A DNA stretch of 64,000 bases, taken from the NCBI GenBank assembly GCA_013297745.1, contig JAAFIM010000002.1:93711-157710 (forward strand), given 5' to 3'. The position numbers and the translations under genes are program-made. Shown piece after piece: positions 1 to 64,000 of this stretch (its first letter is position 1; every line of letters starts with the position of its first letter). The stretch is from Chitinophagales bacterium. GTDB taxonomy: Bacteria; Bacteroidota; Bacteroidia; Chitinophagales; Saprospiraceae. The notes under the pieces were generated by a model that searched no databases, had not been told where the DNA came from, and saw only the letters and a list, made by a program, of their open reading frames with translations.

Positions 1-23
1 TTTGTTATAAAAAACGCCACAAC

Positions 24-224
24 ATGCCAAAGCTCAAAACGCATTCCAGCGCGAAAAAACGTTTTTCAGTTACAGGTTCAGGCAAAATCAAATGCAGCCA
101 CGCTGGCAAAAGACACATTTTGACCAAAAAATCAAAAAGTCGTAAATTGCGTTTGACCCATGCTGGTCTTGTACATGATACAGAATTCGCCCGCGTAAAA
201 AGATTGCTCGCCATAGGCGGATAA
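24..224 (+). CDS. rpmI: Ribosomal protein bL35
   Basis: This 66-residue basic protein belongs to the large ribosomal subunit. It starts [14 protein letters not shown] and contains the family pattern in which Lys/Arg-rich stretches flank the [15 protein letters not shown] segment. The length is normal for bL35. bL20 follows on the same strand after about 150 bases, which is the classic infC-rpmI-rplT order; infC would lie left of the window edge. No separate promoter is visible between the two genes, so they are probably co-transcribed from upstream. Confidence 0.97.
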
Positions 225-371
225 TCCCATCCCACGCAAAGGATTACAAAACCTTTATTTTTGTAGCAAGCCGCCCTCTGTGGAAAAGTAGCGGGTAAAA
301 ATCTTCTCACCCGTCTCCCCAAGGTTGCTTAATGTATTTTTTTTATCAAAAATTTTAAAATTTAATCAAAA

Positions 372-719
372 ATGCCACGTTCGGTAAATCACGTCGCTTC
401 AAGAAGAAGAAGAAAGAAAGTATTGGCACAAGCCAAAGGTTATTGGGGCATACGCAAAAACGTATGGACAGTAGCCAAAAACGCAGTTGAAAAAGGTTTG
501 CAATACGCTTATAGCGGTCGTAAACAGAAAAAGCGTCAATTCCGCGCACTGTGGATAGCTCGTATCAACGCAGGTACAAGAGAACTTGGGCTTTCATACA
601 GCCGTTTTATGTTCTTATTATCCTCAAAAAACATTGAACTAAACCGCAAAGTATTAGCTGATTTGGCTATGCACGATGCAGAAGCGTTCAAAGCTATCGT
701 TCAAGCTGCGCAAGCATAA
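372..719 (+). CDS. rplT: Ribosomal protein bL20
   Basis: This 115-residue 23S rRNA-binding protein of the large subunit is needed early in 50S assembly. It begins [16 protein letters not shown] and carries the family signature [27 protein letters not shown] near residues 24-50, then [18 protein letters not shown]. The length is typical. It follows rpmI in the usual order and is followed at once by a rho-independent terminator, so the ribosomal operon ends here. Confidence 0.97.
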
Positions 720-756
720 AAGAACAATACGCGCTACTAAGTGGCAGCCCACAAAA

Positions 757-787
757 ACGCAAGGCATTCATTTGCTTTGCGTTTTTT
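757..787 (+). terminator. Terminator after rplT
   Basis: A hairpin with arms ACGCAAGGC and GCTTTGCGT (one G-U pair) is followed by six T. It lies 38 bases after the rplT stop and ends the ribosomal protein transcript before the hydrolase gene. Confidence 0.8.
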
Positions 788-814
788 CATTTTTAATGAC
801 CAAAAAAAAGCCTT

Positions 815-1657
815 ATGTCCAATCAAAAATCGCCCAATTCGCTTTGGATAACCATCAATGAGCAGAAAATCCACACTTTACGCTTAGGCGAGGGCAAAAA
901 ATTATTGATTATTTTTCACGGTTTTGCGGGTAGAGCTGAGCATTTTTTGGAACTATGCCCTAGTTTGGAAGCTTATTTTGATATAATTTTGGTGGATTTA
1001 CCCTTTCACGGGCGCAGCGAGTGGGACAAAGACCATTTTCGCCCTGCTGATATACGCAATTTAATTTTTGAGATATTACAAATGACAGGTTATCAACGAT
1101 TTAGCTTGATGGCACACAGTATGGGGGGATTTATAGCGTTCAAAATTTACGAAAAAATGGCAAGTTTGGTAGAAAATATGATTATGTTGGCTCCTGGGGG
1201 CATTTATCGCGCTTTGCCATTCAACCCAATTTTATTCAATTCGCCCGTCCGCCGTTTTTTCCGCTACGCTATGAGCAGCAATTTAGTACCCAAAGTGATG
1301 CGGATTAGTATGAAAATGAAGTTATTACATAAAAGTTTTTACGAATTTATCAACCAACATTTTGCTACAGAAGAACGCCGCAAGCGCATTTTCAACTCTT
1401 GGGTTTCGCTCTATTATTTCAACCTCAATTTGAACAAAATAGAAAAACTTTTGCAACAAAATGATACCTTGCTATGTTTTTTTTACGGTACAAAAGATAA
1501 AATTACCCCTGTTCGCTACGCTCGAGATTTTGCCAAAAATTTACCCAATAGCCAAATTATTATGGTAGAGGGCGAAAACCACTTCTTTTTGCGCAAGCCT
1601 TTGGCAGAAAAGCTGGCAGAATGGGCAAATACTTATTTTAAAGAAAAGCAGTTATAA
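815..1657 (+). CDS. Alpha/beta-fold hydrolase
   Basis: This 280-residue cytoplasmic protein has the alpha/beta hydrolase fold and no signal peptide. The oxyanion segment IIFHGFAGR lies near residues 32-40. The nucleophile elbow AHSMGG gives Ser102, the acid is probably Asp228 in GTKDKITP, and the base is His256 in GENHFF. These features place it among esterase or hydrolase-type members such as MhpC-like enzymes; the substrate cannot be read from the sequence. The next gene, hemJ, begins 13 bases after the stop, so the two may share a transcript. Confidence 0.85.
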   Translation: MSNQKSPNSLWITINEQKIHTLRLGEGKKLLIIFHGFAGRAEHFLELCPSLEAYFDIILVDLPFHGRSEWDKDHFRPADIRNLIFEILQMTGYQRFSLMAHSMGGFIAFKIYEKMASLVENMIMLAPGGIYRALPFNPILFNSPVRRFFRYAMSSNLVPKVMRISMKMKLLHKSFYEFINQHFATEERRKRIFNSWVSLYYFNLNLNKIEKLLQQNDTLLCFFYGTKDKITPVRYARDFAKNLPNSQIIMVEGENHFFLRKPLAEKLAEWANTYFKEKQL

Positions 1658-1670
1658 AATTTTATTAGAA

Positions 1671-2228
1671 ATGTCATTTATATTATACGCCAAAACTTTA
1701 CACTTTATCGCGCTAATCAGTTGGATGGCGGCTATTTTTTACCTGCCCCGTTTATTTATTTATCACCGCGAAGCTTTGGAGCAAGACGAACCCACCAAAA
1801 GTATTTTATCCACATATTTGGCTGATTATCAACGCCGTTTGTATAAAATAATTATGAATCCAGCGATGATGGTTACTTTTGTGGCTGGCTTTGCGATGAT
1901 TTTTGGCTATGGTTGGGAATGGTTTGCGGCTAATCATTGGCTACACGCCAAGTTGGTTTTGTTGGCTGGTTTGGTTTATTTTCATCTCCAATGCAAACAG
2001 ATTATGCAGCGATTGGCTACAGGCGAAAAAGTTGGGACTTCAACCCGCTTGCGCTTATTTAATGAAATCCCAACCCTGTTGATGATAGCTATAGTGCTGC
2101 TGGCTGTGTTCAAGAACGGCTTAAATGCAGTTTTGGCTATGTTGGGTTTAATCACAGTGGGCGGATTATTATTTTTGGGGGTTCGTTTTTATAAAAAACT
2201 GCGCGCCAAAGAGTCCAAAATACTATAA
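1671..2228 (+). CDS. hemJ: Protoporphyrinogen oxidase HemJ-like membrane protein
   Basis: This 185-residue protein of the HemJ (UPF0093) family oxidises protoporphyrinogen IX in haem synthesis. The sequence shows four to five hydrophobic segments, the N-terminal family pattern KTLHFIALISWMAAIFYLPRLF with the conserved His near residue 11, the RRLYKIIMNPAM segment, WLHAKLVLL with a second conserved His, and the C-terminal FNEIPTLLMIAIVLL motif. Length and motif order match the family. It sits tightly between a hydrolase and a glycosyltransferase-like gene, 19 bases before the latter. Confidence 0.9.
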   Translation: MSFILYAKTLHFIALISWMAAIFYLPRLFIYHREALEQDEPTKSILSTYLADYQRRLYKIIMNPAMMVTFVAGFAMIFGYGWEWFAANHWLHAKLVLLAGLVYFHLQCKQIMQRLATGEKVGTSTRLRLFNEIPTLLMIAIVLLAVFKNGLNAVLAMLGLITVGGLLFLGVRFYKKLRAKESKIL

Positions 2229-2247
2229 ATTTATATTTTAATAAATA

Positions 2248-3255
2248 ATGAAAATTTTACTATTAATTCCCTATTTTGGTCAATTCCCAAAAGATTATTT
2301 CGGATTGTTTTTAAAATCAGTATCTTATAACAAGCAGTTAGATTTTCTTATTTTGTGCGATAATCCCCCTCAAGTGGCTTTGCCCCCGAATGTGCGCGTG
2401 GAAAAAATGCAGATGTCCAAGTTTAACGATTTGGCAACACAGCGTTTGGGCGCGCAAGTTCAGGTAAAATTTGGGTATAAATTATGCGATTTTCGCCCTA
2501 TGTTTGGACAGATTTTCGCCGATTGGGCAAAAAATTACGATTTTTGGGGACATTGCGATATGGATTTGATACTGGGCAACATCAGCGCGTTTTTGAACGA
2601 GGATATTTTAACCCGATTTGATATTATCTCTTTGCGCAAAGAATGGATTTCTGGCTCGTTCGCTTTGTATAAAAATCGCGAAGCGGTGAATAATTTGTAT
2701 AAAAAAAGCGCACACTGGGAAAAAGTAGCTAAAAGTGTTGATTATCAGCGATTTGATGAGTGTGGATTGCTGAAATCAGCCGAAAAAATGGCTTATCGCA
2801 CACTCGCAAAGGGCGAAAATATACTCAATTTAGAGTTGGAAACCGAGAGCATAACCTATATCGTCGAGCGGATAAAACAAAGCGCAGAAAGTAGCCATTT
2901 TGCTTTTTTCCAACAAACTTTGGTAAAAGAGAGCATACAAAAAGGGAGTATTTTAAAATATGAAAAAGGGCAGGTTTTTATCCATAAAAGCAGCGAAACG
3001 CGCCACCCTGAAAATATGCAATTTGCTCATTATCACTTTATTACCGAAAAAAATAACGGCTTTTTCCAATTTCCTAACTGGGGAGAAATTCCCGATATTT
3101 TTTATATTGACGAAACGGGATTTTATACAGAAGCAGAGTTTAAAAATCATCAAACTATTTATAATCAACGGATTAGAGCGGGTAAGTTAAAGTATTGGTT
3201 TAGAACCGTTCCGAAAAAAATTTGGTCAAAAATTAGCAAACTGTTCAAAAAATAG
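2248..3255 (+). CDS. DUF6625-type glycosyltransferase-like protein
   Basis: This 335-residue cytoplasmic protein starts MKILLLIPYFGQFP and has a GT-A-like architecture. A DxD-type motif, GHCDMDLILGN, lies near residues 108-118 and would bind a metal and a nucleotide sugar. The pattern KLCDFRPMFG is characteristic of DUF6625 proteins, which occur in surface-polysaccharide loci of Bacteroidota. The acceptor and sugar are unknown. The C-terminus is basic and amphipathic. It is probably co-transcribed with hemJ upstream and the adenosyltransferase 9 bases downstream. Confidence 0.7.
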   Translation: MKILLLIPYFGQFPKDYFGLFLKSVSYNKQLDFLILCDNPPQVALPPNVRVEKMQMSKFNDLATQRLGAQVQVKFGYKLCDFRPMFGQIFADWAKNYDFWGHCDMDLILGNISAFLNEDILTRFDIISLRKEWISGSFALYKNREAVNNLYKKSAHWEKVAKSVDYQRFDECGLLKSAEKMAYRTLAKGENILNLELETESITYIVERIKQSAESSHFAFFQQTLVKESIQKGSILKYEKGQVFIHKSSETRHPENMQFAHYHFITEKNNGFFQFPNWGEIPDIFYIDETGFYTEAEFKNHQTIYNQRIRAGKLKYWFRTVPKKIWSKISKLFKK

Positions 3256-3264
3256 ATAAAAAAT

Positions 3265-3825
3265 ATGTCTTTCAAAATTTACACCAAAACAGGCGATAAA
3301 GGTCAAACTTCGCTTTGGGGCGGCGCAAGAGTAGCCAAACATCATATCAGGATAGAAAGTTACGGCACTGTAGATGAACTCAATTCGTACTTGGGCGTTG
3401 TAGCTTCTTTTATGCAAACTGCTGAAAATCAACAGTTTATTTACAATATACAAAGCCGTTTATTTACTATAGGCGCAATTTTGGCAACCCAACCCGATAA
3501 AAAAAATCTACAAACGCCCGATTTACACACTGAAGACATCAGCGCGTTGGAAACGGCCATAGACCAGATGGAGAGCGAGTTGGAACCGTTAAAAAACTTT
3601 ATCCTGCCCAGTGGGCATTTGGCAGTATCACATTGCCACGTAGCGCGCTGTATTTGCCGCCGTGCCGAGCGTTTGGTGGTGGGATTGGAAGAAGCTGAAA
3701 ATCAACCCATTGAACCCTTAGTTTTGCAATATCTAAATCGTCTTTCAGATTATTTGTTTGTATTGGCGAGAAAAATGGCAAAAGATTTGCAAGTAACAGA
3801 GGTCATTTGGCAAGGGCGGAAATAA
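3265..3825 (+). CDS. Cob(I)alamin adenosyltransferase, PduO type
   Basis: This 186-residue enzyme transfers adenosyl from ATP to cob(I)alamin, making coenzyme B12. The N-terminal ATP-binding motif YTKTGDKGQTSLWGG is present, as are SYGTVDELNSYLG and the helical motif CHVARCICRRAERLV with the conserved Arg residues. The C-terminal LQYLNRLSDYLFVLARKM completes the PduO/MMAB family pattern. Length is normal and nothing is missing. No other cobalamin gene is nearby; in Bacteroidota this enzyme usually serves methylmalonyl-CoA mutase. Confidence 0.93.
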   Translation: MSFKIYTKTGDKGQTSLWGGARVAKHHIRIESYGTVDELNSYLGVVASFMQTAENQQFIYNIQSRLFTIGAILATQPDKKNLQTPDLHTEDISALETAIDQMESELEPLKNFILPSGHLAVSHCHVARCICRRAERLVVGLEEAENQPIEPLVLQYLNRLSDYLFVLARKMAKDLQVTEVIWQGRK

Positions 3826-3930
3826 ACCCGTTACAGTTATCTAATCAACCTCTACAGCTATTGAAATGAGCTTTGAAAACTGTGACTAATGGATAATTTT
3901 CATCGTTTCAATAATTAAAAATCAAAGCAT

Positions 3931-5859
3931 ATGAAATATCTACTCCTATTTTTATTATTTAGTTCGGTTATTAATACCAACTTTGCGCAAAAATCAGCAG
4001 CCAAAGATTTGGTCAAAGATGCAGAAGGACAAATCAACCGCAAAGAATACGCAGCAGCCAAACAATCTTTGACCAATGCACTCAGCGTCAAAGAAAATTT
4101 TGCTATAGCTTGGCGATTGTTGGGCGTGGTCAATACCCGTTTGCAAAACTATGAAGAAGCCAGCGCAGCATACGAAAAACTGTTCAAATTAGACGGCGAA
4201 TTATCCAAAGCAGCCTATTTTGAAGCAGGTCAAGCCAATATGAAACTATATGAGTACGACCTTGCGCTTCGTTATTTTGAGTTATACAGAAACGCCGACA
4301 ATCGCGATTTTAGCACGGACGAACAAACCATCCAGCGTGGTTATGATATGCTGGTAGCGAGAGAAATTAACAGTTGTAAATTTGCTAGAACGGTTGATTT
4401 CAAGCAAGTTACAGACACTGTAGAAAATATGGGCAATGTTATCAACACTTCAGGGGACGAGTACTTGCCCACACTCACCAGCGACGGCAAACTATTGGTT
4501 TTTACTTCAGATAGAGGTGGCGAAAACATTATGGTGAGCCGCAAAAAAGAAAATAATAACTGGACAGAAGCCAAATCTATAGGCAAAGGCATCAACACCA
4601 GCAACAACGAGGGTATGGCCAAACTCACCGTTTGCGGACGTACTGTATATTTTTCTGCTTGCGGGCGCGAAATAGGTATGGGCGGTTGTGATATTTTCAA
4701 AGCAAGTTTTGACTACGACGAAGCTACAGGCTACGATGCGCACATAGTCAAAGAATTGAGCAGTCGCCAATGGGATTCCCAACCCACGATAAGCTGCGAC
4801 GGCAAAACGATGTATTTCGCCTCCAACCGCGACGGCGGTATGGGTGGGACGGATATTTGGGCTTCTTATCTCAACGATAATGGAATTTGGTCTGTACCTG
4901 TCAATTTGGGCGCAACCATCAACACCCCAGCCGACGAAGAGGCACCATTTATCAGCCCTGACGGGGTAACGCTTTACTTTTCTTCGGACGGACACGCGGG
5001 TTTTGGCGATATGGATATTTTTAGAACCGTTTTGGAGAATAAAATTTGGTCGCAACCCCAAAACTTAGGCGCAGCATTCAACACCCCTTATCGCGAAGCG
5101 GGGATAATCATCAGCCCAGAAAATGATATGGCTTATTTTGCATCAGCACGCCCCAAAGGCAGAGGCGGTTTGGATATTTATCAAATCAAATTGAGACCAG
5201 AATTGGCTCCAGCTATAGACAATGTATTGATAGACGGTTATGTTTTTGATGTCAACACAGGCGAACCAATTTTCAACTCACAGGTCAAAATAGGCAAAGG
5301 CAACGACCGCCAACTGATAAAAACAGATTCTGCTGGGCGTTTTTTCATCTGTCTGCCCAATAAAGGTTCTTATTCTTATATCATACAAAAAGAGGGTTAT
5401 ACCGAACACATAGGCGCAGAATTTTTCCAACGCAGTAAAGGCAACCCCGCCCAACGCATAGAAGTAGGTTTGGGTACGGGTTTGGCCAAAAATGAAGTAA
5501 AAGTTGAACCTAATCCAGTGCCTAGTCCAGCCATAGCCCGCGCGCGCAAAAATCTATCTGTTTATTTTGAATCAGGCAAACACGAACTTTCCGATACCCA
5601 ACGGGAACAAATCAAACAGCTTATCAACCAATTTTCTGACAAAAGCAAACTCCAAATCAAAGTTACAGGCTTTGCTGATGATATTGGCAACAAAGATTTC
5701 AACTTGAGCTTGTCCGAAAAAAGAGCAAGTTTTGTGGCCAGATTTATAGAAGACCAAAAAGTGCCCAAAGAGCAAATTATATACGATGGCAAAGGGGTAG
5801 TAGAAAGTAATATCGCCAAACATCAAAAACGCCGAGTAGAAATTGTAATTTCTAACTAA
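3931..5859 (+). CDS. PorE-like periplasmic OmpA-family protein with TPR and beta-propeller
   Basis: This 642-residue exported protein has a signal peptide ending near NTNFAQ (residue 20). TPR-like helices follow at about 25-120, then PD40/WD40-like propeller repeats at about 165-415, where motifs such as LVFTSDRGGENI, MYFASNRDGGMGGTDI and LYFSSDGHAGFGDMDI recur. A carboxypeptidase regulatory-like domain is at about 425-500 and an OmpA peptidoglycan-binding domain is at the C-terminus. This domain order and length match PorE, which tethers the type IX secretion machinery to peptidoglycan. Generic OmpA-family proteins share parts of this layout, so the PorE assignment is by architecture only. 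Confidence 0.75.
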   Translation: MKYLLLFLLFSSVINTNFAQKSAAKDLVKDAEGQINRKEYAAAKQSLTNALSVKENFAIAWRLLGVVNTRLQNYEEASAAYEKLFKLDGELSKAAYFEAGQANMKLYEYDLALRYFELYRNADNRDFSTDEQTIQRGYDMLVAREINSCKFARTVDFKQVTDTVENMGNVINTSGDEYLPTLTSDGKLLVFTSDRGGENIMVSRKKENNNWTEAKSIGKGINTSNNEGMAKLTVCGRTVYFSACGREIGMGGCDIFKASFDYDEATGYDAHIVKELSSRQWDSQPTISCDGKTMYFASNRDGGMGGTDIWASYLNDNGIWSVPVNLGATINTPADEEAPFISPDGVTLYFSSDGHAGFGDMDIFRTVLENKIWSQPQNLGAAFNTPYREAGIIISPENDMAYFASARPKGRGGLDIYQIKLRPELAPAIDNVLIDGYVFDVNTGEPIFNSQVKIGKGNDRQLIKTDSAGRFFICLPNKGSYSYIIQKEGYTEHIGAEFFQRSKGNPAQRIEVGLGTGLAKNEVKVEPNPVPSPAIARARKNLSVYFESGKHELSDTQREQIKQLINQFSDKSKLQIKVTGFADDIGNKDFNLSLSEKRASFVARFIEDQKVPKEQIIYDGKGVVESNIAKHQKRRVEIVISN

Positions 5860-5901
5860 AAAAAACCTCACAAGCCAAAACTTTTTGTATACATTAAGTA
5901 A

Positions 5902-6318
5902 TTAGAGGCTATAAAAATAGGTATAAAAATAGATATTGAAGGTTGTGAAGGGGCTATATTTTTGGACGATATACAAAAAAGAGATTTTGAATTAATGTCT
6001 TTGACTTGGCAACAAAGTCCAGCTGATGACGATTTGACCCAAATTTGGCACAGCAAAAGTGACACAGCAGACGGCAGCAATCGCGTAGGTTTCAATAACC
6101 CAGAAGCCGATAAAATTATAGATGAGTTAAGAGTTTGTATGGATGAGGAAAAACGCCGCGAATTATATTTGAGAGTACAAGAGATAATCGCAGATGAGCA
6201 ACCTTATATTTTTCTCGTTACGCCTTCAGAGCGAATAATCATCAATAAAAAATTTACGAACACTCAAGTTTCCACCGCCAGACCAGGGTTTAGAGCTGGC
6301 GAGTTTAAGTTAAAATAA
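5902..6318 (+). pseudogene. 3' remnant of an oligopeptide-binding protein gene
   Basis: An open frame runs from the in-frame TAA at 5899 to 6318 and encodes only the C-terminal part of a family 5 solute-binding protein. It aligns with the last ~130 residues of the intact gene just downstream, sharing LTQIWHS, GSNR, ADEQPYIFL and a matching end (EFKLK against EFQTK). No ATG start is present, only TTG at 5962, and the first ~440 residues are gone. It is best read as a decayed tandem duplicate of the neighbouring gene rather than a working small protein. Confidence 0.8.
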
Positions 6319-6337
6319 AACCTTTTCGGTTATTGAT

Positions 6338-8059
6338 ATGAAAATTACTTTAATTATTTCTCTTTTTATTTTATTATTCCATTCTTACCCACAAGCGCAA
6401 ACTACTAATAATAAGGTAGTTATAAACTTATGGAACGATGTGGGCAGGCTAAACCCAATCACTTCCACCTCAGCAGATGCAAGTTATGTGGAAAGCAATG
6501 TATTCAGCAGTTTATTGGCATATAATCCCAAAAACTATCAACTTCAGACCGATTTGGCAGCCGCTATGCCTATAATCAATACTATAGACACGGGCGAGTA
6601 CAAAGGGGGAATGTCGCTAACTTTCCAAATCAACAAGAACGCGGTTTGGGATAATGGACAACCGATTACAGCCCACGATTTTATATTTACGGTCAAAGCG
6701 ATAAAAAATCCACGTATAGAATCAGGCAATAATCGCCCCTATTATACGTTTATTGATGATATAAAAATCAATAAAGACAACGAACAAAAATTTACTATTT
6801 ATAGCAAAGAACGATATTTTTTGGCAGAAAACAGCGCAGGCACGTTGCAAATTATGCCCGAATACATTTACGACAGCAGCCGAATTATGCGCAAATTCAG
6901 CATAGGCGACTTGGACACCATCCCACAAATGAAAAGCCACAATCAAATTATCAAGTTTGCAGAACAATTCAATAAGTTGGAATTTAGCAACTTTACGTTA
7001 ATTGGTTCAGGAGCGTACCGTTTTGAGAGTTGGAAATTTCAAGACAAAATTATTTTAATCCGCAAAAAAAATTATTGGAAAGATGCGGTTGACAATCCCA
7101 ACAACAAAGCCAAGTATCCAGATACGATAATTTATAAAATTGCCCAAAGTTTTGAAAGTTTGTTGAACTCGGTCAAAAATATCGAAATTGATGCCATAAC
7201 TGGTATGCAACCCCAAACTTTTGATAAATGGAAAAAAGATGCTACGATAAAAGCTAATTTTAATTTTTATACCCCCGAACAATTTGCTTATGATTATATT
7301 GGTATCAACACCAAAAAAGCGGGACTAAACGAGAAAAAAGTTAGACAAGCCTTAGCGCATCTTATTGATAAACAATATCTTATCAATACTATTTATAAAG
7401 GTTATGCCAAAACAACCAACAGCCCCATAAATCCTGTAAAATCGCATTATCACAAAGGGCTAAAAGAGCGCGAATTTAGCCTCAAAAAAGCAAAATCCCT
7501 ACTCGCAGAAGCGGGTTGGGCAGATACAGATAAAAATGGAATTTTGGACAAAACAATCAATGGGGCAAAAATTGAGCTAAAATTCAACCTTAAATACCTC
7601 AAAAATAACCAATTGCGGCAAGAAATAGCCCAACATTTCCAAACCAACGCTCAAAAAGTGGGTATAGTTTTGGAATTAAACGGCGAAGAAAGGGGTATTT
7701 TGATGGAAAATCTCAATAACCGAAGATATGATTTGAATGTAGGGGCTTGGATACAAACGCCAGATTTAGAAGATATGACCCAAATTTGGCACAGCAGCAG
7801 CGATAATCCACAAGGCAGCAACCGCACAGGATTCGGCAGCCCAGCCAGCGACAAAATTATAGATGCCATCCGTATTTGTGTGGATAAAAAACAACGCGAT
7901 ATTTTATATAAGGAAATTCAAGAAATGATTGCTGACGAACAACCTTATATTTTCTTGTGTGTGCCAAAAGAGCGGTTGATTATTCACAAAAAATTCTATC
8001 ATACCCAAGTTACCGCCCATCGCCCCAATTTTATAGCGAGCGAGTTTCAAACCAAATAA
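6338..8059 (+). CDS. ABC transporter substrate-binding protein, family 5 (oligopeptide type)
   Basis: This 573-residue exported protein has a signal peptide of about 20 residues ending HSYPQAQ. It has the SBP_bac_5 fold seen in OppA/DppA-type peptide receptors: LNPITSTSADASYVESNVFSSLL near the N-terminus, then NAVWDNGQPITAHDFIFTVKAI near 90-110. The C-terminal lobe contains VRQALAHLIDKQYLI. No permease or ATPase gene is adjacent, so it must work with components encoded elsewhere or act alone. The broken partial copy immediately upstream points to an old duplication. Confidence 0.88.
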   Translation: MKITLIISLFILLFHSYPQAQTTNNKVVINLWNDVGRLNPITSTSADASYVESNVFSSLLAYNPKNYQLQTDLAAAMPIINTIDTGEYKGGMSLTFQINKNAVWDNGQPITAHDFIFTVKAIKNPRIESGNNRPYYTFIDDIKINKDNEQKFTIYSKERYFLAENSAGTLQIMPEYIYDSSRIMRKFSIGDLDTIPQMKSHNQIIKFAEQFNKLEFSNFTLIGSGAYRFESWKFQDKIILIRKKNYWKDAVDNPNNKAKYPDTIIYKIAQSFESLLNSVKNIEIDAITGMQPQTFDKWKKDATIKANFNFYTPEQFAYDYIGINTKKAGLNEKKVRQALAHLIDKQYLINTIYKGYAKTTNSPINPVKSHYHKGLKEREFSLKKAKSLLAEAGWADTDKNGILDKTINGAKIELKFNLKYLKNNQLRQEIAQHFQTNAQKVGIVLELNGEERGILMENLNNRRYDLNVGAWIQTPDLEDMTQIWHSSSDNPQGSNRTGFGSPASDKIIDAIRICVDKKQRDILYKEIQEMIADEQPYIFLCVPKERLIIHKKFYHTQVTAHRPNFIASEFQTK

Positions 8060-8099
8060 CAACTAATTTTCCCAATTAAATCATTAAATTCTTTTACAA

Positions 8100-8591
8100 A
8101 TGCAATTCAATCAACTTGTTTTAACCGCCATAACTTTCTGCTTATTGGCATTCTATTCTTGCACAGGCAGCAAAAACAACAGTAAAACTAGCCCCGAAGA
8201 TAAATTTTTGGGTATCTGGGAGATAAAAACCATAGAAAAAGGCGGCCGCACTATAGATATGCGCTCTATAGCTGGCGAATGTTATATGGATTTTAGCAAA
8301 AACATAAAAAAAAGCGAGGATAAAAAAACCAAAACCACCTACAAATTTCGTATGGAAATGGGCGGTCAAGACCGTATTTTTGATTATCGGGTGATGAACG
8401 ATTCGGTCAAATTTGTGCAGGTCAAAAATTGGAATGATATGAAAATTGTATCTTTTGGCAAAGAAGAAACCAAATTAGACCAAATTGTAGATGGGGATAT
8501 TATTCGCTACAACCTCTACCCCCGCCCAGATTTAGACGCTGCCAAGAAAAAAGCAGAAAAAGAAGCAGCAAATAAAGCAGCTGGAAAATAA
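8100..8591 (+). CDS. Lipoprotein, lipocalin-like
   Basis: This 163-residue predicted lipoprotein has the lipobox-like sequence LLAFYSC, giving Cys21 as the lipidation site. The mature part has a GIWEIKTIEKGGRTID stretch followed by alternating beta strands, a pattern common in small lipocalin-like lipoproteins of Bacteroidota. The C-terminus is an Ala/Lys-rich helix. Function is unknown. The lipoprotein gene that follows encodes a similar strand pattern (GEWQFSNG), which suggests the two are distant relatives or act in the same place. Confidence 0.6.
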   Translation: MQFNQLVLTAITFCLLAFYSCTGSKNNSKTSPEDKFLGIWEIKTIEKGGRTIDMRSIAGECYMDFSKNIKKSEDKKTKTTYKFRMEMGGQDRIFDYRVMNDSVKFVQVKNWNDMKIVSFGKEETKLDQIVDGDIIRYNLYPRPDLDAAKKKAEKEAANKAAGK

Positions 8592-8617
8592 AATTTGGGG
8601 AAATCTAAAAAAAGTGC

Positions 8618-8625
8618 TAATTTTG
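8618..8625 (+). promoter_or_regulatory. Bacteroidota -7 promoter element
   Basis: TAATTTTG fits the TAnnTTTG -7 consensus and lies 30 bases before the ATG at 8655, which would give a short leader for the second small lipoprotein. Confidence 0.6.
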
Positions 8626-8654
8626 CCGCAATTTTTTAACAAATGTAACCCAAA

Positions 8655-9044
8655 ATGCACAAGATTTTATTTTTGTGGGCTTTTGCAGCCCTTTTTCTGC
8701 TTCAAAGTTGTGGAGATAACAACCCAGCCCAACAACAATTATTGATAGGTGAATGGCAGTTTAGTAACGGTACTTTAGATGGCAATCCAGAATTTGCCGC
8801 CCAAAATTATGCACTATACCAACTCAAATTTAGCCCCGACGGCAAACTAAGTAGCCAAATTTTGAGCGATTTGGAAAAAACTGAAACGCTCCCCTACAAA
8901 GTAGAAGGGGATAAAATCGTGCTAGAAAATGCTAAAACTACTTTTATAATTAAAAATTTGTCTGATAAGCAATTATCTATCTTTTTTGAGATGAACTTGG
9001 AAGGTAATACTTACGCAGTAGAAATGACTTTTAATAAAAAGTAA
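8655..9044 (+). CDS. Small lipoprotein, lipocalin-like
   Basis: This 129-residue predicted lipoprotein has the signal MHKILFLWAFAALFLLQSC, giving Cys19 as the lipidated residue. The mature part begins LLIGEWQFSNGTLDGNPEF and has strand patterns such as LKFSPDGKLSSQIL and NTYAVEMTFNK, as in small Bacteroidota lipocalin-like lipoproteins. The specific ligand and role are unknown. It has its own promoter and precedes a membrane-anchored SH3-domain protein. Confidence 0.6.
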   Translation: MHKILFLWAFAALFLLQSCGDNNPAQQQLLIGEWQFSNGTLDGNPEFAAQNYALYQLKFSPDGKLSSQILSDLEKTETLPYKVEGDKIVLENAKTTFIIKNLSDKQLSIFFEMNLEGNTYAVEMTFNKK

Positions 9045-9088
9045 ATTTTCTAACTTTTATTTGCTAACTTTTATTTTTTTAATAAAAT

Positions 9089-10018
9089 ATGGGAAAAAAT
9101 ATCGTTCTCTCTATTGCTTTAGGTCTTGTGTTGTTGCTTATTTTAATGCTTGTTATGAGCGATTCTGTAAGCACCAATACACCCAAAGATGTGACCAAAA
9201 AATTTTTAGTTGCACTCGCCAAAAAAGACTTACAAGCTGCTAAATTATATTCTACTGCTGAATCAAAAACACTTTTGGCAATGGTAGAAAAAGCACTTTA
9301 TAAGAATACTGAAGAACTAGAAGTCCAAACGCAAATAGTTGAACAAATTGAAAAAATGCCTATTGAATGCAAAAAGTATGAAAATAAAGCTGTTTGCAAT
9401 TGTAATACAAATAGTCCAAAACCTTTAGAGTTAGATTTAGTCAAGGAAGATAATGTTTGGTTGGTCAAAGTAGATATAAATTTCTTTGTAAATCAAGGCA
9501 AAGAAACAGCCCAAGACGAACAACAACAAAATACTTCCAGTAACTACCCAGTAAGTTCAAATAAACCACTTACCAAAGGCTCGTCATCAAAAAATACATC
9601 TATAGAAGACTTAGCAAAGTCTTCAGCAGAGTTGCAAGAAGCATTGGATAAGTTGGAAAATAAAAAAACTAATTATACCAAGCCTAATTTGAAAGTAGAA
9701 GAAGTTGGCGATGCTGGTGACGACGAATCAGAAGGTTTAGAAACTACTTACTCTACCACTAAAATAACTGTAAATCCTATCAACAATGCTTATGTTATAG
9801 CTTGGGTGGATAGGGCACGCTTACGCACAGCCCCAACTTTAGATTCGGAAACGATACACTTCATAGCTGAAGGTGAAATGCTCAAAAATTTAGGGCAAAG
9901 AAGCCGCCATACTGAAATAATCGAACTGCGTGGAGCAAACTATGAGGCTCATTGGATAAAAGTGCAAACATTAGATGGACTTTTTGAAGGCTGGGTTTTT
10001 GAAGGTGCTGTAAAATAA
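9089..10018 (+). CDS. Membrane-anchored protein with DUF4878-like and SH3 domains
   Basis: This 309-residue protein has one N-terminal transmembrane segment (residues ~5-24, LSIALGLVLLLILMLVM). Residues ~30-125 resemble DUF4878/lumazine-binding-like domains (VTKKFLVALAKKDLQAAKLYSTAES and an acidic strand end). A low-complexity linker rich in Ser, Asn and Lys follows, and a C-terminal bacterial SH3 domain lies at ~225-309 (VDRARLRTAPTLDSETI, then LFEGWVFEGAVK). SH3b domains often bind cell-wall peptides, so a periplasmic, wall-facing role is inferred. A strong terminator follows. Confidence 0.6.
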   Translation: MGKNIVLSIALGLVLLLILMLVMSDSVSTNTPKDVTKKFLVALAKKDLQAAKLYSTAESKTLLAMVEKALYKNTEELEVQTQIVEQIEKMPIECKKYENKAVCNCNTNSPKPLELDLVKEDNVWLVKVDINFFVNQGKETAQDEQQQNTSSNYPVSSNKPLTKGSSSKNTSIEDLAKSSAELQEALDKLENKKTNYTKPNLKVEEVGDAGDDESEGLETTYSTTKITVNPINNAYVIAWVDRARLRTAPTLDSETIHFIAEGEMLKNLGQRSRHTEIIELRGANYEAHWIKVQTLDGLFEGWVFEGAVK

Positions 10019-10023
10019 AATAC

Positions 10024-10063
10024 AAAAAAGCGATTGGGAACAATTTCCTAATCGCTTTTTTTA
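10024..10063 (+). terminator. Bidirectional terminator between the SH3 gene and the tRNA array
   Basis: The arms AAAAAAGCGATT and AATCGCTTTTTT form a near-perfect hairpin just after the SH3-protein stop. Because the tRNA array runs toward it on the minus strand, it can also end that transcript. Confidence 0.8.
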
Positions 10064-10085
10064 TAAACCAAAAAACTTCAAAAAA

Positions 10086-10227
10086 AAGAAAGACTGACGG
10101 GATTTTCACCCGCAACCCCGCGCCCCCAAGGCGCGTACAATGGATAGTGCTGAAATTATTTATACAAACAATTATAGGACTGCCAACTTACGCGAGCAAT
10201 CCTACTGATTTTGCAACAGTCTTTCTT
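10086..10227 (-). ncRNA. tRNA-like RNA 1, long-stem, interrupted
   Basis: This is the last member of the array. Its ends form an 11-bp perfect stem (AAGAAAGACTG with CAGTCTTTCTT), longer than a tRNA acceptor. Inside are a D-arm-like hairpin GCAA/TTGC, an anticodon-stem pair CGCGT/ACGCG, a long class-II-like variable arm, and a T-arm-like hairpin GCGGG/CCCGT with loop TGAAAAT that lacks the usual C56. The stretch between the stem halves holds a degenerate insert core (TTGTTTGTATAAATAA, then CAGCACTA). No anticodon with a preceding U is readable. It may be a decayed tRNA or a tRNA mimic; its ends resemble those of the RNA at 13407-13545. Confidence 0.5.
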
Positions 10228-10228
10228 G

Positions 10229-10334
10229 TGAGTGGGGCTGGGTTCGAACCAACGACAGATATGAACTGTGTTGCTGTGGTTTCTTTTACAAAAAACGCTT
10301 GTTTTTATTGCTCTACCAACTGAGCTACCCACTC
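10229..10334 (-). tRNA. Interrupted tRNA, CAT anticodon likely (Met or Ile2)
   Basis: The acceptor GAGTGGG/CCCACTC, D-arm GCTC-AGTTGGTA-GAGC, T-arm GTTGG-TTCGAAC-CCAGC and A73 are all standard. Between position 26 and the anticodon lies the shared insert core. After it, ACAG-TTCATAT-CTGT forms a hairpin with CAT in the right loop place, including U33 and A37. That reading leaves almost no variable loop, while pairing ATA of the 5' side with TAT gives a normal variable loop but no sensible anticodon. Identity is therefore uncertain. CCA is not encoded. Confidence 0.65.
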
Positions 10335-10363
10335 CATAAAAATAAAAAAAATCTCATCAAAGG

Positions 10364-10477
10364 CGGAAACGGCTGGACTCGAACCAGCGACCCACTGCGT
10401 GACAGGCAAAAATAGTGCTGTGGTTTTTTTTACAAAAAACGCTTATTAGTTGTTCTAACCAACTGAACTACGTTTCC
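10364..10477 (-). tRNA. Interrupted tRNA-Asp (GTC)
   Basis: The acceptor GGAAACG/CGTTTCC, G73, D-arm GTTC-AGTTGGTTA-GAAC and T-arm GCTGG-TTCGAGT-CCAGC are canonical. The 5' strand of the anticodon stem reads ACT and then breaks into a 40-base insert; the sequence resumes with GC, loop CTGTCAC and 3' strand GCAGT. Joining ACT to GC gives a perfect five-pair stem with GTC, U33 and a normal GGGTC variable loop. This places the interruption after position 29 (or 28, since a T is shared). It is one of the two clearest intron-like cases here. Confidence 0.85.
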
Positions 10478-10487
10478 AAAAATAAGG

Positions 10488-10604
10488 CACAAGTGGTTGG
10501 ATTCGCACCAACGTCCAGCGGGTTAAATACTCTAATGGTGCTGTGGTTTTTTCTACAAAAAACGCTTGCGATGTCCGCTGCTCTAACTGCTGAGCTACAC
10601 TTGT
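10488..10604 (-). tRNA. Interrupted tRNA, TTT anticodon likely (Lys)
   Basis: The acceptor is ACAAGTG/CACTTGT with G73. The D-loop AGCAGTTA lacks the usual GG and the T-loop is TGCGAAT. The anticodon stem 5' side begins GCGG; after the insert core the sequence ends GTATTTAA then CCCGC. Joining GCGG to G gives a perfect GCGGG/CCCGC stem with loop TATTTAA and anticodon TTT, but position 33 would be A. G73 is unusual for Lys. Either the boundary or the identity may be wrong. Confidence 0.6.
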
Positions 10605-10622
10605 GGATAAAAATAAAAAGAG

Positions 10623-10732
10623 CACAGGCGGTTGGATTTGCACCAACGACACATAGATTAACCATAATAGTGCTGTGGTTTCTTTTACAAAAAACACTTT
10701 TCCTATTGCTCTACTAACTGAGCTACGCCTGT
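10623..10732 (-). tRNA. Interrupted tRNA, GTT anticodon likely (Asn)
   Basis: The acceptor is ACAGGCG/CGCCTGT with G73, as expected for Asn. D-loop AGTTAGTA has A18-G19, and the T-loop is TGCAAAT with G55. ATAG (5' side) plus A after the insert pairs perfectly with TCTAT, giving the loop TGGTTAA with GTT at 34-36 and A37. Position 33 would be G rather than U, so the exact boundary is open. The variable loop GTGTC is normal. The core here has AGTG and CACT flanking the T6/A-rich hairpin. Confidence 0.65.
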
Positions 10733-10744
10733 ATAATAAAATCG

Positions 10745-10860
10745 TCGGGATGGTTGGATTTGAACCAACGACCTGCGTTCCCCTGATATTCTAGTGCTGC
10801 GGTTTTTTTTACAAAAAACACTTATTATAACGCTACGCTACCAGACTGCGCCACATCCCG
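10745..10860 (-). tRNA. Interrupted tRNA-Pro
   Basis: The acceptor CGGGATG/CATCCCG with C1-G72 and A73 is the bacterial Pro identity set. The D-arm is GCGC-AGTCTGGTA-GCGT and the T-loop TTCAAAT. The 5' anticodon strand GCGTT pairs fully with AACGC. If the 5' part runs to ATs U33 and the 3' part resumes at AGGGG, the loop is ATAGGGG with AGG at 34-36; reading GGG instead costs one base. The core of this copy differs by CCGCAGC in place of CCACAGC. Confidence 0.7.
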
Positions 10861-10876
10861 AAAATAAAAAAAATAG

Positions 10877-10987
10877 CGGGGATAGTCGGACTTGCACCGA
10901 CACCTTTTGTTTTCAAGGCAAAGATTTATAGTGCTGTGGTTTCTTTTACAAAAAACACATCGGTATGCTACTTTACACCATATCCCC
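10877..10987 (-). tRNA. Interrupted tRNA, identity unresolved (Gln-like arms)
   Basis: The acceptor GGGGATA/TATCCCC with G73 and the D-arm GTGT-AAAGTA-GCAT resemble Gln or Trp tRNAs. The T-arm is GTCGG-TGCAAGT-CCGAC with G55, and the D-loop has A18-G19. After position 26 only CCGAT precedes the insert core. The 3' part, CTTTGCCTTGAAAACAAAAG, could carry TTG (Gln), GAA (Phe) or GCC, and none gives a normal stem and variable loop. The outer architecture is clearly tRNA; the anticodon is not readable. Confidence 0.55.
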
Positions 10988-11019
10988 AAAGGTAACTTTA
11001 CTGATAATTAAGTAAAAGG

Positions 11020-11133
11020 GTGGAGTGGTTGGATTCGCACCAACGACCTACGGAACCACAATCAAGTTTGCTGCTGTGGTTTTTTATACAAAAAACACTT
11101 TACGTTACTCTACTAAACTGAGCTACACTCCAC
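11020..11133 (-). tRNA. Interrupted tRNA-His (GTG)
   Basis: Identity is firm. The acceptor TGGAGTG/CACTCCA carries the extra G at -1 opposite C73, unique to tRNA-His, and the loop TTGTGGT gives GTG with U33 and G37. The 5' anticodon strand is ACG, then a 39-base insert with the core; the sequence resumes with GA, and ACG plus GA pairs perfectly with TCCGT. The break is exactly between positions 29 and 30, the same place as in tRNA-Asp. The elbow is the variant kind: D-loop A18-G19 and T-loop TGCGAAT. Confidence 0.88.
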
Positions 11134-11146
11134 AGATAAAACATAG

Positions 11147-11258
11147 TAAAGGGGGACGGATTCGCACCGCCGTCTGCTGCCTGGAAGTATTCTAGTGCTG
11201 TGGTTTTTTTTACAAAAAACGCTTATTTTCAGCCGTGCTGCTACTGCACCACCCCTTC
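11147..11258 (-). tRNA. Interrupted tRNA-Gly (TCC)
   Basis: The acceptor GAAGGGG/CCCCTTT has a G1-U72 wobble and A73. The D-arm is GTGC-AGTAGCA-GCAC with A18-G19, and the T-arm GGCGG-TGCGAAT-CCGTC has G55. GCTG on the 5' side pairs with CAGC on the 3' side; the loop CTTCCAG has TCC, U33 and A37. Pair 31-39 would be A-G with either boundary, a small defect. The four-base variable loop AGAC is short but seen in other tRNAs. Confidence 0.7.
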
Positions 11259-11298
11259 ATATAATAAAATTTAATACTTTTGTACATAAAATGCAAAG

Positions 11299-11589
11299 TT
11301 ATAAAACTTCAATAACCTTGCCATAAACTTGTTTTGTCCAGCCGTTGATGCCGCCTTTATTATTGCCGATTAGACAACCTTTTTGCTCATCTTTGGCTTT
11401 TACCAAATGGGTAAAATAATTACCTTTTACCTTGCAATAAACCGCGTCGCCTATCAATACAGACTCCCAAGTAGCGGGCTCGAGCAGATGATTTTGCCCC
11501 GACTTAATGAGCGGATTCATAGAATTGCCTTTTTCTCTGGTAATGAACGTTTCGCCATTTTGTAGCTTTTCCAGCTTGTAATTTCTCAT
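11299..11589 (-). CDS. Small S24/S26 peptidase-like protein inside the tRNA array
   Basis: This 96-residue protein lies between tRNA-Gly and tRNA-Leu and is read in the same direction. It contains GNSMNPLIKSGQ (residues ~21-32), which matches the GxSMxPxIxxG serine motif of LexA/UmuD-type S24 and signal-peptidase S26 folds. DAVYCKVKGNYFTHLVKA follows, where these families usually have a catalytic Lys; here His or Thr stands in the expected place, so activity is doubtful. There is no DNA-binding domain and no signal peptide. Free-standing short S24-like proteins are common in phages and Bacteroidota; the function is unknown. Confidence 0.6.
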   Translation of the reverse strand: MRNYKLEKLQNGETFITREKGNSMNPLIKSGQNHLLEPATWESVLIGDAVYCKVKGNYFTHLVKAKDEQKGCLIGNNKGGINGWTKQVYGKVIEVL

Positions 11590-11621
11590 CTTATACTAAT
11601 TTTAAACGGTAAATAATGTCG

Positions 11622-11750
11622 TGGAGATGGTTGGATTCGAACCAACACGCACCCGAAGATGCAACGAGTTTTAAATGACGAAAATGCTGCGATTTTTTAT
11701 ACAAAAAATACTGTGTGCGCTCGTCGCGTATACCTTTTCGCCACATCTCC
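11622..11750 (-). tRNA. Interrupted tRNA-Leu (TAA)
   Basis: This is a class II tRNA with acceptor GGAGATG/CATCTCC, A73, D-arm GCG-AAAAGGTATA-CGC, variable arm GCATC-TTCG-GGTGC and T-loop TTCGAAT. The full 5' anticodon strand ACGAG precedes the insert and pairs with CTCGT. The loop TTTAAAA, with TAA at 34-36 and U33, lies after the insert. The break is therefore at about 31/32, a little further 3' than in Asp and His. The core is diverged (CAGTATTTTTTGTATAAAAAATCGCAGCA without its first bases). Confidence 0.85.
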
Positions 11751-11792
11751 TAATTTATACTTATTTGTAAATTTCCTCTAATCATTATTTGG

Positions 11793-11980
11793 TGGAAATG
11801 GTTGGACTCGAACCAACATACTCTATCATAGACTCAAACCATAAGCCTAAGAGTGGCAGATATTTAGTGTAATTTTTGTTAGAATAATCAAAGTTACAAT
11901 AAATGCTGAGGTCTTTTAATACACAAAAAACACAGTTTTTGGTTTGATTCTGCTGCGTTTGCCCTTTTCGCCACATCTCC
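11793..11980 (-). tRNA. Interrupted tRNA-Leu, CAA anticodon likely, enlarged inserts
   Basis: The acceptor GGAGATG/CATTTCC, A73 and the Leu-type D-arm match the neighbouring Leu gene. Here the 5' part reads GCAGA then ATCAAAC, so U33, CAA and A37 come before the insert, and GCAGA pairs with TCTGC after it. The break would be near 37/38, unlike its neighbours. The insert is about 90 bases, with a diverged core. The variable arm is also unusual: ACTCT/AGAGT encloses a further hairpin TAGGCT/AGTCTA. Reading the anticodon after the insert instead gives AAA, which is not a Leu anticodon. Confidence 0.7.
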
Positions 11981-12025
11981 TAATTATACTTATTTGTAAA
12001 TTTTTTGTCTCTTAATTCTATTTTG

Positions 12026-12152
12026 TGGGGGCAGTTGGATTCGAACCAACAAGCTCTAAAGAGCGACAATCTTACTGACGACAGTTGCTGTGGTTTTTTG
12101 TACAAAAAACGCTTATGTGCTTTGCTGCGTATGCCATTTCCGCCTCACCCCC
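12026..12152 (-). tRNA. Interrupted class II tRNA (Leu-like; GTA also possible)
   Basis: This is the first gene of the array. The acceptor is GGGGGTG/TGCCCCC with two wobble pairs and A73. The D-arm GCG-GAAATGGCATA-CGC is Leu-like, the variable arm is GCTC-TTTA-GAGC and the T-loop TTCGAAT. GCAA on the 5' side plus T after the insert pairs with ATTGT, leaving the loop CAGTAAG: GTA (Tyr) at 34-36 but A at position 33. A Leu anticodon is not found in register. The core holds the perfect palindrome GTTTTTTGTACAAAAAAC. Confidence 0.6.
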
Positions 12153-12188
12153 TTATTTTTTTATAATAATTTTCTACTTTTCAATCTT

Positions 12189-13394
12189 ATGTTCAATCAA
12201 AACTTGGTAATAAACGGAAAAAAATTAATCTTTATAGAACGGAAAGCTGATTTTATAACGGCTATGCAAGAATTAGCCAAAAGTAAAAGTTTCGCTATCG
12301 ACACCGAATTTGACCGCAATCGCAGCCGTTATGGGTTTAATGTGTGCGTGATACAAATTGCTACCGAAAAAAACTGTTATATCATAGACCCATTGGCTGT
12401 AGCTCAAGGCGAGCGGATGAACACAGCGTTGAAACCACTTTGGGAGTTGATAGAATCGGATAAACATTTGAAAATTATTCACGCTTTGGGCGAAGATATA
12501 CGCCTTTTTGCTAAATATAATTGCGTAGCGCGTTGTTTTTTTGATACCAAAATTGCCGCCGAAACCCTTTGTATAAAAGGCGGAGATTCGTTCAAAACAT
12601 TACTTAAGGCTATTTTGGATAAAGAAGTGGATAAATCTTTACAAAAAACGAACTGGTTTGAACGCCCTTTGACTTGGGAACACTTGCTTTATCTGGCTAA
12701 CGATGTGGTTTATTTGCAACAAATCAAAGACGAGTTGGAAAAACAGTTGAAAACTGCCCAACGCGAGCATTGGTTTGCCGAAGAGATGGAATTTGCGCTA
12801 CAATTGGAAGCGCACATCAACCACGATGCAGAAATCCAAAGCCTCAAAAATAAACAAGAGTATAGAATGTTTAGCGAATTTCAACAGTTTATGTTTGAAA
12901 AACTATGGCATTTGCGCGACCAAACCGCTCAAAAAGCGGATAAGCCACCTTTTTACATTTTTGGCAATGAACAATTATTCAAAATAGCAGAAAACGCGAC
13001 TGATTTTATCCAAAACCCCATTTTTAAGGGATTTTATAAAACTTTTCAAGAGGAAGAAAAGCAACAAGTATTTTTAACCCAATTACAAAATTGGCTCACA
13101 GAAGCCCAAACGCTTAATTTAGCTACTGTTTGGCAAAAGCCCAAATTTGACCCCAATAAACCCTTTGTGGATAGAACAAAAGCTAAAGAAATTGCCTTGC
13201 GAACATTCAATCCTATAAAAGATTTTTTGCGGGAAAAATACGGCGAAGATACAGAGAAAAGATTATTGAGCAATCGCAAGATTGAAATAATAGGCATAGA
13301 ACAAAATTTAAACCTTTTGCCCCAATATATCGTCGCAGAGATAAAAGCCGCAGCTCAGGCTACCAATACAGATATTAGCAAATATCTAAAATAA
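12189..13394 (+). CDS. rnd: Ribonuclease D
   Basis: This 401-residue 3'-5' exoribonuclease trims tRNA precursors and other structured RNAs. It has the DEDDy exonuclease domain: FAIDTEFDR gives Asp38 and Glu40, ALGEDIRLF holds the second Asp, and YLANDVVYL has the final Tyr and Asp. An HRDC domain follows at about residues 230-300. The frame is open further upstream, but that stretch overlaps the first tRNA-like gene, so the ATG at 12189 beginning MFNQNLVING is chosen. It is divergent from the interrupted tRNA array, with only 36 bases between them, which is suggestive given its known substrates. Confidence 0.9.
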   Translation: MFNQNLVINGKKLIFIERKADFITAMQELAKSKSFAIDTEFDRNRSRYGFNVCVIQIATEKNCYIIDPLAVAQGERMNTALKPLWELIESDKHLKIIHALGEDIRLFAKYNCVARCFFDTKIAAETLCIKGGDSFKTLLKAILDKEVDKSLQKTNWFERPLTWEHLLYLANDVVYLQQIKDELEKQLKTAQREHWFAEEMEFALQLEAHINHDAEIQSLKNKQEYRMFSEFQQFMFEKLWHLRDQTAQKADKPPFYIFGNEQLFKIAENATDFIQNPIFKGFYKTFQEEEKQQVFLTQLQNWLTEAQTLNLATVWQKPKFDPNKPFVDRTKAKEIALRTFNPIKDFLREKYGEDTEKRLLSNRKIEIIGIEQNLNLLPQYIVAEIKAAAQATNTDISKYLK

Positions 13395-13406
13395 GTTATA
13401 AAAAAA

Positions 13407-13545
13407 GAAAAAGACGCAAAGATTTTACAAAAAAAAGCGCTGGTGCTACAATATGATGATTATGCGGATGCATCAAATGCTGTAAGTCTTTTTTACAAAA
13501 AATGGTCAGAACGGTTGCTTTTAATTGGTCTTCAACGTCTTTTTC
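13407..13545 (-). ncRNA. Structured RNA downstream of the Ro60-like gene
   Basis: The ends form a stem of at least 10 perfect pairs (GAAAAAGACG with CGTCTTTTTC, extendable to 13 of 14). Within it are a GTTG/CAAC hairpin near the 5' end, a TGATG/CATCA hairpin in the middle, and two copies related to the tRNA insert core: TTTTTTGTAAAAAAGACTTA then CAGCA, and GCGCTTTTTTTTGTAAAATC. It begins 27 bases after the Ro60-like stop on the same strand, so read-through transcription is likely. Position and long closing stem suggest a Y-RNA-like partner. There is no TTCGA T-loop as in YrlA, and no reading frame of note. Confidence 0.6.
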
Positions 13546-13572
13546 TTTCAAATTTCATCTACTTCAGCCCTA

Positions 13573-15186
13573 TTAGAGCTTGATTTGTTGCAAAACGTCT
13601 TGGTTCAACGCTTTGAGCATATTTTCGGCTGGGTTGAGTTGGCGAACTTCGCCCGTAACTTTATCAATCGTAGTGGTTTCACCGCCCACAATCAAAGAAA
13701 TTACGCTACCGTCAAAACCACCAATCATAGTTACGCCCGCATCGTCAATTTGGGAGGGGAAATCTTTGCCACGACCAGATACATACCACCAAATAACTTT
13801 CATTTCACCCAAACCCACTTTCTGCAATTTTGACATCGCTTCTTCGTAGTTGGTTTTGGCGTTGCCGCTAGCAGGGTTGAACTGCATATCGCTCACTACC
13901 AGCAAAGTAGTAGGAAAGTCTTTAACAGGCACATCAGGGCGAGTGGTGCGAATGCGCACAATTTCATCGATTACGGATTGGAAATTGGTACTACCCCAAC
14001 CACCGCAAGCAGCAGCTTGTTGGCACATATCCGTAAAACCACCTGACAATTGGATAACACGACTTTCGTTGCTGAACGCAATAACGTTTTTGTGGAAAGT
14101 GCCTTCGTTCAGGGTGGAAAAATATACCCCCAAAGAGATACAAATATCGTAAGGAGTTGTACCTTTGCTGTCCACTTTTTCCCAAGTCATAGAACCCGAA
14201 GTGTCCAAAGCAGACCAAACATTCTCGCGGATGCCGCCAGTACCTTTTTTGGCCAATTCAATCAAACCATCAAACTGTTTGTTCAAGGTGTTGCGTTGTG
14301 CCAAAGATAATTTTGAACTTCCGTAGCTGTTGTTTGGGTAAATCGCTTTAAACAATTCGTACACATAACCCGTAAATTTCGCTACAGGTTGAGTATCCAA
14401 CCAAGCCAAGTAACGTTTTTCTAAGTTGTGGCGTTCCAAAACCGTTTTGCCGTCTTTGCCTTTGCTGTTCACAATTTGGAAAAGGGCTTTACCAGCAATG
14501 CGCGCAAAATCCAATTTATCCCACAGACCGTCTTGCATAAAACGTTGAAAAGCGTGCGCTTGTCCGTTGGCTTTAAACTGGCGGTATTGTTTGGCGTTCC
14601 AGCCCAAAAATTGGCACAAACCGTAAGCAAACTCATTCATAAGTTTGTGGCGGTCGTTATAGACTTGTTTCGCGCTGCGGATTTTGGGCAAAAACTTAGC
14701 GATAAGGTCGCGGTTGTATTCGTTGGCTATGCCCATTTGTACCAATTCGTACAGTTTGGTTTTATCCAATATAGGCAATAAATCTTCGTGCCACAAATCT
14801 TTCCAACAACCCACCACGGGGATTAACCACATATTTTTGTAAAAAGTCTCTGGCTGGTATTTGGCAACCCAAGAGATAGCTTTTCTAAATTCATCGCGCG
14901 CACCCTGTCCGCGTTGTACGTTATCGGTTTCAAACAAACCTTTAATGCTGCGGGTAATAGTGCGGTTGTAAAATAAAATCTGCAAAGCCACAAGGGGGGA
15001 CTCGCCCCATATTTTGCCCATATCGGTGTACACTTCTTCCAACTTGCGGTCGCGGTAAGTAGCAGATTTAGCAAAATAATCCAACAAGCCTGCACCTGTT
15101 GTTCCGTGCGACAAAGCCCCATTTTCGGTGTAAACATTGTATTGCATAACCGCTTGCAGGAATGGATTTTTAGTTTGTTTTGTCAT
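13573..15186 (-). CDS. Ro60/TROVE-like protein (DUF2828 with vWA domain)
   Basis: This 537-residue protein has a helical-repeat N-terminal region of the DUF2828 type (YTENGALSHGTTGAGLLDYFA near 19-39, RGQGARDEFRKAISW near 92-106, VVGCWKDLWH near 124-133). A C-terminal von Willebrand A domain has an intact MIDAS, DTSGSM at 328-333. The layout is that of the RNA chaperone Ro60 (TROVE plus vWA), which binds Y RNAs and misfolded small RNAs. The ATG at 15186 (MTKQTKNPF) is preferred; the open frame upstream to 15273 looks like leader. A structured RNA follows directly. RNA binding is inferred from fold and context. Confidence 0.75.
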   Translation of the reverse strand: MTKQTKNPFLQAVMQYNVYTENGALSHGTTGAGLLDYFAKSATYRDRKLEEVYTDMGKIWGESPLVALQILFYNRTITRSIKGLFETDNVQRGQGARDEFRKAISWVAKYQPETFYKNMWLIPVVGCWKDLWHEDLLPILDKTKLYELVQMGIANEYNRDLIAKFLPKIRSAKQVYNDRHKLMNEFAYGLCQFLGWNAKQYRQFKANGQAHAFQRFMQDGLWDKLDFARIAGKALFQIVNSKGKDGKTVLERHNLEKRYLAWLDTQPVAKFTGYVYELFKAIYPNNSYGSSKLSLAQRNTLNKQFDGLIELAKKGTGGIRENVWSALDTSGSMTWEKVDSKGTTPYDICISLGVYFSTLNEGTFHKNVIAFSNESRVIQLSGGFTDMCQQAAACGGWGSTNFQSVIDEIVRIRTTRPDVPVKDFPTTLLVVSDMQFNPASGNAKTNYEEAMSKLQKVGLGEMKVIWWYVSGRGKDFPSQIDDAGVTMIGGFDGSVISLIVGGETTTIDKVTGEVRQLNPAENMLKALNQDVLQQIKL

Positions 15187-15244
15187 TTTAGATAAAAAAC
15201 GATAAAGTGAAAAAATGGTTTTGAATTTATTCTGCTTTGTTATT

Positions 15245-15300
15245 CGTGGTTTAGTTGTGCAGAACGAGGGCATTAACTACCCTACCGCGCTTAAAGTTCC
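15245..15300 (-). promoter_or_regulatory. Possible structured leader of the Ro60-like gene
   Basis: About 60-115 bases upstream of the chosen start, the minus strand reads GCGCGGTAGGGTAGTTAA followed by TGCCCTCGTTCTGCAC. It can form GGG/CCC and GC-rich pairings and is far richer in GC than its surroundings. It may be a leader structure or a decayed small RNA. No known riboswitch motif is recognised. Confidence 0.3.
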
Positions 15301-15416
15301 CAGCCTTATAAAAAAAACAATTATTTTTTTAAAATCGTTTATTAAAATAGGGTTACGAGAATGAGTTTTACAAAAAATTATAAAAACAATATATTTTTCG
15401 TTATAAAAATAAGCGA

Positions 15417-15790
15417 AAGCGTGAGGTTTTATACCCCACGCGTTGAAAAATCTTATTAGCGTTGGGTTTTACACCCAACGCAAGAATAAAATTTTATAAA
15501 ATGGAGATGTTTAGTAAATTTTGATGCGGATAAAATAACGCAACAATAACACAAAGCGCGCTCAATAGCGTGGGGTTTTACACCCCACGCGGCAATAAAC
15601 GATAATAAATTTTAATAAAATATATTGTTTTTTTTATTTGATTTTGTGCGCAGGGTATAAAACTATTGAGCCTACCTAGCGTTTTTTTATTAAATATCTT
15701 TAATATATATCTTATTAGTGTGTTGGGTGTAAAACCCAACACTAATAAGGTTTATTTTATCCAACGCACGGGGTATAAAACCCCGTGCTA
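15417..15790. repeat. Cluster of five short palindromes
   Basis: Five 23-base inverted repeats with core GGGTTTTAYACCC, or its complement, occupy 15419-15441, 15459-15481, 15568-15590, 15720-15742 and 15766-15788. Arms vary together (GCGTGGGG/CCCCACGC, GCGTTGGG/CCCAACGC, GCACGGGG/CCCCGTGC), so base pairing is kept. The rest of the 15301-15907 gap is AT-rich with no gene seen. Related palindromes recur near 47.9-48.1 kb. Confidence 0.8.
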
Positions 15791-15907
15791 TTGTAAAAAT
15801 CTAAACTCTTGTCCCCCTAATCTATATTTGGTATTTGAGCGTTGATATTTTTATAAAAATCCGCCCCTAATAACTATACACTAATAACTAACCACTCTCC
15901 ACTAACT

Positions 15908-17383
15908 ATGATTTTAGCATTAGACCAAGGCACAAGCAGCAGCCGCGCTATTATATTCAATAAAAACAAACAAATTGTAGCCTCTGCCCAATTAGAATTT
16001 ACCCAAATCTACCCGCAAACGGCTTGGGTTGAACACAATCCGCGCGAAATATGGAATAGCCAGCTCACAGTCGCCCAACAGGCTTTAAAAAATGCTAATT
16101 TAATCGCTGCTGATATTGCAGCAATAGGCATTACCAACCAAAGGGAAACTACTATCGTTTGGGATAAAACTACAGGTGAGGCTATTTACAACGCTATAGT
16201 TTGGCAAGACCGCCGCACTGCTGATATTTGCGAGCGGTTGCGCGCTGAAGGTTGGGAAGAATATATTCGCGAAAACACGGGCTTAGTTTTAGATGCTTAC
16301 TTTTCCGCTACCAAAATTAGCTGGATATTAGAAAATGTAACAGGTGCAAGGGCTAAAGCTGAAGCTGGCGAGTTGTGTTTTGGTACTGTTGATAGCTGGT
16401 TATTGTATAAATTGACCAATGGCGTGGTGCATAGCACGGATTATTCCAACGCTTCCCGCACAATGTTATTTAATATCAATACCCTCACTTGGGACGAAAA
16501 ATTATTGAACGTGCTCAATATCCCCAAAAATATGCTCCCGTCTGTGCAAAATAACGCGCACAACTTCGGCCACACAGCCCCCGAACACTTGGGAGCGGCG
16601 GTAAAAATAGCGGGTATGGCAGGCGACCAACAAGCGGCTTTGTTCGGGCAGGGTTGTTATGAACGCGGACAAGCCAAAAACACTTACGGCACGGGCTGTT
16701 TTATGCTAATGAATACGGATGAACTCAAACATTCCAAAAATGGTTTAATCAGCACTATAGCTTGGCGCATAGGGGACAAAACGACTTACGCGCTGGAGGG
16801 TTCTGTGTTTATAGCGGGGGCGGCTATACAATGGCTGCGCGACGGCTTACAGATTATCAACAACGCCGCACAATCGGCACAAATGGCGAGAAGTTTACCC
16901 GACAATGGCGGGGTTTATTTAGTTCCTGCTTTTGCGGGTTTGGCTGCGCCCTACTGGGATATGTACGCGCGGGGGGCTATATTCGGATTAACGAGAGGCA
17001 CAACCAGTGCGCATTTGGTAAGGGCTGCGTTAGAGTCGTTGGCTTATCAAACCAAAGATGTTTTAATGGCTATGGCTCAAGATGCTGATACAGAACTCGC
17101 CTGCTTGAGAGCGGACGGGGGCGCATCTGCCAACGAATTTTTGATGCAATGGCAAGCAGATGTATTGCGCTGTACAGTAGAAGTGCCGCCTGTGGTAGAA
17201 ACTACAGCGTTGGGGGCTGCTTACTTGGCTGGTTTGCAAGTGGGCTTTTGGAATTGGGACGAGTTGAAAGCAAATTTTAGCCATTTCCAAACTTATCAAC
17301 CCCAAAATAATTTAGACACGGTAGAAAAATGTTATCACTATTGGCAAAAAGCGGTAAAACGCAGCTTGCAATGGATAGATTAG
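15908..17383 (+). CDS. glpK: Glycerol kinase
   Basis: This 491-residue FGGY-family kinase phosphorylates glycerol to glycerol 3-phosphate with ATP. It starts [15 protein letters not shown], the phosphate-1 loop, followed by the family signatures [47 protein letters not shown] and [10 protein letters not shown], then [21 protein letters not shown] near the C-terminus. Length is normal. No uptake facilitator or glycerol-3-phosphate dehydrogenase is adjacent; the gene stands alone between a palindrome cluster and tandem repeats. Confidence 0.97.
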
Positions 17384-17461
17384 TTGTTAGTGGTTAGTTA
17401 TTAGTGGTTAGTTTTGCTTTTTCATACTAAAAATTTATAAACCACTACTTGTCTGCTTGCT

Positions 17462-17653
17462 GACAACGACTTATCTGTGTTAGACAACGACTTATCTACG
17501 CGAGACAACGACTTATCCACGCGAGACAACGACTTATCTGTGTTAGACAACGACTTATCTACGCGAGACAACGACTTATCCACGCGAGACAACGACTTAT
17601 CCACGCGAGACAACGACTTATCCACGCGAGACAACGACTTATCCACGCGAGAC
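17462..17653. repeat. 21-bp tandem repeat, nine copies
   Basis: The unit GACAACGACTTATCYACGCGA repeats nine times head to tail, with a TGTGTTA variant ending in copies 1 and 4. Because 21 is a multiple of three, the minus strand stays open and would encode VDKSLSR repeats, but there is no start context or domain, so it is treated as non-coding. Confidence 0.9.
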
Positions 17654-17697
17654 TAATTAGTATTTTTATTATTATTTTTTATAAAAATTTATAAACT

Positions 17698-17903
17698 GCT
17701 ATATGTCAAGCCCCTCACTGCTATATGTCAAGCTCCTCACTGCTATATGTCAAACCCCTCACTACTATATGTCAAGCTCCTCACTGCTATATGTCAAACC
17801 CCTCACTACTATATGTCAAGCCCCTCACTGCTATATGTCAAGCCCCTCACTGCTATATGTCAAACCCCTCACTGCTATATGTCAAGCTCCTCACTGCTAT
17901 ATA
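17698..17903. repeat. 22-bp tandem repeat, nine copies
   Basis: The unit begins TGCTATATGTCAAG and ends CCCCTCAC, 22 bases, with a few substitutions, nine full copies and a partial tenth. The period is not a multiple of three, so the frames seen here are by-products. It lies 45 bases after the 21-bp array and has a different sequence. Confidence 0.9.
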
Positions 17904-17946
17904 TTTTTATTAAATTGGTTGTTGTTGAGTACGATGCGGGTGTTTA

Positions 17947-17981
17947 AACCTTGAAGGTTTTTAAAACCTTCAAGGTTTAGC
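17947..17981. repeat. Perfect inverted repeat
   Basis: The arms AAACCTTGAAGGTTTT and AAAACCTTCAAGGTTT flank a central TA. This is a long AT-rich cruciform or hairpin in the gap before the dehydrogenase gene, possibly a terminator-like structure or a relic of the repeat block. Confidence 0.7.
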
Positions 17982-18039
17982 CAATAAAAAATTAAAATAG
18001 TAACAACAACAACCATTAACAACTAATCACTAACAACTA

Positions 18040-19065
18040 ATGAACAGCGATATAGGTTTTGCCGTAATTGGTTTGGGACATATTGGCAAAAGACACGTTG
18101 ATATTATCCAAAAACAAACCAATGCGCGATTAATAGCCGTTTGCGATATAGACCAATCCCTACAAAGTGCGCATAATGTGCCTTTTTATACAGATATAAA
18201 CCAGCTATTGAACGCAGAAACGCAAGTAGATGTAGTTTGTATTTGTACCCCCAACGGCTTGCACGCTTTGCACAGCATAGCAGCCATACGCGCGGGCAAA
18301 CACGTAGTTTGCGAAAAACCAATGGCTTTGAAACGCGCAGATTGCGAGGCGATTATTTATGAAGCCCTATTACATAGGCGGCAAGTGTTTTGTGTGATGC
18401 AAAACCGCTACTCTCCCCCCGCGCAATGGCTCAAAACGCTGATAGAACAAGAGCATTTGGGGCAGATTTATACGGTACAAATTAGATGTTTTTGGAATAG
18501 AGATGATAGATATTATTTGAACCAAAACAAATCTTGCGCTTGGAAAGGCAGTTTGGAGATGGACGGTGGGGTGTTATTCACCCAATTTTCGCATTTTGTG
18601 GATATGTTGTATTGGTTGTTTGGGGATATAGAGCAGATACAAGCCCAATTTTTCAACTTCAACCACCAACACAGCACGGAGTTTGAGGACAGCGGCAACG
18701 TCAATTTTAGCTTCAGGCGCGGGGGGGCTGGTAGTTTGCAATTTTCTACAGCCGTATATGCCCAAAACTTGGAAAGTTCATTGACCATAATAGCCCAAAA
18801 CGGTTCGGTAAAAGTAGGCGGACAATATATGAACGAGGTAGAATATTGCCATATCAAAGACTATCAAATGCCCGTCTTGCCCCCATCCAACCCGCCCAAC
18901 GATTACGGCACTTACAAAGGTTCGGCAGCCAATCACGTTTACCTGATAGATAACGTGGTAAAGGTATTGCAAGGGCTCGCACCTATCACAACCAACGCCA
19001 TAGAGGGGATGAAAGTGGTAGAAATTATAGAAAACATTTACAAATCGGGCAATAGAAGTTTTTAG
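18040..19065 (+). CDS. Gfo/Idh/MocA oxidoreductase, WbpB/WlbA-like
   Basis: This 341-residue NAD-dependent sugar dehydrogenase has the Rossmann motif AVIGLGHIGKRH at residues ~8-19 and the family lysine motif CEKPMAL near 97. The middle part, MQNRYSPPAQWLK and MDGGVLFTQFSHFVDMLYWLFG, is the pattern seen in WbpB/WlbA enzymes that oxidise UDP-N-acetylglucosaminuronate at C3 during surface-sugar synthesis. A glycosyltransferase follows 36 bases later, which agrees with a role in polysaccharide or lipopolysaccharide. The exact substrate is inferred. Confidence 0.8.
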   Translation: MNSDIGFAVIGLGHIGKRHVDIIQKQTNARLIAVCDIDQSLQSAHNVPFYTDINQLLNAETQVDVVCICTPNGLHALHSIAAIRAGKHVVCEKPMALKRADCEAIIYEALLHRRQVFCVMQNRYSPPAQWLKTLIEQEHLGQIYTVQIRCFWNRDDRYYLNQNKSCAWKGSLEMDGGVLFTQFSHFVDMLYWLFGDIEQIQAQFFNFNHQHSTEFEDSGNVNFSFRRGGAGSLQFSTAVYAQNLESSLTIIAQNGSVKVGGQYMNEVEYCHIKDYQMPVLPPSNPPNDYGTYKGSAANHVYLIDNVVKVLQGLAPITTNAIEGMKVVEIIENIYKSGNRSF

Positions 19066-19100
19066 CGGTTATTATATCCAAAAAAAAATTTATAAAAATA

Positions 19101-20168
19101 ATGCAAAACCAAACCCCGCGTATAGCGGTAGTGATATTAAACTATAATGGAGTAGGCTATTTAAAACAATTTCTACCCTTTTTATACCAAACTCAATACC
19201 CAAACTGGGATTTATACGTAGCCGACAATGCTTCTACTGATGCAAGTCGGCATTTTTTGGCTGAAGAAGGTTTTATAAATTATAGCGATACGCAACCCAC
19301 CACAAACAAAACGGGCAGGTATTTGATAACAATGGATGAAAATCGCGGTTATGCGGGCGGTTACAACGAAGCATTACTGACACGGAATATACCCGCCGAT
19401 GTGTATGTGTTGTTAAATTCAGATGTAGAAGTTAGCCCCTATTGGTTGGAAAAGGCTATTGAAGCGTGGCAACAGCATCCTGATTGGGTAGCATTGCAGC
19501 CGAAAATTTTAGATTATAAACGCAGAAATTATTTTGAAGCCGCAGGCGCGGGCGGGGGACTATTGGACAAGTGGGTGTATCCGTTCTGTCGCGGGCGTAT
19601 TTTTGCCGAATTGGAAGAAGACAAGGGGCAATACGACGACAACCGCAATATATTTTGGGCTACAGGCGCAGCTTTATTTATTAAAAAAGAGGCTTTCCAC
19701 AATGCGAATGGCTTTGATGCCGATTATTTTGCGCATGTGGAGGAGATAGATTTATGCTGGAGATTGCAGTTGCAAGGGGGGAAAATTGGTTATTGTGGGC
19801 AATCCGTAGTGTGGCATATAGGCGGGGGAACTTTGACGGTAGAAAATCCGCGCAAAACGTACTTAAATTTTAGAAATAGCCTATTTACTTTATTAAAAAA
19901 CACCACAGGAGCAAAAGTTTTTTGGTTGGTTTGGTTGCGGTTGGTATTGGACGGGGTAGCATCAGCTAAATTTTTGTTAGCGGGACAGTTTGCCAACATC
20001 TGGGCTATCATCCGCGCACATTGGAGTTTCTTTTGGCAAGTGCCTAAGTTCTTAAAAAAGCGAAAAATTATCCAACAAAACGCCAAAACTCAAGCCCGTT
20101 TATACCAAAAAAGTATCGTATATCAACATTTTGTCAAAAAGATAAAATTGTATAAAGACTTACCCTAA
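19101..20168 (+). CDS. Family 2 glycosyltransferase
   Basis: This 355-residue enzyme has the GT2 fold. AVVILNYNGVGYLKQFL begins the Rossmann-like half, ADNASTD is the nucleotide-binding acid motif, ENRGYAGGYNEAL follows, and LNSDVEVSP contains the DxD metal site near residues 112-115. The rhamnosyltransferase-like acceptor region AHVEEIDLCWRLQLQGG is complete. A hydrophobic stretch near the C-terminus (VFWLVWLRLVLDG) may associate with the membrane. The DUF3137 gene starts 2 bases after the stop, so these three genes are probably one operon for surface glycan assembly. Confidence 0.9.
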   Translation: MQNQTPRIAVVILNYNGVGYLKQFLPFLYQTQYPNWDLYVADNASTDASRHFLAEEGFINYSDTQPTTNKTGRYLITMDENRGYAGGYNEALLTRNIPADVYVLLNSDVEVSPYWLEKAIEAWQQHPDWVALQPKILDYKRRNYFEAAGAGGGLLDKWVYPFCRGRIFAELEEDKGQYDDNRNIFWATGAALFIKKEAFHNANGFDADYFAHVEEIDLCWRLQLQGGKIGYCGQSVVWHIGGGTLTVENPRKTYLNFRNSLFTLLKNTTGAKVFWLVWLRLVLDGVASAKFLLAGQFANIWAIIRAHWSFFWQVPKFLKKRKIIQQNAKTQARLYQKSIVYQHFVKKIKLYKDLP

Positions 20169-20170
20169 AT

Positions 20171-21082
20171 ATGCAAGATGTCAAAGCATTTCGGGTCTAT
20201 TATAACGAGTATTTGCACGCCAAACTGGTAGCTATGGAAAAGCGACGCAAGCGGTTGATGTTTGGGATTATATTCTTTGCGCTGGTATTGATAGGCGCGA
20301 CTGTGTTTATTATCAGCCTGAACGTAGCCGCTATGACCTTTTTTATGCTCATTCCTTTCTATATTTATATCAATATCGTGAGGGCGCGCGTGTACGACTT
20401 CAAGCACACGTTCAAACCTATGGTAGTGAATGATATTTTACAATTTATAGACCCAAGTTTGAACTATTTCAACAAGGAATTTATCCCTAAAGATACGTTT
20501 TTGCGCTCTGGTATATTCCCTATCAACCCCCAAATTTATAAGGGAGAAGATTATATTATGGGCAAAATTGGCGAGGTAGCGTTTGAGTTGTGCGAGTTGG
20601 AAATTTATCATCCTTCGGTATTAAAGGGAAAGTTAGTGGATTGGTTTAAGGGGATTTTTTTCCACGCCAATTTTAGAAATAACTTCACGGGTAGAATTGT
20701 GATTTTGCCCCGTACCGAATGGCAAACGTATCTAAACATTATCAAGGAATACACCAAATTTGGCGGCGGCGAGGTCAAAGGGCTATTAAATGCGGATTTT
20801 CAGCGCGAGTTTGCCGTTTATGCGCAAAAAGATAGCCGTTATAAAGATGTATTGAGTAATAAACTGCTGCAAACGATTTTAGATTATAAACTACGCCACC
20901 ACAAAAAAATATACGTTTCTTTCAAAGATAGTCATTTTTATATCGCTATCAATGAACCTTATGAATTGTTGGAAGCGCATATTTTCTTTCCCAATTTGGA
21001 TTTTGAACTGATTTGTATGTTTTATGAAGAATTATATCTATTTACGCGCTTGGTGGAAGATTTTGATATTAGAAAAACGTAA
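20171..21082 (+). CDS. DUF3137 membrane protein
   Basis: This 303-residue protein has two adjacent transmembrane segments (residues ~27-47 and ~50-70) after a short basic cytoplasmic N-terminus, followed by a soluble domain of the DUF3137 family (HTFKPMVVNDILQFIDPSLNY, then GKIGEVAFELCELEIYHPS and FKGIFFHANFRNNFTGRIVILP). The family is of unknown function. Translation is probably coupled to the glycosyltransferase just upstream. Confidence 0.75.
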   Translation: MQDVKAFRVYYNEYLHAKLVAMEKRRKRLMFGIIFFALVLIGATVFIISLNVAAMTFFMLIPFYIYINIVRARVYDFKHTFKPMVVNDILQFIDPSLNYFNKEFIPKDTFLRSGIFPINPQIYKGEDYIMGKIGEVAFELCELEIYHPSVLKGKLVDWFKGIFFHANFRNNFTGRIVILPRTEWQTYLNIIKEYTKFGGGEVKGLLNADFQREFAVYAQKDSRYKDVLSNKLLQTILDYKLRHHKKIYVSFKDSHFYIAINEPYELLEAHIFFPNLDFELICMFYEELYLFTRLVEDFDIRKT

Positions 21083-21107
21083 TGCCGTTAATTTTATTCG
21101 CTTATTG

Positions 21108-21213
21108 TCCCCGCGTTGTAACGCGGGGCTATTTCTGTTAAACCCCGTTGGGGTTTCATTTTGCCAACCCCGAAGGGGTTGAACGGCAATTGCCCCGTGT
21201 GAAACACGGGGAC
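21108..21213. repeat. Three adjacent GC-rich hairpins
   Basis: CCCCGCGTTGTAACGCGGGG, AACCCCGTTGGGGTT with CAACCCCGAAGGGGTTG, and CCCCGTGTGAAACACGGGG lie one after another. They are a compact cluster of short palindromes, of a kind different from the GGGTTTTAYACCC family. No coding potential is seen. Confidence 0.7.
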
Positions 21214-21227
21214 TTTTAAAATTCCAA

Positions 21228-21275
21228 ATACAAAAAAAGGTCTCCTTTCTGCAATAGAAAAGAGACCTTTTTATT
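21228..21275. terminator. Bidirectional terminator
   Basis: AAAAAAGGTCTCCTTTCT pairs with AGAAAAGAGACCTTTTT across a short loop. It lies between the converging DUF3137 and TPR genes and can serve both. Confidence 0.8.
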
Positions 21276-21332
21276 TTATAGCGATATTCACACAACACAT
21301 CCAAACCAAAACTAACCACTAAACACTAAGCA

Positions 21333-21977
21333 TTACCAATCTTTTTCAATTTCCTTTTTGCTCTTTTTAGCTTCTTGCTCTTTTATCTTTTTCTGAGCAT
21401 TTTTATCCTCGTTCTCCACCAATTCCATCATTTTCTCCTCTTCTGTGGGTGGTTTTTTCTCCTCTTTGGGTGGAGCGGGTTTTTGGTCTTTTTCTTTGTC
21501 GTCGTTGTTTTGGTTGTCTTGGTTCTGCTGCTGTTTTTGTTGTTGCTGCTGTTGTTGTTGCTGTTGCATTTGGCGGAGTGCATACGCTAAGTTATTCTTA
21601 GTGTCCGCATCTTGTGGATTAGCGCGCAGGGCATTTTTATAAGCATCGGCAGCTTTTTGATAATCTTGTTTTTGCAGGTAAGAATTGCCCAGATTGTGGA
21701 AAGTATGGGCTTTTTCCGTATCTGTTTGAGCCGATTTGCTGGCATTTTCGTAGGCTTTGAGCGCGTCATCGTACTTTTTTTGTTGATACAGCGTATTGGC
21801 CAGATTGTAATTGGCTTTGAGTGAGGTCGGATTTTGTAGCGACAACTGCTGATAGATTTGCGCCGCCCCGCTAAAATCCCCTTTTAGATAGCTTTCCGTA
21901 GCGCGCAATAATTGCTCGTGCTCGCTTTGCCCATAAGCCAAAGAAGTCGTGAGTAGAAAAATATAGGTTGTTTTCAT
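21333..21977 (-). CDS. TPR protein with poly-Gln/charged tail, BatC-like
   Basis: This 214-residue exported protein has a signal peptide ending near AYGQ. Three TPR units lie at about residues 20-130 (NPTSLKANYNLANTLYQQKKYDDALKAYENA, KAHTFHNLGNSYLQKQDYQKAADAYKNA, DADTKNNLAYALRQ). A long run of Gln, then Asn/Asp/Lys/Glu-rich low complexity, and a final segment EEKMMELVENEDKNAQKKIKEQE make up the rest. The layout matches BatC of the Bacteroides aerotolerance (BatABCDE) cluster, but no other Bat gene is adjacent, so the assignment is tentative. Confidence 0.65.
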   Translation of the reverse strand: MKTTYIFLLTTSLAYGQSEHEQLLRATESYLKGDFSGAAQIYQQLSLQNPTSLKANYNLANTLYQQKKYDDALKAYENASKSAQTDTEKAHTFHNLGNSYLQKQDYQKAADAYKNALRANPQDADTKNNLAYALRQMQQQQQQQQQQKQQQNQDNQNNDDKEKDQKPAPPKEEKKPPTEEEKMMELVENEDKNAQKKIKEQEAKKSKKEIEKDW

Positions 21978-22049
21978 TGTTTTTAATCTTTTGGGTTAGA
22001 AAATATGTTGCAGCATTAGCTACTGCCTATTAGAAGTAATTTTCTATAG

Positions 22050-22057
22050 CAAAAATA
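22050..22057 (-). promoter_or_regulatory. -7 promoter element for the TPR gene
   Basis: On the minus strand this reads TATTTTTG, fitting TAnnTTTG, 73 bases upstream of the TPR gene start. Confidence 0.5.
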
Positions 22058-22078
22058 CAATATTCTATTGTTATAGAT

Positions 22079-22115
22079 AAAAAACTTCTATAGCGCAGCC
22101 AAAGAAGTTTTAAAA
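22079..22115 (-). terminator. Terminator of the deaminase/partner operon
   Basis: On the minus strand AAAACTTCTTTGGC pairs with the AGAAGTTTT arm and runs into T residues. It starts 21 bases after the stop of the partner gene. Confidence 0.7.
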
Positions 22116-22135
22116 AAATCATACTAGATAAGCCA

Positions 22136-22717
22136 TTAAAAATATAATGACAAATCATTGTTAGTTAATTGATTATCATTTTCTTTGGGCTCTAATGGAA
22201 TAATAAAGTTATAAAGTTCGTCATTATCCAAAGGATTATTTTCTAAATAAGTAAATAACAAAGCGAAATCAGAATAAAATCGGTAGATATTTGCAGTCCA
22301 AAAAGAATTACCTTCCAGAAAAGCCTCTTTATCTTGTTTATGCAAATTAACTTTTAATATTTTTAAAAGTTTAGCAATCTTTTGAGCATTTTTTTGAGCG
22401 CTTTTTCCTTTTTTGGGACTTAATAGGTCAACTATTTGATTTTCAAACTCAGCAATTTTGGTTGCTATTTCATTAAGTTTATTTTTAGAAGAAGCTACAA
22501 AACGCAAGTCATCCTCTTTAAAAGAATAAACCTTATTTGTGGCAGTATCCAATAAAATAGGGATTCTATTATATTTTAGAACACCTAATTTCCAAAAATT
22601 GCCTTTATCTTTTAAAAATTTATTAGAATAAGGTTTTACCTCTTCACAAGGATTAAATAAAAAAATTTTAGTTTGATAAGGAGCTAAAAGCCCCTGAGGA
22701 ATTATTGTTGAAGTCAT
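22136..22717 (-). CDS. Hypothetical partner of the deaminase, possible immunity protein
   Basis: This 193-residue soluble protein begins 6 bases after the stop of the deaminase-like gene and has no signal peptide. No family is recognised. It is acidic at the C-terminus and has a helical, Lys/Glu-rich middle (residues ~80-130). Base composition is noticeably more AT-rich than the flanking atp genes, as for its partner. The order, toxin-like gene first and a small downstream gene second, fits a toxin-immunity pair; that role is inference from position only. Confidence 0.4.
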   Translation of the reverse strand: MTSTIIPQGLLAPYQTKIFLFNPCEEVKPYSNKFLKDKGNFWKLGVLKYNRIPILLDTATNKVYSFKEDDLRFVASSKNKLNEIATKIAEFENQIVDLLSPKKGKSAQKNAQKIAKLLKILKVNLHKQDKEAFLEGNSFWTANIYRFYSDFALLFTYLENNPLDNDELYNFIIPLEPKENDNQLTNNDLSLYF

Positions 22718-22723
22718 AATAGA

Positions 22724-23506
22724 TTAGAATTGTTTAGCTTTTAAAAAATTAGAAAATTGTTGTTTTTCACTATTTTTTAAATCCACTGTACTATAATCAA
22801 AAGTAAATTCTACTTGTACTTGCGGAATTTCTTTTAATAACAAATCCCTACAGGACAGTTTATTTGAGTTATTATGATTATCGCTATCGCAGGGTTGTAA
22901 TTCAGAGTAACACTTTATAAACTTTATTTCTTTCAGTAAAGCAAAACGCGTTTTTAAAGCATCAATTAACAACTCTTCTGCGTGTTGGTGAGTTATGGGA
23001 TTACTTATACGCATCAAAAACTCATTTTGTTCATTTTCTGGATTTAAAAATTCTATAAGAGCTATATTTCTTGCATCTGTTGGTTTAAAATCTCCTGCAA
23101 CACACTGAAAACAATCATTTTCGAAATTATTAAAATTAGTATTTAAGTGCAAATTATTATCTAAATTATTTTGCCATTTTCGCCTAAATTCTTTAACTAA
23201 TATGGCTAATGGGCTACTCCCGTATGGTATTTTTTTATAAGAAGCTTCTGGTAATTTTAATTTATTCAAGAAAGGTTGGATTTCAGGATAATTAGTAAAA
23301 ATTTTTATTTTTTTAATTTCTCTAATAAGCTGTTCTTTTTCTTTATAGTTTAAAGAACAGTTTAATAAAAATAGCTCTTCTAATTGTTTAGATAATTCAG
23401 ATTTTTTTTGTATGGCTATAAGTTCCGATTGCTCTTCTGGTTTAAGTACCTCTCCCTGTAGAAGTCTAAAAACAAAACTTTGATAGATAATAAAATTTTT
23501 AGACAT
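22724..23506 (-). CDS. Putative cytidine-deaminase-fold protein, toxin-like
   Basis: This 260-residue protein is helical at the N-terminus (residues ~1-75). Its C-terminal half carries the zinc and catalytic pattern of the deaminase superfamily: HAE at 175-177, and PC with Cys206 followed by a second Cys at 219 (CYSELQPC, then SCRDLL). DARNIALIEFL before the HAE matches the strand that opens bacterial toxin deaminases. No secretion signal is seen. The ATG at 23506 is chosen because an upstream TTG overlaps the predicted promoter start site. A nucleotide-metabolism deaminase is less likely given the odd spacing between the cysteines. Confidence 0.55.
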   Translation of the reverse strand: MSKNFIIYQSFVFRLLQGEVLKPEEQSELIAIQKKSELSKQLEELFLLNCSLNYKEKEQLIREIKKIKIFTNYPEIQPFLNKLKLPEASYKKIPYGSSPLAILVKEFRRKWQNNLDNNLHLNTNFNNFENDCFQCVAGDFKPTDARNIALIEFLNPENEQNEFLMRISNPITHQHAEELLIDALKTRFALLKEIKFIKCYSELQPCDSDNHNNSNKLSCRDLLLKEIPQVQVEFTFDYSTVDLKNSEKQQFSNFLKAKQF

Positions 23507-23521
23507 ATCACTTTTTTGCTG

Positions 23522-23529
23522 CAAAGATA
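23522..23529 (-). promoter_or_regulatory. -7 promoter element for the deaminase pair
   Basis: The minus strand reads TATCTTTG, a good TAnnTTTG match, only 16 bases before the ATG at 23506. This supports that start over the TTG at 23524. Confidence 0.65.
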
Positions 23530-23548
23530 CGATATTTTTTAAATATTC

Positions 23549-23587
23549 AAAAAAAAACTTCTTCAGCGCGCGGCTAAAGAAGTTTTG
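23549..23587 (-). terminator. Terminator of the atp operon
   Basis: On the minus strand, CCAAAACTTCTTTAGCCG pairs with the CTGAAGAAGTTTTTTT arm, ending in seven T. It starts 25 bases after the atpG stop. Confidence 0.8.
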
Positions 23588-23611
23588 GATATTTTTGGAG
23601 TATGGTAGCGA

Positions 23612-24502
23612 TTATGCGCCTTCGAGAGCGGCCACACCGCCGATAATCTCGGTCAATTCTTTGGTGATATTTTCTTGACGTGCTTTGTTATAGCTGATTT
23701 TCAACCCTTTGAGCAATTCTTCGGCATTTTCAGACGCTTTATCCATTGCTGTCATACGCGCGCCGTGTTCGGAAGCTGTAGTATCAATAATGGTTTTGTA
23801 GAATTGAGTTTTGAGGATAGTAGGCACGAGATAAGACAAAATTTCGGTTTGATTGGGTTCAAATATGAAATCTGCTGTCATTTCGCCCTCTTTTTTGGCT
23901 ACTTTTGGCACAGGTAAAAACTGTTCTACTTTGAAAACTTGAGTAGCTGCATTTTTGAACTGTGAATACACAATATCTACCATATCGTAGTTTGTATTTT
24001 CAAAAGCAGTCATCAACGTATCGCTTACTGTTTCTGAATGGCTAAAAGCAAAATCTTTGCCCACCAATTCTACATAATCAGAAATGATGTTGATATCAGC
24101 ATAACGTTTGCGGATATAATCGTAACCTTTTTTGCCAATGCACAAAATAGAGAGTTTGCCCGCTTTGCGCAAATCTGCATATTTAGTATCTATAAGATGG
24201 ACTATAGTTTTGAGCAAGCTGGAATTGAAACCACCACAAAGCCCACGACTAGAAGTAATGAGTACGATTATACCTTGTTGCAAAGGTCTTTGAATAGCAA
24301 ATTTATTTTGGTCGTCGTTGTCTGCGCCAGCCAAAATGTTGGACAACATAGCTTGCAGTTTATTGGCATAAGGGCGAAGTTGGGTAATGGCTTGTTGGGC
24401 GCGGCGCAATTTGGCTGCTGCCACCATTTTCATCGCTTTGGTAATCTGCTGGGTAGAAATTACCGAGTTGATACGCTCGCGTACTTCTTTGAGATTGGCC
24501 AT
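23612..24502 (-). CDS. atpG: ATP synthase subunit gamma
   Basis: This 296-residue protein is the central stalk of F1 and rotates inside the alpha/beta ring. It starts MANLKEVRERINSVISTQQITKAMKMVAAAKLRRAQ, the conserved N-terminal coiled-coil helix, and ends with the paired C-terminal helix EHGARMTAMDKASENAEELLKGLKISYNKARQENITKELTEIIGGVAAL. The middle domain contains SSRGLCGGFNSSL. Length is normal. It is the last gene of the minus-strand atp group, with a terminator after it; beta and epsilon are not in this cluster, as is usual in Bacteroidota. Confidence 0.97.
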   Translation of the reverse strand: MANLKEVRERINSVISTQQITKAMKMVAAAKLRRAQQAITQLRPYANKLQAMLSNILAGADNDDQNKFAIQRPLQQGIIVLITSSRGLCGGFNSSLLKTIVHLIDTKYADLRKAGKLSILCIGKKGYDYIRKRYADINIISDYVELVGKDFAFSHSETVSDTLMTAFENTNYDMVDIVYSQFKNAATQVFKVEQFLPVPKVAKKEGEMTADFIFEPNQTEILSYLVPTILKTQFYKTIIDTTASEHGARMTAMDKASENAEELLKGLKISYNKARQENITKELTEIIGGVAALEGA

Positions 24503-24580
24503 AAATGGAGATTCTTTTTTTATAAAAAAGTGCTAACGTATTCGCACACGCCAGCACTTTTGTATGTGGATAAAAAAATG

Positions 24581-26185
24581 CTATTTGAATTGAGGAGCAA
24601 GTTCTTTGGATGCTGCTTCCAATTTTGCCAAATCGTCATCGTTGAGTTTGCCAGCGCGGAAGTTTTTGAGTACATCAGGGTGGCGAGTGTCCAAAATAGA
24701 CATCAACATTTTTTCAAACTCACGCACTTTGTTGATAGCTACATCGCGCAACAAACCTTTGGTACCCAAGTGAATGATAGCAACTTGTTTTTCTACCGAA
24801 ACGGGCGAGTATTGGGGTTGTTTTAGGATTTCTACGTTGCGGAAACCTTTATCCAAAATAGATTTGGTAGCTGCGTCCAAGTCCGAACCGAATTTAGCGA
24901 AAGCTTCCAACTCTCTAAACTGCGCTTGGTCGAGTTTCAAAGTACCAGATACTTTTTTCATCGACTTGATTTGAGCGTTACCACCCACGCGAGATACGGA
25001 GATACCCACGTTGATAGCGGGGCGAATACCAGAGTTGAATAGGTTAGATTCCAAGAATATCTGACCGTCCGTAATAGAAATTACGTTGGTAGGAATATAA
25101 GCGGAAACGTCCCCTGCTTGGGTTTCGATGATAGGCAAAGCGGTCAAAGAACCACCACCTTTCACGAGTGGATTGCCGTTAGCATCTTTTGCGTTTTTCA
25201 ACGATTCGGGCAAGTCGTTCATATTGCGCGCAATCTCGTCGCGGGCGATGATTTTGGCAGCGCGTTCCAACAAGCGAGAGTGCAAATAGAATACGTCACC
25301 AGGATAAGCCTCGCGGCCTGGAGGACGACGCAACAACAAAGAAACCTCGCGATATGCAACCGCTTGTTTTGACAAGTCATCATAAACCACCAAAGCGGGG
25401 CGACCTGTATCGCGGAAAAATTCGCCAATAGCTGCACCTGCAAAAGGCGCATAAAATTGTACTGGAGCAGGGTCAGAAGCAGCAGCAGATACGATAACTG
25501 TATAAGCCATAGAGCCATTTTCTTCCAATACACGAGCCACTTGTGCTACAGTAGAAGCTTTTTGTCCAATAGCTACATAGATACAAAATACAGGCTGGCC
25601 TTTGTCATAATATTCTTTTTGATTTAGAATAGTATCCACAGCAATAGCTGTTTTGCCCGTTTGACGGTCGCCGATAATCAACTCGCGTTGTCCGCGTCCG
25701 ATAGGAATCATCGCATCAATCGCTTTGATACCTGTTTGCAACGGTTCAGCTACAGGCTGGCGGAAGATAACACCAGGAGCTTTGCGCTCCAAAGGCATAT
25801 CATAAGTTACCCCTTTGATAGGACCTTTACCATCAATAGGACGACCCAAAGGATTAATAACACGACCCAAAACACCTTCGCCTACTTGTATAGAAGCGAT
25901 TTTGCCTGTGCGTTTTACTTTATCGCCTTCTTTTATTTTTTCGGCTGCACCCATCAATACCAACCCCACATTATCTTCTTCAAGATTAAGTGCTATCGCT
26001 TGGATACCTGATTCGGTAAATTCTACCAATTCACCCGCAGAAACATTGGATAAACCATATACGCGAGCGATACCGTCACCCACTTCTAGCACTGTGCCTT
26101 CTTCTTCAAGTCTAGCTTTTGAGTCAAAGCCTGAAATTTGCTCCCTTAGGATGGCAGATATTTCATCTGGTCTTACATCAACCAT
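24581..26185 (-). CDS. atpA: ATP synthase subunit alpha
   Basis: This 534-residue F1 subunit binds nucleotide at the non-catalytic sites. The Walker A motif [10 protein letters not shown], the ATP synthase signature region [14 protein letters not shown] and the conserved [11 protein letters not shown] near the N-terminus are all present. DELTA/alpha contacts at the N-terminal helix ([11 protein letters not shown]) look normal. It follows atpH with 6 bases between. Nothing in the sequence suggests altered function. Confidence 0.98.
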
Positions 26186-26191
26186 AATTTA

Positions 26192-26752
26192 TTAGAAATT
26201 TTTGATATAAAGATTTTCACTAAATTTATTTTCCAACGCGCCGATTTTGAAAGCTATACTTGCGTCATAGACTTGGTCGGCAAAATATAAAACGAAACCA
26301 CCCATTAAAGCTGGATTGACTTCTTTGACCAATCGTACTGAAGTATCCAATAGTTGGGCTGCTTGAAACTCAGCAATAATGCTGTTGGCTAAATCATCGC
26401 CGATAGGTTCGGCTGTCACCAAACGAGCGCGGCTAATATGCTGGGCTGTAAGATACAATTCTTCAAACTCGGTGCAAATATCCAATAGATATTTTTCCCG
26501 TTTGTGTTCTACAATGATATTGATTGTTTGCAAAGTTTCTTGACTAGCTTTATCTTTCAACAAAGAAGCAAAAACGTTTTGTTTGCGGTCAACACCAATA
26601 ATAGGACTTTTTAGAAAATTGCGAAACTCTTCGTTATGACACATTTTTTCTAACATCTGCACTTCTCCAAAAATTGCTTCCAATTTATTTTGGCTTTGCG
26701 CTATATCAAACAAAGATTGGGCATAACGATGAGCTATTTTAATAACTGACAT
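26192..26752 (-). CDS. atpH: ATP synthase subunit delta
   Basis: This 186-residue protein links the peripheral stalk to the top of F1. It starts KIAHRYAQSLFDIAQSQNKLEAIFGEV and has the conserved C-terminal segment VKEVNPALMGGFVLYFADQVYDASIAFKIGALENKF. Size and gene place, between atpF and atpA, are as expected. Gaps on both sides are 6 bases, so translation of the three genes is tightly linked. Confidence 0.96.
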   Translation of the reverse strand: MSVIKIAHRYAQSLFDIAQSQNKLEAIFGEVQMLEKMCHNEEFRNFLKSPIIGVDRKQNVFASLLKDKASQETLQTINIIVEHKREKYLLDICTEFEELYLTAQHISRARLVTAEPIGDDLANSIIAEFQAAQLLDTSVRLVKEVNPALMGGFVLYFADQVYDASIAFKIGALENKFSENLYIKNF

Positions 26753-26758
26753 AAGCGG

Positions 26759-27283
26759 TTAGTTTTTAGCTGCCAAACGTTGTTGTTTAAATTCTTGTAC
26801 CTTTTGGCTAACAAAAGCATCGTGCTTGCCTTCCAATTCTTGCTGAATCACTTGACGAGCTATACCCAAGGAGATTTTGCCAATTTCGTTGAACAAAGAA
26901 ATTTCCATTTCTTGACGGCGGTTAGCAATTTCTTCTTTAGCTGCTTCTACCATTTTGCGGGTAGTTTCTTCGGATTTAGATTTAGCTTCTTCCACAATCC
27001 TTTCGCGCAAAGCTTCAGCTTCGCGGATGATTCTAATGCGTTCTTCGCTAGCTTGTTTAAGCAATTCTTCGTGTTTGGAATGAATAGCTTTCATTTCCTC
27101 TCGGGCTTTTTCTGCTTGATGTAAAGCTTCGTCTATGTGTTTTTCGCGATTTTGTAATGCGTTTATGATAGGTTTGAAAGCCACTTTACCCAATACAAAC
27201 CAAACCAATAAAAACACTATAGAAGTCCAAAACAACAAGCCGAAGCTGGGGTTCATTACTGAAAAGTCTGCCAAAAATAGCAT
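26759..27283 (-). CDS. atpF: ATP synthase subunit b
   Basis: This 174-residue peripheral stalk protein has one N-terminal transmembrane helix (GLLFWTSIVFLLVWFVLGKVAFKPI, residues ~15-39). A long charged coiled coil fills the rest (QNREKHIDEALHQAEKAREEM through EEIANRRQEMEISLFNEI). The pattern and length are typical. It lies between atpE and atpH in the standard order. Confidence 0.96.
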   Translation of the reverse strand: MLFLADFSVMNPSFGLLFWTSIVFLLVWFVLGKVAFKPIINALQNREKHIDEALHQAEKAREEMKAIHSKHEELLKQASEERIRIIREAEALRERIVEEAKSKSEETTRKMVEAAKEEIANRRQEMEISLFNEIGKISLGIARQVIQQELEGKHDAFVSQKVQEFKQQRLAAKN

Positions 27284-27398
27284 AATTCTTTATAGTTTTT
27301 TGTGTTGTATAAAAAAATGTTGTTAATTTCTTTGTTTTAGATAAAAAAGCAAGCCCGCAACCAACCGTTGCGCGCTCGCCCTTTTCTTTTGGTTTGGA

Positions 27399-27611
<213 letters not shown>

Positions 27612-27647
27612 TTATATGTGAAAATAATAAAAATACGTGTTACTTAG

Positions 27648-27823
27648 TGGATAGGGCTGGGCTTGAACCAGCTAATTTTAGTTTCAGATTATACACCCGC
27701 ACAGCTATCGCGGTATGTGTGTATAGCTTAGGACCGTTATAGTTACGTTAGAATTGCTGTTATTTTTTATACAAAAAATATCGCTGTTGCCTCTTTTCTA
27801 AATTTTACCCGACGTTCCTATCC
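27648..27823 (-). ncRNA. Interrupted tRNA-like RNA carrying a 23S rRNA helix 69 segment
   Basis: The ends form a 7-bp acceptor-like stem (GGATAGG/CCTATCC, then A) and a canonical T-arm (GCTGG-TTCAAGC-CCAGC). The D side is not normal. The insert core (TATTTTTTGTATAAAAAATA then CAGCA) is at 27755-27783. At 27727-27747 the minus strand contains 21 bases identical to the conserved 23S sequence around helix 69 (core TAACTATAACGGTCC), and at 27805-27813 a nine-base match to neighbouring helix 71 (GTCGGGTAA). A strong hairpin, TATACAC/GTGTATA with CCGC/GCGG, follows. No anticodon is readable. It lies between atpE and a T9SS cargo gene. Confidence 0.6.
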
Positions 27824-27827
27824 TTAT

Positions 27828-27853
27828 AAAAGGGCTAGTTTTTATACAAGCCC
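27828..27853 (-). terminator. Terminator after the T9SS cargo gene
   Basis: The minus strand reads TAGGGCTTGTATA then AACTAGCCCTTTTAT; the GGGCT/AGCCC stem and T-rich tail separate the cargo gene from the tRNA-like RNA. Confidence 0.6.
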
Positions 27854-27878
27854 TATATTTTTGAGGCTAATAAAACCT

Positions 27879-28643
27879 TTATTCTATAACCACTTTTTGT
27901 ACAAATGAACTTTTATCGTTCTGTATTTTGCAAAAATAAACCCCAGCATTCAAATGGCTTAGGTTAATTTCTTTGTTCTCGTTGGCAGCTAAGCTGATAG
28001 CGTTTTTCTCCGAATGTACAATTTTACCCGTAACATCCATTATGTCAATGCTCAAATTGGCTATATCCGCTCTAAAAACAAGATTTAATTTTTCTTGTGC
28101 AGGATTGGGATACAATTTGAAATCATTGGCAGAAATTGTTTCTACCACAGAAGTAGCAGAAAATCCTGAAACAGAAATATCATCTAGATAACTGCTATTT
28201 GCAGCCACAGAATTATCTGTGTAATTACGTTTAAATAAAATACGAGAGTTGCCGTTGAAGCCTGCACCAAGCTGGTATTGTTGATATTGCCAATAGCCCG
28301 ATTGCCCCGTACCGTTAGTACCCACACTACGTATGAAATTTCCATTTGCGTCTTGTAAATCCGTAGTTATAGACGAGTAGCGATTATCGGTTTGATATAT
28401 CCAAAGACTAATGTAGTTAGTCGCTGCTGGTAAATTGACTGCAACATATAACTCTTCACTATAAGTTAAATCATACATTCCTCCACCTCCGCGAGGGGTT
28501 AAATTGCCGCCTTGCGAACCTACAATAGCTCCCTGCCCAACCCAAGGGCTACTTAATGGATTTTCAAAATCTTGGGTAATAGTTTGCGCAGTTGCTGTAC
28601 CCAACACCAATACAGCGGAGAAAAATAATACGTTTTTTTTCAT
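27879..28643 (-). CDS. Secreted protein with T9SS type A sorting domain
   Basis: This 254-residue protein has a signal peptide (MKKNVLFFSAVLVLGTATAQ). The beta-rich middle (residues ~22-155, TQDFENPLSSPWVGQGAI and YWQYQQYQLGAGFNG) resembles jelly-roll carbohydrate-binding modules. A C-terminal sorting domain at ~170-254 reads FKLYPNPAQEKLNLVF, ISIDIMDVTGKIV and LNAGVYFCKIQNDKSSFVQKVVIE. It is exported and passed to the type IX machinery for surface attachment or release. Its place between atpB and atpE is unexpected and suggests insertion into the atp operon. Confidence 0.85.
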   Translation of the reverse strand: MKKNVLFFSAVLVLGTATAQTITQDFENPLSSPWVGQGAIVGSQGGNLTPRGGGGMYDLTYSEELYVAVNLPAATNYISLWIYQTDNRYSSITTDLQDANGNFIRSVGTNGTGQSGYWQYQQYQLGAGFNGNSRILFKRNYTDNSVAANSSYLDDISVSGFSATSVVETISANDFKLYPNPAQEKLNLVFRADIANLSIDIMDVTGKIVHSEKNAISLAANENKEINLSHLNAGVYFCKIQNDKSSFVQKVVIE

Positions 28644-28717
28644 TATTATAAATTGCTATAAAAATTGATAGCTATGTGATACAAGCTCAATAAAATTCAA
28701 ATGCTAATAATTGTACG

Positions 28718-30001
28718 TTAGTGGTGTGCTGCGCCCTCTTCGTGAGCGTGTTCTTCGTGGTGATGTTCTTCTACTGCCGAACCAATGTACAAAGCAGTCA
28801 ACAAGGTAAAGATAAAGGCTTGCAAGAAAGCAACCAATAACTCCATAAAGTTGAGTGCGAATACAAAAGGCACTGCTATAGCTATACCACCAGGACCTCC
28901 GCCCAATTGACCTGTGCTATTGAATATAAATATCAAACTAACCAAGCTCAAAATGATAATGTGTCCTGCTGTGATGTTGGCGAACAAACGGATGAACAAA
29001 GTGATTGGTTTTAAGAATATACCAATAACTTCTATCGGGGTCAAAATCACCTTCACGAAAGCTGGAACGCCGGGCATCCAGAAAATGTGCTGCCAATAAT
29101 GTTTGTTGCCGCTGAAATTTACCACCAAGAAAGTAAAGAAAGCCAATACTATGGTTGTACCCAAATTGCCCGTTACGTTGGAAGAACCAGGGAAGAAAGG
29201 TACTAAACCGATTAAGTTGTTAATCAAAATAAAAAAGAACAAAGACAATAAGAAAGGGAAAAAACGCTCCCAACTTTTTCCTATACCAGGTTTGGCTACT
29301 TCGTCGCGCAAAAACACGATAACAGGCTCTAATAAAGATTGAATGCCTTTGGGCGACTGGTGATGGCGAACTTCATAAGCTGTAGCTACGCGTTTGAATA
29401 TGAAAAACATCAATAAAAACGCCAAAAACATACTAAATACGTTCTTTGTGATAGAAAAATCATACCAAGAACTCAACCCTTGTATAGAACTTGCCGCCTC
29501 CAACTCGTAGCTGTTATTGTCAAAACTCAATATGAACGCTTTTTTGCCCTCTTTTACGTCCGCGTGGTTGTGGGCGTTGGCATCAGCGTGGTGATTATGC
29601 ACCCCGTTGGAATCTACTGTGGTGTGATTATCGCCTGATTGTCCGCCAATTTTTGGCGCGCGTACGGTCAAATCTACTGTGCCCGTTTTGCCAAAGTTTT
29701 TAATTTTGTACAAAGTGCCGTGGTGCATCATATAGCCATCAATAGCGTGCTGTCCGTGATGAAAGGCGCTTGACATAGCAAAGAAAAATCCTTCAGCCGA
29801 ATAAGCCATACAAGGCAAAGGCAAATGTACATCGCCAAATATATGAAAATCATGAGCGTCGCCGATGTGGTGCATAGTAGCATTGACAGCGGTCACTTTC
29901 ATGTCTTCGCCCTCTTTGGCTGGCCCACCTGCATAAGCAGAGTTGGCAAATAAGGAGATAAACAACAGCATAAAAGCTGCTAAAATAGTATTCGTTTTCA
30001 C
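28718..30001 (-). CDS. atpB: ATP synthase subunit a
   Basis: This 427-residue Fo subunit has an N-terminal signal-like segment (NTILAAFMLLFISLFANSAYA) and a long, His-rich periplasmic extension (residues ~25-200), as in other Bacteroidota. The core has five to six transmembrane helices, including the essential Arg in ITLFIRLFANITAGHI and the helix LNFMELLVAFLQAFIFTLLTALYIGSA. The tail EEHHHEEHAHEEGAAHH is His-rich. The GTG at 30001 is chosen: the open frame upstream runs across a good promoter element at 30065-30072. Confidence 0.95.
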   Translation of the reverse strand: MKTNTILAAFMLLFISLFANSAYAGGPAKEGEDMKVTAVNATMHHIGDAHDFHIFGDVHLPLPCMAYSAEGFFFAMSSAFHHGQHAIDGYMMHHGTLYKIKNFGKTGTVDLTVRAPKIGGQSGDNHTTVDSNGVHNHHADANAHNHADVKEGKKAFILSFDNNSYELEAASSIQGLSSWYDFSITKNVFSMFLAFLLMFFIFKRVATAYEVRHHQSPKGIQSLLEPVIVFLRDEVAKPGIGKSWERFFPFLLSLFFFILINNLIGLVPFFPGSSNVTGNLGTTIVLAFFTFLVVNFSGNKHYWQHIFWMPGVPAFVKVILTPIEVIGIFLKPITLFIRLFANITAGHIIILSLVSLIFIFNSTGQLGGGPGGIAIAVPFVFALNFMELLVAFLQAFIFTLLTALYIGSAVEEHHHEEHAHEEGAAHH

Positions 30002-30064
30002 CTGACTAATTGTTTTATAGACGATTATATGGTTTGTAAGTTGTATTTGTATCAATTTCGGGCG

Positions 30065-30072
30065 CAAAGGTA
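30065..30072 (-). promoter_or_regulatory. -7 promoter element for atpB
   Basis: The minus strand reads TACCTTTG with a TTTGG about 22 bases upstream, a strong Bacteroidota promoter. The start site would fall near 30060, after the ATG-initiated version of the frame, so translation must begin further down at the GTG. Confidence 0.7.
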
Positions 30073-30307
30073 GCTGTTTTTTTTGTTTCACCAAAAAAAA
30101 TTTTGTTTTTTCTCCTTTTTTTACTTTTTTTTAGAATTTTTAATAAGAACAGACTTCGTTTTTATTTTTTGAGCGTATTTTTTTAACAAATAATTTAGTT
30201 TTTTGTTTGCAAACAGCTATTTTTTCTCGGCAAAATGATATTTTTATAAAATTTTGTACGGATAGCATTATTTGTTTAATTTATTAGTTGATATTTGAAA
30301 AAAAACC

Positions 30308-30315
30308 TACTTTTG
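30308..30315 (+). promoter_or_regulatory. -7 promoter element for the OmpA-family gene
   Basis: TACTTTTG fits TAnnTTTG and lies 43 bases before the ATG at 30358, inside the longer open frame, so the longer start is unlikely. Confidence 0.6.
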
Positions 30316-30357
30316 CGGTTGAAATTTTTCCCTACACCTCAATTATGCTTTTTGTAT

Positions 30358-32538
30358 ATGTTGAAAAATCATTTTTTTACCTTATTTTGTATTTTTTTAG
30401 GCGGCTTGCACCACAGCAAAGCGCAAAATTATTTGGGTTATCAATCCAGCAACTATGCAGGTATCAACGCCATAAGCACCAACCCCGCCAATATCGTCGA
30501 CAGCCGTTTTGCCTTTGACCTCAATCTTATCGGCTTTGATTTTCGTTTGAGCAACAACTATTTGGGCTTGAGTACAAGTTTGTTTAAAATCAACAACAAC
30601 CCACTTGCGAGCGCTGATAGTTTATACAATAACCAATTTCAACGATTCCGAACCGATTTTTTTGAGGAGAAATCCAATCGCCGTACAGCCCGTTTGTTCC
30701 AAAATTTATATTTGCAAACGCCTTCCCTTTATTTTAATATAGGCAAAAACACCATAGGCATCACTTCTGCGCTGCGCCAATCTTTCTTTTTTGACGGTTT
30801 GGAAGAAACCACAGCCGATTTTATCCTCGCCGAGCTAAAAGACCCCAATATCTGGAACGTCAATTTAGATAATCAAGAATTTAACGCCGTGGCTGCTATT
30901 TGGTCAGAATATGGACTAGCTTATGGCCGCGAAATTTTGAACACAGGCGAACATTATATAAAAGGTGCTATTCATCCCAAGCTAACGCTGGCTGCTGCAT
31001 CTACTTATTTTTATGCTGATGATTTGGTATTAAATTTTACCGACAACGATACGCTGAATGTTGGCCTCTCCAACATCCAATTTGGCTATAGCAACAATCT
31101 ACGCGACAGTACCATTTTGACCGAACCCTATGCCCAAAATTTATACAAACGGGCTAACTTTGCGCTTGACTTTGGTTTTGTATACGAATGGCGGCCTAAA
31201 CATAAAGACTTTGTTCATCCGCGCGATAGTTCCAAACTCGTCCGACACAAAAATAAATACAAAGCCAAAGTGGGTTTATCCGTCACCGATATAGGTTGGC
31301 TCAAATTTGATAGGGGAACTTTTGCGGGCAATTTTGCTGGCGGTGCGGTGGATTGGGATTTGAACAATATAGACATTGAAGGTATCGAAACGTTTGGACA
31401 ATTGATGGCTGACACCTTTAATATGACCAGCAATAGAGACCCTTATCGCTTACGCTTGCCTACTTGCATCAATATCCAAGCAGATTATAATATATGGAAA
31501 GGTTTTTATGTGAATATGAACTCGCAAATGGCTTTCAACCAAAATAATGCCCGACTTAAATTACATTCGCTCAATAACTTCGCTCTTACCCCCCGTTTTG
31601 AACACGCTTGGTTTGATTTAGCTTTGCCTTTTAGTATAGACGGTTATGGCAATTTTCACTCGGGTGCAGGGCTTCGTTTAGGACCTCTGTATGTGGGTTC
31701 TTCTGATGTGTTCAACTTCTTGCTGGGCGATAACGTGCGCGGGGTTAATGTTTATGCTGGTTTGAAGGTGAGCGTCCCTTATTCCAAACCGCGCCAACCC
31801 AAAGTTATCAAGTTGGATACCGTCAAAACAGAACCCAAAATAGAACCTGTTAAAGTGGATACGCCCAAAATTGAACCCATCAAAATTGAACCCGTCAAAG
31901 TAGATACGCCCAAAGTTGAACCGAAAATTGAACCCGTCAAAATTGATACGCCCAAAATTGAACCCGTCAAGGTCGATACGCCCAAAATTCAGATAGATAT
32001 TAAACCCGTCAAGGTCGATACGCCCAAAATTGAACCCGTCAAGGTAGACCCCGTTAAGGTAGAACCCAAAGACACCTCAAGCATTCGCACCACTGATATT
32101 CCAGAGAATAAAGACCGTTATTTCTACCAAAATAGACAGTTTAAGATGGAACCGTTAGAACTTTATCTTGCCGACAACTCGGTTTATTTTGCCACAGGTA
32201 CTAGCACGATTAGCGCAAAAGAGAAAATTAAACTGGACTCGCTCGTCGATGTTCTCAAGCGTATTCCCAACGCCAATATCATTGCGCACGGTCACGCCGA
32301 TAATGTAGGAAGTTCCAAAATCAATGAGCGATTGTCTCAACAACGTGCCGAAGCCGTACAAAAATACTTGCTTTCCAAAGGGGTCGAGAAAGATAAAATC
32401 ATAGTTGATGCCTTTAGCAACGGCCGCCCAGCAGCCGATAACAAGAATGAAGCAGGACGACAGCTTAACCGTCGGGTAGAAATTTTCTTAATTATAGAGG
32501 AAAAAATAGAAATTATTAAGCCCAAAGGCTCTAAATAA
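30358..32538 (+). CDS. DUF5723-like OmpA-family outer membrane protein
   Basis: This 726-residue exported protein starts MLKNHFFTLFCIFLGGLHHSKAQ (signal peptide). A beta-barrel-like domain follows to about residue 480 (NYLGYQSSNYAGINAISTNPANIVDSRFAFDLNLIGFDF and strand repeats). A Pro/Lys linker of about ten units of the KVDTPKIEP type comes next, then a C-terminal OmpA domain (LYLADNSVYFATGTSTISA, then IIAHGHADNVGSSKINERLSQQRAEAV and QLNRRVEIFL) that would bind peptidoglycan. The linker probably spans the periplasm. The exact cargo or partner is unknown. Confidence 0.8.
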   Translation: MLKNHFFTLFCIFLGGLHHSKAQNYLGYQSSNYAGINAISTNPANIVDSRFAFDLNLIGFDFRLSNNYLGLSTSLFKINNNPLASADSLYNNQFQRFRTDFFEEKSNRRTARLFQNLYLQTPSLYFNIGKNTIGITSALRQSFFFDGLEETTADFILAELKDPNIWNVNLDNQEFNAVAAIWSEYGLAYGREILNTGEHYIKGAIHPKLTLAAASTYFYADDLVLNFTDNDTLNVGLSNIQFGYSNNLRDSTILTEPYAQNLYKRANFALDFGFVYEWRPKHKDFVHPRDSSKLVRHKNKYKAKVGLSVTDIGWLKFDRGTFAGNFAGGAVDWDLNNIDIEGIETFGQLMADTFNMTSNRDPYRLRLPTCINIQADYNIWKGFYVNMNSQMAFNQNNARLKLHSLNNFALTPRFEHAWFDLALPFSIDGYGNFHSGAGLRLGPLYVGSSDVFNFLLGDNVRGVNVYAGLKVSVPYSKPRQPKVIKLDTVKTEPKIEPVKVDTPKIEPIKIEPVKVDTPKVEPKIEPVKIDTPKIEPVKVDTPKIQIDIKPVKVDTPKIEPVKVDPVKVEPKDTSSIRTTDIPENKDRYFYQNRQFKMEPLELYLADNSVYFATGTSTISAKEKIKLDSLVDVLKRIPNANIIAHGHADNVGSSKINERLSQQRAEAVQKYLLSKGVEKDKIIVDAFSNGRPAADNKNEAGRQLNRRVEIFLIIEEKIEIIKPKGSK

Positions 32539-32564
32539 ACCAATTACAGCCCCATTTTAGCCAC

Positions 32565-32602
32565 AGAGCAATTGTTGTACAAAACAGTTGCTCTTTTTTT
32601 AT
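32565..32602 (+). terminator. Terminator after the OmpA-family gene
   Basis: GAGCAATTGTT and AACAGTTGCTC form the stem, followed by seven T. Confidence 0.75.
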
Positions 32603-32655
32603 AAACCTACTATTCTTTTTTTTATTTTTTATCAAAACACACAAAAATCAGTTTT

Positions 32656-32892
32656 ATGGATAATCTTCCCCTTTACACCCGCTTCCAACTCGCCCTCCGC
32701 AACGGTCAGGATAAACCGCAAATTTGGGTCGCTTTTCAGGGGCTAATTTACGACGTTACGCAAAGCCGCCTTTGGCGAGATGGCAAACATTATGAGCATT
32801 GGGCTGGCCAAGACCTTACCGAAGAGCTAAAAGATGCCCCGCATACAGCCGCCGTTTTCCAAAAATTTCAGGCAGTAGGGCGTTTGCAATAA
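32656..32892 (+). CDS. Cytochrome b5-like heme/steroid-binding domain protein
   Basis: This 78-residue single-domain cytoplasmic protein shows the cytochrome b5 fold in WVAFQGLIYDVTQSRLWRDGKHYEHWAGQDLTEELKDAPHTAAVFQKF. The His in GKHYEHWAGQDLT and the His in DAPHTAAV are in the positions of the axial ligands of the family. It may bind heme or a hydrophobic ligand. The Bcp gene converges on it and ends 6 bases away. Confidence 0.85.
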   Translation: MDNLPLYTRFQLALRNGQDKPQIWVAFQGLIYDVTQSRLWRDGKHYEHWAGQDLTEELKDAPHTAAVFQKFQAVGRLQ

Positions 32893-32897
32893 ATTGG

Positions 32898-33359
32898 TTA
32901 TAAATACTTTAGCAATTGAGCTGTCGCAGCTTTCGTATCTACTTTTTTTATCACGTGTTGAATAATCCCCTCTTCATCGATGATAAACGTACTGCGCAAA
33001 ACCCCTGTAACAATTTTGCCGTACATATTTTTTTCCCCCCAAGCCCCGTAAGCGGTTAAAATCTGTTTGTCGGTGTCAGCCAACAATGGAAAGTTCAAAT
33101 TATACTTTTTGATAAAGGCTTGATGCGCGTTGGCGTCGTCAGGGCTTACGCCTAATAAAGCTACATTTAGCGCGTTTAATTCAGCCCAACCGTCGCGCAA
33201 ATTGCAAGCGTTGGCGGTACAGCCCGGAGTATCGTCTTGAGGATAAAAGAATAAAACTAACTTTTTCCCCTTGTAATCAGATAAGTGTACAGGGTTGCCG
33301 TTTTGGTCAAAACCGCTAAAATTGGGCGCTTTGTCCCCTTTTTGCAAACTAATTGCCAT
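32898..33359 (-). CDS. bcp: Thioredoxin-dependent peroxiredoxin, Bcp/PrxQ
   Basis: This 153-residue cytoplasmic peroxidase reduces hydrogen and organic peroxides using thioredoxin. The peroxidatic Cys47 lies in DDTPGCTANAC, with the resolving Cys52 five residues on, the PrxQ arrangement. The start, ISLQKGDKAPNFSGFDQNGNPVHLSDYKGKKLVLFFYP, is typical, as is GVSPDDANAHQAFIKKYNLNFPLLAD. Nothing is unusual. Confidence 0.95.
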   Translation of the reverse strand: MAISLQKGDKAPNFSGFDQNGNPVHLSDYKGKKLVLFFYPQDDTPGCTANACNLRDGWAELNALNVALLGVSPDDANAHQAFIKKYNLNFPLLADTDKQILTAYGAWGEKNMYGKIVTGVLRSTFIIDEEGIIQHVIKKVDTKAATAQLLKYL

Positions 33360-33443
33360 TTTTGTAAATTTTGGAGTTGTTGAAAATATATTATTGTTTT
33401 ATAACTGATTAAAACCGTATAAGTTTATATTTTTAAAATAAAA

Positions 33444-33682
33444 CTTGCGCTGAAGCTATGTTTTTTCCAAACATTGTATAAATCCTTGCGCTGAAGCTAT
33501 GTTTTTTCCAAACATTGTATAAATCCTTGCGCTGAAGCTATGTTTTTTCCAAACATTGTATAAATCTTTGCGCTAAAGCTATGTTTTTTTCAAACATTGT
33601 ATAAATCTTTGCGCTAAAGCTATGTTTTTTTCAAACATTGTATAAATCCTTGCGCTGAAGCCGTGTTTTTTCTGTACAAATC
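33444..33682. repeat. 41-bp tandem repeat, five full copies and one degenerate
   Basis: Each unit starts CTTGCGCTGAAGCTATG and ends ATTGTATAAATC. Copies 3 to 5 differ by one or two bases and the last diverges after 17 bases. The rest of the 33360-33890 gap is AT-rich and holds no gene. Confidence 0.9.
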
Positions 33683-33891
33683 ATTTTTTATATTAAATTG
33701 GTTTAGTAATAAAATTTAATGCGCAAATTTTACAAATTAAATAAGCGTGCATAGATTTCTTTTCTATTTTACAGCTTAAAAACCCGTGAAAATCTGTTTA
33801 ATCTATAAAATCTGTGTGCTATTTTTTATGGTAAAATAAACACTAAACAATGTTTGGATAAAACATCATATTTCTAAAAACAAAGCAAAAA

Positions 33892-33913
33892 AAAAGCCCC
33901 AAATGGGCAAAAA
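33892..33913 (-). terminator. Terminator after the ferredoxin gene
   Basis: The minus strand has GCCCATTTGGGGC followed by nine T, 25 bases after the ferredoxin stop. Confidence 0.75.
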
Positions 33914-33937
33914 TTAAGTTATCATTTTATAAAATTT

Positions 33938-34258
33938 TTAAACAGGAGCGAGTTCTATTTCTAAACCGTCTAAGTCGGGTGTAATGCGAATTTGACAACC
34001 CAAACGGCTATTTTTTTGCACAAAAAAAGCTTGGTCTAACATATCCAACTCTTCATCACTGGGTTCGTTGAGCGCGTGTTTAGATTTTATATAAATATGA
34101 CAAGAAGCGCAAAGTGCCATACCTCCGCAAGTCCCTTCTACGGGCAACTCAGCAGCGCGGCAAAACTCCATTATATTCATATTCATATCAGTCGGGGCGG
34201 ATAAACTATGCAAAGTGCCCTCTCGGTCGCGGATAGATAAATTGATTAAATCGTTCAT
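33938..34258 (-). CDS. 2Fe-2S ferredoxin, adrenodoxin type
   Basis: This 106-residue electron carrier has the cluster ligands Cys44, Cys50, Cys53 and Cys88 in EGTCGGMALCASCHIYI and LGCQI, the plant/adrenodoxin spacing (C-x5-C-x2-C and a distant C). The segment PSDEELDMLD between them is the acidic partner-binding helix of adrenodoxin-type proteins. It is divergent from the symporter gene 33 bases away. The redox partner cannot be identified from context. Confidence 0.9.
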   Translation of the reverse strand: MNDLINLSIRDREGTLHSLSAPTDMNMNIMEFCRAAELPVEGTCGGMALCASCHIYIKSKHALNEPSDEELDMLDQAFFVQKNSRLGCQIRITPDLDGLEIELAPV

Positions 34259-34291
34259 TATTAAATATAAAAAATTAAGGAATTAAAAAAA

Positions 34292-35833
34292 ATGAAGACT
34301 GAAAACGTTTTAGGCTTGTCAGCAGGGTTATTATTAGCCATTTTGGCGGGTTATTTTCTGATGTTATTGGCGTTATCGTGGTGGGTCAATCGCAAAGCGA
34401 GGGGAAACAACACGGCATTTTTTCAATCCGAAAAAAAGACAGCTTGGTACATTATTGCATTTGGTACAATAGGCGGTTCTTTGTCGGGCGTAACTTTCGT
34501 ATCTGTACCAGCCGCTGTAGGTGCTGGCGGATTAAACCAACAGTTTTCCTATTGGCAATTAGTATGCGGGTATGTGTTGGGTTACTTTATAATAGCTCAA
34601 TTATTGTTGCCTATATATTATCGGTTAAATTTGGTAAGTATTTATGGATATTTGCAACAAAGATTTGGTTTCATTACGTATAAGACAGGCGCGGGTTTAT
34701 TTTTATTGTCGCGTTCTATCGGGACGGCTTTTAGGCTATATTTGACCGCCAATATATTGCACAGTTTTGTGTTTCAATACTTCGGCATAAGTTTTGCGGC
34801 TACGGTAATGATAATTTTAATCCTAATCTACTTATACACTTATAGCGGCGGTGTCAATACGATTATTTGGACGGATAATGTGCAAACTATATTTATGCTA
34901 CTCTCCGTATTTGCTACCGTATATTATTTGTGCGAGAGTTTGGATATAAACTCGGTCACTGGAATATGGGAGACTATAGAAAGCAACAATTTAGGCAAAG
35001 TTTTCTTTTTTGATGAAGGTTGGTCTAATCAAAACAACTTTTTCAAACAATTTTTGGCGGGTACATTTACGGCCATAGCAATGACGGGATTAGACCAAGA
35101 TATGATGCAAAAAAATTTGAGTTGCAAAACGCTACAAGATGCACAAATGAACCTGTATTTATTCAGTATAGCCGTATTGATTATGAATTTTGTTTTTTTA
35201 ATCGTAGGGGCTTTGTTGTCTATTTACGCACAAAAAGCGGGGTTGGCTGGATTAGGCGATAAATTATTTCCGACTATAGCTTTGCAACATTTGCCTGTAG
35301 CGGCGAGTATATTTTTTATCATTGGATTGACGGCGGCGGCTTATGCGAGTACAGATTCGGCTTTGGCGGCTATGACTACAGCTTTTTGCGTGGATATTTT
35401 GGGTATGAATACAGCAGCGACAGCAGAAACCAATCATTCGCAATCCAACATCAGAAAAGCAGCACATTTTGGCATTATTGGTATAGTATTTGCTATGATT
35501 ATGTTTTTTTGGACTTTGGACAACCAATCCATCATCAGCAGTTTATTGATAGTATCTGGATACACTTACGGGCCTTTGTTGGGTTTATACGCGTTTGGTA
35601 TTTTTGGGCGGCGGTCAGTGCGGGATAAATTAGTGCCTATAATTTGTATTTTTGCGCCTATAATCACCTATTTTATAAATATAAACTCCGAATTATTATT
35701 TTGGGGGTATAAATTTAGCTTTGAGACCTTATTACTAAACGGTTTTTTATCTTATTTGGGTTTATGGCTTATCAGCAGCCCCAAAATTGAAGAAAAACAC
35801 GACGATTTAAAACATTTTTCTGCTAATCAATAA
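34292..35833 (+). CDS. Sodium:solute symporter
   Basis: This 513-residue inner membrane transporter has about 13 transmembrane helices. The N-terminal region TIGGSLSGVTFVSVPAAVGAGG and the later ASTDSALAAMTTAF are typical of the SSS family (Na+/solute, such as proline or sugar). The DxxxQKNLSCKT region, TGLDQDMMQKNLS, is also conserved. The solute cannot be predicted. It is read away from the ferredoxin, and the large secreted protease follows. Confidence 0.9.
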   Translation: MKTENVLGLSAGLLLAILAGYFLMLLALSWWVNRKARGNNTAFFQSEKKTAWYIIAFGTIGGSLSGVTFVSVPAAVGAGGLNQQFSYWQLVCGYVLGYFIIAQLLLPIYYRLNLVSIYGYLQQRFGFITYKTGAGLFLLSRSIGTAFRLYLTANILHSFVFQYFGISFAATVMIILILIYLYTYSGGVNTIIWTDNVQTIFMLLSVFATVYYLCESLDINSVTGIWETIESNNLGKVFFFDEGWSNQNNFFKQFLAGTFTAIAMTGLDQDMMQKNLSCKTLQDAQMNLYLFSIAVLIMNFVFLIVGALLSIYAQKAGLAGLGDKLFPTIALQHLPVAASIFFIIGLTAAAYASTDSALAAMTTAFCVDILGMNTAATAETNHSQSNIRKAAHFGIIGIVFAMIMFFWTLDNQSIISSLLIVSGYTYGPLLGLYAFGIFGRRSVRDKLVPIICIFAPIITYFININSELLFWGYKFSFETLLLNGFLSYLGLWLISSPKIEEKHDDLKHFSANQ

Positions 35834-35853
35834 CTTAGCTCTAAAAAAATGGT

Positions 35854-35861
35854 TAATTTTG
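35854..35861 (+). promoter_or_regulatory. -7 promoter element for the secreted protease
   Basis: TAATTTTG lies 39 bases upstream of the ATG at 35900 and inside a longer open frame, which argues for the later start. Confidence 0.6.
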
Positions 35862-35899
35862 CAGCAAATTTCTTTATTTTTTTTATAAATTTTATACAA

Positions 35900-38800
35900 A
35901 TGAAAAATTTTTATGCAACAATGGGTTTATGCTTAGCAAGCCTTATGGGTTTGAATGCACAAATCAACGACGGCGGCGGTTCCCCTTTGAGTTGGGAACA
36001 GCCAACTTTGGCATTGCCTCTAGAAACGGTTTCTACAGCGCCATTAAATATGAGCGTTGTGGAGCAAGAAGATGCAGCCTCCCGCGCTAGAGGTGATTTT
36101 TGGCATACAGGGCGTATCATTCCCGTTCGTATCAACCCACGCCAGCAAGGACGTTGGCAAACCTTAGCCAATGGCGACAGATTGTGGCGGATTAAAATCA
36201 GCTCAAGTACAGCCAAAGCTATGAATTTATACTTTAGCAAGTTTAAATTGCCTAAGGGCGCGCGTATGCACGTGTATAGTGCTGACCGCAAACAAGTCAT
36301 TGGCGGGTTTGGCTATCATAACAATATAGCTACAGGAGAGTTTGCTACAGAGATATTGAGCACCAATGCGCTTATTGTAGAGTATTACGAACCAGCACAC
36401 GTGGCCAACTTGGGTGAATTTATAATTGAAGAAGTAGGCCATCACTACAAAGATGCCAACGATTTTGGCGATTCGGGTAGTTGCGAAGTCAATGTAAATT
36501 GCTCTGAAGGTTCGGGCAGAACCCAGCAAAGAGATGCAGTAGCGCGGATTATGGTGCGTGTAGGCGCTTCTCAAGGTTGGTGTACGGGCACAATGGTAAA
36601 CAATACCAGCCAAAACTGTACCCCTTATTTGCTTACAGCTATGCACTGCTCACAAAGTGGCGGCAATAATGCTACGGCTTCAGACCTCAATCAGTGGGTT
36701 TTTTATTTTAACTATCAATCCACAGGTTGTGCAAATCCAGGCACAGCACCCACAGCCAATACCCTAACAGGTGGCGTACGCCGTTCTTACTCTAATGACA
36801 ACGGTGGAGCTACAGGTTCAGATTTTTATCTTATACAACTCAATAGCAACCCGCAAGCAGCTTGGAATGTATTCTATGCAGGTTGGGATAGAACGAATAC
36901 AGCCGTAACTGGCGGTTATGGCATTCATCACCCAGCAGGCGACATCAAAAAAATATCCACATTCAGCGCTACAACTGCCAATACCTCTTGGGGCGGCACT
37001 GTAGCCAATACACATTGGGGGCTTTCTTGGATAGCTACTACCAACGGACACGGGGTAACAGAAGGCGGTTCGTCTGGTTCAGCCTTATTCAATAGCGCAG
37101 GGCGAATAATAGGCACACTTACAGGAGGTGGTTCTTCTTGTTCCAATAGAACAGCACCAGACTCCTATGGCAAAATGTCCTACCACTGGACAAGCAACGG
37201 CGCAAACTCTACCTTACGCTTATCAGATTGGTTAGACCCTACCAACACAGGTGCAAATACTTTAAATGGTATTTATTTCCCTTGTGCAGCTACCATAGAT
37301 GCGGGAATTTCCGCGATAAGCAACCCAGCCAACGGGCAGTTGATTTGCAACAATCCTTTTGCTCCTGCTGTAGTTATCCGCAATTTTGGTACAAACACCC
37401 TAACCAGCGCAACTATCAACTACAGAGTGGATGCAGGTGCAGTCAATACTTTCGCTTGGAATGGTTCTTTGGCAGCCAATGCCACAGCTACAGTGACTTT
37501 ACCAAATGTAACTGTAGCCAACAACACCAATTTTGTGTTTAGAGCTTGGACAAGCAACCCCAACAGCACAACCGACCCCAATATGGCTAATGATACTTCA
37601 GCAGCTACTTCACGTTATAACTTACCTATAGGCGTACCTTATGCTGAAGCGTTCAACGCTGGAACATTACCAACCAACCTTACTTTTAGCAACCCAGATT
37701 TAGATACTTTTGTATGGGAATATGTTACAGGCATAAGTGCTTTTGGCACGGGTACGGGAAGTATGATGTTTGACAATTTTAACGGCACAGGCACTAGCAA
37801 TCCACAGAATAAATTAGACTGGATTTTCTTGCCCACGCTTAACTTCACAGGTCTAAACAATCCCCGCATACAGTTTGATTTGGCATATCAATTTTATAAT
37901 GCTTCATTTAGCGATACTATAATTGTAGCTGTAGCTACCAACTGCGGCAGTACTTACACCCCCGTTTTCTACCAAGGCGGTACACAGATTAGCACAGCAG
38001 GCACAGGTACAACCCAATTTACCCCCACAGCGGCACAATGGGCAACTCGTACTGTAGATTTATCCGCTTATGCCAACCAAAATAATATCTCAATAGCCAT
38101 TATCAACTATTCAGGATATGGGAACAGAGTGTTTTTGGACAATATCAATGTGGGTTCATCTTGTAGCCTAACCCCCTCAATAGCTTCCAGCACCAATGTA
38201 AGTTGTTTTGGCAATAGCACAGGTTCAGCTACTGCAACAGCTACAGGTGGCGTTACACCTTACACATTTATTTGGTCTAATGGTAGAAATACAGCAGCTA
38301 ATACAGGGCTTGCCGCAGGCGTTTATACAGTAACTATAACAGATGCTACAGGCACATGCTCAGGCACAGCTACTGTAACCATCAACCAACCCTCCACAGC
38401 TTTGACCACATCTTTGAGTTCTAACACAGCAGTAGCTTGTTTTGGCAACTCAACGGGTAGTTTTGTTGTTACCGCTTCAGGTGGTACAGGTCCATACCAA
38501 TTTAATCGCGGTACAGGCACACAAACCAACGGTACTTTTAACGGTCTAACCGCTAGTGTTTATACGGTAACAGTAACAGATGCTAATGGTTGCAATACAA
38601 CGCGAGCCGTCACCGTTAGCCAACCAAGCGCAGCACTCAATAGCAACATAAGCACCCAAACCAATATCTCTTGTTTTGGTGCAGCTACAGGTAGTTTTAC
38701 CATAGCAGCTACAGGAGGCACAAGCCCTTACCAATTCAATCGCGGCACAGGCAATCAAAGTTCTGGCACGTTCAACGGGCTAACAGCAGGAACATACAAT

Positions 38801-40984
38801 ATAACCATTACAGACGCAAATGGTTGTAATACCACCCGCAGCGTGACCATCAGCCAGCCCGCTTCTGGTATCAATCCGAGTATCAGCACCCAATCAAATC
38901 CAACTTGTAATGGGGGCAATAATGGCAGTTTTACCCTATCAGCAACAGGCGGCACTACCCCTTACCAATTCAATCGCGGCACAGGCAACCAGCCTACAGG
39001 TGTATTTACCAACTTAACTGCGGGTACTTACAACGTAACCATTACCGATTTTAGCGGCTGTACTACTGTGCAAAGTGTATCTTTGACCCAACCTAATGCA
39101 ACCAATACAAATATCAGTTCTCAAACCAACGTAACTTGTAACAGTGGCAATAATGGCAGTTTAACCATTTCCGCAAGTGGCGTTGCACCCTTCCAATACA
39201 ATATCGGTGCAGGCAATCAATCTACAGGCATATTTAATAATTTGAGTGCGGGTATTTATAGTATAATCGTTACAGATGCCAACGGCTGCACAGTAAGCCG
39301 TGGCGCAACTATTACCCAACCAAGTACAGCAGTAAGTAGCAATGTAACCGCGCAAACTAATATAGCTTGCTTTGCGGGCTCTACTGGTAGTTTTACTATA
39401 TTAGCCAATGGCGGTACAGCACCTTATCAATATAATCGCGGCACGGGTACTCAAAGTTCAGGTGTGTTTAACGGTTTAACCGCAGGTAGTTATAATGTAA
39501 CCGTAACTGACGCTAATGGTTGCAATACTACCCAAAACGTAAGTTTATCTCAACCCACTTCTGCCCTATCTGCAACTATTGGCAACCAAGCCAACATTAG
39601 CTGTTTTGGTCAAACCAATGGCACCATACAAGTTAATGCCAACGGCGGCACAGCCCCTTATCAGTACAACAGAGGTATTGGCAATCAATTCAGTAATGGA
39701 TTTAATGGGTTAGCAGCAGCTACTTATACAATTACAGTTACCGATGCCAACAATTGCCAAGCCACTACAAGCGCTCAAATTACCCAACCAAGTTCAGCTT
39801 TAGGTCTAACTGCTTCTTCTACAGGCGTATCTTGCGCTGGCAATGATGGTACTGCTACGGCTACTGCTGCTGGTGGCACAAGCAACTACACCTTCAACTG
39901 GTCTAATGGGTTGAATGGCGCAAATATAGCTGGTATCAACGCTGGACTTTTAAATGTTACGGTAACAGATGCCAACGGTTGCACGGCAAGCACCAATACT
40001 ATAGTTCCTAATAATTGTGTACCTTGTTCAGTAACTTTTTCTAGTAGCACAACCAACACCTCTTGCGCAACAGCTTGTAATGGCACCGCTACCTTAACAG
40101 CCAACAACGGTACTGCTCCTTATTCGTTCTTATGGCAAGATAACACCAACGCCGCTACTCGTAGCAACTTGTGTGCTGGTGGTTATAATGTAACGGTAGT
40201 AGATGCCAACGGTTGTACCACAACCAATAATGTAGCCGTTAATGCTGATGCTGGTATCACTGCTACAAGTGCTGCCGTTGATGTTGCTTGCTTTGGTGCA
40301 GCTACAGGTAGCGCAAGTATTATACAAACTAATGGCGTTTTGCCCCTATCTTATGCTTGGTCTAACGGCAATAGCTCTGCTATTATCAACGGATTGACTG
40401 CTGGTAGTTATTCGGTTATCATAACAGACGCCAACGGTTGTACCGCAACCGCCACAAGCAACGTATCACAGCCCGCAAGTGCTTTAACCGCAACCACAAG
40501 TTCTACAGACCCAACCAACGCACAAGGTAATAATGGTTCAATTACCGTTAATGCTACAGGTGGTACAGCCCCTTATACTTATAACTGGTCAGGTATTGGC
40601 AATAATCTACCCAATACACAAAGCAATTTAAGTGCTGGTACTTATGTTATCACCGTAACCGATGCCAACGGCTGTTCTACTACAGCTATTGCGTCCTTAT
40701 TATTTACGGGGATAGTTGATGCGGGCAATTTTACCCAAAGTTTTGTGGCTATGCCCAATCCAAGCAATGGCAATTTTACCGTAAAAATAGAATTGAATAC
40801 CACTCAAGAAACGCAGTTGCAAATCAGCAACGTATTGGGGCAAGTATTGCAAACTTATCAATTCAATAGCCAATCCATAACCTTACCTGTAGATGTCAGC
40901 GCGCAAGCTTCTGGGGTTTATTTTATCACTTTGCGCAACGGCTCTCAAGCCCAAACGATTAAAATTACCACTTTCCAACGTTAA
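35900..40984 (+). CDS. Secreted lysyl-endopeptidase-like protease with SprB repeats
   Basis: This protein of 1694 residues has a signal peptide (FYATMGLCLASLMGLNAQ). A trypsin-fold protease domain lies at about 150-460, with His in LLTAMHCSQ, Asp in GSDFYLIQLN and Ser in EGGSSGSALFNSAGRIIG. A CARDB-like domain and a lectin-like beta domain follow. Then come eleven SprB-type repeats of about 65-70 residues (NVSCFGNSTGSATATATGG, with TVTDANGC ends). A T9SS sorting domain closes the protein (FVAMPNPSNGNFTVKIEL, then ASGVYFITLRN). SprB repeats are known from a motility adhesin. The ATG at 35900 fits the promoter and the signal peptide. Confidence 0.88.
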   Translation: MKNFYATMGLCLASLMGLNAQINDGGGSPLSWEQPTLALPLETVSTAPLNMSVVEQEDAASRARGDFWHTGRIIPVRINPRQQGRWQTLANGDRLWRIKISSSTAKAMNLYFSKFKLPKGARMHVYSADRKQVIGGFGYHNNIATGEFATEILSTNALIVEYYEPAHVANLGEFIIEEVGHHYKDANDFGDSGSCEVNVNCSEGSGRTQQRDAVARIMVRVGASQGWCTGTMVNNTSQNCTPYLLTAMHCSQSGGNNATASDLNQWVFYFNYQSTGCANPGTAPTANTLTGGVRRSYSNDNGGATGSDFYLIQLNSNPQAAWNVFYAGWDRTNTAVTGGYGIHHPAGDIKKISTFSATTANTSWGGTVANTHWGLSWIATTNGHGVTEGGSSGSALFNSAGRIIGTLTGGGSSCSNRTAPDSYGKMSYHWTSNGANSTLRLSDWLDPTNTGANTLNGIYFPCAATIDAGISAISNPANGQLICNNPFAPAVVIRNFGTNTLTSATINYRVDAGAVNTFAWNGSLAANATATVTLPNVTVANNTNFVFRAWTSNPNSTTDPNMANDTSAATSRYNLPIGVPYAEAFNAGTLPTNLTFSNPDLDTFVWEYVTGISAFGTGTGSMMFDNFNGTGTSNPQNKLDWIFLPTLNFTGLNNPRIQFDLAYQFYNASFSDTIIVAVATNCGSTYTPVFYQGGTQISTAGTGTTQFTPTAAQWATRTVDLSAYANQNNISIAIINYSGYGNRVFLDNINVGSSCSLTPSIASSTNVSCFGNSTGSATATATGGVTPYTFIWSNGRNTAANTGLAAGVYTVTITDATGTCSGTATVTINQPSTALTTSLSSNTAVACFGNSTGSFVVTASGGTGPYQFNRGTGTQTNGTFNGLTASVYTVTVTDANGCNTTRAVTVSQPSAALNSNISTQTNISCFGAATGSFTIAATGGTSPYQFNRGTGNQSSGTFNGLTAGTYNITITDANGCNTTRSVTISQPASGINPSISTQSNPTCNGGNNGSFTLSATGGTTPYQFNRGTGNQPTGVFTNLTAGTYNVTITDFSGCTTVQSVSLTQPNATNTNISSQTNVTCNSGNNGSLTISASGVAPFQYNIGAGNQSTGIFNNLSAGIYSIIVTDANGCTVSRGATITQPSTAVSSNVTAQTNIACFAGSTGSFTILANGGTAPYQYNRGTGTQSSGVFNGLTAGSYNVTVTDANGCNTTQNVSLSQPTSALSATIGNQANISCFGQTNGTIQVNANGGTAPYQYNRGIGNQFSNGFNGLAAATYTITVTDANNCQATTSAQITQPSSALGLTASSTGVSCAGNDGTATATAAGGTSNYTFNWSNGLNGANIAGINAGLLNVTVTDANGCTASTNTIVPNNCVPCSVTFSSSTTNTSCATACNGTATLTANNGTAPYSFLWQDNTNAATRSNLCAGGYNVTVVDANGCTTTNNVAVNADAGITATSAAVDVACFGAATGSASIIQTNGVLPLSYAWSNGNSSAIINGLTAGSYSVIITDANGCTATATSNVSQPASALTATTSSTDPTNAQGNNGSITVNATGGTAPYTYNWSGIGNNLPNTQSNLSAGTYVITVTDANGCSTTAIASLLFTGIVDAGNFTQSFVAMPNPSNGNFTVKIELNTTQETQLQISNVLGQVLQTYQFNSQSITLPVDVSAQASGVYFITLRNGSQAQTIKITTFQR

Positions 40985-41001
40985 CAACAGCCTCTTTTTT
41001 A

Positions 41002-41037
41002 TAAAAGTCCTTTGCCTCATAGCGAAGGGCTTTTTTT
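41002..41037 (+). terminator. Terminator after the protease gene
   Basis: GTCCTTTGC pairs with GCGAAGGGC (two G-U pairs), followed by seven T. Confidence 0.75.
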
Positions 41038-41052
41038 ATTAAAATTTTTTAA

Positions 41053-41060
41053 TATCTTTG
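41053..41060 (+). promoter_or_regulatory. -7 promoter element for the CotH gene
   Basis: TATCTTTG, a good TAnnTTTG match, is 37 bases before the ATG at 41097. Confidence 0.65.
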
Positions 41061-41096
41061 CAGACCAATTTTTTATAATCAAAAAAATAAATATCA

Positions 41097-43382
41097 ATGA
41101 CAAAAACAAACATTAACATTTTATGGGTTTTAATGATGAGCTGCTTATCGTTTAACCTAAACGCTCAATGTTGTAACTACAATTTGGTAATGAATGATAG
41201 TTATGGAGATGATTGGAACGGTGCAACTGTAGAGATTTTTGTTAATAACAATTCTATTGGCTTGTTTAGCGCAATCAATAGCGGCGGGGTAGCAAATTTT
41301 TCTGTTTGTACGGGAGACAGCGTAAGGCTATTTTATACGGCTGGCAATTATGAAAACGAAAATTCTTATGAGGTCAGAGATACTTCTTGGAACCTGCTTT
41401 TTCGCGATGGACCTACACCCAACACAGGACAAGTGTTTGATTTTGTGGGTAATTGTAACAGCACAACAAGACAAGGCAATCACCCTTGCAGAGCTATTCC
41501 TGTAGATACGACCCAATGTATTTTTACCAACAATGTAGGGTTTGATAGTTCTGGTTTTATCCCTAATTGTGGCAACTATAACAACGGCGATATGTGGTTT
41601 AGTATGCAAGTTCCCGCTTCAGGCAATTTAAGTTTTGAAACAGATAGCGGCGATATAGACGATACGGGGTTGGCTGTATGGGGCGGCAGTTCTTGCGCAA
41701 ATTTAACCTTATTAGGTTGCGATGATGACAACGGGCAAGGTTATTATTCATATTTGACTTTAGAAGATTTGGTGGTTGGACAAACTATTTATATACAAGT
41801 TTGGAAATGGGGTGGCGGTACAGGCTCGTTTAATCTTTGTGTTAACGATTTAGGGGCTATTGTGTTGGATAGTTCAGATTTGCCTATAGTGATGATAAAC
41901 ACTTTAAACCAAACTATTGTACCCGATACTAAAATTAACGCCACGATGGAAATCAAGTACAATGGGGCGGGCAATTTGACTTATCTAAACGACAATCCCA
42001 ACGTTTATAACGGCAATATCGGCATATCTGTACGCGGTGCGTCTTCGTCGGGTTATCCTCAACGTCCTTACAGTGTAGAAACTCGCACAGCCAACGGCGG
42101 CAATAATAATGTGCCTATTCTGGGTATGCCAGCAGAAAATGATTGGGTTTTGTTATCACATTATAACGACAGGTCGTTGTTGAAAAATTTAATTTCGTAC
42201 AAACTGTTTAGAGAAATGGGACATTATGCCCCTCGTGCAAGGCTTTGCGAAGTGTTGATAGACAGTGCTTACAGGGGAATTTACCTACTTGGCGAAAAAA
42301 TAAAACGGGATAATAATCGGGTAAATATAGCTAACCTTGCGCCTATAGATACTGTAGGCGACGAATTGACGGGTGGGTATATATTGCAGCAAAATTATTG
42401 GGACGTAAATAACAGCTTTCAATCTAATTATAACCCTATAGACCATCCTAATTTAGATGTTCATTTTTTATATGAATATCCCAACCCTCAAGATATAGCT
42501 CCAGCGCAAAAACGTTATATTGCGGCTTATGTGGATAGTTTGGAAACGGCTTTGTATAGCCCCAATTTTGCCGACCCAGTGTTGGGTTATCGCAAGTATT
42601 TGGACGTAAAATCTTTTATTGACTACTTTTTGCTAAACGAAGTAGCCCGCAATATGGACGGATTTAAGAAGAGCGTATTTTTTCATAAGGATAAAAACTC
42701 AAACGGGGGCTTGTTGAAAGCTGGACCTTCTTGGGATTTTGATTGGGCTTGGAAAGATATTAACGAATGTAGCCTTTATGCTAACAATATCGGGGCTGGT
42801 TGGGCGCATAAAATTAACGATTGCGCACCAGATAACAATTCTACAGGTTGGTATGTGCGGTTGTTGCAAGACAGCAACTTTACTGAAGAGTTGAAATGTA
42901 CTTATGAAAGTTATAGACAGACCATTTTAGACACTACTTATTTGTTTGCTTATGTTGATAGTATGCGCAATATAGCCGAAATAGCCCGTGATAGACATTT
43001 TAGAAAATGGGATTTGTTGGGCAGAAGCGGTCCTGCGCCTGATTTGGGGGCTGTAGCTACAACTTATGACGGAGAATTAGATTCATTTAAGCGTTGGATT
43101 GCTACCCGATTGACTTGGTTAGACGCTAATATGTTTGGACTTTGTACCCCAACAGCTATCAACGAGGTAGAAACTAACACGCCGTTTGTTTGTTATCCCA
43201 ACCCTGCAACCACTTTTATAAACGCTGATTGTGTAAATGGGTATAAAATTTATAATAGCACAGGGCAATTATTAGCACAAAGCCCTATTTCTACCCAAAA
43301 AATAGATATTAATAACTTGCCTGCTGGTATGTATGTGTTGAAAACGGGCGAACAAATTGCTAAGTTTGTAAAAATAGAATAG
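41097..43382 (+). CDS. Secreted CotH-family protein with T9SS sorting domain
   Basis: This 761-residue exported protein has a signal peptide ending near SFNLNAQ. The first ~240 residues are beta-rich (DSYGDDWNGATVEIFVNN, a common extracellular module). The CotH kinase-like domain spans about 280-640: GISVRGASSSGYPQRPYSVETR, LLGEKIKRDNNRVN and the metal-binding motif GPSWDFDWAWKDI. A T9SS sorting domain closes it (VCYPNPATTFINADCVNGYKIYNSTGQLL). CotH proteins of spores and fungi phosphorylate surface proteins; the target here is unknown. Confidence 0.88.
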   Translation: MTKTNINILWVLMMSCLSFNLNAQCCNYNLVMNDSYGDDWNGATVEIFVNNNSIGLFSAINSGGVANFSVCTGDSVRLFYTAGNYENENSYEVRDTSWNLLFRDGPTPNTGQVFDFVGNCNSTTRQGNHPCRAIPVDTTQCIFTNNVGFDSSGFIPNCGNYNNGDMWFSMQVPASGNLSFETDSGDIDDTGLAVWGGSSCANLTLLGCDDDNGQGYYSYLTLEDLVVGQTIYIQVWKWGGGTGSFNLCVNDLGAIVLDSSDLPIVMINTLNQTIVPDTKINATMEIKYNGAGNLTYLNDNPNVYNGNIGISVRGASSSGYPQRPYSVETRTANGGNNNVPILGMPAENDWVLLSHYNDRSLLKNLISYKLFREMGHYAPRARLCEVLIDSAYRGIYLLGEKIKRDNNRVNIANLAPIDTVGDELTGGYILQQNYWDVNNSFQSNYNPIDHPNLDVHFLYEYPNPQDIAPAQKRYIAAYVDSLETALYSPNFADPVLGYRKYLDVKSFIDYFLLNEVARNMDGFKKSVFFHKDKNSNGGLLKAGPSWDFDWAWKDINECSLYANNIGAGWAHKINDCAPDNNSTGWYVRLLQDSNFTEELKCTYESYRQTILDTTYLFAYVDSMRNIAEIARDRHFRKWDLLGRSGPAPDLGAVATTYDGELDSFKRWIATRLTWLDANMFGLCTPTAINEVETNTPFVCYPNPATTFINADCVNGYKIYNSTGQLLAQSPISTQKIDINNLPAGMYVLKTGEQIAKFVKIE

Positions 43383-43413
43383 AATTACAATATGTTTGTT
43401 TTCATTATTTTAT

Positions 43414-43700
43414 TTTTATTCTTAACGTACCCCTTGTAGCGACACGGGGCTACCATTATTGAACCTTTTTAGGGTTTTATTTTGCTAACTCTGAAGAAGT
43501 TAAATAGTTGTAGCTTTACATTCTAACGTAAAAATAATTAAATTTAAAACGAAAAAAGGTTTGTGTATAAACAAACATTATTTTTTATTCTTAACGTACC
43601 CCTTGTAGCGACACGGGGCTACCATTATTGAACCTTTTTAGGGTTTTATTTTGCTAACTCTGAAGAAGTTGAATAGTTGTAGCACCACGTTGTAACGTGG
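43414..43700. repeat. Direct duplication of a ~95-bp hairpin-containing unit
   Basis: A unit that starts TTCTTAACGTACCCCTTGTA and ends near AATAGTTGTAGC occurs twice, at about 43418-43514 and 43588-43683, almost unchanged. Each copy contains ACCCCTTGTAGCGACACGGGG as a hairpin. The spacer is AT-rich. No gene is seen in the gap. Confidence 0.75.
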
Positions 43701-43724
43701 GGTCAATTAGATTTAAAATAAAAA

Positions 43725-43757
43725 AGCTCTTTGTTGTATGACAAAGGGCTTTTTTAT
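43725..43757. terminator. Bidirectional terminator-like hairpin
   Basis: AAAAAAGCTCTTTGTTG and CAAAGGGCTTTTTT form a stem with A- and T-runs on either side, between the CotH gene and the 43-bp repeats. Confidence 0.65.
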
Positions 43758-43774
43758 TTAGCAAAGTGGGTACA

Positions 43775-44096
43775 TACGCAAGCGAATAAGCTATATTTGC
43801 AAAGTAAAGTGTGTATGTACGCAAGCGAATAAGCCATATTTGCAAAGTAAAATGTATATATACGCAAGCGAATAAGCTGTATTTGCAAAGTAAAGTGTGT
43901 ATGTCAGCAAGCGAATAAGCTATATTTGCAAAACAAAATGTATATATACGCAAACGAACAAGATATTTGCAAAGTAAAATGTATATATACGCAAGCGAAT
44001 AAGCTGTATTTGCAAAGTAAAGTGTGTATGTCAGCAAGCGAATAAGCTATATTTGCAAAACAAAATGTATATATACGCAAACGAACAAGCTATGTA
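43775..44096. repeat. 43-bp tandem repeat, about seven and a half copies
   Basis: Units begin TACGCAAGCGAATAAGC and contain ATTTGCAAAGTAAA. One copy is two bases shorter and alternate copies carry matching changes (TCAGCAAGCG, AAAACAAAAT), which suggests duplication of a two-unit block. The minus strand happens to stay open but has no plausible start or domain. Confidence 0.9.
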
Positions 44097-44138
44097 CACC
44101 AAAAAATATAAAATAAATCTATTGCAAAAAGCTATAAA

Positions 44139-44175
44139 TAAAAAAAGTTCTTACCTTGAGGCAAGAACTTTATGC
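44139..44175 (-). terminator. Terminator after the PorZ-like gene
   Basis: On the minus strand AAAGTTCTTGCC pairs with the AAGAACTTTTTTT arm, ending in T residues, about 25 bases after the stop. Confidence 0.7.
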
Positions 44176-44198
44176 AATAATTGATTATAAAAAACAAG

Positions 44199-46517
44199 CT
44201 AATTCAAAAACAACAACTTAGTCGCCAATTTTTGCTGCCCATCTTCGGACACCACAAACACTAAATAAACCCCAGATTGAGCTTTTCGCCCATTATAGTC
44301 GCGCCCGTTCCAAGAGGCCTGACCACCCAAAGCGTATGTTTCATACATTAAAAAGCCGTTTATATCCGTTATTTTAACGTTGGCATCAGTTGGCAAATTG
44401 GTGATAGAAATAACCCCTTCATAGTCGTTCTTTACGGGATTGGGAAACACGTAAGCAGCTTTATCATCGGCTATTTTCACCCCTGCGGTGGCATCGCTTC
44501 GGTAAGAAAGTAAGCCTTTGGCGGTAGAAATAAACACAAGTCCTGTTTTGCCGTCGATAGCAATTTTATTGATACTATTATCAAATAAGGGGCTGTTGCT
44601 CTCATTAAAAAAATAAACCCGTTCATAACCATCAGCAGAAAGTACAAAAACGCCGTTATCAGTGCCTATCCATTTGCGGTTATTGCCATCAATGGCTATG
44701 GTTTTGACGTTTTCGGCTTCCAGCAATCTACCGTTAAAATTGTCGGGATTGACTACGGGGCGGCTGCCTTTGCAACCATCTTCAAACAGATTAGTACCAC
44801 AACTGAATATAGTAACCCCATTGGTAGTGCCTACCCATATCGTGCCGTCTAAATCAGCCGTAACACAATTGACATTAGAAGAGGCCAGTTCTGAATTAGA
44901 CGCGCTAATTTGTAGATATTTATCATCGTTGGGATTATTAAGAACGCCTTCAGAAAAGACGAATAAGTTGCCGCTTTCTTGTATAATCCATTTGTACCCG
45001 TTTCTATCAATATCAATACCCCCCAATCTACCAGAAAAAGGAGAGTTGAAATTTTGCCAACTGCCATCAGCTTTGCGCAACACTATAGAGTTGATAGACA
45101 AAGAGTTGGTTATCCAACAATTATTGTTGTTGTCAAATTTCATACCCGTTACCCTTGTGCGGGGCGTATCGCCTACTACGGGCTGAAGTCCATTGATGGT
45201 ATTGCGTTGATTATAAATGGCTATTATACTATCCCCTCTCAAATGGGTGATACCGTTCATAAAAGAGCCAATAAACGTTTCGTTGCGGCGAGGATTGCAA
45301 GCTACAACTACAGCATCTTGAAAAGTATCCAAAACAGGGCGGGTTGTATTGTTATAATTTGCCCATTCACCACCTTTATAGCTATAGAAACCAGTAATAT
45401 CAAAGAAATAGTTGGTATAATCTAAAGTTGCGCCTGCTATCCAAAGTGTTCCTTGATTATCAACGGACATAGATTGTACTTTATCATAAGCGGGCGAATT
45501 GGGGATAAAGAAGCGGTCGCCTTCAAAATTGCGTTTGAGCATACCTTTGGAAGTTGGCACCCATTGATTGCCAAAAGTATCGGAAGCATAAGATTTTATA
45601 TTAAAAACATCAAAAAGAAAGTTTTGATTTAGTAAGGTGTAATTGGTATCTAATTCAAAATAAGTATTAGAATTGGAAGAAAGTATAAGCCTATCGCGGT
45701 TAAAATTTGTGTTGATATGCGCAATAATGTAAGGGGTGCAAACTGTTTTATTTATATTGGTGTTGTTTCTGCTGTCTATGGTAGGAATATGCGCCCAATT
45801 ATTGCCGTTATAAACCATCAAAGTATCGTTAATATCAGCATACAGACGGCTGCCCAAAGCCATAAGCGCATTGGAGCTATAATTATTATAAAGGTTTAGA
45901 TTGCTGCCGTGAAAAATCCATTGGTTGAAGTCTTGTAAGTTGCGCCCATCTTTTTTGCCCTCAAAAATCCCGTTTTGGGTGCTAACAAACAAAGAATTGG
46001 CAAAAGAAGAAGAAGCCCAAACGGTATTGCGGGTGGTAAAAGTAGATTTGCTAAACTCTTTAAGTTCCATATCCAGCTCTACCAATCCAAAAGCACAAGA
46101 GAAATATACTTTTTGACCTTCAGCATAAATATGATTAATTGTTTTAGCCCCCAGTATATTGGTATTATTCAAAATAGCGGGAAAATTAACCACTTCGTCA
46201 TTATCTTGATATAAAACATCTATATTTGAGTTTTGATAAGCAATAATAAGCGCGTTGTATTGGCGGTTGTAAGCCATAGTAGATATGCCCATATCCGAAA
46301 GTCCAGTAACTTTGTTGTGAAAATAAATTTCATAGATATTGGCTACTTCTACTATACCCAAGTTGGTAGAAAAATAAGTAGATTTGCCAGCTTCTACCAC
46401 ACAAGTCGCTTCGTGATAAGAAAGATGCGATTGCCAAGCGCCTACGGGTTGCAGTTGGGCTTTGGTATAATCAAAACAAAGCAAAGAAAATAAAAAAACA
46501 AGGGGATATAAACGCAT
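44199..46517 (-). CDS. PorZ-like T9SS beta-propeller protein
   Basis: This 772-residue exported protein has a signal peptide ending near YTKAQ. Repeated propeller blades of the two-component-regulator type follow (GNQWVPTSKGMLKRNFEG, GTLWIAGATLDYTN, GTIWVGTTNGVTIF, RKWIGTDNGVFVL), then a C-terminal T9SS domain (YVFPNPVKNDYEGVISITNLP, NGRDYNGRKAQSGVYLVFV). Length and order match PorZ, a surface component of the PorU-PorV attachment complex that binds A-type LPS in Porphyromonas. PorU and PorV are encoded about 9 kb away. Other propeller proteins with sorting domains exist, so this is by architecture. Confidence 0.75.
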   Translation of the reverse strand: MRLYPLVFLFSLLCFDYTKAQLQPVGAWQSHLSYHEATCVVEAGKSTYFSTNLGIVEVANIYEIYFHNKVTGLSDMGISTMAYNRQYNALIIAYQNSNIDVLYQDNDEVVNFPAILNNTNILGAKTINHIYAEGQKVYFSCAFGLVELDMELKEFSKSTFTTRNTVWASSSFANSLFVSTQNGIFEGKKDGRNLQDFNQWIFHGSNLNLYNNYSSNALMALGSRLYADINDTLMVYNGNNWAHIPTIDSRNNTNINKTVCTPYIIAHINTNFNRDRLILSSNSNTYFELDTNYTLLNQNFLFDVFNIKSYASDTFGNQWVPTSKGMLKRNFEGDRFFIPNSPAYDKVQSMSVDNQGTLWIAGATLDYTNYFFDITGFYSYKGGEWANYNNTTRPVLDTFQDAVVVACNPRRNETFIGSFMNGITHLRGDSIIAIYNQRNTINGLQPVVGDTPRTRVTGMKFDNNNNCWITNSLSINSIVLRKADGSWQNFNSPFSGRLGGIDIDRNGYKWIIQESGNLFVFSEGVLNNPNDDKYLQISASNSELASSNVNCVTADLDGTIWVGTTNGVTIFSCGTNLFEDGCKGSRPVVNPDNFNGRLLEAENVKTIAIDGNNRKWIGTDNGVFVLSADGYERVYFFNESNSPLFDNSINKIAIDGKTGLVFISTAKGLLSYRSDATAGVKIADDKAAYVFPNPVKNDYEGVISITNLPTDANVKITDINGFLMYETYALGGQASWNGRDYNGRKAQSGVYLVFVVSEDGQQKLATKLLFLN

Positions 46518-46546
46518 TTGGATAAAAAGTTTTAGATTTGCGCCCG

Positions 46547-46554
46547 CAAAAATA
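46547..46554 (-). promoter_or_regulatory. -7 promoter element for the PorZ-like gene
   Basis: The minus strand reads TATTTTTG, 30 bases before the start codon. Confidence 0.6.
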
Positions 46555-46660
46555 TCAAAAAAAACAATCAGCTTGATTAAAGCATATCAACAAAAAACAA
46601 AAACGAAATTATTTTTTTAAAGGTTGGTAATCCAATCACTTAAATTCAAACTATAAAATA

Positions 46661-47491
46661 ATGATGATGCATAAAAATAAATTTATAAACTTATTGATAT
46701 TGTGTATATTGGCTCATTTGGGAGCTTGCAGCAGCAACCCCAACGACAAACCTATAGCCAATAATAACAACGCAAGCACAGCATATCCAACAGATACGCT
46801 AAAAAGTTATTATTATCCACTCAAAGACTTAGAGGACGGTTTGGTTTATGAATACGCATACAGTAGCAACCAACAAACTGCATATTATTGGTTTTTGAAA
46901 CAGGTAAAAGACGAAGCAGGCAATTGGAGTTTGGTGGGGACGCGCTATGGAGCTAATTTTGAAACAGAAGCTTTGACCCGCGAACGCGTTTATCCCAACG
47001 GCACGGCTTATGAATTGTATCAATTTGTGGTTTTGGATACCGCAACAGGCAAAGATAACATTTATCCGCACAACATTAGCCAGCCTACCGCTTTCCCTTT
47101 TGAAATCCCAGCCAAACAAGGGCAAGCCTATAGATTTCAATCCAAATTTAATTTGCCGCCAGATTTAACGATGAACTATGAATTTACCCGTGATAGACAA
47201 TTTTCTAAGTTTTTGGAGTTTGATTATCAACAAAAAAAACAAGCGGCTGTGGAATTTATAGGTTATGATTATCTCACCCTCAATGATACGACCAATGGCG
47301 GTTTTTTTAAGTTAGATAGTGCGGATATGAAAGAAATTTATGTACAAAATATAGGTTTGGTGCAGATAGAACGCAAAGCGCCGAGTGGTCAAAATGTAAC
47401 TTGGACACTAAAAGCACGCTATAGTATGGATAGTTTTTTGAGTAAAATTCCCGATAAGATATTGCCCAAACAACGTATGCCTCAAAAATAA
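46661..47491 (+). CDS. Hypothetical lipoprotein
   Basis: This 276-residue predicted lipoprotein has a lipobox in LAHLGACSSNP (Cys near residue 23). The mature part is mostly beta (YYYPLKDLEDGLVYEYAYSS, YYWFLKQVKDEAGNWSLVG), as in small outer-membrane lipoproteins of Bacteroidota. No known family is recognised. It stands alone, diverging from the PorZ-like gene, and has a terminator right after it. Confidence 0.65.
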   Translation: MMMHKNKFINLLILCILAHLGACSSNPNDKPIANNNNASTAYPTDTLKSYYYPLKDLEDGLVYEYAYSSNQQTAYYWFLKQVKDEAGNWSLVGTRYGANFETEALTRERVYPNGTAYELYQFVVLDTATGKDNIYPHNISQPTAFPFEIPAKQGQAYRFQSKFNLPPDLTMNYEFTRDRQFSKFLEFDYQQKKQAAVEFIGYDYLTLNDTTNGGFFKLDSADMKEIYVQNIGLVQIERKAPSGQNVTWTLKARYSMDSFLSKIPDKILPKQRMPQK

Positions 47492-47496
47492 GCTAA

Positions 47497-47531
47497 AAAA
47501 CCTCTTCGTTAATGTGAAGAGGTTTTTTTTA
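47497..47531 (+). terminator. Terminator after the lipoprotein gene
   Basis: AAAAAACCTCTTCGTTAA and GTGAAGAGGTTTTTTTT form a tight hairpin with a T8 tail just after the stop. Confidence 0.8.
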
Positions 47532-47819
47532 TTGAAATTATACTAAATTTGAAAAGTAAGTAACTGAACAAAATGGAAGTAATTTTTACGCTTCAGTAAA
47601 AACTTGTGTTTTGAAATTTTTTCTAACGGCTTACGCCTAAAAAATTTTTTTATTCGTACTTTTTGCAGGCGCAAAAAGTACCAAAAACGCCCTGTTTCTA
47701 CAAACTTGTTCGCTCCGCTTGCTAAAGCTGCGCTCCGTCTCACTTCAAACAGTGTAGAAACTCAACGGAATTAGTGTAGTTACGCGCTTCGCGCGATTAT
47801 TCACTTTGTTTTTGTCTAC

Positions 47820-48076
47820 TTACTTAACTGACCTTTCGTAGTATATTTTTCATTTTTTTTACAATTAGCTTTTTGCAGTTAAATTTTCCTATATGCGCTC
47901 AATAGCGTGGGGTTTTATACCCCGCGCGCTGATAAATTTTCCATAAAAAAATAGAAAATATAACATTTTTTACCATTTTTGTGCGTGGGGTGTAAAACCC
48001 CACGCTATTGAGCGCACACTGTTATTTTTTTCAATCCACCAAATTTTTTAACTGCGAAAGGTCAGTTACTTAAGTA
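47820..48076. mobile_element. Miniature inverted-repeat element (MITE-like)
   Basis: Terminal inverted repeats with core ACTGACCTTTCGYAGT face each other at 47828-47843 and 48051-48066, flanked by ACTTA on both sides. The interior holds no gene and two palindromes of the GGGGTTTTAYACCCC family (47905-47927 and 47983-48005) in inverted orientation. The same left end, including the preceding TTACTTA, occurs at 63874-63899, so it is a repeated, probably mobile unit. A full-length element with a transposase is not visible here. Confidence 0.65.
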
Positions 48077-48107
48077 TAAAACCCAACGCTATTAAGATTT
48101 TTTCACC

Positions 48108-48130
48108 GCGTGGGGTTTTATACCCCACGC
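48108..48130. repeat. Short palindrome
   Basis: GCGTGGGGTTTTATACCCCACGC without gaps, the same family as the 15.4-15.8 kb cluster, just outside the MITE-like element. The surrounding gap 47532-48215 also holds a self-complementary stretch near 47620-47690 and no gene. Confidence 0.8.
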
Positions 48131-48215
48131 TCTCGCTTATTTTTATAATTATAGTGCGTAATTGCTCTTACTACACACTTACTTTTTAAATTCTGTATTA
48201 TTTAGCAATTAAAAT

Positions 48216-49289
48216 TTAAAAATGTTTGTACAAAACGCAATTGGCGTGCATTCCTCCACCTACTGAAGCCAAAACTATCACATCATTGAGTTCTACTTTG
48301 TGTGGCGGAAGTTGATTTTTCATCACCAAATCCAATAAAGTTGGCACTGTGGCAGCTGAACTATTGCCCAAAAACTGTACAGAATAAGGCACTTTTTCGC
48401 TTGGAATTTCCGTATAATTACACATTTCGGCTAATTTTTGCATCATCGCTTTTATCATACGCGCATTGGCTTGGTGTATAAATAACTGGGATATATCAGC
48501 AAGTTGTAAATTTGCTTTTTGCAAACAAGCCATAATAGCAGCGGGAACTTTTTCCAAACCATATTTGAACACGTTGGGACCTTGCATTTTTATAAACAAT
48601 TCGTCCTCTGTGCTGGGTTTGCGGGAAGTACTCATTGTCAAATAACCCGCCCCTTGTACAGCATCAGTAACCGTTTTATGGGTTAAAATACCCACATTTT
48701 CTTCAGTTTCTACCGCCTCCAGGATTACAGCCCCAGCCCCATCGGCAAAAAGCATAGTATCTACATCGTGTTGGTCAACGATAGCCGACATCACATCAGC
48801 ACCAATAATTAAGGCGCGGTGCGCATCGCCAGATTTTAGATAATAATCAGCTTGAATGACGGCTTGAACCCAACTTGGGCAACCGAAAATAATATCATAA
48901 GCCACACAATCGGGGTTTTTAATCCCCAGACGCGCTTTTACCTTAGCCGCTATATTGGGCAGCATATCCGTTTGTAAGTTGCTGCGGCATAAGTCGCCAA
49001 AATTATGAGCAACGATGATATAGTCTAATGTTTCGCCATCTACATTGCCGCTCTGCAAGGCATCTTGTGCAGCCCACAAAGCTAAGTCAGAGGTTGAAAA
49101 TTCGGGCAAAGTGTAGCGTCTTTGCTCTATACCGCTAATTTCAGTCATTTTTTTGACTATAGCGGTGGTTGGTTTAGGGTTTAATTGCCCGTCAGCTGTA
49201 TAAAATTGATGCTGATAAAAATGTTCGTTTGGTATAATTTCGGAGGCCAAATGCGACCCCGTAGCGATAATGCGGCTGCGAAAACCCAT
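48216..49289 (-). CDS. 3-oxoacyl-ACP synthase III-like enzyme (FabH family)
   Basis: This 357-residue thiolase-fold condensing enzyme starts MGFRSRIIATGSHLASEIIPN. The catalytic triad is Cys137 (YDIIFGCPSW), His in LFIHQANARM and Asn in FLGNSSAA. The length is a little over that of classical FabH and the sequence is of a divergent type often found in Bacteroidota (also close to OleA-like and secondary-metabolite starters), so the substrate is uncertain. The start at 49289 is chosen because a promoter element at 49340-49347 overlaps the longer frame. Confidence 0.85.
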   Translation of the reverse strand: MGFRSRIIATGSHLASEIIPNEHFYQHQFYTADGQLNPKPTTAIVKKMTEISGIEQRRYTLPEFSTSDLALWAAQDALQSGNVDGETLDYIIVAHNFGDLCRSNLQTDMLPNIAAKVKARLGIKNPDCVAYDIIFGCPSWVQAVIQADYYLKSGDAHRALIIGADVMSAIVDQHDVDTMLFADGAGAVILEAVETEENVGILTHKTVTDAVQGAGYLTMSTSRKPSTEDELFIKMQGPNVFKYGLEKVPAAIMACLQKANLQLADISQLFIHQANARMIKAMMQKLAEMCNYTEIPSEKVPYSVQFLGNSSAATVPTLLDLVMKNQLPPHKVELNDVIVLASVGGGMHANCVLYKHF

Positions 49290-49339
49290 TGTATAGAAAA
49301 GTTTTGAATAGTTATTCAAGAAAATGCAATGTTGCGCCA

Positions 49340-49347
49340 CAAAGGTA
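49340..49347 (-). promoter_or_regulatory. -7 promoter element for the FabH-like gene
   Basis: The minus strand reads TACCTTTG, about 50 bases before the start codon. Confidence 0.65.
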
Positions 49348-49390
49348 GCTTTTTTTTAGAAATCGTTAGCCAAAATAATTTTTTTATTTA

Positions 49391-50458
49391 TTATCGTTCA
49401 TAATTTACCGCCAAAAGTGGTATAGGATTGGGATTTAACAACACCCATTTTACCCCCAATTCAACCATTGTGTAGAGATTAGCCGTTTTTTTGTGCTGCA
49501 CTTCAACCACAATTTTAGCCACTTGCACCAACTCTTGCTCTGTTAGCGTCTGTCCCTGTTTTACAAACCCGATAAAATTGCCGACCATTATTTTGTAATC
49601 ATCGTCCCAATTGATGCCGCCATTATCAAACAACTCCCGCGATACTTTCCCCCCTATGCGGATAACTTCGCCCTGTACGGTTTTGGCTTGCCCCATAGCA
49701 GGCACCAGCAGTTCCCAAAGTTCTTGATGTTGCGCTTTCCAAGTGGTGGATTTGACCAAAATGGGCGCTTCTCCGTTGTGCAAAACTCGCTTAGCTGCGG
49801 GAGTAACCTCAAAAATTTGGTATAATTCATCCAAAGCGTCGCTGGTTTCGTCTACAGATTTTGGGTTGAAATTGGGGCGATAGTATTCAAACTCTTTGCC
49901 TATATCAGCAACCAAAGTTTTCATTCTTTCCGTTTTTTGAGCGCCAGCATTGAGCAGTATTTTAGTAATTTCGGTTGTGTTGGTAATATCGGCGTTTCGA
50001 CAAGTGAATAGATTAAGTTCCAAAACTGTGTACATATTATCTCCAGCATAACCATAAGGAGCTACTGCGTTGACTTCTGCGCCATTTGTTAGTAAAATTT
50101 TGATATTGTCGAGCTGATGATTTTGTACAGCGCAATGTAAAGGCGTTCCTCTTTTATTATTAATATGGATATTTGCGCCCAAATCTATCAAACTTTGGAT
50201 GTTGCCAACCCTATACCCTGCGCGATGCTGAAGCGGAGTATGGCTGTAATCGTTGGGCGTATCTATGTCCAAACCCTGTTCAACGAGCCATTTTGCTAAC
50301 TCGTGCGGGCATTCGGTATAAGAAAGGGCTGTCCCTTTTCCGTATCCGCCGCGAGCGTCGAGTTCAAATTTGTTGAATAATTGTATCAGGGATTGAATAT
50401 CAGTTGATTTTAGCAACTCTGCGAAATCTTTGGGCAGCGTTTTTCTTTTTTTGGGCAT
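49391..50458 (-). CDS. Ankyrin-repeat protein
   Basis: This 355-residue cytoplasmic protein has three to four ankyrin-like repeats at about residues 30-160 (PNDYSHTPLQHRAGYRVGNIQSLIDLGANIHINNKRGTPLHCAVQNHQLDNIKILLTNGAEVNAVAPYG). The C-terminal half (190-355) is an unrecognised alpha/beta domain with LLVPAMGQAKTVQGEVIRIGGKVSRELFDNGGINWDDDYKIMV, a pattern shared with small stand-alone Bacteroidota proteins. Protein binding by the repeats is likely; the function is unknown. Confidence 0.7.
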   Translation of the reverse strand: MPKKRKTLPKDFAELLKSTDIQSLIQLFNKFELDARGGYGKGTALSYTECPHELAKWLVEQGLDIDTPNDYSHTPLQHRAGYRVGNIQSLIDLGANIHINNKRGTPLHCAVQNHQLDNIKILLTNGAEVNAVAPYGYAGDNMYTVLELNLFTCRNADITNTTEITKILLNAGAQKTERMKTLVADIGKEFEYYRPNFNPKSVDETSDALDELYQIFEVTPAAKRVLHNGEAPILVKSTTWKAQHQELWELLVPAMGQAKTVQGEVIRIGGKVSRELFDNGGINWDDDYKIMVGNFIGFVKQGQTLTEQELVQVAKIVVEVQHKKTANLYTMVELGVKWVLLNPNPIPLLAVNYER

Positions 50459-50534
50459 AAATGTTATTTTTTATAAAAAATGATAGAATGGGAGTTGTTA
50501 CGGATAAAATTATTTTTTGTTGGTTTATTAACCA

Positions 50535-50542
50535 CAAAGTTA
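50535..50542 (-). promoter_or_regulatory. -7 promoter element for the ankyrin gene
   Basis: The minus strand reads TAACTTTG, about 77 bases before the start codon. Confidence 0.55.
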
Positions 50543-50557
50543 GCTAATTTTAATAAA

Positions 50558-50592
50558 AAAAGCCACTTCCCAACAGGAAAGCGGCTTTAGAT
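50558..50592 (-). terminator. Terminator after gldJ
   Basis: On the minus strand AAAGCCGCTTTCC pairs with the GGAAGTGGCTTTTTT arm, ending in T6, beginning 16 bases after the gldJ stop. Confidence 0.75.
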
Positions 50593-50607
50593 AGTTTTTA
50601 TATTTGA

Positions 50608-52107
50608 CTATTTATAAGTACGTTTGGTGCGTTTTTTGTTCGTGTTGATTTTGTTACCACCAGGGAAGCGGTTGCCTTTGGGGCTACCTACGCGAATCAT
50701 TGCACAACGGAAACCAATTTGAGAAGAAGATTTGTCTTGCTCCAAGAAACGGCGCGCACCAGGAGACATCCAGAAAGCGCGGTCAGCCCAAGAACCACCT
50801 TTGTAAACGCGTACATCATCAGAGATTAATGAACTTTTGCTATACTCGTAAGCAGCTTCAGACTGTTTGTCACCATCCATGTAATTAATCACATTAGAAT
50901 TTTGGAAGTTGCGGCGGGTAGCGATTTCGTTATCGTCCATTGGTTTGTATTTCAAACGTCCCAAGCTATCCAAACCTACAGGTTTGCCATCTTGGTCGCG
51001 CTCGATTTGAGTGAATACGTTACCACGGAAAGAGTTCAAATCTTGTGTTTCTACATCGCGCAAAGTCGTGCTGGTCATAGGGCGATAAACATCTTGTACC
51101 CACTCGTTCACGTTGCCCGCCATACAGTACAAACCGTAATCGTTGGGAACATAAGCGCGTACAGGTGCAGTAATGTGAGCGTTGTCGTTCAACGCACCAG
51201 CCATACCCATATAATCGCCGCGACCGCGTTTGAAGTTGGCAACCATCAAACCTTGGCTACGTCCGTGCATCGGGTAGCGGGTGGTAGTTCCATCCCAAGG
51301 ATAAATGCGTTTGTCGGTGATATTCTCATCGCGAGCATAGGCTTGATTTCCTACAAGAGCCAAAGCTGCAAATTCCCATTCGGCTTCTGAAGGCAAGCGA
51401 TAAGCGGGCAATACCAAACCGTCTTCAAAACGCACACGGCGTTCTTCACCCGTTGCTGGATTTCTTAGCGGTTTATTGCCTGGAGTACCTTCGTAAAGAC
51501 CTTCCAAATAAGCGCCTGTGTTGAAGTTGGTTTCGCCTTTTTGTGATTCGTGGTCAGCGGTAAGTTTGCCTTGTTCAATCAAAATCATCTCATTAACGCG
51601 GTCAGTACGCCATTTGCAGTATTCTTGCACTTGCAGCCAGCTCACACCCACTACCGGATAATCATCATAAGCAGGGTGGCGGAAGTAAGTTTCCACAAAT
51701 GGGTCATTGAATGACAACTCTTCCAACCATACCAACGTATCAGGCAAAGCCTTGCGATAAACTTGGGGAGAAGATTCGTGTACGCGATTTAACCAGTATA
51801 GATATTCGCGCCAGCCAGTATTGCTGACTTCGGTTTCGTCCATATAAAAAGACGACACGGTAATACGACGAGGGATATTATTGAACTCAAACATAACATC
51901 TTGTTCAGTTTGTCCCATCGAAAACGTACCGCCCTCTATGAATACCAAGTTGGGGCCTGTCATTTGTCCTTTGTATTTGGGCATTTTTTCGTAGCCGCCC
52001 CATTCTTTTTTGTTATATCCCCAACCTGTAGTGTCGGAGCGTTGTTCTTTTTTGCAGGCGGTAGTAGCGAGTATGCCCGCCAGGCCTAACAAGAATATTT
52101 TTTTCAT
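50608..52107 (-). CDS. gldJ: Gliding motility / T9SS lipoprotein GldJ
   Basis: This 499-residue lipoprotein has a lipobox in GILATTAC (Cys near residue 17). The body has the formylglycine-generating-enzyme-like (SUMF) fold: PNLVFIEGGTFSMGQTEQDVMFEFNNIPRRITVSSFYMDETEVSNTGWREYLYWLNRV, then YPVVGVSWLQVQEYCKWRTDRVNE, and the C-terminal RVYKGGSWADRAFWMSPGARRFLEQDKSSSQIGFRCAM. The REYLYWL and EQDVM features distinguish GldJ from GldK. GldJ stabilises other Gld proteins needed for gliding and secretion. The ATG at 52107 (MKKIFLLG) is chosen for its signal peptide. Confidence 0.88.
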   Translation of the reverse strand: MKKIFLLGLAGILATTACKKEQRSDTTGWGYNKKEWGGYEKMPKYKGQMTGPNLVFIEGGTFSMGQTEQDVMFEFNNIPRRITVSSFYMDETEVSNTGWREYLYWLNRVHESSPQVYRKALPDTLVWLEELSFNDPFVETYFRHPAYDDYPVVGVSWLQVQEYCKWRTDRVNEMILIEQGKLTADHESQKGETNFNTGAYLEGLYEGTPGNKPLRNPATGEERRVRFEDGLVLPAYRLPSEAEWEFAALALVGNQAYARDENITDKRIYPWDGTTTRYPMHGRSQGLMVANFKRGRGDYMGMAGALNDNAHITAPVRAYVPNDYGLYCMAGNVNEWVQDVYRPMTSTTLRDVETQDLNSFRGNVFTQIERDQDGKPVGLDSLGRLKYKPMDDNEIATRRNFQNSNVINYMDGDKQSEAAYEYSKSSLISDDVRVYKGGSWADRAFWMSPGARRFLEQDKSSSQIGFRCAMIRVGSPKGNRFPGGNKINTNKKRTKRTYK

Positions 52108-52273
52108 CGCGCAGTTAGGATTTGATTTTTTGATTAAAAAAAGGCAATATATTGATAAAAAAGGCAATTCTATATTGAATAATATGCTTACAACGCGCAA
52201 AAAACGGTTTTATTGTTTGAATTATAAAATTTTTTTTCAAAAAACTGCTTATTTTAACCAAAAAAAGCAAATT

Positions 52274-53272
52274 TTATCTAAAAATCTTGGTGCAGTCGTT
52301 GTAATTGGTCTTTCTGGTCTTATCTATGAAGTTGAAGGTCAAAGCAATTTCGTGGCTACCTGCTGAAGCTGGGGTTAGTTTGGAAACGGTCAAATCGTAG
52401 CTATAGCCCAATTTGAAAATTCCTTTTTGAAAACCAACCGAAGCTATTACTGCGTCGCTATTGCCGAAAGTATGCCGAAACCAAAACCCGCCAAAAAAGC
52501 TACCTTGTTGGGCATACGCGCCAAAAACGAGTTGATTAAATTGTCTTTGTTTGACGTACAGCACATTAGGGGAGATAAAAGCGTAATTTTTTACCTTTTT
52601 GGCATCTTGTAGGGGAATTTCACCGCCTGCATGCACAGTAATCCGCATTGGCAATTCGCCCGTAACATCATTGATATTATAAAACGCTTCGTTGGGGGTA
52701 TTCAAGTGCTTGGCAGAAAATCCCGCGTACCAATAACGCGTTTTGGCCAACATACCCACGCCCACATCAAAATAATTGATGCTGTTGCTAATTTTGCCCT
52801 CGTTGGTTGGGTTTAGGTTGCCGTCTGCATCGTACGCGCCCGTTTCGGGGTTGATTTGGTCAAAAAACACCAATTTATTCCAATTAATGCGTTTGGTCAC
52901 CATACCAGCTTCCATCCCTGTACGGATATAAAAGTCGTCAGTAAAACGAATATCGTAAGCATAAAACCCGCTCACTTGTGTTGCGTTATAAATCCCATTG
53001 CCTGCTACATCTTGCTGCAAAAGCAAGCCAAACCCACTTCGCGCTGCTGGTGCATATTGGCTATAAGAAGCGGCATAAGTGGCATAAGCATTGTCTATAG
53101 CCGCCCATTGGTTGCGATAATTCAAATGTATAGTAGGCGCGGCTGAAAGTCCAGTAAGTGCGGGATTGAGTTGTAGGGGCGCAGCATAAAACTGGCTAAA
53201 CATAGGGTCTTGCGCCTTTAGCTCTACACAATAGAGGCACAAAAGTAATAAAATAATACGAGTTTGTTTCAT
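52274..53272 (-). CDS. PorP/SprF family outer membrane protein
   Basis: This 332-residue exported protein has a signal peptide ending VELKAQ and the family start DPMFSQFYAAPLQLNPALTGLSAAPTIHLNYRNQW. A beta-barrel of about 14 strands follows, ending LTFNFIDKTRK. In type IX secretion these proteins help deliver particular cargo such as SprB to the surface or link the machinery to the envelope. It lies upstream of gldJ on the same strand (167 bases apart) and diverges from porU. Confidence 0.9.
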   Translation of the reverse strand: MKQTRIILLLLCLYCVELKAQDPMFSQFYAAPLQLNPALTGLSAAPTIHLNYRNQWAAIDNAYATYAASYSQYAPAARSGFGLLLQQDVAGNGIYNATQVSGFYAYDIRFTDDFYIRTGMEAGMVTKRINWNKLVFFDQINPETGAYDADGNLNPTNEGKISNSINYFDVGVGMLAKTRYWYAGFSAKHLNTPNEAFYNINDVTGELPMRITVHAGGEIPLQDAKKVKNYAFISPNVLYVKQRQFNQLVFGAYAQQGSFFGGFWFRHTFGNSDAVIASVGFQKGIFKLGYSYDLTVSKLTPASAGSHEIALTFNFIDKTRKTNYNDCTKIFR

Positions 53273-53461
53273 TTGTTGGTATTTTTTGATAATTTTCGAA
53301 AGATTTTAGCTTTTTTTTAGCTTTTTTAGCTTTTTTATTGGTTAATAACCAACACTTAATTTTTTTTCCCGTTTTAAAACCTGAACTAACGCCCTACAGC
53401 AATTTTCGCGCCATAAGCGCATTTTCATATTCAAGTATAACAAAAAAAACCAATTTCTGTT

Positions 53462-56400
53462 ATGATTTTCGCCAAAAAATCCATTTTTGACCCATTTTTT
53501 TATCCTACAACGTTATTTGCTTTGCTTTTGTTGGTTGTGGATAACTTAAATGCTCAAAATTTTAACCATTCCGTACAAATTCAATGGGCAGACGCGCCTC
53601 GCGTATATTCTCAGCCTATAGAAGGACAAATAAACGTCAATTATCCCTTCTTTGAGGGCGCAGCTATAGACGAACAACAGCCGACTTTGCCTTATTTTGT
53701 GCATAAAATTGCCCTCAATCAGCCCGCAGAAATAGAAGCTGTTTTACAAAATGAAATTTACGCACCTTTGGGTTTTGAATTGGCTTTTTCACAAACACTA
53801 AGCGCAGATATTCAACCTATAGCAAGCTTAAATTTCTATCAAAAAAAACCTCAAGCGCACATCAAGTTCGTACCTTTGCGCCGCAATTCACAAACCAATC
53901 AAATAGAAAAATTGATTTCGGCTACATTGGTGGTAAGAACCCGCCCTATTAACAATAGACCCCAATTATCTGCCCGCAATGGCTATTCATCCCGTTTATC
54001 GGATGGAGATGTGTATAAAATAGCGGTTTCCAACTCAGGTATTTATAAATTAGATTATAATTTTCTAAAAAATATGGGTGTGGATGTGGATAATATCAAC
54101 CCTCAACGGCTTCAAGTTTTGGGTAATGGGGGAAAAATGTTGGCTGAACTTAACGCCGTAGCCCGCCCTGATGATTTGAATGAGTTGGCTATTGTCGTAC
54201 AAGGAGAAAATGATGGGCGATTTGATGCTCAAGATTATATACTTTTTTACGCAGAAGGTCCCACCACTTGGGCTTATGATAGTTCAGCTGCTTTTTTTAA
54301 GCACCAACTACATTTGTATGACAACCAAAATTATTATTTTGTAAAAATAGCCAACAGCAATGGAAAAAGAATTAGCAATCAACCCAATCTAAGCTCCACC
54401 ACATACAATAGCACAAGTTATGACGCTTTGGCTTTTTATGAATCTGAATTGGTTAATTTATTGAATAAAGAGCAGCCAGCTTTGCCCCCTACAGGGCGGG
54501 ATTGGTTTGGTGAAGCCTTCCAAACCCGTCGCTCTCAAACTTTCAATTTTAGTTTTGCCAACCGACAAACAAACGAACCGATAAAAATGCGCTCAAGAGT
54601 AGCTTCTCGCGCTTCGGCTAGTTCTCGTTTTGATTTTGTGGTCAATGGTAATTCTGTTTTTAACGGCGCAACTGCAGTAACCAACTTCTATGTATATTCT
54701 GCGTATGCCAATTTATTGACAGCAAATCCTACTTTTACCAGCACAGGCAATGATTTAAGTTTGGTGCTCAACTACAACAATCCCAGCAGTTCAGCTGAAG
54801 CTTGGTTGGATTATATTTGTATCAATGCCCGTGCAAATTTGCAATACAGCAATGGATTGACTTTCCGCGACCAACGCACTATGGCACACAACAGCAGCAC
54901 TTTCCAACTCAACGGAGCCAACAGCAACGTTATTGTTTGGGATATTAGCGACTTAGCCAATATCAGACAACAAGAAACTACAGGAAGCAATACTATGAGT
55001 TTTGGGCTTAGTACAGCTGGCATTTTGCGCGAATTTGTAGCTTTTGAAGGCAATAATTTTCCCGCACCTACAGCTATAGGGCGTATCAACAACCAAAATT
55101 TGCACGGCATAACCAACCCACCTACTCTATTAATTGTGTATCATCCCAACTTTGCGGGAGCAGCACAACGTTTGGCCACACACAGACGCAATACTACAGG
55201 TATGAGCGCACAAGCAGTGGATATATTTGAGATATACAATGAATTTTCTTCTGGAAAAAAGGATTTAACTGCGATTAGAGATTTTACAAAAATGTTGTAT
55301 GACAGAAATCAAGGAACGGATACACTGCGTTATTTATTGTTATTTGGCAACGGCTCTTTTGACTATAAAAACATCAGTATGAGCGAAGATGCCAATTCCA
55401 ATTTTGTACCTTCATTCCAAACCATCGAATCGCTCAACCCGTTGGGAGCTTATACAACGGATGATTATTTTGCATTATTGGATAATAACGAAGGCAATGT
55501 AAACGCTGACCAAGATTTAGATATAGCTGTAGGTCGTTTGCCTGTGGCTACAGCTTTGGAAGCGGATAGAATGGTGGATAAAATTATCAATTATGAACTT
55601 TCGCCCGCTATGTTTGGGGATTGGCGCAATCAAATTGCTTTTATAGCTGATGACGAAGATGGGAATTTGCATTTTAGTGATGCCGAAACAGCCTCTCGTT
55701 TGGTTATACGCGAAGATTCTTTGCTCAATATAGACAAAATTTATTTGGATGCTTTTGTACAACAAAGTACAGGCGGGGGCAATCGTTATCCTGAAGTCAA
55801 TGAAGCGATTTTGCGTCGCATATTCAAGGGGGCTTTGGTTATCAGTTATATTGGGCACGGTGCTGATGACGGAGTAGCCCAAGAGCGCGTTTTTACCAAT
55901 GTAGAAATCAACAGTTTGACCAATGAACACAAATTGCCTTTATTTATCACCGCTACTTGTTCTTTTTCGCCTTTTGATGACCCCAATATCGTCAGCGCGG
56001 GTGAATTATTGTTGCTAAACCCTCAAGGTGGTGCTATAGGCTTGCTTACCACAGTGCGAGTGGTGTTGGCTGATGCCAGTGCTACCCTAACAAATAACAC
56101 TTTCAACGTTATTTTCAAACAAAAACCCAACGGCAAAATGCCCACAGTGGGGGAAGCGTTGCAAAATGCTAAAAACACGAGCGGTTTATTATCCGCTTCC
56201 AACTCCCGCAAGTATGTTTTATTGGGCGACCCCTCTCTCACTTTGGCTTATCCCAAATACAATATAGCCACCACCCAAATAAATGGGCAAAATATACAGG
56301 CAGGAATGGACACCATACAAGCCTTGCAACGGGTAACTATATCGGGCGAGGTGCGAGATTTAAACAATAATTTAGCTAGCGATTTCAATGGTTTAGTGTA

Positions 56401-57358
56401 TCCTACCATTTACGACAAAATAGATACTTTAATCACCCGCGCCAATGATGCAGGCAGCCGCGCTAATACATTTCCTCTGCAAAAAAAGATAATTTTTAGC
56501 GGTCAGGCTACTGTAGCGAATGGACGATTTAGTTTTTCGTTCGTAGTACCCAAAGACATCAACTATAACATAGGTTTTGGGCGTATTTCCTACTATGCAG
56601 ATAATGGGCAAAATATAGACGCAAATGGTATGTATAGAGGGTTTTTGATAGGGGGAACAGACCCTAATGCAGTAGCTGACAATACCCCACCTCAAGTGCG
56701 GGTGTTTATGAATGATGAAAACTTCGCTTTTGGGGGTTTGACCGATGCCAATCCTACCCTTTTGGTCAAATTGTTTGATGATAATGGTATCAATACTGTA
56801 GGCAATGGCATAGGACACGACCTCACCGCTACAATTGTTCCCCAAAATGCCCAAATTGCCACCCCAAATTATGTTTTAAACGATTTTTATCAAGCCGCCA
56901 CCGACGATTATAGACGCGGTACGGTGCGGTTTCCGTTGCGCAATCTCAAAGATGGACGTTATACAGCCAATGTAGAGGCTTGGGATGTAGCCAATAATGT
57001 AGGACGCGGAAATACAGAGTTTGTGGTCGCTTCCGATGCAGACATTGCTTTGCAACACGTATTAAATTATCCTAATCCTTTTACGACCAGCACCCATTTT
57101 CAGTTTGAGCACAATATGCCCGACCAAACTTTGGATGTACAAATTCAAATTTTTTCTGTGTCTGGTTCTTTGATAAAAACCATTCAACAAGCTTGTACAT
57201 CAGAGGGTTATCGCATCAGCGACATACATTGGGATGGATTGGATGAATATGGCGACCGCTTGGCTCGTGGTACTTATATTTATAAAATATCGGTAAAAAC
57301 AGCAGATAACAGCGTCCAACAAGCCAGCGAGTACCAAAAATTGGTGATATTGAGGTAA
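53462..57358 (+). CDS. porU: Type IX secretion sortase PorU
   Basis: This 1298-residue exported protein is the gingipain-like (C25) sortase that removes T9SS sorting domains and attaches cargo to LPS. The catalytic His lies in VISYIGHGADDG and the Cys in LFITATCSFSPFDDPN, in the right order and spacing, near residues 800-850. An N-terminal propeptide-like region (RVYSQPIEGQINVNYPFFEGA) and a C-terminal domain that begins VLNYPNPFTTSTHFQFEHN are present. porV follows 231 bases downstream, as in other Bacteroidota. Confidence 0.95.
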   Translation: MIFAKKSIFDPFFYPTTLFALLLLVVDNLNAQNFNHSVQIQWADAPRVYSQPIEGQINVNYPFFEGAAIDEQQPTLPYFVHKIALNQPAEIEAVLQNEIYAPLGFELAFSQTLSADIQPIASLNFYQKKPQAHIKFVPLRRNSQTNQIEKLISATLVVRTRPINNRPQLSARNGYSSRLSDGDVYKIAVSNSGIYKLDYNFLKNMGVDVDNINPQRLQVLGNGGKMLAELNAVARPDDLNELAIVVQGENDGRFDAQDYILFYAEGPTTWAYDSSAAFFKHQLHLYDNQNYYFVKIANSNGKRISNQPNLSSTTYNSTSYDALAFYESELVNLLNKEQPALPPTGRDWFGEAFQTRRSQTFNFSFANRQTNEPIKMRSRVASRASASSRFDFVVNGNSVFNGATAVTNFYVYSAYANLLTANPTFTSTGNDLSLVLNYNNPSSSAEAWLDYICINARANLQYSNGLTFRDQRTMAHNSSTFQLNGANSNVIVWDISDLANIRQQETTGSNTMSFGLSTAGILREFVAFEGNNFPAPTAIGRINNQNLHGITNPPTLLIVYHPNFAGAAQRLATHRRNTTGMSAQAVDIFEIYNEFSSGKKDLTAIRDFTKMLYDRNQGTDTLRYLLLFGNGSFDYKNISMSEDANSNFVPSFQTIESLNPLGAYTTDDYFALLDNNEGNVNADQDLDIAVGRLPVATALEADRMVDKIINYELSPAMFGDWRNQIAFIADDEDGNLHFSDAETASRLVIREDSLLNIDKIYLDAFVQQSTGGGNRYPEVNEAILRRIFKGALVISYIGHGADDGVAQERVFTNVEINSLTNEHKLPLFITATCSFSPFDDPNIVSAGELLLLNPQGGAIGLLTTVRVVLADASATLTNNTFNVIFKQKPNGKMPTVGEALQNAKNTSGLLSASNSRKYVLLGDPSLTLAYPKYNIATTQINGQNIQAGMDTIQALQRVTISGEVRDLNNNLASDFNGLVYPTIYDKIDTLITRANDAGSRANTFPLQKKIIFSGQATVANGRFSFSFVVPKDINYNIGFGRISYYADNGQNIDANGMYRGFLIGGTDPNAVADNTPPQVRVFMNDENFAFGGLTDANPTLLVKLFDDNGINTVGNGIGHDLTATIVPQNAQIATPNYVLNDFYQAATDDYRRGTVRFPLRNLKDGRYTANVEAWDVANNVGRGNTEFVVASDADIALQHVLNYPNPFTTSTHFQFEHNMPDQTLDVQIQIFSVSGSLIKTIQQACTSEGYRISDIHWDGLDEYGDRLARGTYIYKISVKTADNSVQQASEYQKLVILR

Positions 57359-57416
57359 AAAAATGTAATTTGCGTAGAAAAATGTAGAAAATACTTTTGT
57401 TGTATCAAAAAAAAGC

Positions 57417-57424
57417 TAACTTTG
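57417..57424 (+). promoter_or_regulatory. -7 promoter element before porV
   Basis: TAACTTTG, with TACTTTTG also present at 57392-57399. Either gives a leader of 150-180 bases before the porV start at 57589, in which a terminator-like hairpin lies. Confidence 0.55.
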
Positions 57425-57465
57425 CACTTTGATTTGAAATCGATAATAAAATATAACAATATGTT

Positions 57466-57512
57466 TTTTGCCCTATTGACTTGCTTATTCTATAACTTGG
57501 CAATAGGGCTTT
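57466..57512 (+). terminator. Terminator-like hairpin in the porV leader
   Basis: GCCCTATTG pairs exactly with CAATAGGGC over a 27-base loop, with TTTT after. It is upstream of porV and downstream of its probable promoter, so it could stop porU read-through or attenuate porV. Confidence 0.5.
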
Positions 57513-57588
57513 TCAAAAAATGGTCTTAAATTATGGCATAAAACTTTACAACAAATTTTTTTTTTCAAAAACGCAACTCCCTTTTTAT

Positions 57589-58908
57589 ATGAAGTTGAAT
57601 GCCTTTTGTGTGGCCTCTGCCCTTACTTTTTCAGTTGTCCAATCTACTCAAGCCCAATGTATCCAAGTGGGCAACACTCGTGTGCAATCGGATGGCACTC
57701 CTTGCAACAATACCATTCTCACAGCCCTACCTTTTTTGCGCATCACTCCTGACGCCCGTTTTGGAGCTATGGGCGACGCGGGTATTGCTATCAATCCAGA
57801 TGCCAACTCGCTACATTTCAATGCTTCACATTTAGCTTTTGCTGAAAAAGATTTTTCTATTTCAGCGACTTACACCCCTTGGCTTCGCGCTTTGGGTTTG
57901 TCGGATGTACATTTGACTCATTTGGCTATGTATAAAAATATAGATAAATTCCAAACTATAGGGGGAAGCCTTCGCTTTTTCTCTTTGGGGCAAATCCAAT
58001 ATACAGACGACCAAGGCAATGCGCTGCAAACAGTTCGCCCGCGCGAAATGGAGCTTAATTTTGCTTATGCGCGCAAATTATCCAAAACATTTTCTTCTGC
58101 TTTGTCGGTCAAATATCTGTTCTCCAATTTAGGGCAAGGTACGAGCGCGTCTGGCGATGTTTTGCGCCCAGCCCACGGGTTCGCATCTGACGTAACTTTT
58201 ACCTACAAAAAGCCTTTCAAGCTCAAGAATGATAAAAATGCCATATTTACTTCAGGTTTAGCTTTTACCAATATCGGCACCAAAATATCTTATGTACAAT
58301 CTGCCAATCGCGATTATATACCCGCTATGCTCGGTTTTGGCAACTCTTTTGAGTACGAAATTGACGATTACAACTCCATAACTTTCGCTTTGGATATTAC
58401 CAAATTGATGGTGCCTACACCCGTGCCTGCCACTTTGCAGACTGTAGATGCCAACGGTGATTCTATTTTTGTGAGCAATCCAGAATATAATGCCAACGGT
58501 AATTCTGTACCCGATTATCGCGAATTATCTGTGCCTGCTTCTATATTTAGCTCTTTTTCTGATGCTTCTTTCAAAGAAGAATTGCAAGAATTGGCTTTTT
58601 CTTTTGGGATGGAATATTGGTACAATCGCCAATTTGCGCTGCGGCTTGGACATTATAACGAGCACAAAACCAAAGGTAACCGAAAATATGTAACTGTAGG
58701 CTTGGGGATAAAATATACAAATTTTTGCTTAAATTTATCCTATCTAATCCCCACTTTCAACGCCCAGCGCAACCCATTGGACAATACGCTGCGCTTTTCT
58801 ATAATGATGGATTTTGGACAATCAAAAGCAGCCCCCAAAAAGGCTAAACCTGCCAAAAAAGAGGAAAAACCGAAAGAAACCACAGAACCAGAAGAAACTG
58901 AAGGCTAA
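57589..58908 (+). CDS. porV: Type IX secretion outer membrane protein PorV
   Basis: This 439-residue FadL-like beta-barrel carries T9SS cargo from the SprA translocon to PorU. It has a signal peptide ending QSTQAQ and the family start ALPFLRITPDARFGAMGDAGIAINPDANSLHFNASHLAFAEKDFSISATYTPWLRALGLSDVHL. The C-terminal strand LRFSIMMDFGQ is followed by a Lys/Glu/Pro-rich tail (PKKAKPAKKEEKPKE) not needed for the barrel. The ATG at 57589 begins a clear signal peptide. Confidence 0.95.
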   Translation: MKLNAFCVASALTFSVVQSTQAQCIQVGNTRVQSDGTPCNNTILTALPFLRITPDARFGAMGDAGIAINPDANSLHFNASHLAFAEKDFSISATYTPWLRALGLSDVHLTHLAMYKNIDKFQTIGGSLRFFSLGQIQYTDDQGNALQTVRPREMELNFAYARKLSKTFSSALSVKYLFSNLGQGTSASGDVLRPAHGFASDVTFTYKKPFKLKNDKNAIFTSGLAFTNIGTKISYVQSANRDYIPAMLGFGNSFEYEIDDYNSITFALDITKLMVPTPVPATLQTVDANGDSIFVSNPEYNANGNSVPDYRELSVPASIFSSFSDASFKEELQELAFSFGMEYWYNRQFALRLGHYNEHKTKGNRKYVTVGLGIKYTNFCLNLSYLIPTFNAQRNPLDNTLRFSIMMDFGQSKAAPKKAKPAKKEEKPKETTEPEETEG

Positions 58909-58980
58909 TAAAATTATAATATTCAAACGGTGGGCAAAAAACCTACCGTTTTTTATTCCTATCATTTCAACTTTTCAACT

Positions 58981-59910
58981 ATGAAAGCATTGATTTTAAG
59001 CATTTTAGCATTATTGCTATTTGCGAATTTATACGCGCAAAAAGCGAATAGAACACGAACAAAAGGTAGTTTTTTTGGGGAAACTGTACGCGTGCCTATT
59101 CATTTGTTGCGACTCAATAATTCCAAGATTAAAAATGTAGAAGCTTTGCCATCCACTTATGGAGACGATGCGCGTCAATATGTGTTGATTTGTTTGCCAC
59201 CTGATAGCGTCAAGGTGCAAAAACAGGCCGTTTTTTTCGTACACGGTGGCGGCTGGCACGTTGGCAAACCCTCTCAACATCTTTTTTTGGCAGAAATGCT
59301 GAATGAACAGGGCTTTATCGTCATTTTGCCCGCTTACAGACTAACCCCCAAAGTTTCGGCTACAGAAATGCAAACGGATATAGCGCAGGCTTTTTTGAAA
59401 AGTAAGGAAATTTTATCCAATCAGGGTTTTGACGACCTAACTTACATAGCTGGAGGTGCTTCTGCTGGGGCAAATTTAGCTGCTTTGTTAGTTTATAACA
59501 ACGATATGCAAAGCATACAAGGCGTTGATAATAAATTGTTTAGCGGATTTTTTTCTGTAGCTGGGGCTTTAGATATTAGCCAAATTAGAAAAAATAAAAT
59601 ACTAAAATTATACGCGGGTAAAGAGGGCAGCGACCAATTTATACAATCCAACCCCGTGCAACAAATAGACAGCAATGACGTACAAATTCCCGTTTTGTGC
59701 ATACACGGCGAAAACGATGCGATGGTGAGTTTGGCTTCAGCGCGGAGTTTTGCGTTAGAACTATGCCGCTTGCGCTGCGATTTGCTCACTTTTCAAGCCA
59801 TACCAGAAGGCACGCATATCAGCGTGGGTTCGCAATGGTATTATAAAAAAAAGAAAGATATTTTACAATCCGATACGCTCATCCGTTGGCTATTGAATAT
59901 AGAAGAATAG
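58981..59910 (+). CDS. Secreted alpha/beta hydrolase (HGGG-type esterase)
   Basis: This 309-residue exported protein has a signal peptide ending FANLYAQ. It is of the HSL/BD-FAE esterase type: oxyanion HGGGW near residue 82, nucleophile in AGGASAGANLA (Ser near 162), Asp in CIHGENDAMV and His in PEGTHIS. It probably cleaves ester bonds in sugars or small lipids in the periplasm or outside. The ATG at 58981 is preferred to the GTG at 58930 because the signal peptide begins there. Confidence 0.85.
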   Translation: MKALILSILALLLFANLYAQKANRTRTKGSFFGETVRVPIHLLRLNNSKIKNVEALPSTYGDDARQYVLICLPPDSVKVQKQAVFFVHGGGWHVGKPSQHLFLAEMLNEQGFIVILPAYRLTPKVSATEMQTDIAQAFLKSKEILSNQGFDDLTYIAGGASAGANLAALLVYNNDMQSIQGVDNKLFSGFFSVAGALDISQIRKNKILKLYAGKEGSDQFIQSNPVQQIDSNDVQIPVLCIHGENDAMVSLASARSFALELCRLRCDLLTFQAIPEGTHISVGSQWYYKKKKDILQSDTLIRWLLNIEE

Positions 59911-59946
59911 CGTATTTTATAACCTCAAAATCCAGATTTTTACCTT

Positions 59947-60327
59947 ATGGAGAATAAAAGAGAGGCTTTAAAAGCACTTTTGCCAACTATCAACCCAGAA
60001 CTTAAAAAACACGGCGGCAGCGATAATACGCTTAAAATCACCAAACTTAAACCTGCTCAGATTGAATTTTTATACGAATTATTAACCACACATTTGGAGA
60101 CGTATAGAAATTTTGTGGTGGAGCAATTGATAGAATTTGCCAAAGCTAATTCGCCCCAAATCAACAAATTAAAAACACTTGCGCACGTGCATCAAATCAG
60201 TTTGCCGACGAGTTTTGAGGGCGATTTTGAGTGGGAAATTATCTTGGGCAAGGTAAGTTTTGGTTCAACTCAAGTTATTTTGAGTATGAAAAAATGGGAA
60301 ATTGCTAACCATACTTTAGTGGGCTAA
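59947..60327 (+). CDS. Hypothetical protein, first gene of the RNA-repair-like operon
   Basis: This 126-residue soluble protein has a mixed composition and no signal peptide. No family is recognised. Residues ~30-85 are predicted helical (IEFLYELLTTHLETYRNFVVEQLIEFAKA). It ends 9 bases before the kinase-like gene and is on the same strand, so it is probably co-translated with the kinase and the Thg1-like protein. Confidence 0.5.
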   Translation: MENKREALKALLPTINPELKKHGGSDNTLKITKLKPAQIEFLYELLTTHLETYRNFVVEQLIEFAKANSPQINKLKTLAHVHQISLPTSFEGDFEWEIILGKVSFGSTQVILSMKKWEIANHTLVG

Positions 60328-60336
60328 TCATTTTTT

Positions 60337-60783
60337 ATGGAAATCATTATCTTTTGCGGCATACAAGCTACGGGCAAATCCACGTTTTTTAAAGAGCAGT
60401 TTTTTAAAACCCACGTTAGAATATCTATGGATTTATTGCACACTAGAAATAAAGAGCAAAAATTTATAGAAACTTGCCTAAGCCTCCAGCAGCCTTTTGT
60501 GGTGGATAATACCAACCCAAGCGCAGCCGATAGGGAAAAATATATTACAGCAGCCAAAGCGCATAAGTTCAAAGTCATAGGTTATTATTTTCAATCCAAA
60601 CTAAGCGATTCTATTGTTAGAAATAGCCAAAGACAGGGCAAAGATTATGTGCCAGAGATTGGGATAAAATCTACAGCCGCCAAATTGGAACTTCCAAGCT
60701 TTGATGAGGGTTTTGACGAATTATATTATGTAGAAATTCAAAATCAACAATTTAACGTAAAAAATTGGCAAGATGAAATTTGA
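60337..60783 (+). CDS. P-loop kinase, polynucleotide-kinase-like
   Basis: This 148-residue ATPase has Walker A GIQATGKST at residues ~8-16. The segment VVDNTNPSAADREKYITAAKAHKFKVIGYYF is the pattern seen in the kinase domain of PNKP and related RNA/DNA 5'-kinases, where the Asp-Asn-Thr motif binds metal and substrate. The ORF overlaps the Thg1-like gene by 11 bases, so the two are translationally coupled. Phosphorylation of RNA 5' ends before addition of nucleotides by the partner is a natural joint function; this is inference. Confidence 0.75.
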   Translation: MEIIIFCGIQATGKSTFFKEQFFKTHVRISMDLLHTRNKEQKFIETCLSLQQPFVVDNTNPSAADREKYITAAKAHKFKVIGYYFQSKLSDSIVRNSQRQGKDYVPEIGIKSTAAKLELPSFDEGFDELYYVEIQNQQFNVKNWQDEI

Positions 60784-61543
60784 CGACTTAGACCTAAAAA
60801 TGCGCGTGTATGAGACCGCACACGACCGCTGTATTTTGCCCCAAATGTATGTGGTGGCAAGGATTGACGGCAGAGGATTTACCAAACTCACCAAAGAAGT
60901 GCATAAATTTGAAGCACCTTTTGATGTGAAATTTAGAGATTTGATGATAGCTACAGTTCAGCATTTGATGAATTGCGGTTTTAATATCATTTACGGCTAC
61001 ACAGAAAGTGATGAAATTTCGCTACTTTTTCATTTTGATGAAAACTCTTTCGGGCGAAAAACGAGAAAATTAATCTCCATTTTGGCGGGCGAAGCGAGTG
61101 GCAAATTTTCGGCACTATTGGGCGATGTGGCTGCTTTCGACTGCCGACTTTCTGAGTTTCCCAATCCAAATTTGGTTGTGGATTATTTCCGATGGCGCAA
61201 CGAGGACGCACACAGAAACGCCCTAAATGCCCATTGTTATTGGCGGCTGAGAAAAGATAATTTTTCAAAAAATGAAGCTACCAACAAAATTGAGGGGCTT
61301 AGTATAGCAGAAAAAAACGAGTTATTATTCCAATACGGGATTAATTTTAACGAACTACCCAATTGGCAAAAAAGGGGTGTAGGAATTTATTGGCAAATAG
61401 TTGAAAAACAAGGTTTTAACCCCAAAACGAACGAAACTACCCAAGTCAAACGCCGCGAATTATTTACCAATTATGAACTCCCTATGCGGGATGAATATAA
61501 CGAGTTTGTAACCGATTTAATACAAAAAAACAAACCAATTTAA
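60773..61543 (+). CDS. tRNA(His) guanylyltransferase / Thg1-like protein
   Basis: This 256-residue enzyme is of the Thg1 family, which adds nucleotides in the 3'-5' direction to RNA 5' ends. The motifs are present: ARIDGRGFTKLTKE with the metal-binding Asp32, and YTESDEISLLF with Asp80 and Glu81. RNEDAHRNALNAHCYW is conserved as well. Bacterial members are usually Thg1-like proteins that repair 5'-truncated tRNAs rather than add G-1. tRNA-His here already encodes G-1, which favours a repair role. It overlaps the kinase-like gene. Confidence 0.9.
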   Translation: MKFDDLDLKMRVYETAHDRCILPQMYVVARIDGRGFTKLTKEVHKFEAPFDVKFRDLMIATVQHLMNCGFNIIYGYTESDEISLLFHFDENSFGRKTRKLISILAGEASGKFSALLGDVAAFDCRLSEFPNPNLVVDYFRWRNEDAHRNALNAHCYWRLRKDNFSKNEATNKIEGLSIAEKNELLFQYGINFNELPNWQKRGVGIYWQIVEKQGFNPKTNETTQVKRRELFTNYELPMRDEYNEFVTDLIQKNKPI

Positions 61544-61545
61544 TA

Positions 61546-61585
61546 CAAAAAAAGCTGCTGAAGTTGATACTTTAGCAGCTTTTTG
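61546..61585 (+). terminator. Terminator after the Thg1-like gene
   Basis: AAAAAAAGCTGCTGAAG and ACTTTAGCAGCTTTTT form a hairpin with a T-run directly after the stop. Confidence 0.8.
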
Positions 61586-61596
61586 CTTTTAATTTT

Positions 61597-61604
61597 TATC
61601 TTTG
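61597..61604 (+). promoter_or_regulatory. -7 promoter element for the SGNH hydrolase gene
   Basis: TATCTTTG, 53 bases before the ATG at 61657. Confidence 0.6.
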
Positions 61605-61656
61605 CGTTTTAATCTTCAACTATCAAAATCACCATTTAAACCAAAACGATTAGATT

Positions 61657-62799
61657 ATGAACGACAAAGAAATTCTAATACAAAAATTATTAGCACTCAA
61701 CATATCTTCGGCAGAAATTCACGCTTTAATGCTCTCGTTGGATAGGATAGAATTTCGCAATCTAATCAAGCGTTTTTTTGATTTAAGCCAAAGTACAGTT
61801 ATCAACAACTCAACCTCTACCAAAGGTTTTATAGGTTTTTTTAATAAAATTGGGCAAAAAAGAAAAAATAGGGGCGTCAAGCGCAAGTTGGATAAACCCA
61901 ATTTTAGAGCGGGCAAAAAACTAATCGTAGCAGAAGGCGATTCTTGGTTTGAATTTCCCATTTTTCGCAAAGACATCGTGGATTGGATTATCAAAGAAAC
62001 GGACAATCCCGTTTATAGTTTGGCTTATGGCGGCGATTGGATAGCCAATATGCTTTATGAGGAAGAATATCTGGACGAATTGGCGGCTTGGCAACCTGAG
62101 ATATTTATGATTAGCGGCGGGGGCAACGATTTGGTGGGCGACGGGCGGGTTGGCACGTTGGTAGATAAACCCGATTTGGTAGATTTTAGCGAAAAACCCA
62201 GCGATAAATTGCTCAAAGAGTTTATACTCGCTCAAGATTTCGGCAACGGGGAAGTAGATGCCCACAAGCGCGCCGAGATGATAGTGAGAGGTTCAAAATA
62301 TCTGAACAAAGGCTATTGGGATTTGTGCAAAACCTTTGAGATTATGTACAGAATGTTATTTAGAGGGTTGGAACTCAGCGGAAAATTGGGCAATATGAAA
62401 ATTATCACTCAAGGTTACGATTTTGTAGTGCCGTCCGATAGCTTAAAATTGGATAGACCTTTGCGGTTGATAACGGGCAATGGGGGCTGGTTGTATCGCC
62501 CACTCAATAGAAAATCCATCAGCGATAAGTACGAACAGCGCAGTATTATGTCAGCTATGATATACCATTTCAACGAGATGTTGATAGCTGTATGCCGCCA
62601 ACACAACACCATTAGAGGGCAAAATTTTATCTTTCATATAGACAGCAGAGGCACACTGCAAGAAAACGATTGGGCGGACGAATTGCATCCCACTTCTCAA
62701 GGTTTCAAACAAATCAGCCAAGTTTATATCAGATGTATCAACGGCGAAACTTCTCGCGATGTGCGCGATGCTTTTGTTTATCCTGTGCGCAAGTATTAG
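61657..62799 (+). CDS. SGNH-fold hydrolase
   Basis: This 380-residue soluble protein begins with a helical region (residues ~1-85). The SGNH/GDSL hydrolase domain follows: AEGDSWFEFP with Ser96, SLAYGGDW as the Gly block, MISGGGNDLVGDG as the Asn block near 150-162, and WADELHPTSQGF with the catalytic Asp-His pair near the C-terminus. Members cleave acyl or acetyl esters. There is no signal peptide, so the substrate is probably intracellular. It stands alone between two promoters. Confidence 0.85.
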   Translation: MNDKEILIQKLLALNISSAEIHALMLSLDRIEFRNLIKRFFDLSQSTVINNSTSTKGFIGFFNKIGQKRKNRGVKRKLDKPNFRAGKKLIVAEGDSWFEFPIFRKDIVDWIIKETDNPVYSLAYGGDWIANMLYEEEYLDELAAWQPEIFMISGGGNDLVGDGRVGTLVDKPDLVDFSEKPSDKLLKEFILAQDFGNGEVDAHKRAEMIVRGSKYLNKGYWDLCKTFEIMYRMLFRGLELSGKLGNMKIITQGYDFVVPSDSLKLDRPLRLITGNGGWLYRPLNRKSISDKYEQRSIMSAMIYHFNEMLIAVCRQHNTIRGQNFIFHIDSRGTLQENDWADELHPTSQGFKQISQVYIRCINGETSRDVRDAFVYPVRKY

Positions 62800-62837
62800 C
62801 TTTTTTTATTTTTTATTTTGAAAATGGAAAAATATTG

Positions 62838-62845
62838 TAACTTTG
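62838..62845 (+). promoter_or_regulatory. -7 promoter element for the truncated ATPase gene
   Basis: TAACTTTG, 39 bases before the ATG at 62884. Confidence 0.65.
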
Positions 62846-62883
62846 CGCTTGTTTTTATAATTTAAACTCTAAAAATTAAACAT

Positions 62884-63885
62884 ATGGTTTCCAAAATTGC
62901 AATTTTCAACTCTACAAAACACGCAAAAGCGATAATTACGCTTGACTGCAATTCTATCCAATTGGTGGGTGAAAATCAAGTGGGAAAGACTACACTGATA
63001 GACACGCTTAATTTTTTGTACTGTATCAAACAGCAATATATGTCGTTTGATAATGGCAAATATAATTTTAAACAAACTATTGGACATCTTTTTCCGTCTG
63101 ATAAGAACAGCTATGTCGTGTTTGAAAATTTTAAGAAAAAAGCTGGCGGTTATCACTGTATTTTACTGAAACGCAAAATTGACGAATTAGAATACTACAA
63201 AATCAAGCGTCCTTTGGAAGAACTAGCTTTTTTCGAGGAAAATGGAGAACTTAAAGACTTTCAGTTATTTAGAGAGTATTTAATAAGCAATGCCATTGAA
63301 TACACTGAAATAAAAAAAGCTAACTTATTTGATGAATTTTATAGCACTAACCAAAGTGAAAATGCTGTCGTTTGGCTAAAAAAAGGTGAAAAAGAAGTGT
63401 TTGCAGAAATTTATCGACATTTGATAAATTCAAAGTCAATTGACGCCGAAAATTTACAAAATGCTTTAATTATTGCCAACAATCGGAAAAATTCTAATTT
63501 AAAAATATTTGCAGACCATAGCAAAAAGGATAGTTTGGTTCAATTAAGAAAAATTGATAAAGACATATCAATTTTTAAAGATATCAGAAAAGATTTTGAA
63601 GCGTTCAAAGATTGCTTAATCCGTTTTGAGCTGCAAAAAGAGCAGGTAGGGCAACTTTTATACACTTTCAACAAGTATTTTGACCAACGTCATCAAGAAT
63701 TGCAAATTCAAAGCAAACAAGCAGAAGAGCAAATAAATATGTGCGAAAAAATAAATGAGGAAATAGAACCTCAAAAATCAGCGTTGGATAGAGAAGTTGG
63801 GGCTTTGGAACGAGATATTTCGGATAAAAACAGCAGCATAGAAAATTCAAATCACAATTTGCGCGAAATTGAATTACTTAACTGA
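62884..63885 (+). pseudogene. SMC/RecF-like ATPase, interrupted by an inverted-repeat end
   Basis: The reading frame gives 333 residues. The N-terminus has an ABC-ATPase Walker A, VGENQVGKTTLIDTLNFLY (residues ~24-42), and the last ~90 residues form a long coiled coil, as in SMC/RecF-like and Wadjet JetC-like proteins. It stops before any Walker B or signature motif. The stop lies inside a 26-base sequence identical but for one base to the left end of the repeat at 47820, so an element has inserted near 63874 and cut the gene. The rest may lie beyond the window. Confidence 0.65.
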
Positions 63886-64000
63886 CCTTTCGCAGTATAA
63901 AAATTAGAAAAAAAATTACAAGTCAAAAAAAGGGTGCTTATTCCTGCATTATTGAGCAATTACAGGTTTAATTTAAAAGCTTGGACTTCAGCAAAAGAAG
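63874..64000 (+). mobile_element. Left end of an inverted-repeat element, running off the window
   Basis: TTACTTAACTGACCTTTCGC followed by AGTATA matches the MITE-like repeat at 47820-47846. After it the second frame stays open to the window edge (LEKKLQVKKRVLIPALLSNY and on), so a gene of the element or a continuation of the host gene may start here. Not enough sequence is present to decide. Confidence 0.5.

Follow-up and report, generated by a model that had tools for sequence, protein, structure and literature searches.

Twelve tRNA-like genes with a shared internal hairpin, probable Y-RNA-type partners of a predicted Ro60-like protein in a Chitinophagales bacterium

The window analysed here, a stretch of 64,000 nucleotides from a Chitinophagales bacterium, contains an array encoding twelve tRNA-shaped RNAs with a permuted module hairpin, which are likely to be Y-RNA-type ligands of a predicted Ro60-like protein and to remain unspliced. 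We assign them to this type because the hairpins of the array match the stem-plus-CAGCA modules found beside DUF2828 genes. In support of this reading, a 7-bp stem flanked by CAGCA is shared, modules cluster behind DUF2828 genes, a Ro60 fold is predicted for the protein, and the acceptor and T stems are intact.

The array and its inserted hairpin

The twelve tRNA-like genes lie in a row at 10090-12152, all on the minus strand, and each has the same hairpin core in or beside its anticodon arm. The earlier note had described one insert with a shared core in every gene, and this was confirmed: the 28-nt core is repeated twelve times at 10148-12113, once per gene and always on the minus strand, and the label “family of insert-bearing tRNAs” is correct as a description. 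The count of twelve is right for the array, but a thirteenth tRNA-like gene with a module (t13, 27649-27823, minus strand; module 27747-27788) was located outside it by covariance model (E = 2.7e-4), its acceptor and T arm being read directly. An ORF named by eye as atpE-like adjoins t13.

Acceptor stems are paired at 7/7 and T stems at 5/5 positions in all twelve array genes (G-U counted), and the order of the tRNA-like part is not permuted. The arms had been called normal in the earlier note, which holds for these two stems but not for the D arm of t1, abnormal by eye. Inspection by eye also showed an unclear anticodon stem in t7 and an additionally enlarged variable arm in t11. Starting from the low-coordinate end, t1 (10090-10223; module 10148-10175) has a Pro(TGG)-like anticodon arm; t2 (10230-10334; module 10272-10299; Rfam tRNA 45.9 bits) was assigned no type; t3 (10365-10477; module 10416-10443; 48.8 bits) is tRNA-Asp(GTC)-like and t4 (10489-10604; module 10539-10566; 46.7 bits) of Lys or Met type. 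They are followed by t5, tRNA-Asn(GTT)-like by eye (10624-10732; module 10671-10698; 46.0 bits in the short-stretch scan), t6, tRNA-Pro-like (10746-10860; module 10795-10822), t7 with a D region Gln-like by eye (10878-10987; module 10932-10959), t8, tRNA-His(GTG)-like (11021-11132; module 11072-11099), and t9, tRNA-Gly(TCC)-like by eye (11148-11258; module 11196-11223). The last three are Leu-like: t10, of the Leu(TAA) kind (11623-11750; module 11685-11712; 41.8 bits in the genome search), t11 (11794-11980; module 11904-11934; 33.4 bits in the short-stretch scan) and t12 (12027-12152; module 12086-12113). ARAGORN detected none of the twelve, and the Rfam tRNA model matched three in the whole-window scan and placed five above the gathering score in the short-stretch scan. 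Promoter-like sites were in no excess over shuffles.

In all twelve genes the 7-bp stem of the module is followed directly by NNCAGCA, lies internally and is capped by a GUAN loop, within a tRNA body that is unpermuted. Nine stem pairs were scored across the twelve cores: 93.5% of their cells are paired, versus 50.9-72.2% in six slid versions, and three of the nine pairs have a change on both sides, a value reached by 13 of 500 shuffles. No firm pairing was supported for the Y and R bases that adjoin the stem (unpaired in 6/12).

The Ro60-like gene and free-standing modules in relatives

At 1.4 kb from t12, on the minus strand, a gene at 13573-15273 encodes a protein of 566 aa with DUF2828 and DUF7788 (vWA), for which a Ro60 fold composed of a helical ring and a vWA domain is predicted. 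The Pfam TROVE sequence model did not match this protein, and no match for it was found in viral contigs. Its nearest DUF2828 relatives, P0001 and P0002, are 90% and 85% identical. Just behind the gene, at 13408-13491 (minus strand), a tentative, hand-read candidate for an open-form module consists of the stem AAAAAGAC/GTCTTTTT, TTA and CAGCA; the strict module scan missed it, and it coincides in part with a weak model hit at 13470-13512 (E = 0.3). An RNase D gene on the opposite strand separates the Ro60-like gene from the array, which counts against a link between the two; its position next to the array was treated as coincidence, since tblastn found no relative of its protein in 13 other Ro60-type loci.

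Free-standing modules of the same kind accompany DUF2828 genes in relatives. In the first set, five of eight DUF2828 loci above the Pfam cut-off carry 17 stem-plus-CAGCA modules within 3 kb; in the second, the matched coding region is followed by a module after 18-56 nt in all eight further loci. CAGCA sites of the second set fall in modules in 16 of 117 cases near the gene versus 1 of 124 far from it, and all 16 are on the gene strand. Against the association, a module within 3 kb is lacking in three of the 16 loci (L093, L106, L109). The motif was also recovered by a search for repeats that used no key.

The window hairpin matches the free module in circularly permuted form. In the open forms of the first set the two stem strands are 23-70 nt apart, and by eye RGANNNC precedes NNCAGCA in 17/17 open forms of the first set and 15/16 of the second; this strand is absent from the window modules, which have AA[AG]AAAC or variants of it. 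AAG before the stem is a partial signature, present in 8/12 window modules, 7/17 of the first open set and 3/16 of the second (the last by eye). A weight matrix built from the 17 free modules put the 13 window modules ahead of all other hairpins of the window (ranks 1-13 of 450); without CAGCA their ranks were 1-8, 12, 19, 21, 66 and 107 (p = 4e-9).

In two relatives an array of ordinary tRNAs lies immediately upstream of the DUF2828 gene, which suggests that the tRNA array and the module, separate in relatives, were fused in this genome; the free-standing module was probably capped and then fused into the tRNA array. At L093 the DUF2828 gene stands amid 12 tRNAs, all without the insert. Descent of the window array as a copy from the tRNA arrays of L093, L170 and L171 was not supported, as all twelve genes are nearer by score to host tRNAs than to those of the three loci, the host set being the larger one (45 tRNAs versus 21).

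The capped, tRNA-borne form itself appears confined to the source genome in the material searched. The earlier note had proposed a search for the insert core in tRNA genes of other Bacteroidota; among 392 genomes of the order, searched with the capped-module model R1, no second genome with this form was found, and neither was it found in eight DUF2828 loci scanned for both forms. Weak R1 hits came from 13 other genomes (E 7e-5 to 0.009; one each in 12, two in one). ARAGORN found no tRNA in 20 such loci, but it also fails on all twelve genes of the array. For this reason a scan for T arm plus acceptor, able to recover 11 of the 13 genes of the window, was applied to 30 loci; it returned one candidate, in L138, which lacks a module and lies some 200 nt away from the R1 hit. 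The centres of 22 loci showed no tRNA arms by eye. The hits in the other genomes were taken as chance. Near-exact pattern scans gave nothing in viral contigs and two matches in genome contigs, both rejected as lying inside apparent coding sequence; in a pattern scan of 60 relatives, the source genome alone matched.

Introns, decoys and decay as alternatives

The inserts could instead be small tRNA introns of a new class, excised after transcription, with the halves joined by RtcB or another ligase. For 11 genes every cut position was tried, a clean anticodon arm being defined as five pairs, U33, a purine at 37 and an anticodon fitting the likely type of the gene. Such an arm can be obtained in five: t3 (cut at 27/28 to 29/30), t8 (29/30), t10 (31/32 or 32/33), t6 (33/34 or 34/35) and t11 (37/38 or 38/39). 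An RtcB ligase gene is present in the assembly, and the part of t3 after the insert is 94% identical over 34 nt to host tRNA-Asp, both of which favour splicing. Against it, the cut positions vary from gene to gene and no position yields a clean arm in the other six (t2, t4, t5, t7, t9, t12). The assembly has no gene for an archaeal-type splicing endonuclease (tRNA_int_endo, PF01974), other, uncharacterised endonucleases being possible, and group I intron families were absent from the Rfam matches of the window and short-stretch scans. Group I and archaeal-type introns of tRNA genes are described as inserts in the anticodon arm (PMC3984707, PMC4090602), but here, unlike in those, one 28-nt core is common to twelve genes, and the same module also occurs free-standing outside tRNAs, beside Ro60-like genes. 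Intact isoacceptors, for which the earlier note had asked whether the genome holds copies, are indeed encoded elsewhere in it (ordinary tRNA-Asp, -His, -Asn, -Lys, -Pro, -Leu(TAA) and -Gly(TCC)). The small introns suggested in that note are thus weakly supported at best, and we consider them improbable.

It is still less probable that the genes are insert-bearing tRNA decoys which absorb tRNA-cutting toxins, the Ro60-like protein being uninvolved. The tRNA bodies are kept while the anticodon loops are drifted or abnormal, as would suit decoys, and it has been suggested in print that the tRNA-like part of YrlA may inhibit an anticodon nuclease (PMC7790460); however, decoys account neither for the inserted hairpin being better kept than any other part nor for its match to the modules beside Ro60-like genes.

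Decay of the array into pseudogenes with copies of a dying repeat, to which we give slightly less credence again, would account for the abnormal anticodon loops, the broken D arm of t1 and the replacement of U55 in 6/12 array genes, whereas TTC[AG]A is kept in 44 of 45 host tRNAs. It is at odds with the complete pairing of acceptor and T stems, with the compensating changes in the hairpin and with the coupling of G55 to a D-loop A-G (5/5) and of U55 to G-G (6/6), positions read by eye with t1 left out. That the core is a DNA element, a protein or recombination site lying in tRNA genes by chance, is scarcely credible: it forms an inverted repeat that is nearly perfect, and fully so in t12, but CAGCA is one-sided, G-U pairs are tolerated and the stem strands of the first set of relatives stand well apart.

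Possible mode of action and relation to known Y RNAs

As Y-RNA-type ligands, the tRNA-like genes would be transcribed and their ends, since the tRNA ends are open, trimmed by ordinary tRNA-end enzymes. The Ro60-like ring may then bind the capped stem with its CAGCA flank. The tRNA body, in twelve versions, might play the part that it has in known bacterial Y RNAs, where a tRNA mimic gates the ring or keeps an RNA enzyme attached to it. A more specific idea, which we regard as possible but rather unlikely, is that a Ro60-type ring displays a whole set of tRNA mimics: tRNA genes differing in identity would each have acquired a capped Y module, and their tRNA bodies would act as baits that sense or absorb damage to tRNAs or help to repair it, every one of them probing a different enzyme that cuts or handles tRNA.

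Such a partnership would connect DUF2828/DUF7788, a protein family without known function, with the Ro60 fold and also with a small-RNA module of distinct signature. Among the papers listed in literature searches on DUF2828, DUF7788, Ro60-like or TROVE-like proteins and Y RNA arrays, none has a title or abstract opening that describes the family as Ro60-like or mentions these RNAs. Why Y RNAs resemble tRNAs also becomes testable; both appear to be one molecule in this genome. The capped, unpermuted form parts the putative Ro-binding stem from the RNA ends, unlike in known Y RNAs, so that the stem and the tRNA body are each open to a separate test of their role.

For vertebrate Y RNAs the Ro60 site is described as a helix of seven base pairs with adjacent bulges (PMC4726728), which the array module, at 7 bp with adjoining unpaired conserved bases, resembles by description; the vertebrate RNAs, unlike the array modules, are not in tRNA bodies. 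Jumbo phages may encode an RNA-binding protein of the TROVE kind, which is said to act with a tRNA-like partner (PMC7824862), and phage TROVE genes with tRNA arrays resemble L093, whose insert-free tRNAs differ from the window array. A close parallel in design is YrlA, a bacterial Y RNA with a tRNA-like body and a stem holding the Ro60-type protein, encoded near the gene of that protein (PMC8394870). Like YrlA (Rfam RF02553; partner of Rsr/Ro60), the array RNAs have a tRNA-like part and a Ro60-like gene nearby, its Ro60 fold being predicted. In YrlA, however, the Ro-binding stem is made by the 5' and 3' ends of the RNA and the tRNA parts are permuted, T arm before D arm in the alignment, whereas in the array the stem is internal and capped and the tRNA order is normal with open ends; the motif differs as well. 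The RF02553 model reached at best 24.9 bits in the array, versus a gathering score of 69, and gave matches below that score at L095, L112 and L113, with E values of 1e-5 to 5e-5.

Hairpin core of the tRNA-like genes

At 10090-12152 (minus strand), twelve tRNA-like genes (t1-t12) share a hairpin core that lies within the anticodon arm of each or next to it, which upholds the earlier note in its description of a tRNA-like array with one insert core. The stem has seven base pairs in all 12 hairpins and is followed in every gene by two bases and CAGCA, while the loop is a four-base GUAN in 11 of the 12 and seven bases long in t11. Acceptor stems (7/7) and T stems (5/5) are fully paired in all 12 genes. 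Alignment of the core over nine pairs gave 93.5% of cells paired versus at most 72.2% in slid versions, and in three of the nine pairs both partners had changed. Retention of the tRNA fold is supported by covariation at the elbow of t2-t12 (positions assigned by eye): the five T loops with G55 (t4, t5, t7, t8 and t9) all occur together with A-G in place of G-G in the D-loop, and the six with U55 all occur with G-G. A covariance model built from the twelve array cores retrieved a 13th tRNA-like copy, t13, at 27649-27823 (minus strand; E=2.7e-4), the acceptor and T arms of which are independent of the model.

Two minor features were recorded in these regions. At 27727-27746 (minus strand), t13 contains the 20-base string GTAACTATAACGGTCCTAAG, which we take for part of the highly conserved helix 69 region of 23S rRNA; when the surrounding 301 bases were scanned with Rfam, no rRNA match was returned up to E of 5. 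Within the array, t9 and t10 flank a 96-aa ORF (11299-11589, minus strand) that gave no Pfam match; its weak match to signal peptidase I scored 22 bits, short of the 51.85 cut-off.

Splicing as a possible explanation of the insert

The inserts had been suggested to be small tRNA introns, a proposal that is at best weakly supported. Every cut position was tried in 11 genes (t2-t12) using hand-cut exon pieces. In t3, t6, t8, t10 and t11 this could yield a clean arm whose anticodon fits; since up to 13 positions were tried per gene, some chance fits are expected. Against introns, the workable positions differ between these five genes (from 27/28 to 38/39), six of the 11 (t2, t4, t5, t7, t9 and t12) gave no such arm at any position tried, t9 coming close with four or more pairs and U33, and a tRNA_int_endo gene is absent from the assembly. 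Ordinary copies of those isoacceptors that could be read are present in the assembly, as the earlier note had asked to be checked; tRNA models matched 57 times in total, five of them within the array.

The module beside Ro60-like genes

The Ro60-like gene at 13573-15273 (minus strand) combines DUF2828 with DUF7788, which is rare: at E<=0.001 it was found in 6/395 genomes of the class, 9/396 of the order and 5/375 of the phylum, this genome being counted each time. Direct reading of the DNA behind DUF7788 genes revealed short repeats, in which CAGCA follows a seven-base strand with its complement further on. When 13 Ro60-type loci were scanned for a perfect 7-bp stem with CAGCA two bases further on, 18 modules were found among 246 CAGCA sites no more than 3 kb from the gene versus 5 among 390 sites beyond (p=1e-4). 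One module, at the TROVE gene of L096 and without the consensus, was dropped; the other 17 lie in five of the eight DUF2828 loci above the Pfam cut-off, L107 having a single one 2.8 kb from the gene and L093, L106 and L109 none within 3 kb of it.

Since the CAGCA key had been derived from the window, three further checks were made. Key-free repeat finding turned up four copies of AAAGATTACCRCAGCAAC behind the L110 gene, as well as a related repeat in L111. A weight matrix was built from the 17 free modules (16 distinct rows). Used without CAGCA, it ranked 450 window hairpins with eight of the window modules at 1-8 and the remaining five at 12, 19, 21, 66 and 107; with CAGCA, the window modules took ranks 1-13. 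Finally, a protein search of 361 family genomes detected the gene in 12 and provided eight new loci, in all of which a module lies 18-56 nt past the matched coding region. Here, 16 modules were found among 117 near CAGCA sites versus 1 among 124 far ones, and all 16 near modules lie on the gene strand, although one of them (L169, position 7459) does not show the consensus and could be a chance occurrence. The same scan detected no capped form in these eight loci. Altogether, the link of the window insert with Ro60-like genes is strong.

Open modules run in the order RGANNNC, NNCAGCA, body, complement and then G (17/17 in the first set, with bodies of 23-70 nt), so that in relatives the stem strands flank the body on both sides. 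In the window the strands are joined via GUAN, which likewise starts with G, and CAGCA is directed outward into the tRNA; this is therefore the same module, joined the opposite way round. AAG before the stem (8/12 in the window, 7/17 and 3/16 in the two open sets) is a signature only in part. A T arm with TTCGAAT was seen by eye inside 5/33 open modules, hence tRNA mimicry occurs among free forms too.

An RNase D-like gene (exonuclease and HRDC; 12171-13394, plus strand), on the opposite strand to both, separates the Ro60-like gene from the array; no relative of it was found at 13 other Ro60-type loci.

Neighbouring tRNAs and relation to Y RNAs

ARAGORN identified ordinary tRNA arrays in L170 (four tRNAs) and L171 (five), directly upstream of the gene in both, 12 tRNAs surrounding the DUF2828 gene of phage-like L093, and one tRNA 2.8 kb from the gene in L094. 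It gave no tRNA for the remaining 12 DUF2828 loci, and insert-bearing tRNAs with CAGCA were not found in any of the 16. Because ordinary tRNA arrays occur beside some DUF2828 genes, fusion of such an array with the module is plausible, although the window tRNAs score closer to those of the host. Three of the 12 L093 tRNAs (Val 6763, Phe 6605 and Ser 6268) combine G55 with D-loop A-G, by eye, and the intergenic stretch upstream of the L171 array (60-260, plus strand) is structured-looking.

According to PMC8394870, a bacterial Y RNA holds Rsr by its end stem, while PNPase binds to the tRNA-like part, which is also a substrate of tRNA-modifying enzymes; in vertebrates the Ro60 site is a 7-bp helix with bulges (PMC4726728). 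By analogy, binding to the Ro60-like ring would fall to the capped stem; the tRNA body may gate the ring or tether some enzyme. The array is a putative Y-RNA-like element, predicted to work as a Y RNA; unlike known Y RNAs, it lacks the defining open-ended stem, and its match to the YrlA model fails.

TROVE-type Ro60 loci differ from DUF2828 loci in having YrlA matches (L095, L112 and L113), all below the gathering score; Pfam TROVE itself was matched by L095 and L096. RtcB and WYL genes are present in L094 and L095. A second array in the genome of the window (G000:C1:54270-55322) comprises 11 ordinary-looking tRNAs; its contig also has an RtcB match, at a distance of 38 kb. A long insert is present as well in a Leu-like tRNA of another genome of the order (L138, 1753-1922, plus strand); this tRNA lacks the module and has no Rfam match up to E of 1. 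In L095 (5877-11255, minus strand), the TROVE gene is followed by several RNAs with common GTTACTTCG and permuted tRNA parts and then by RtcB; one GTTACTTCG-bearing RNA gave a weak YrlA match, and at about 7428-7618 lies a tRNA-like sequence carrying a long insert.
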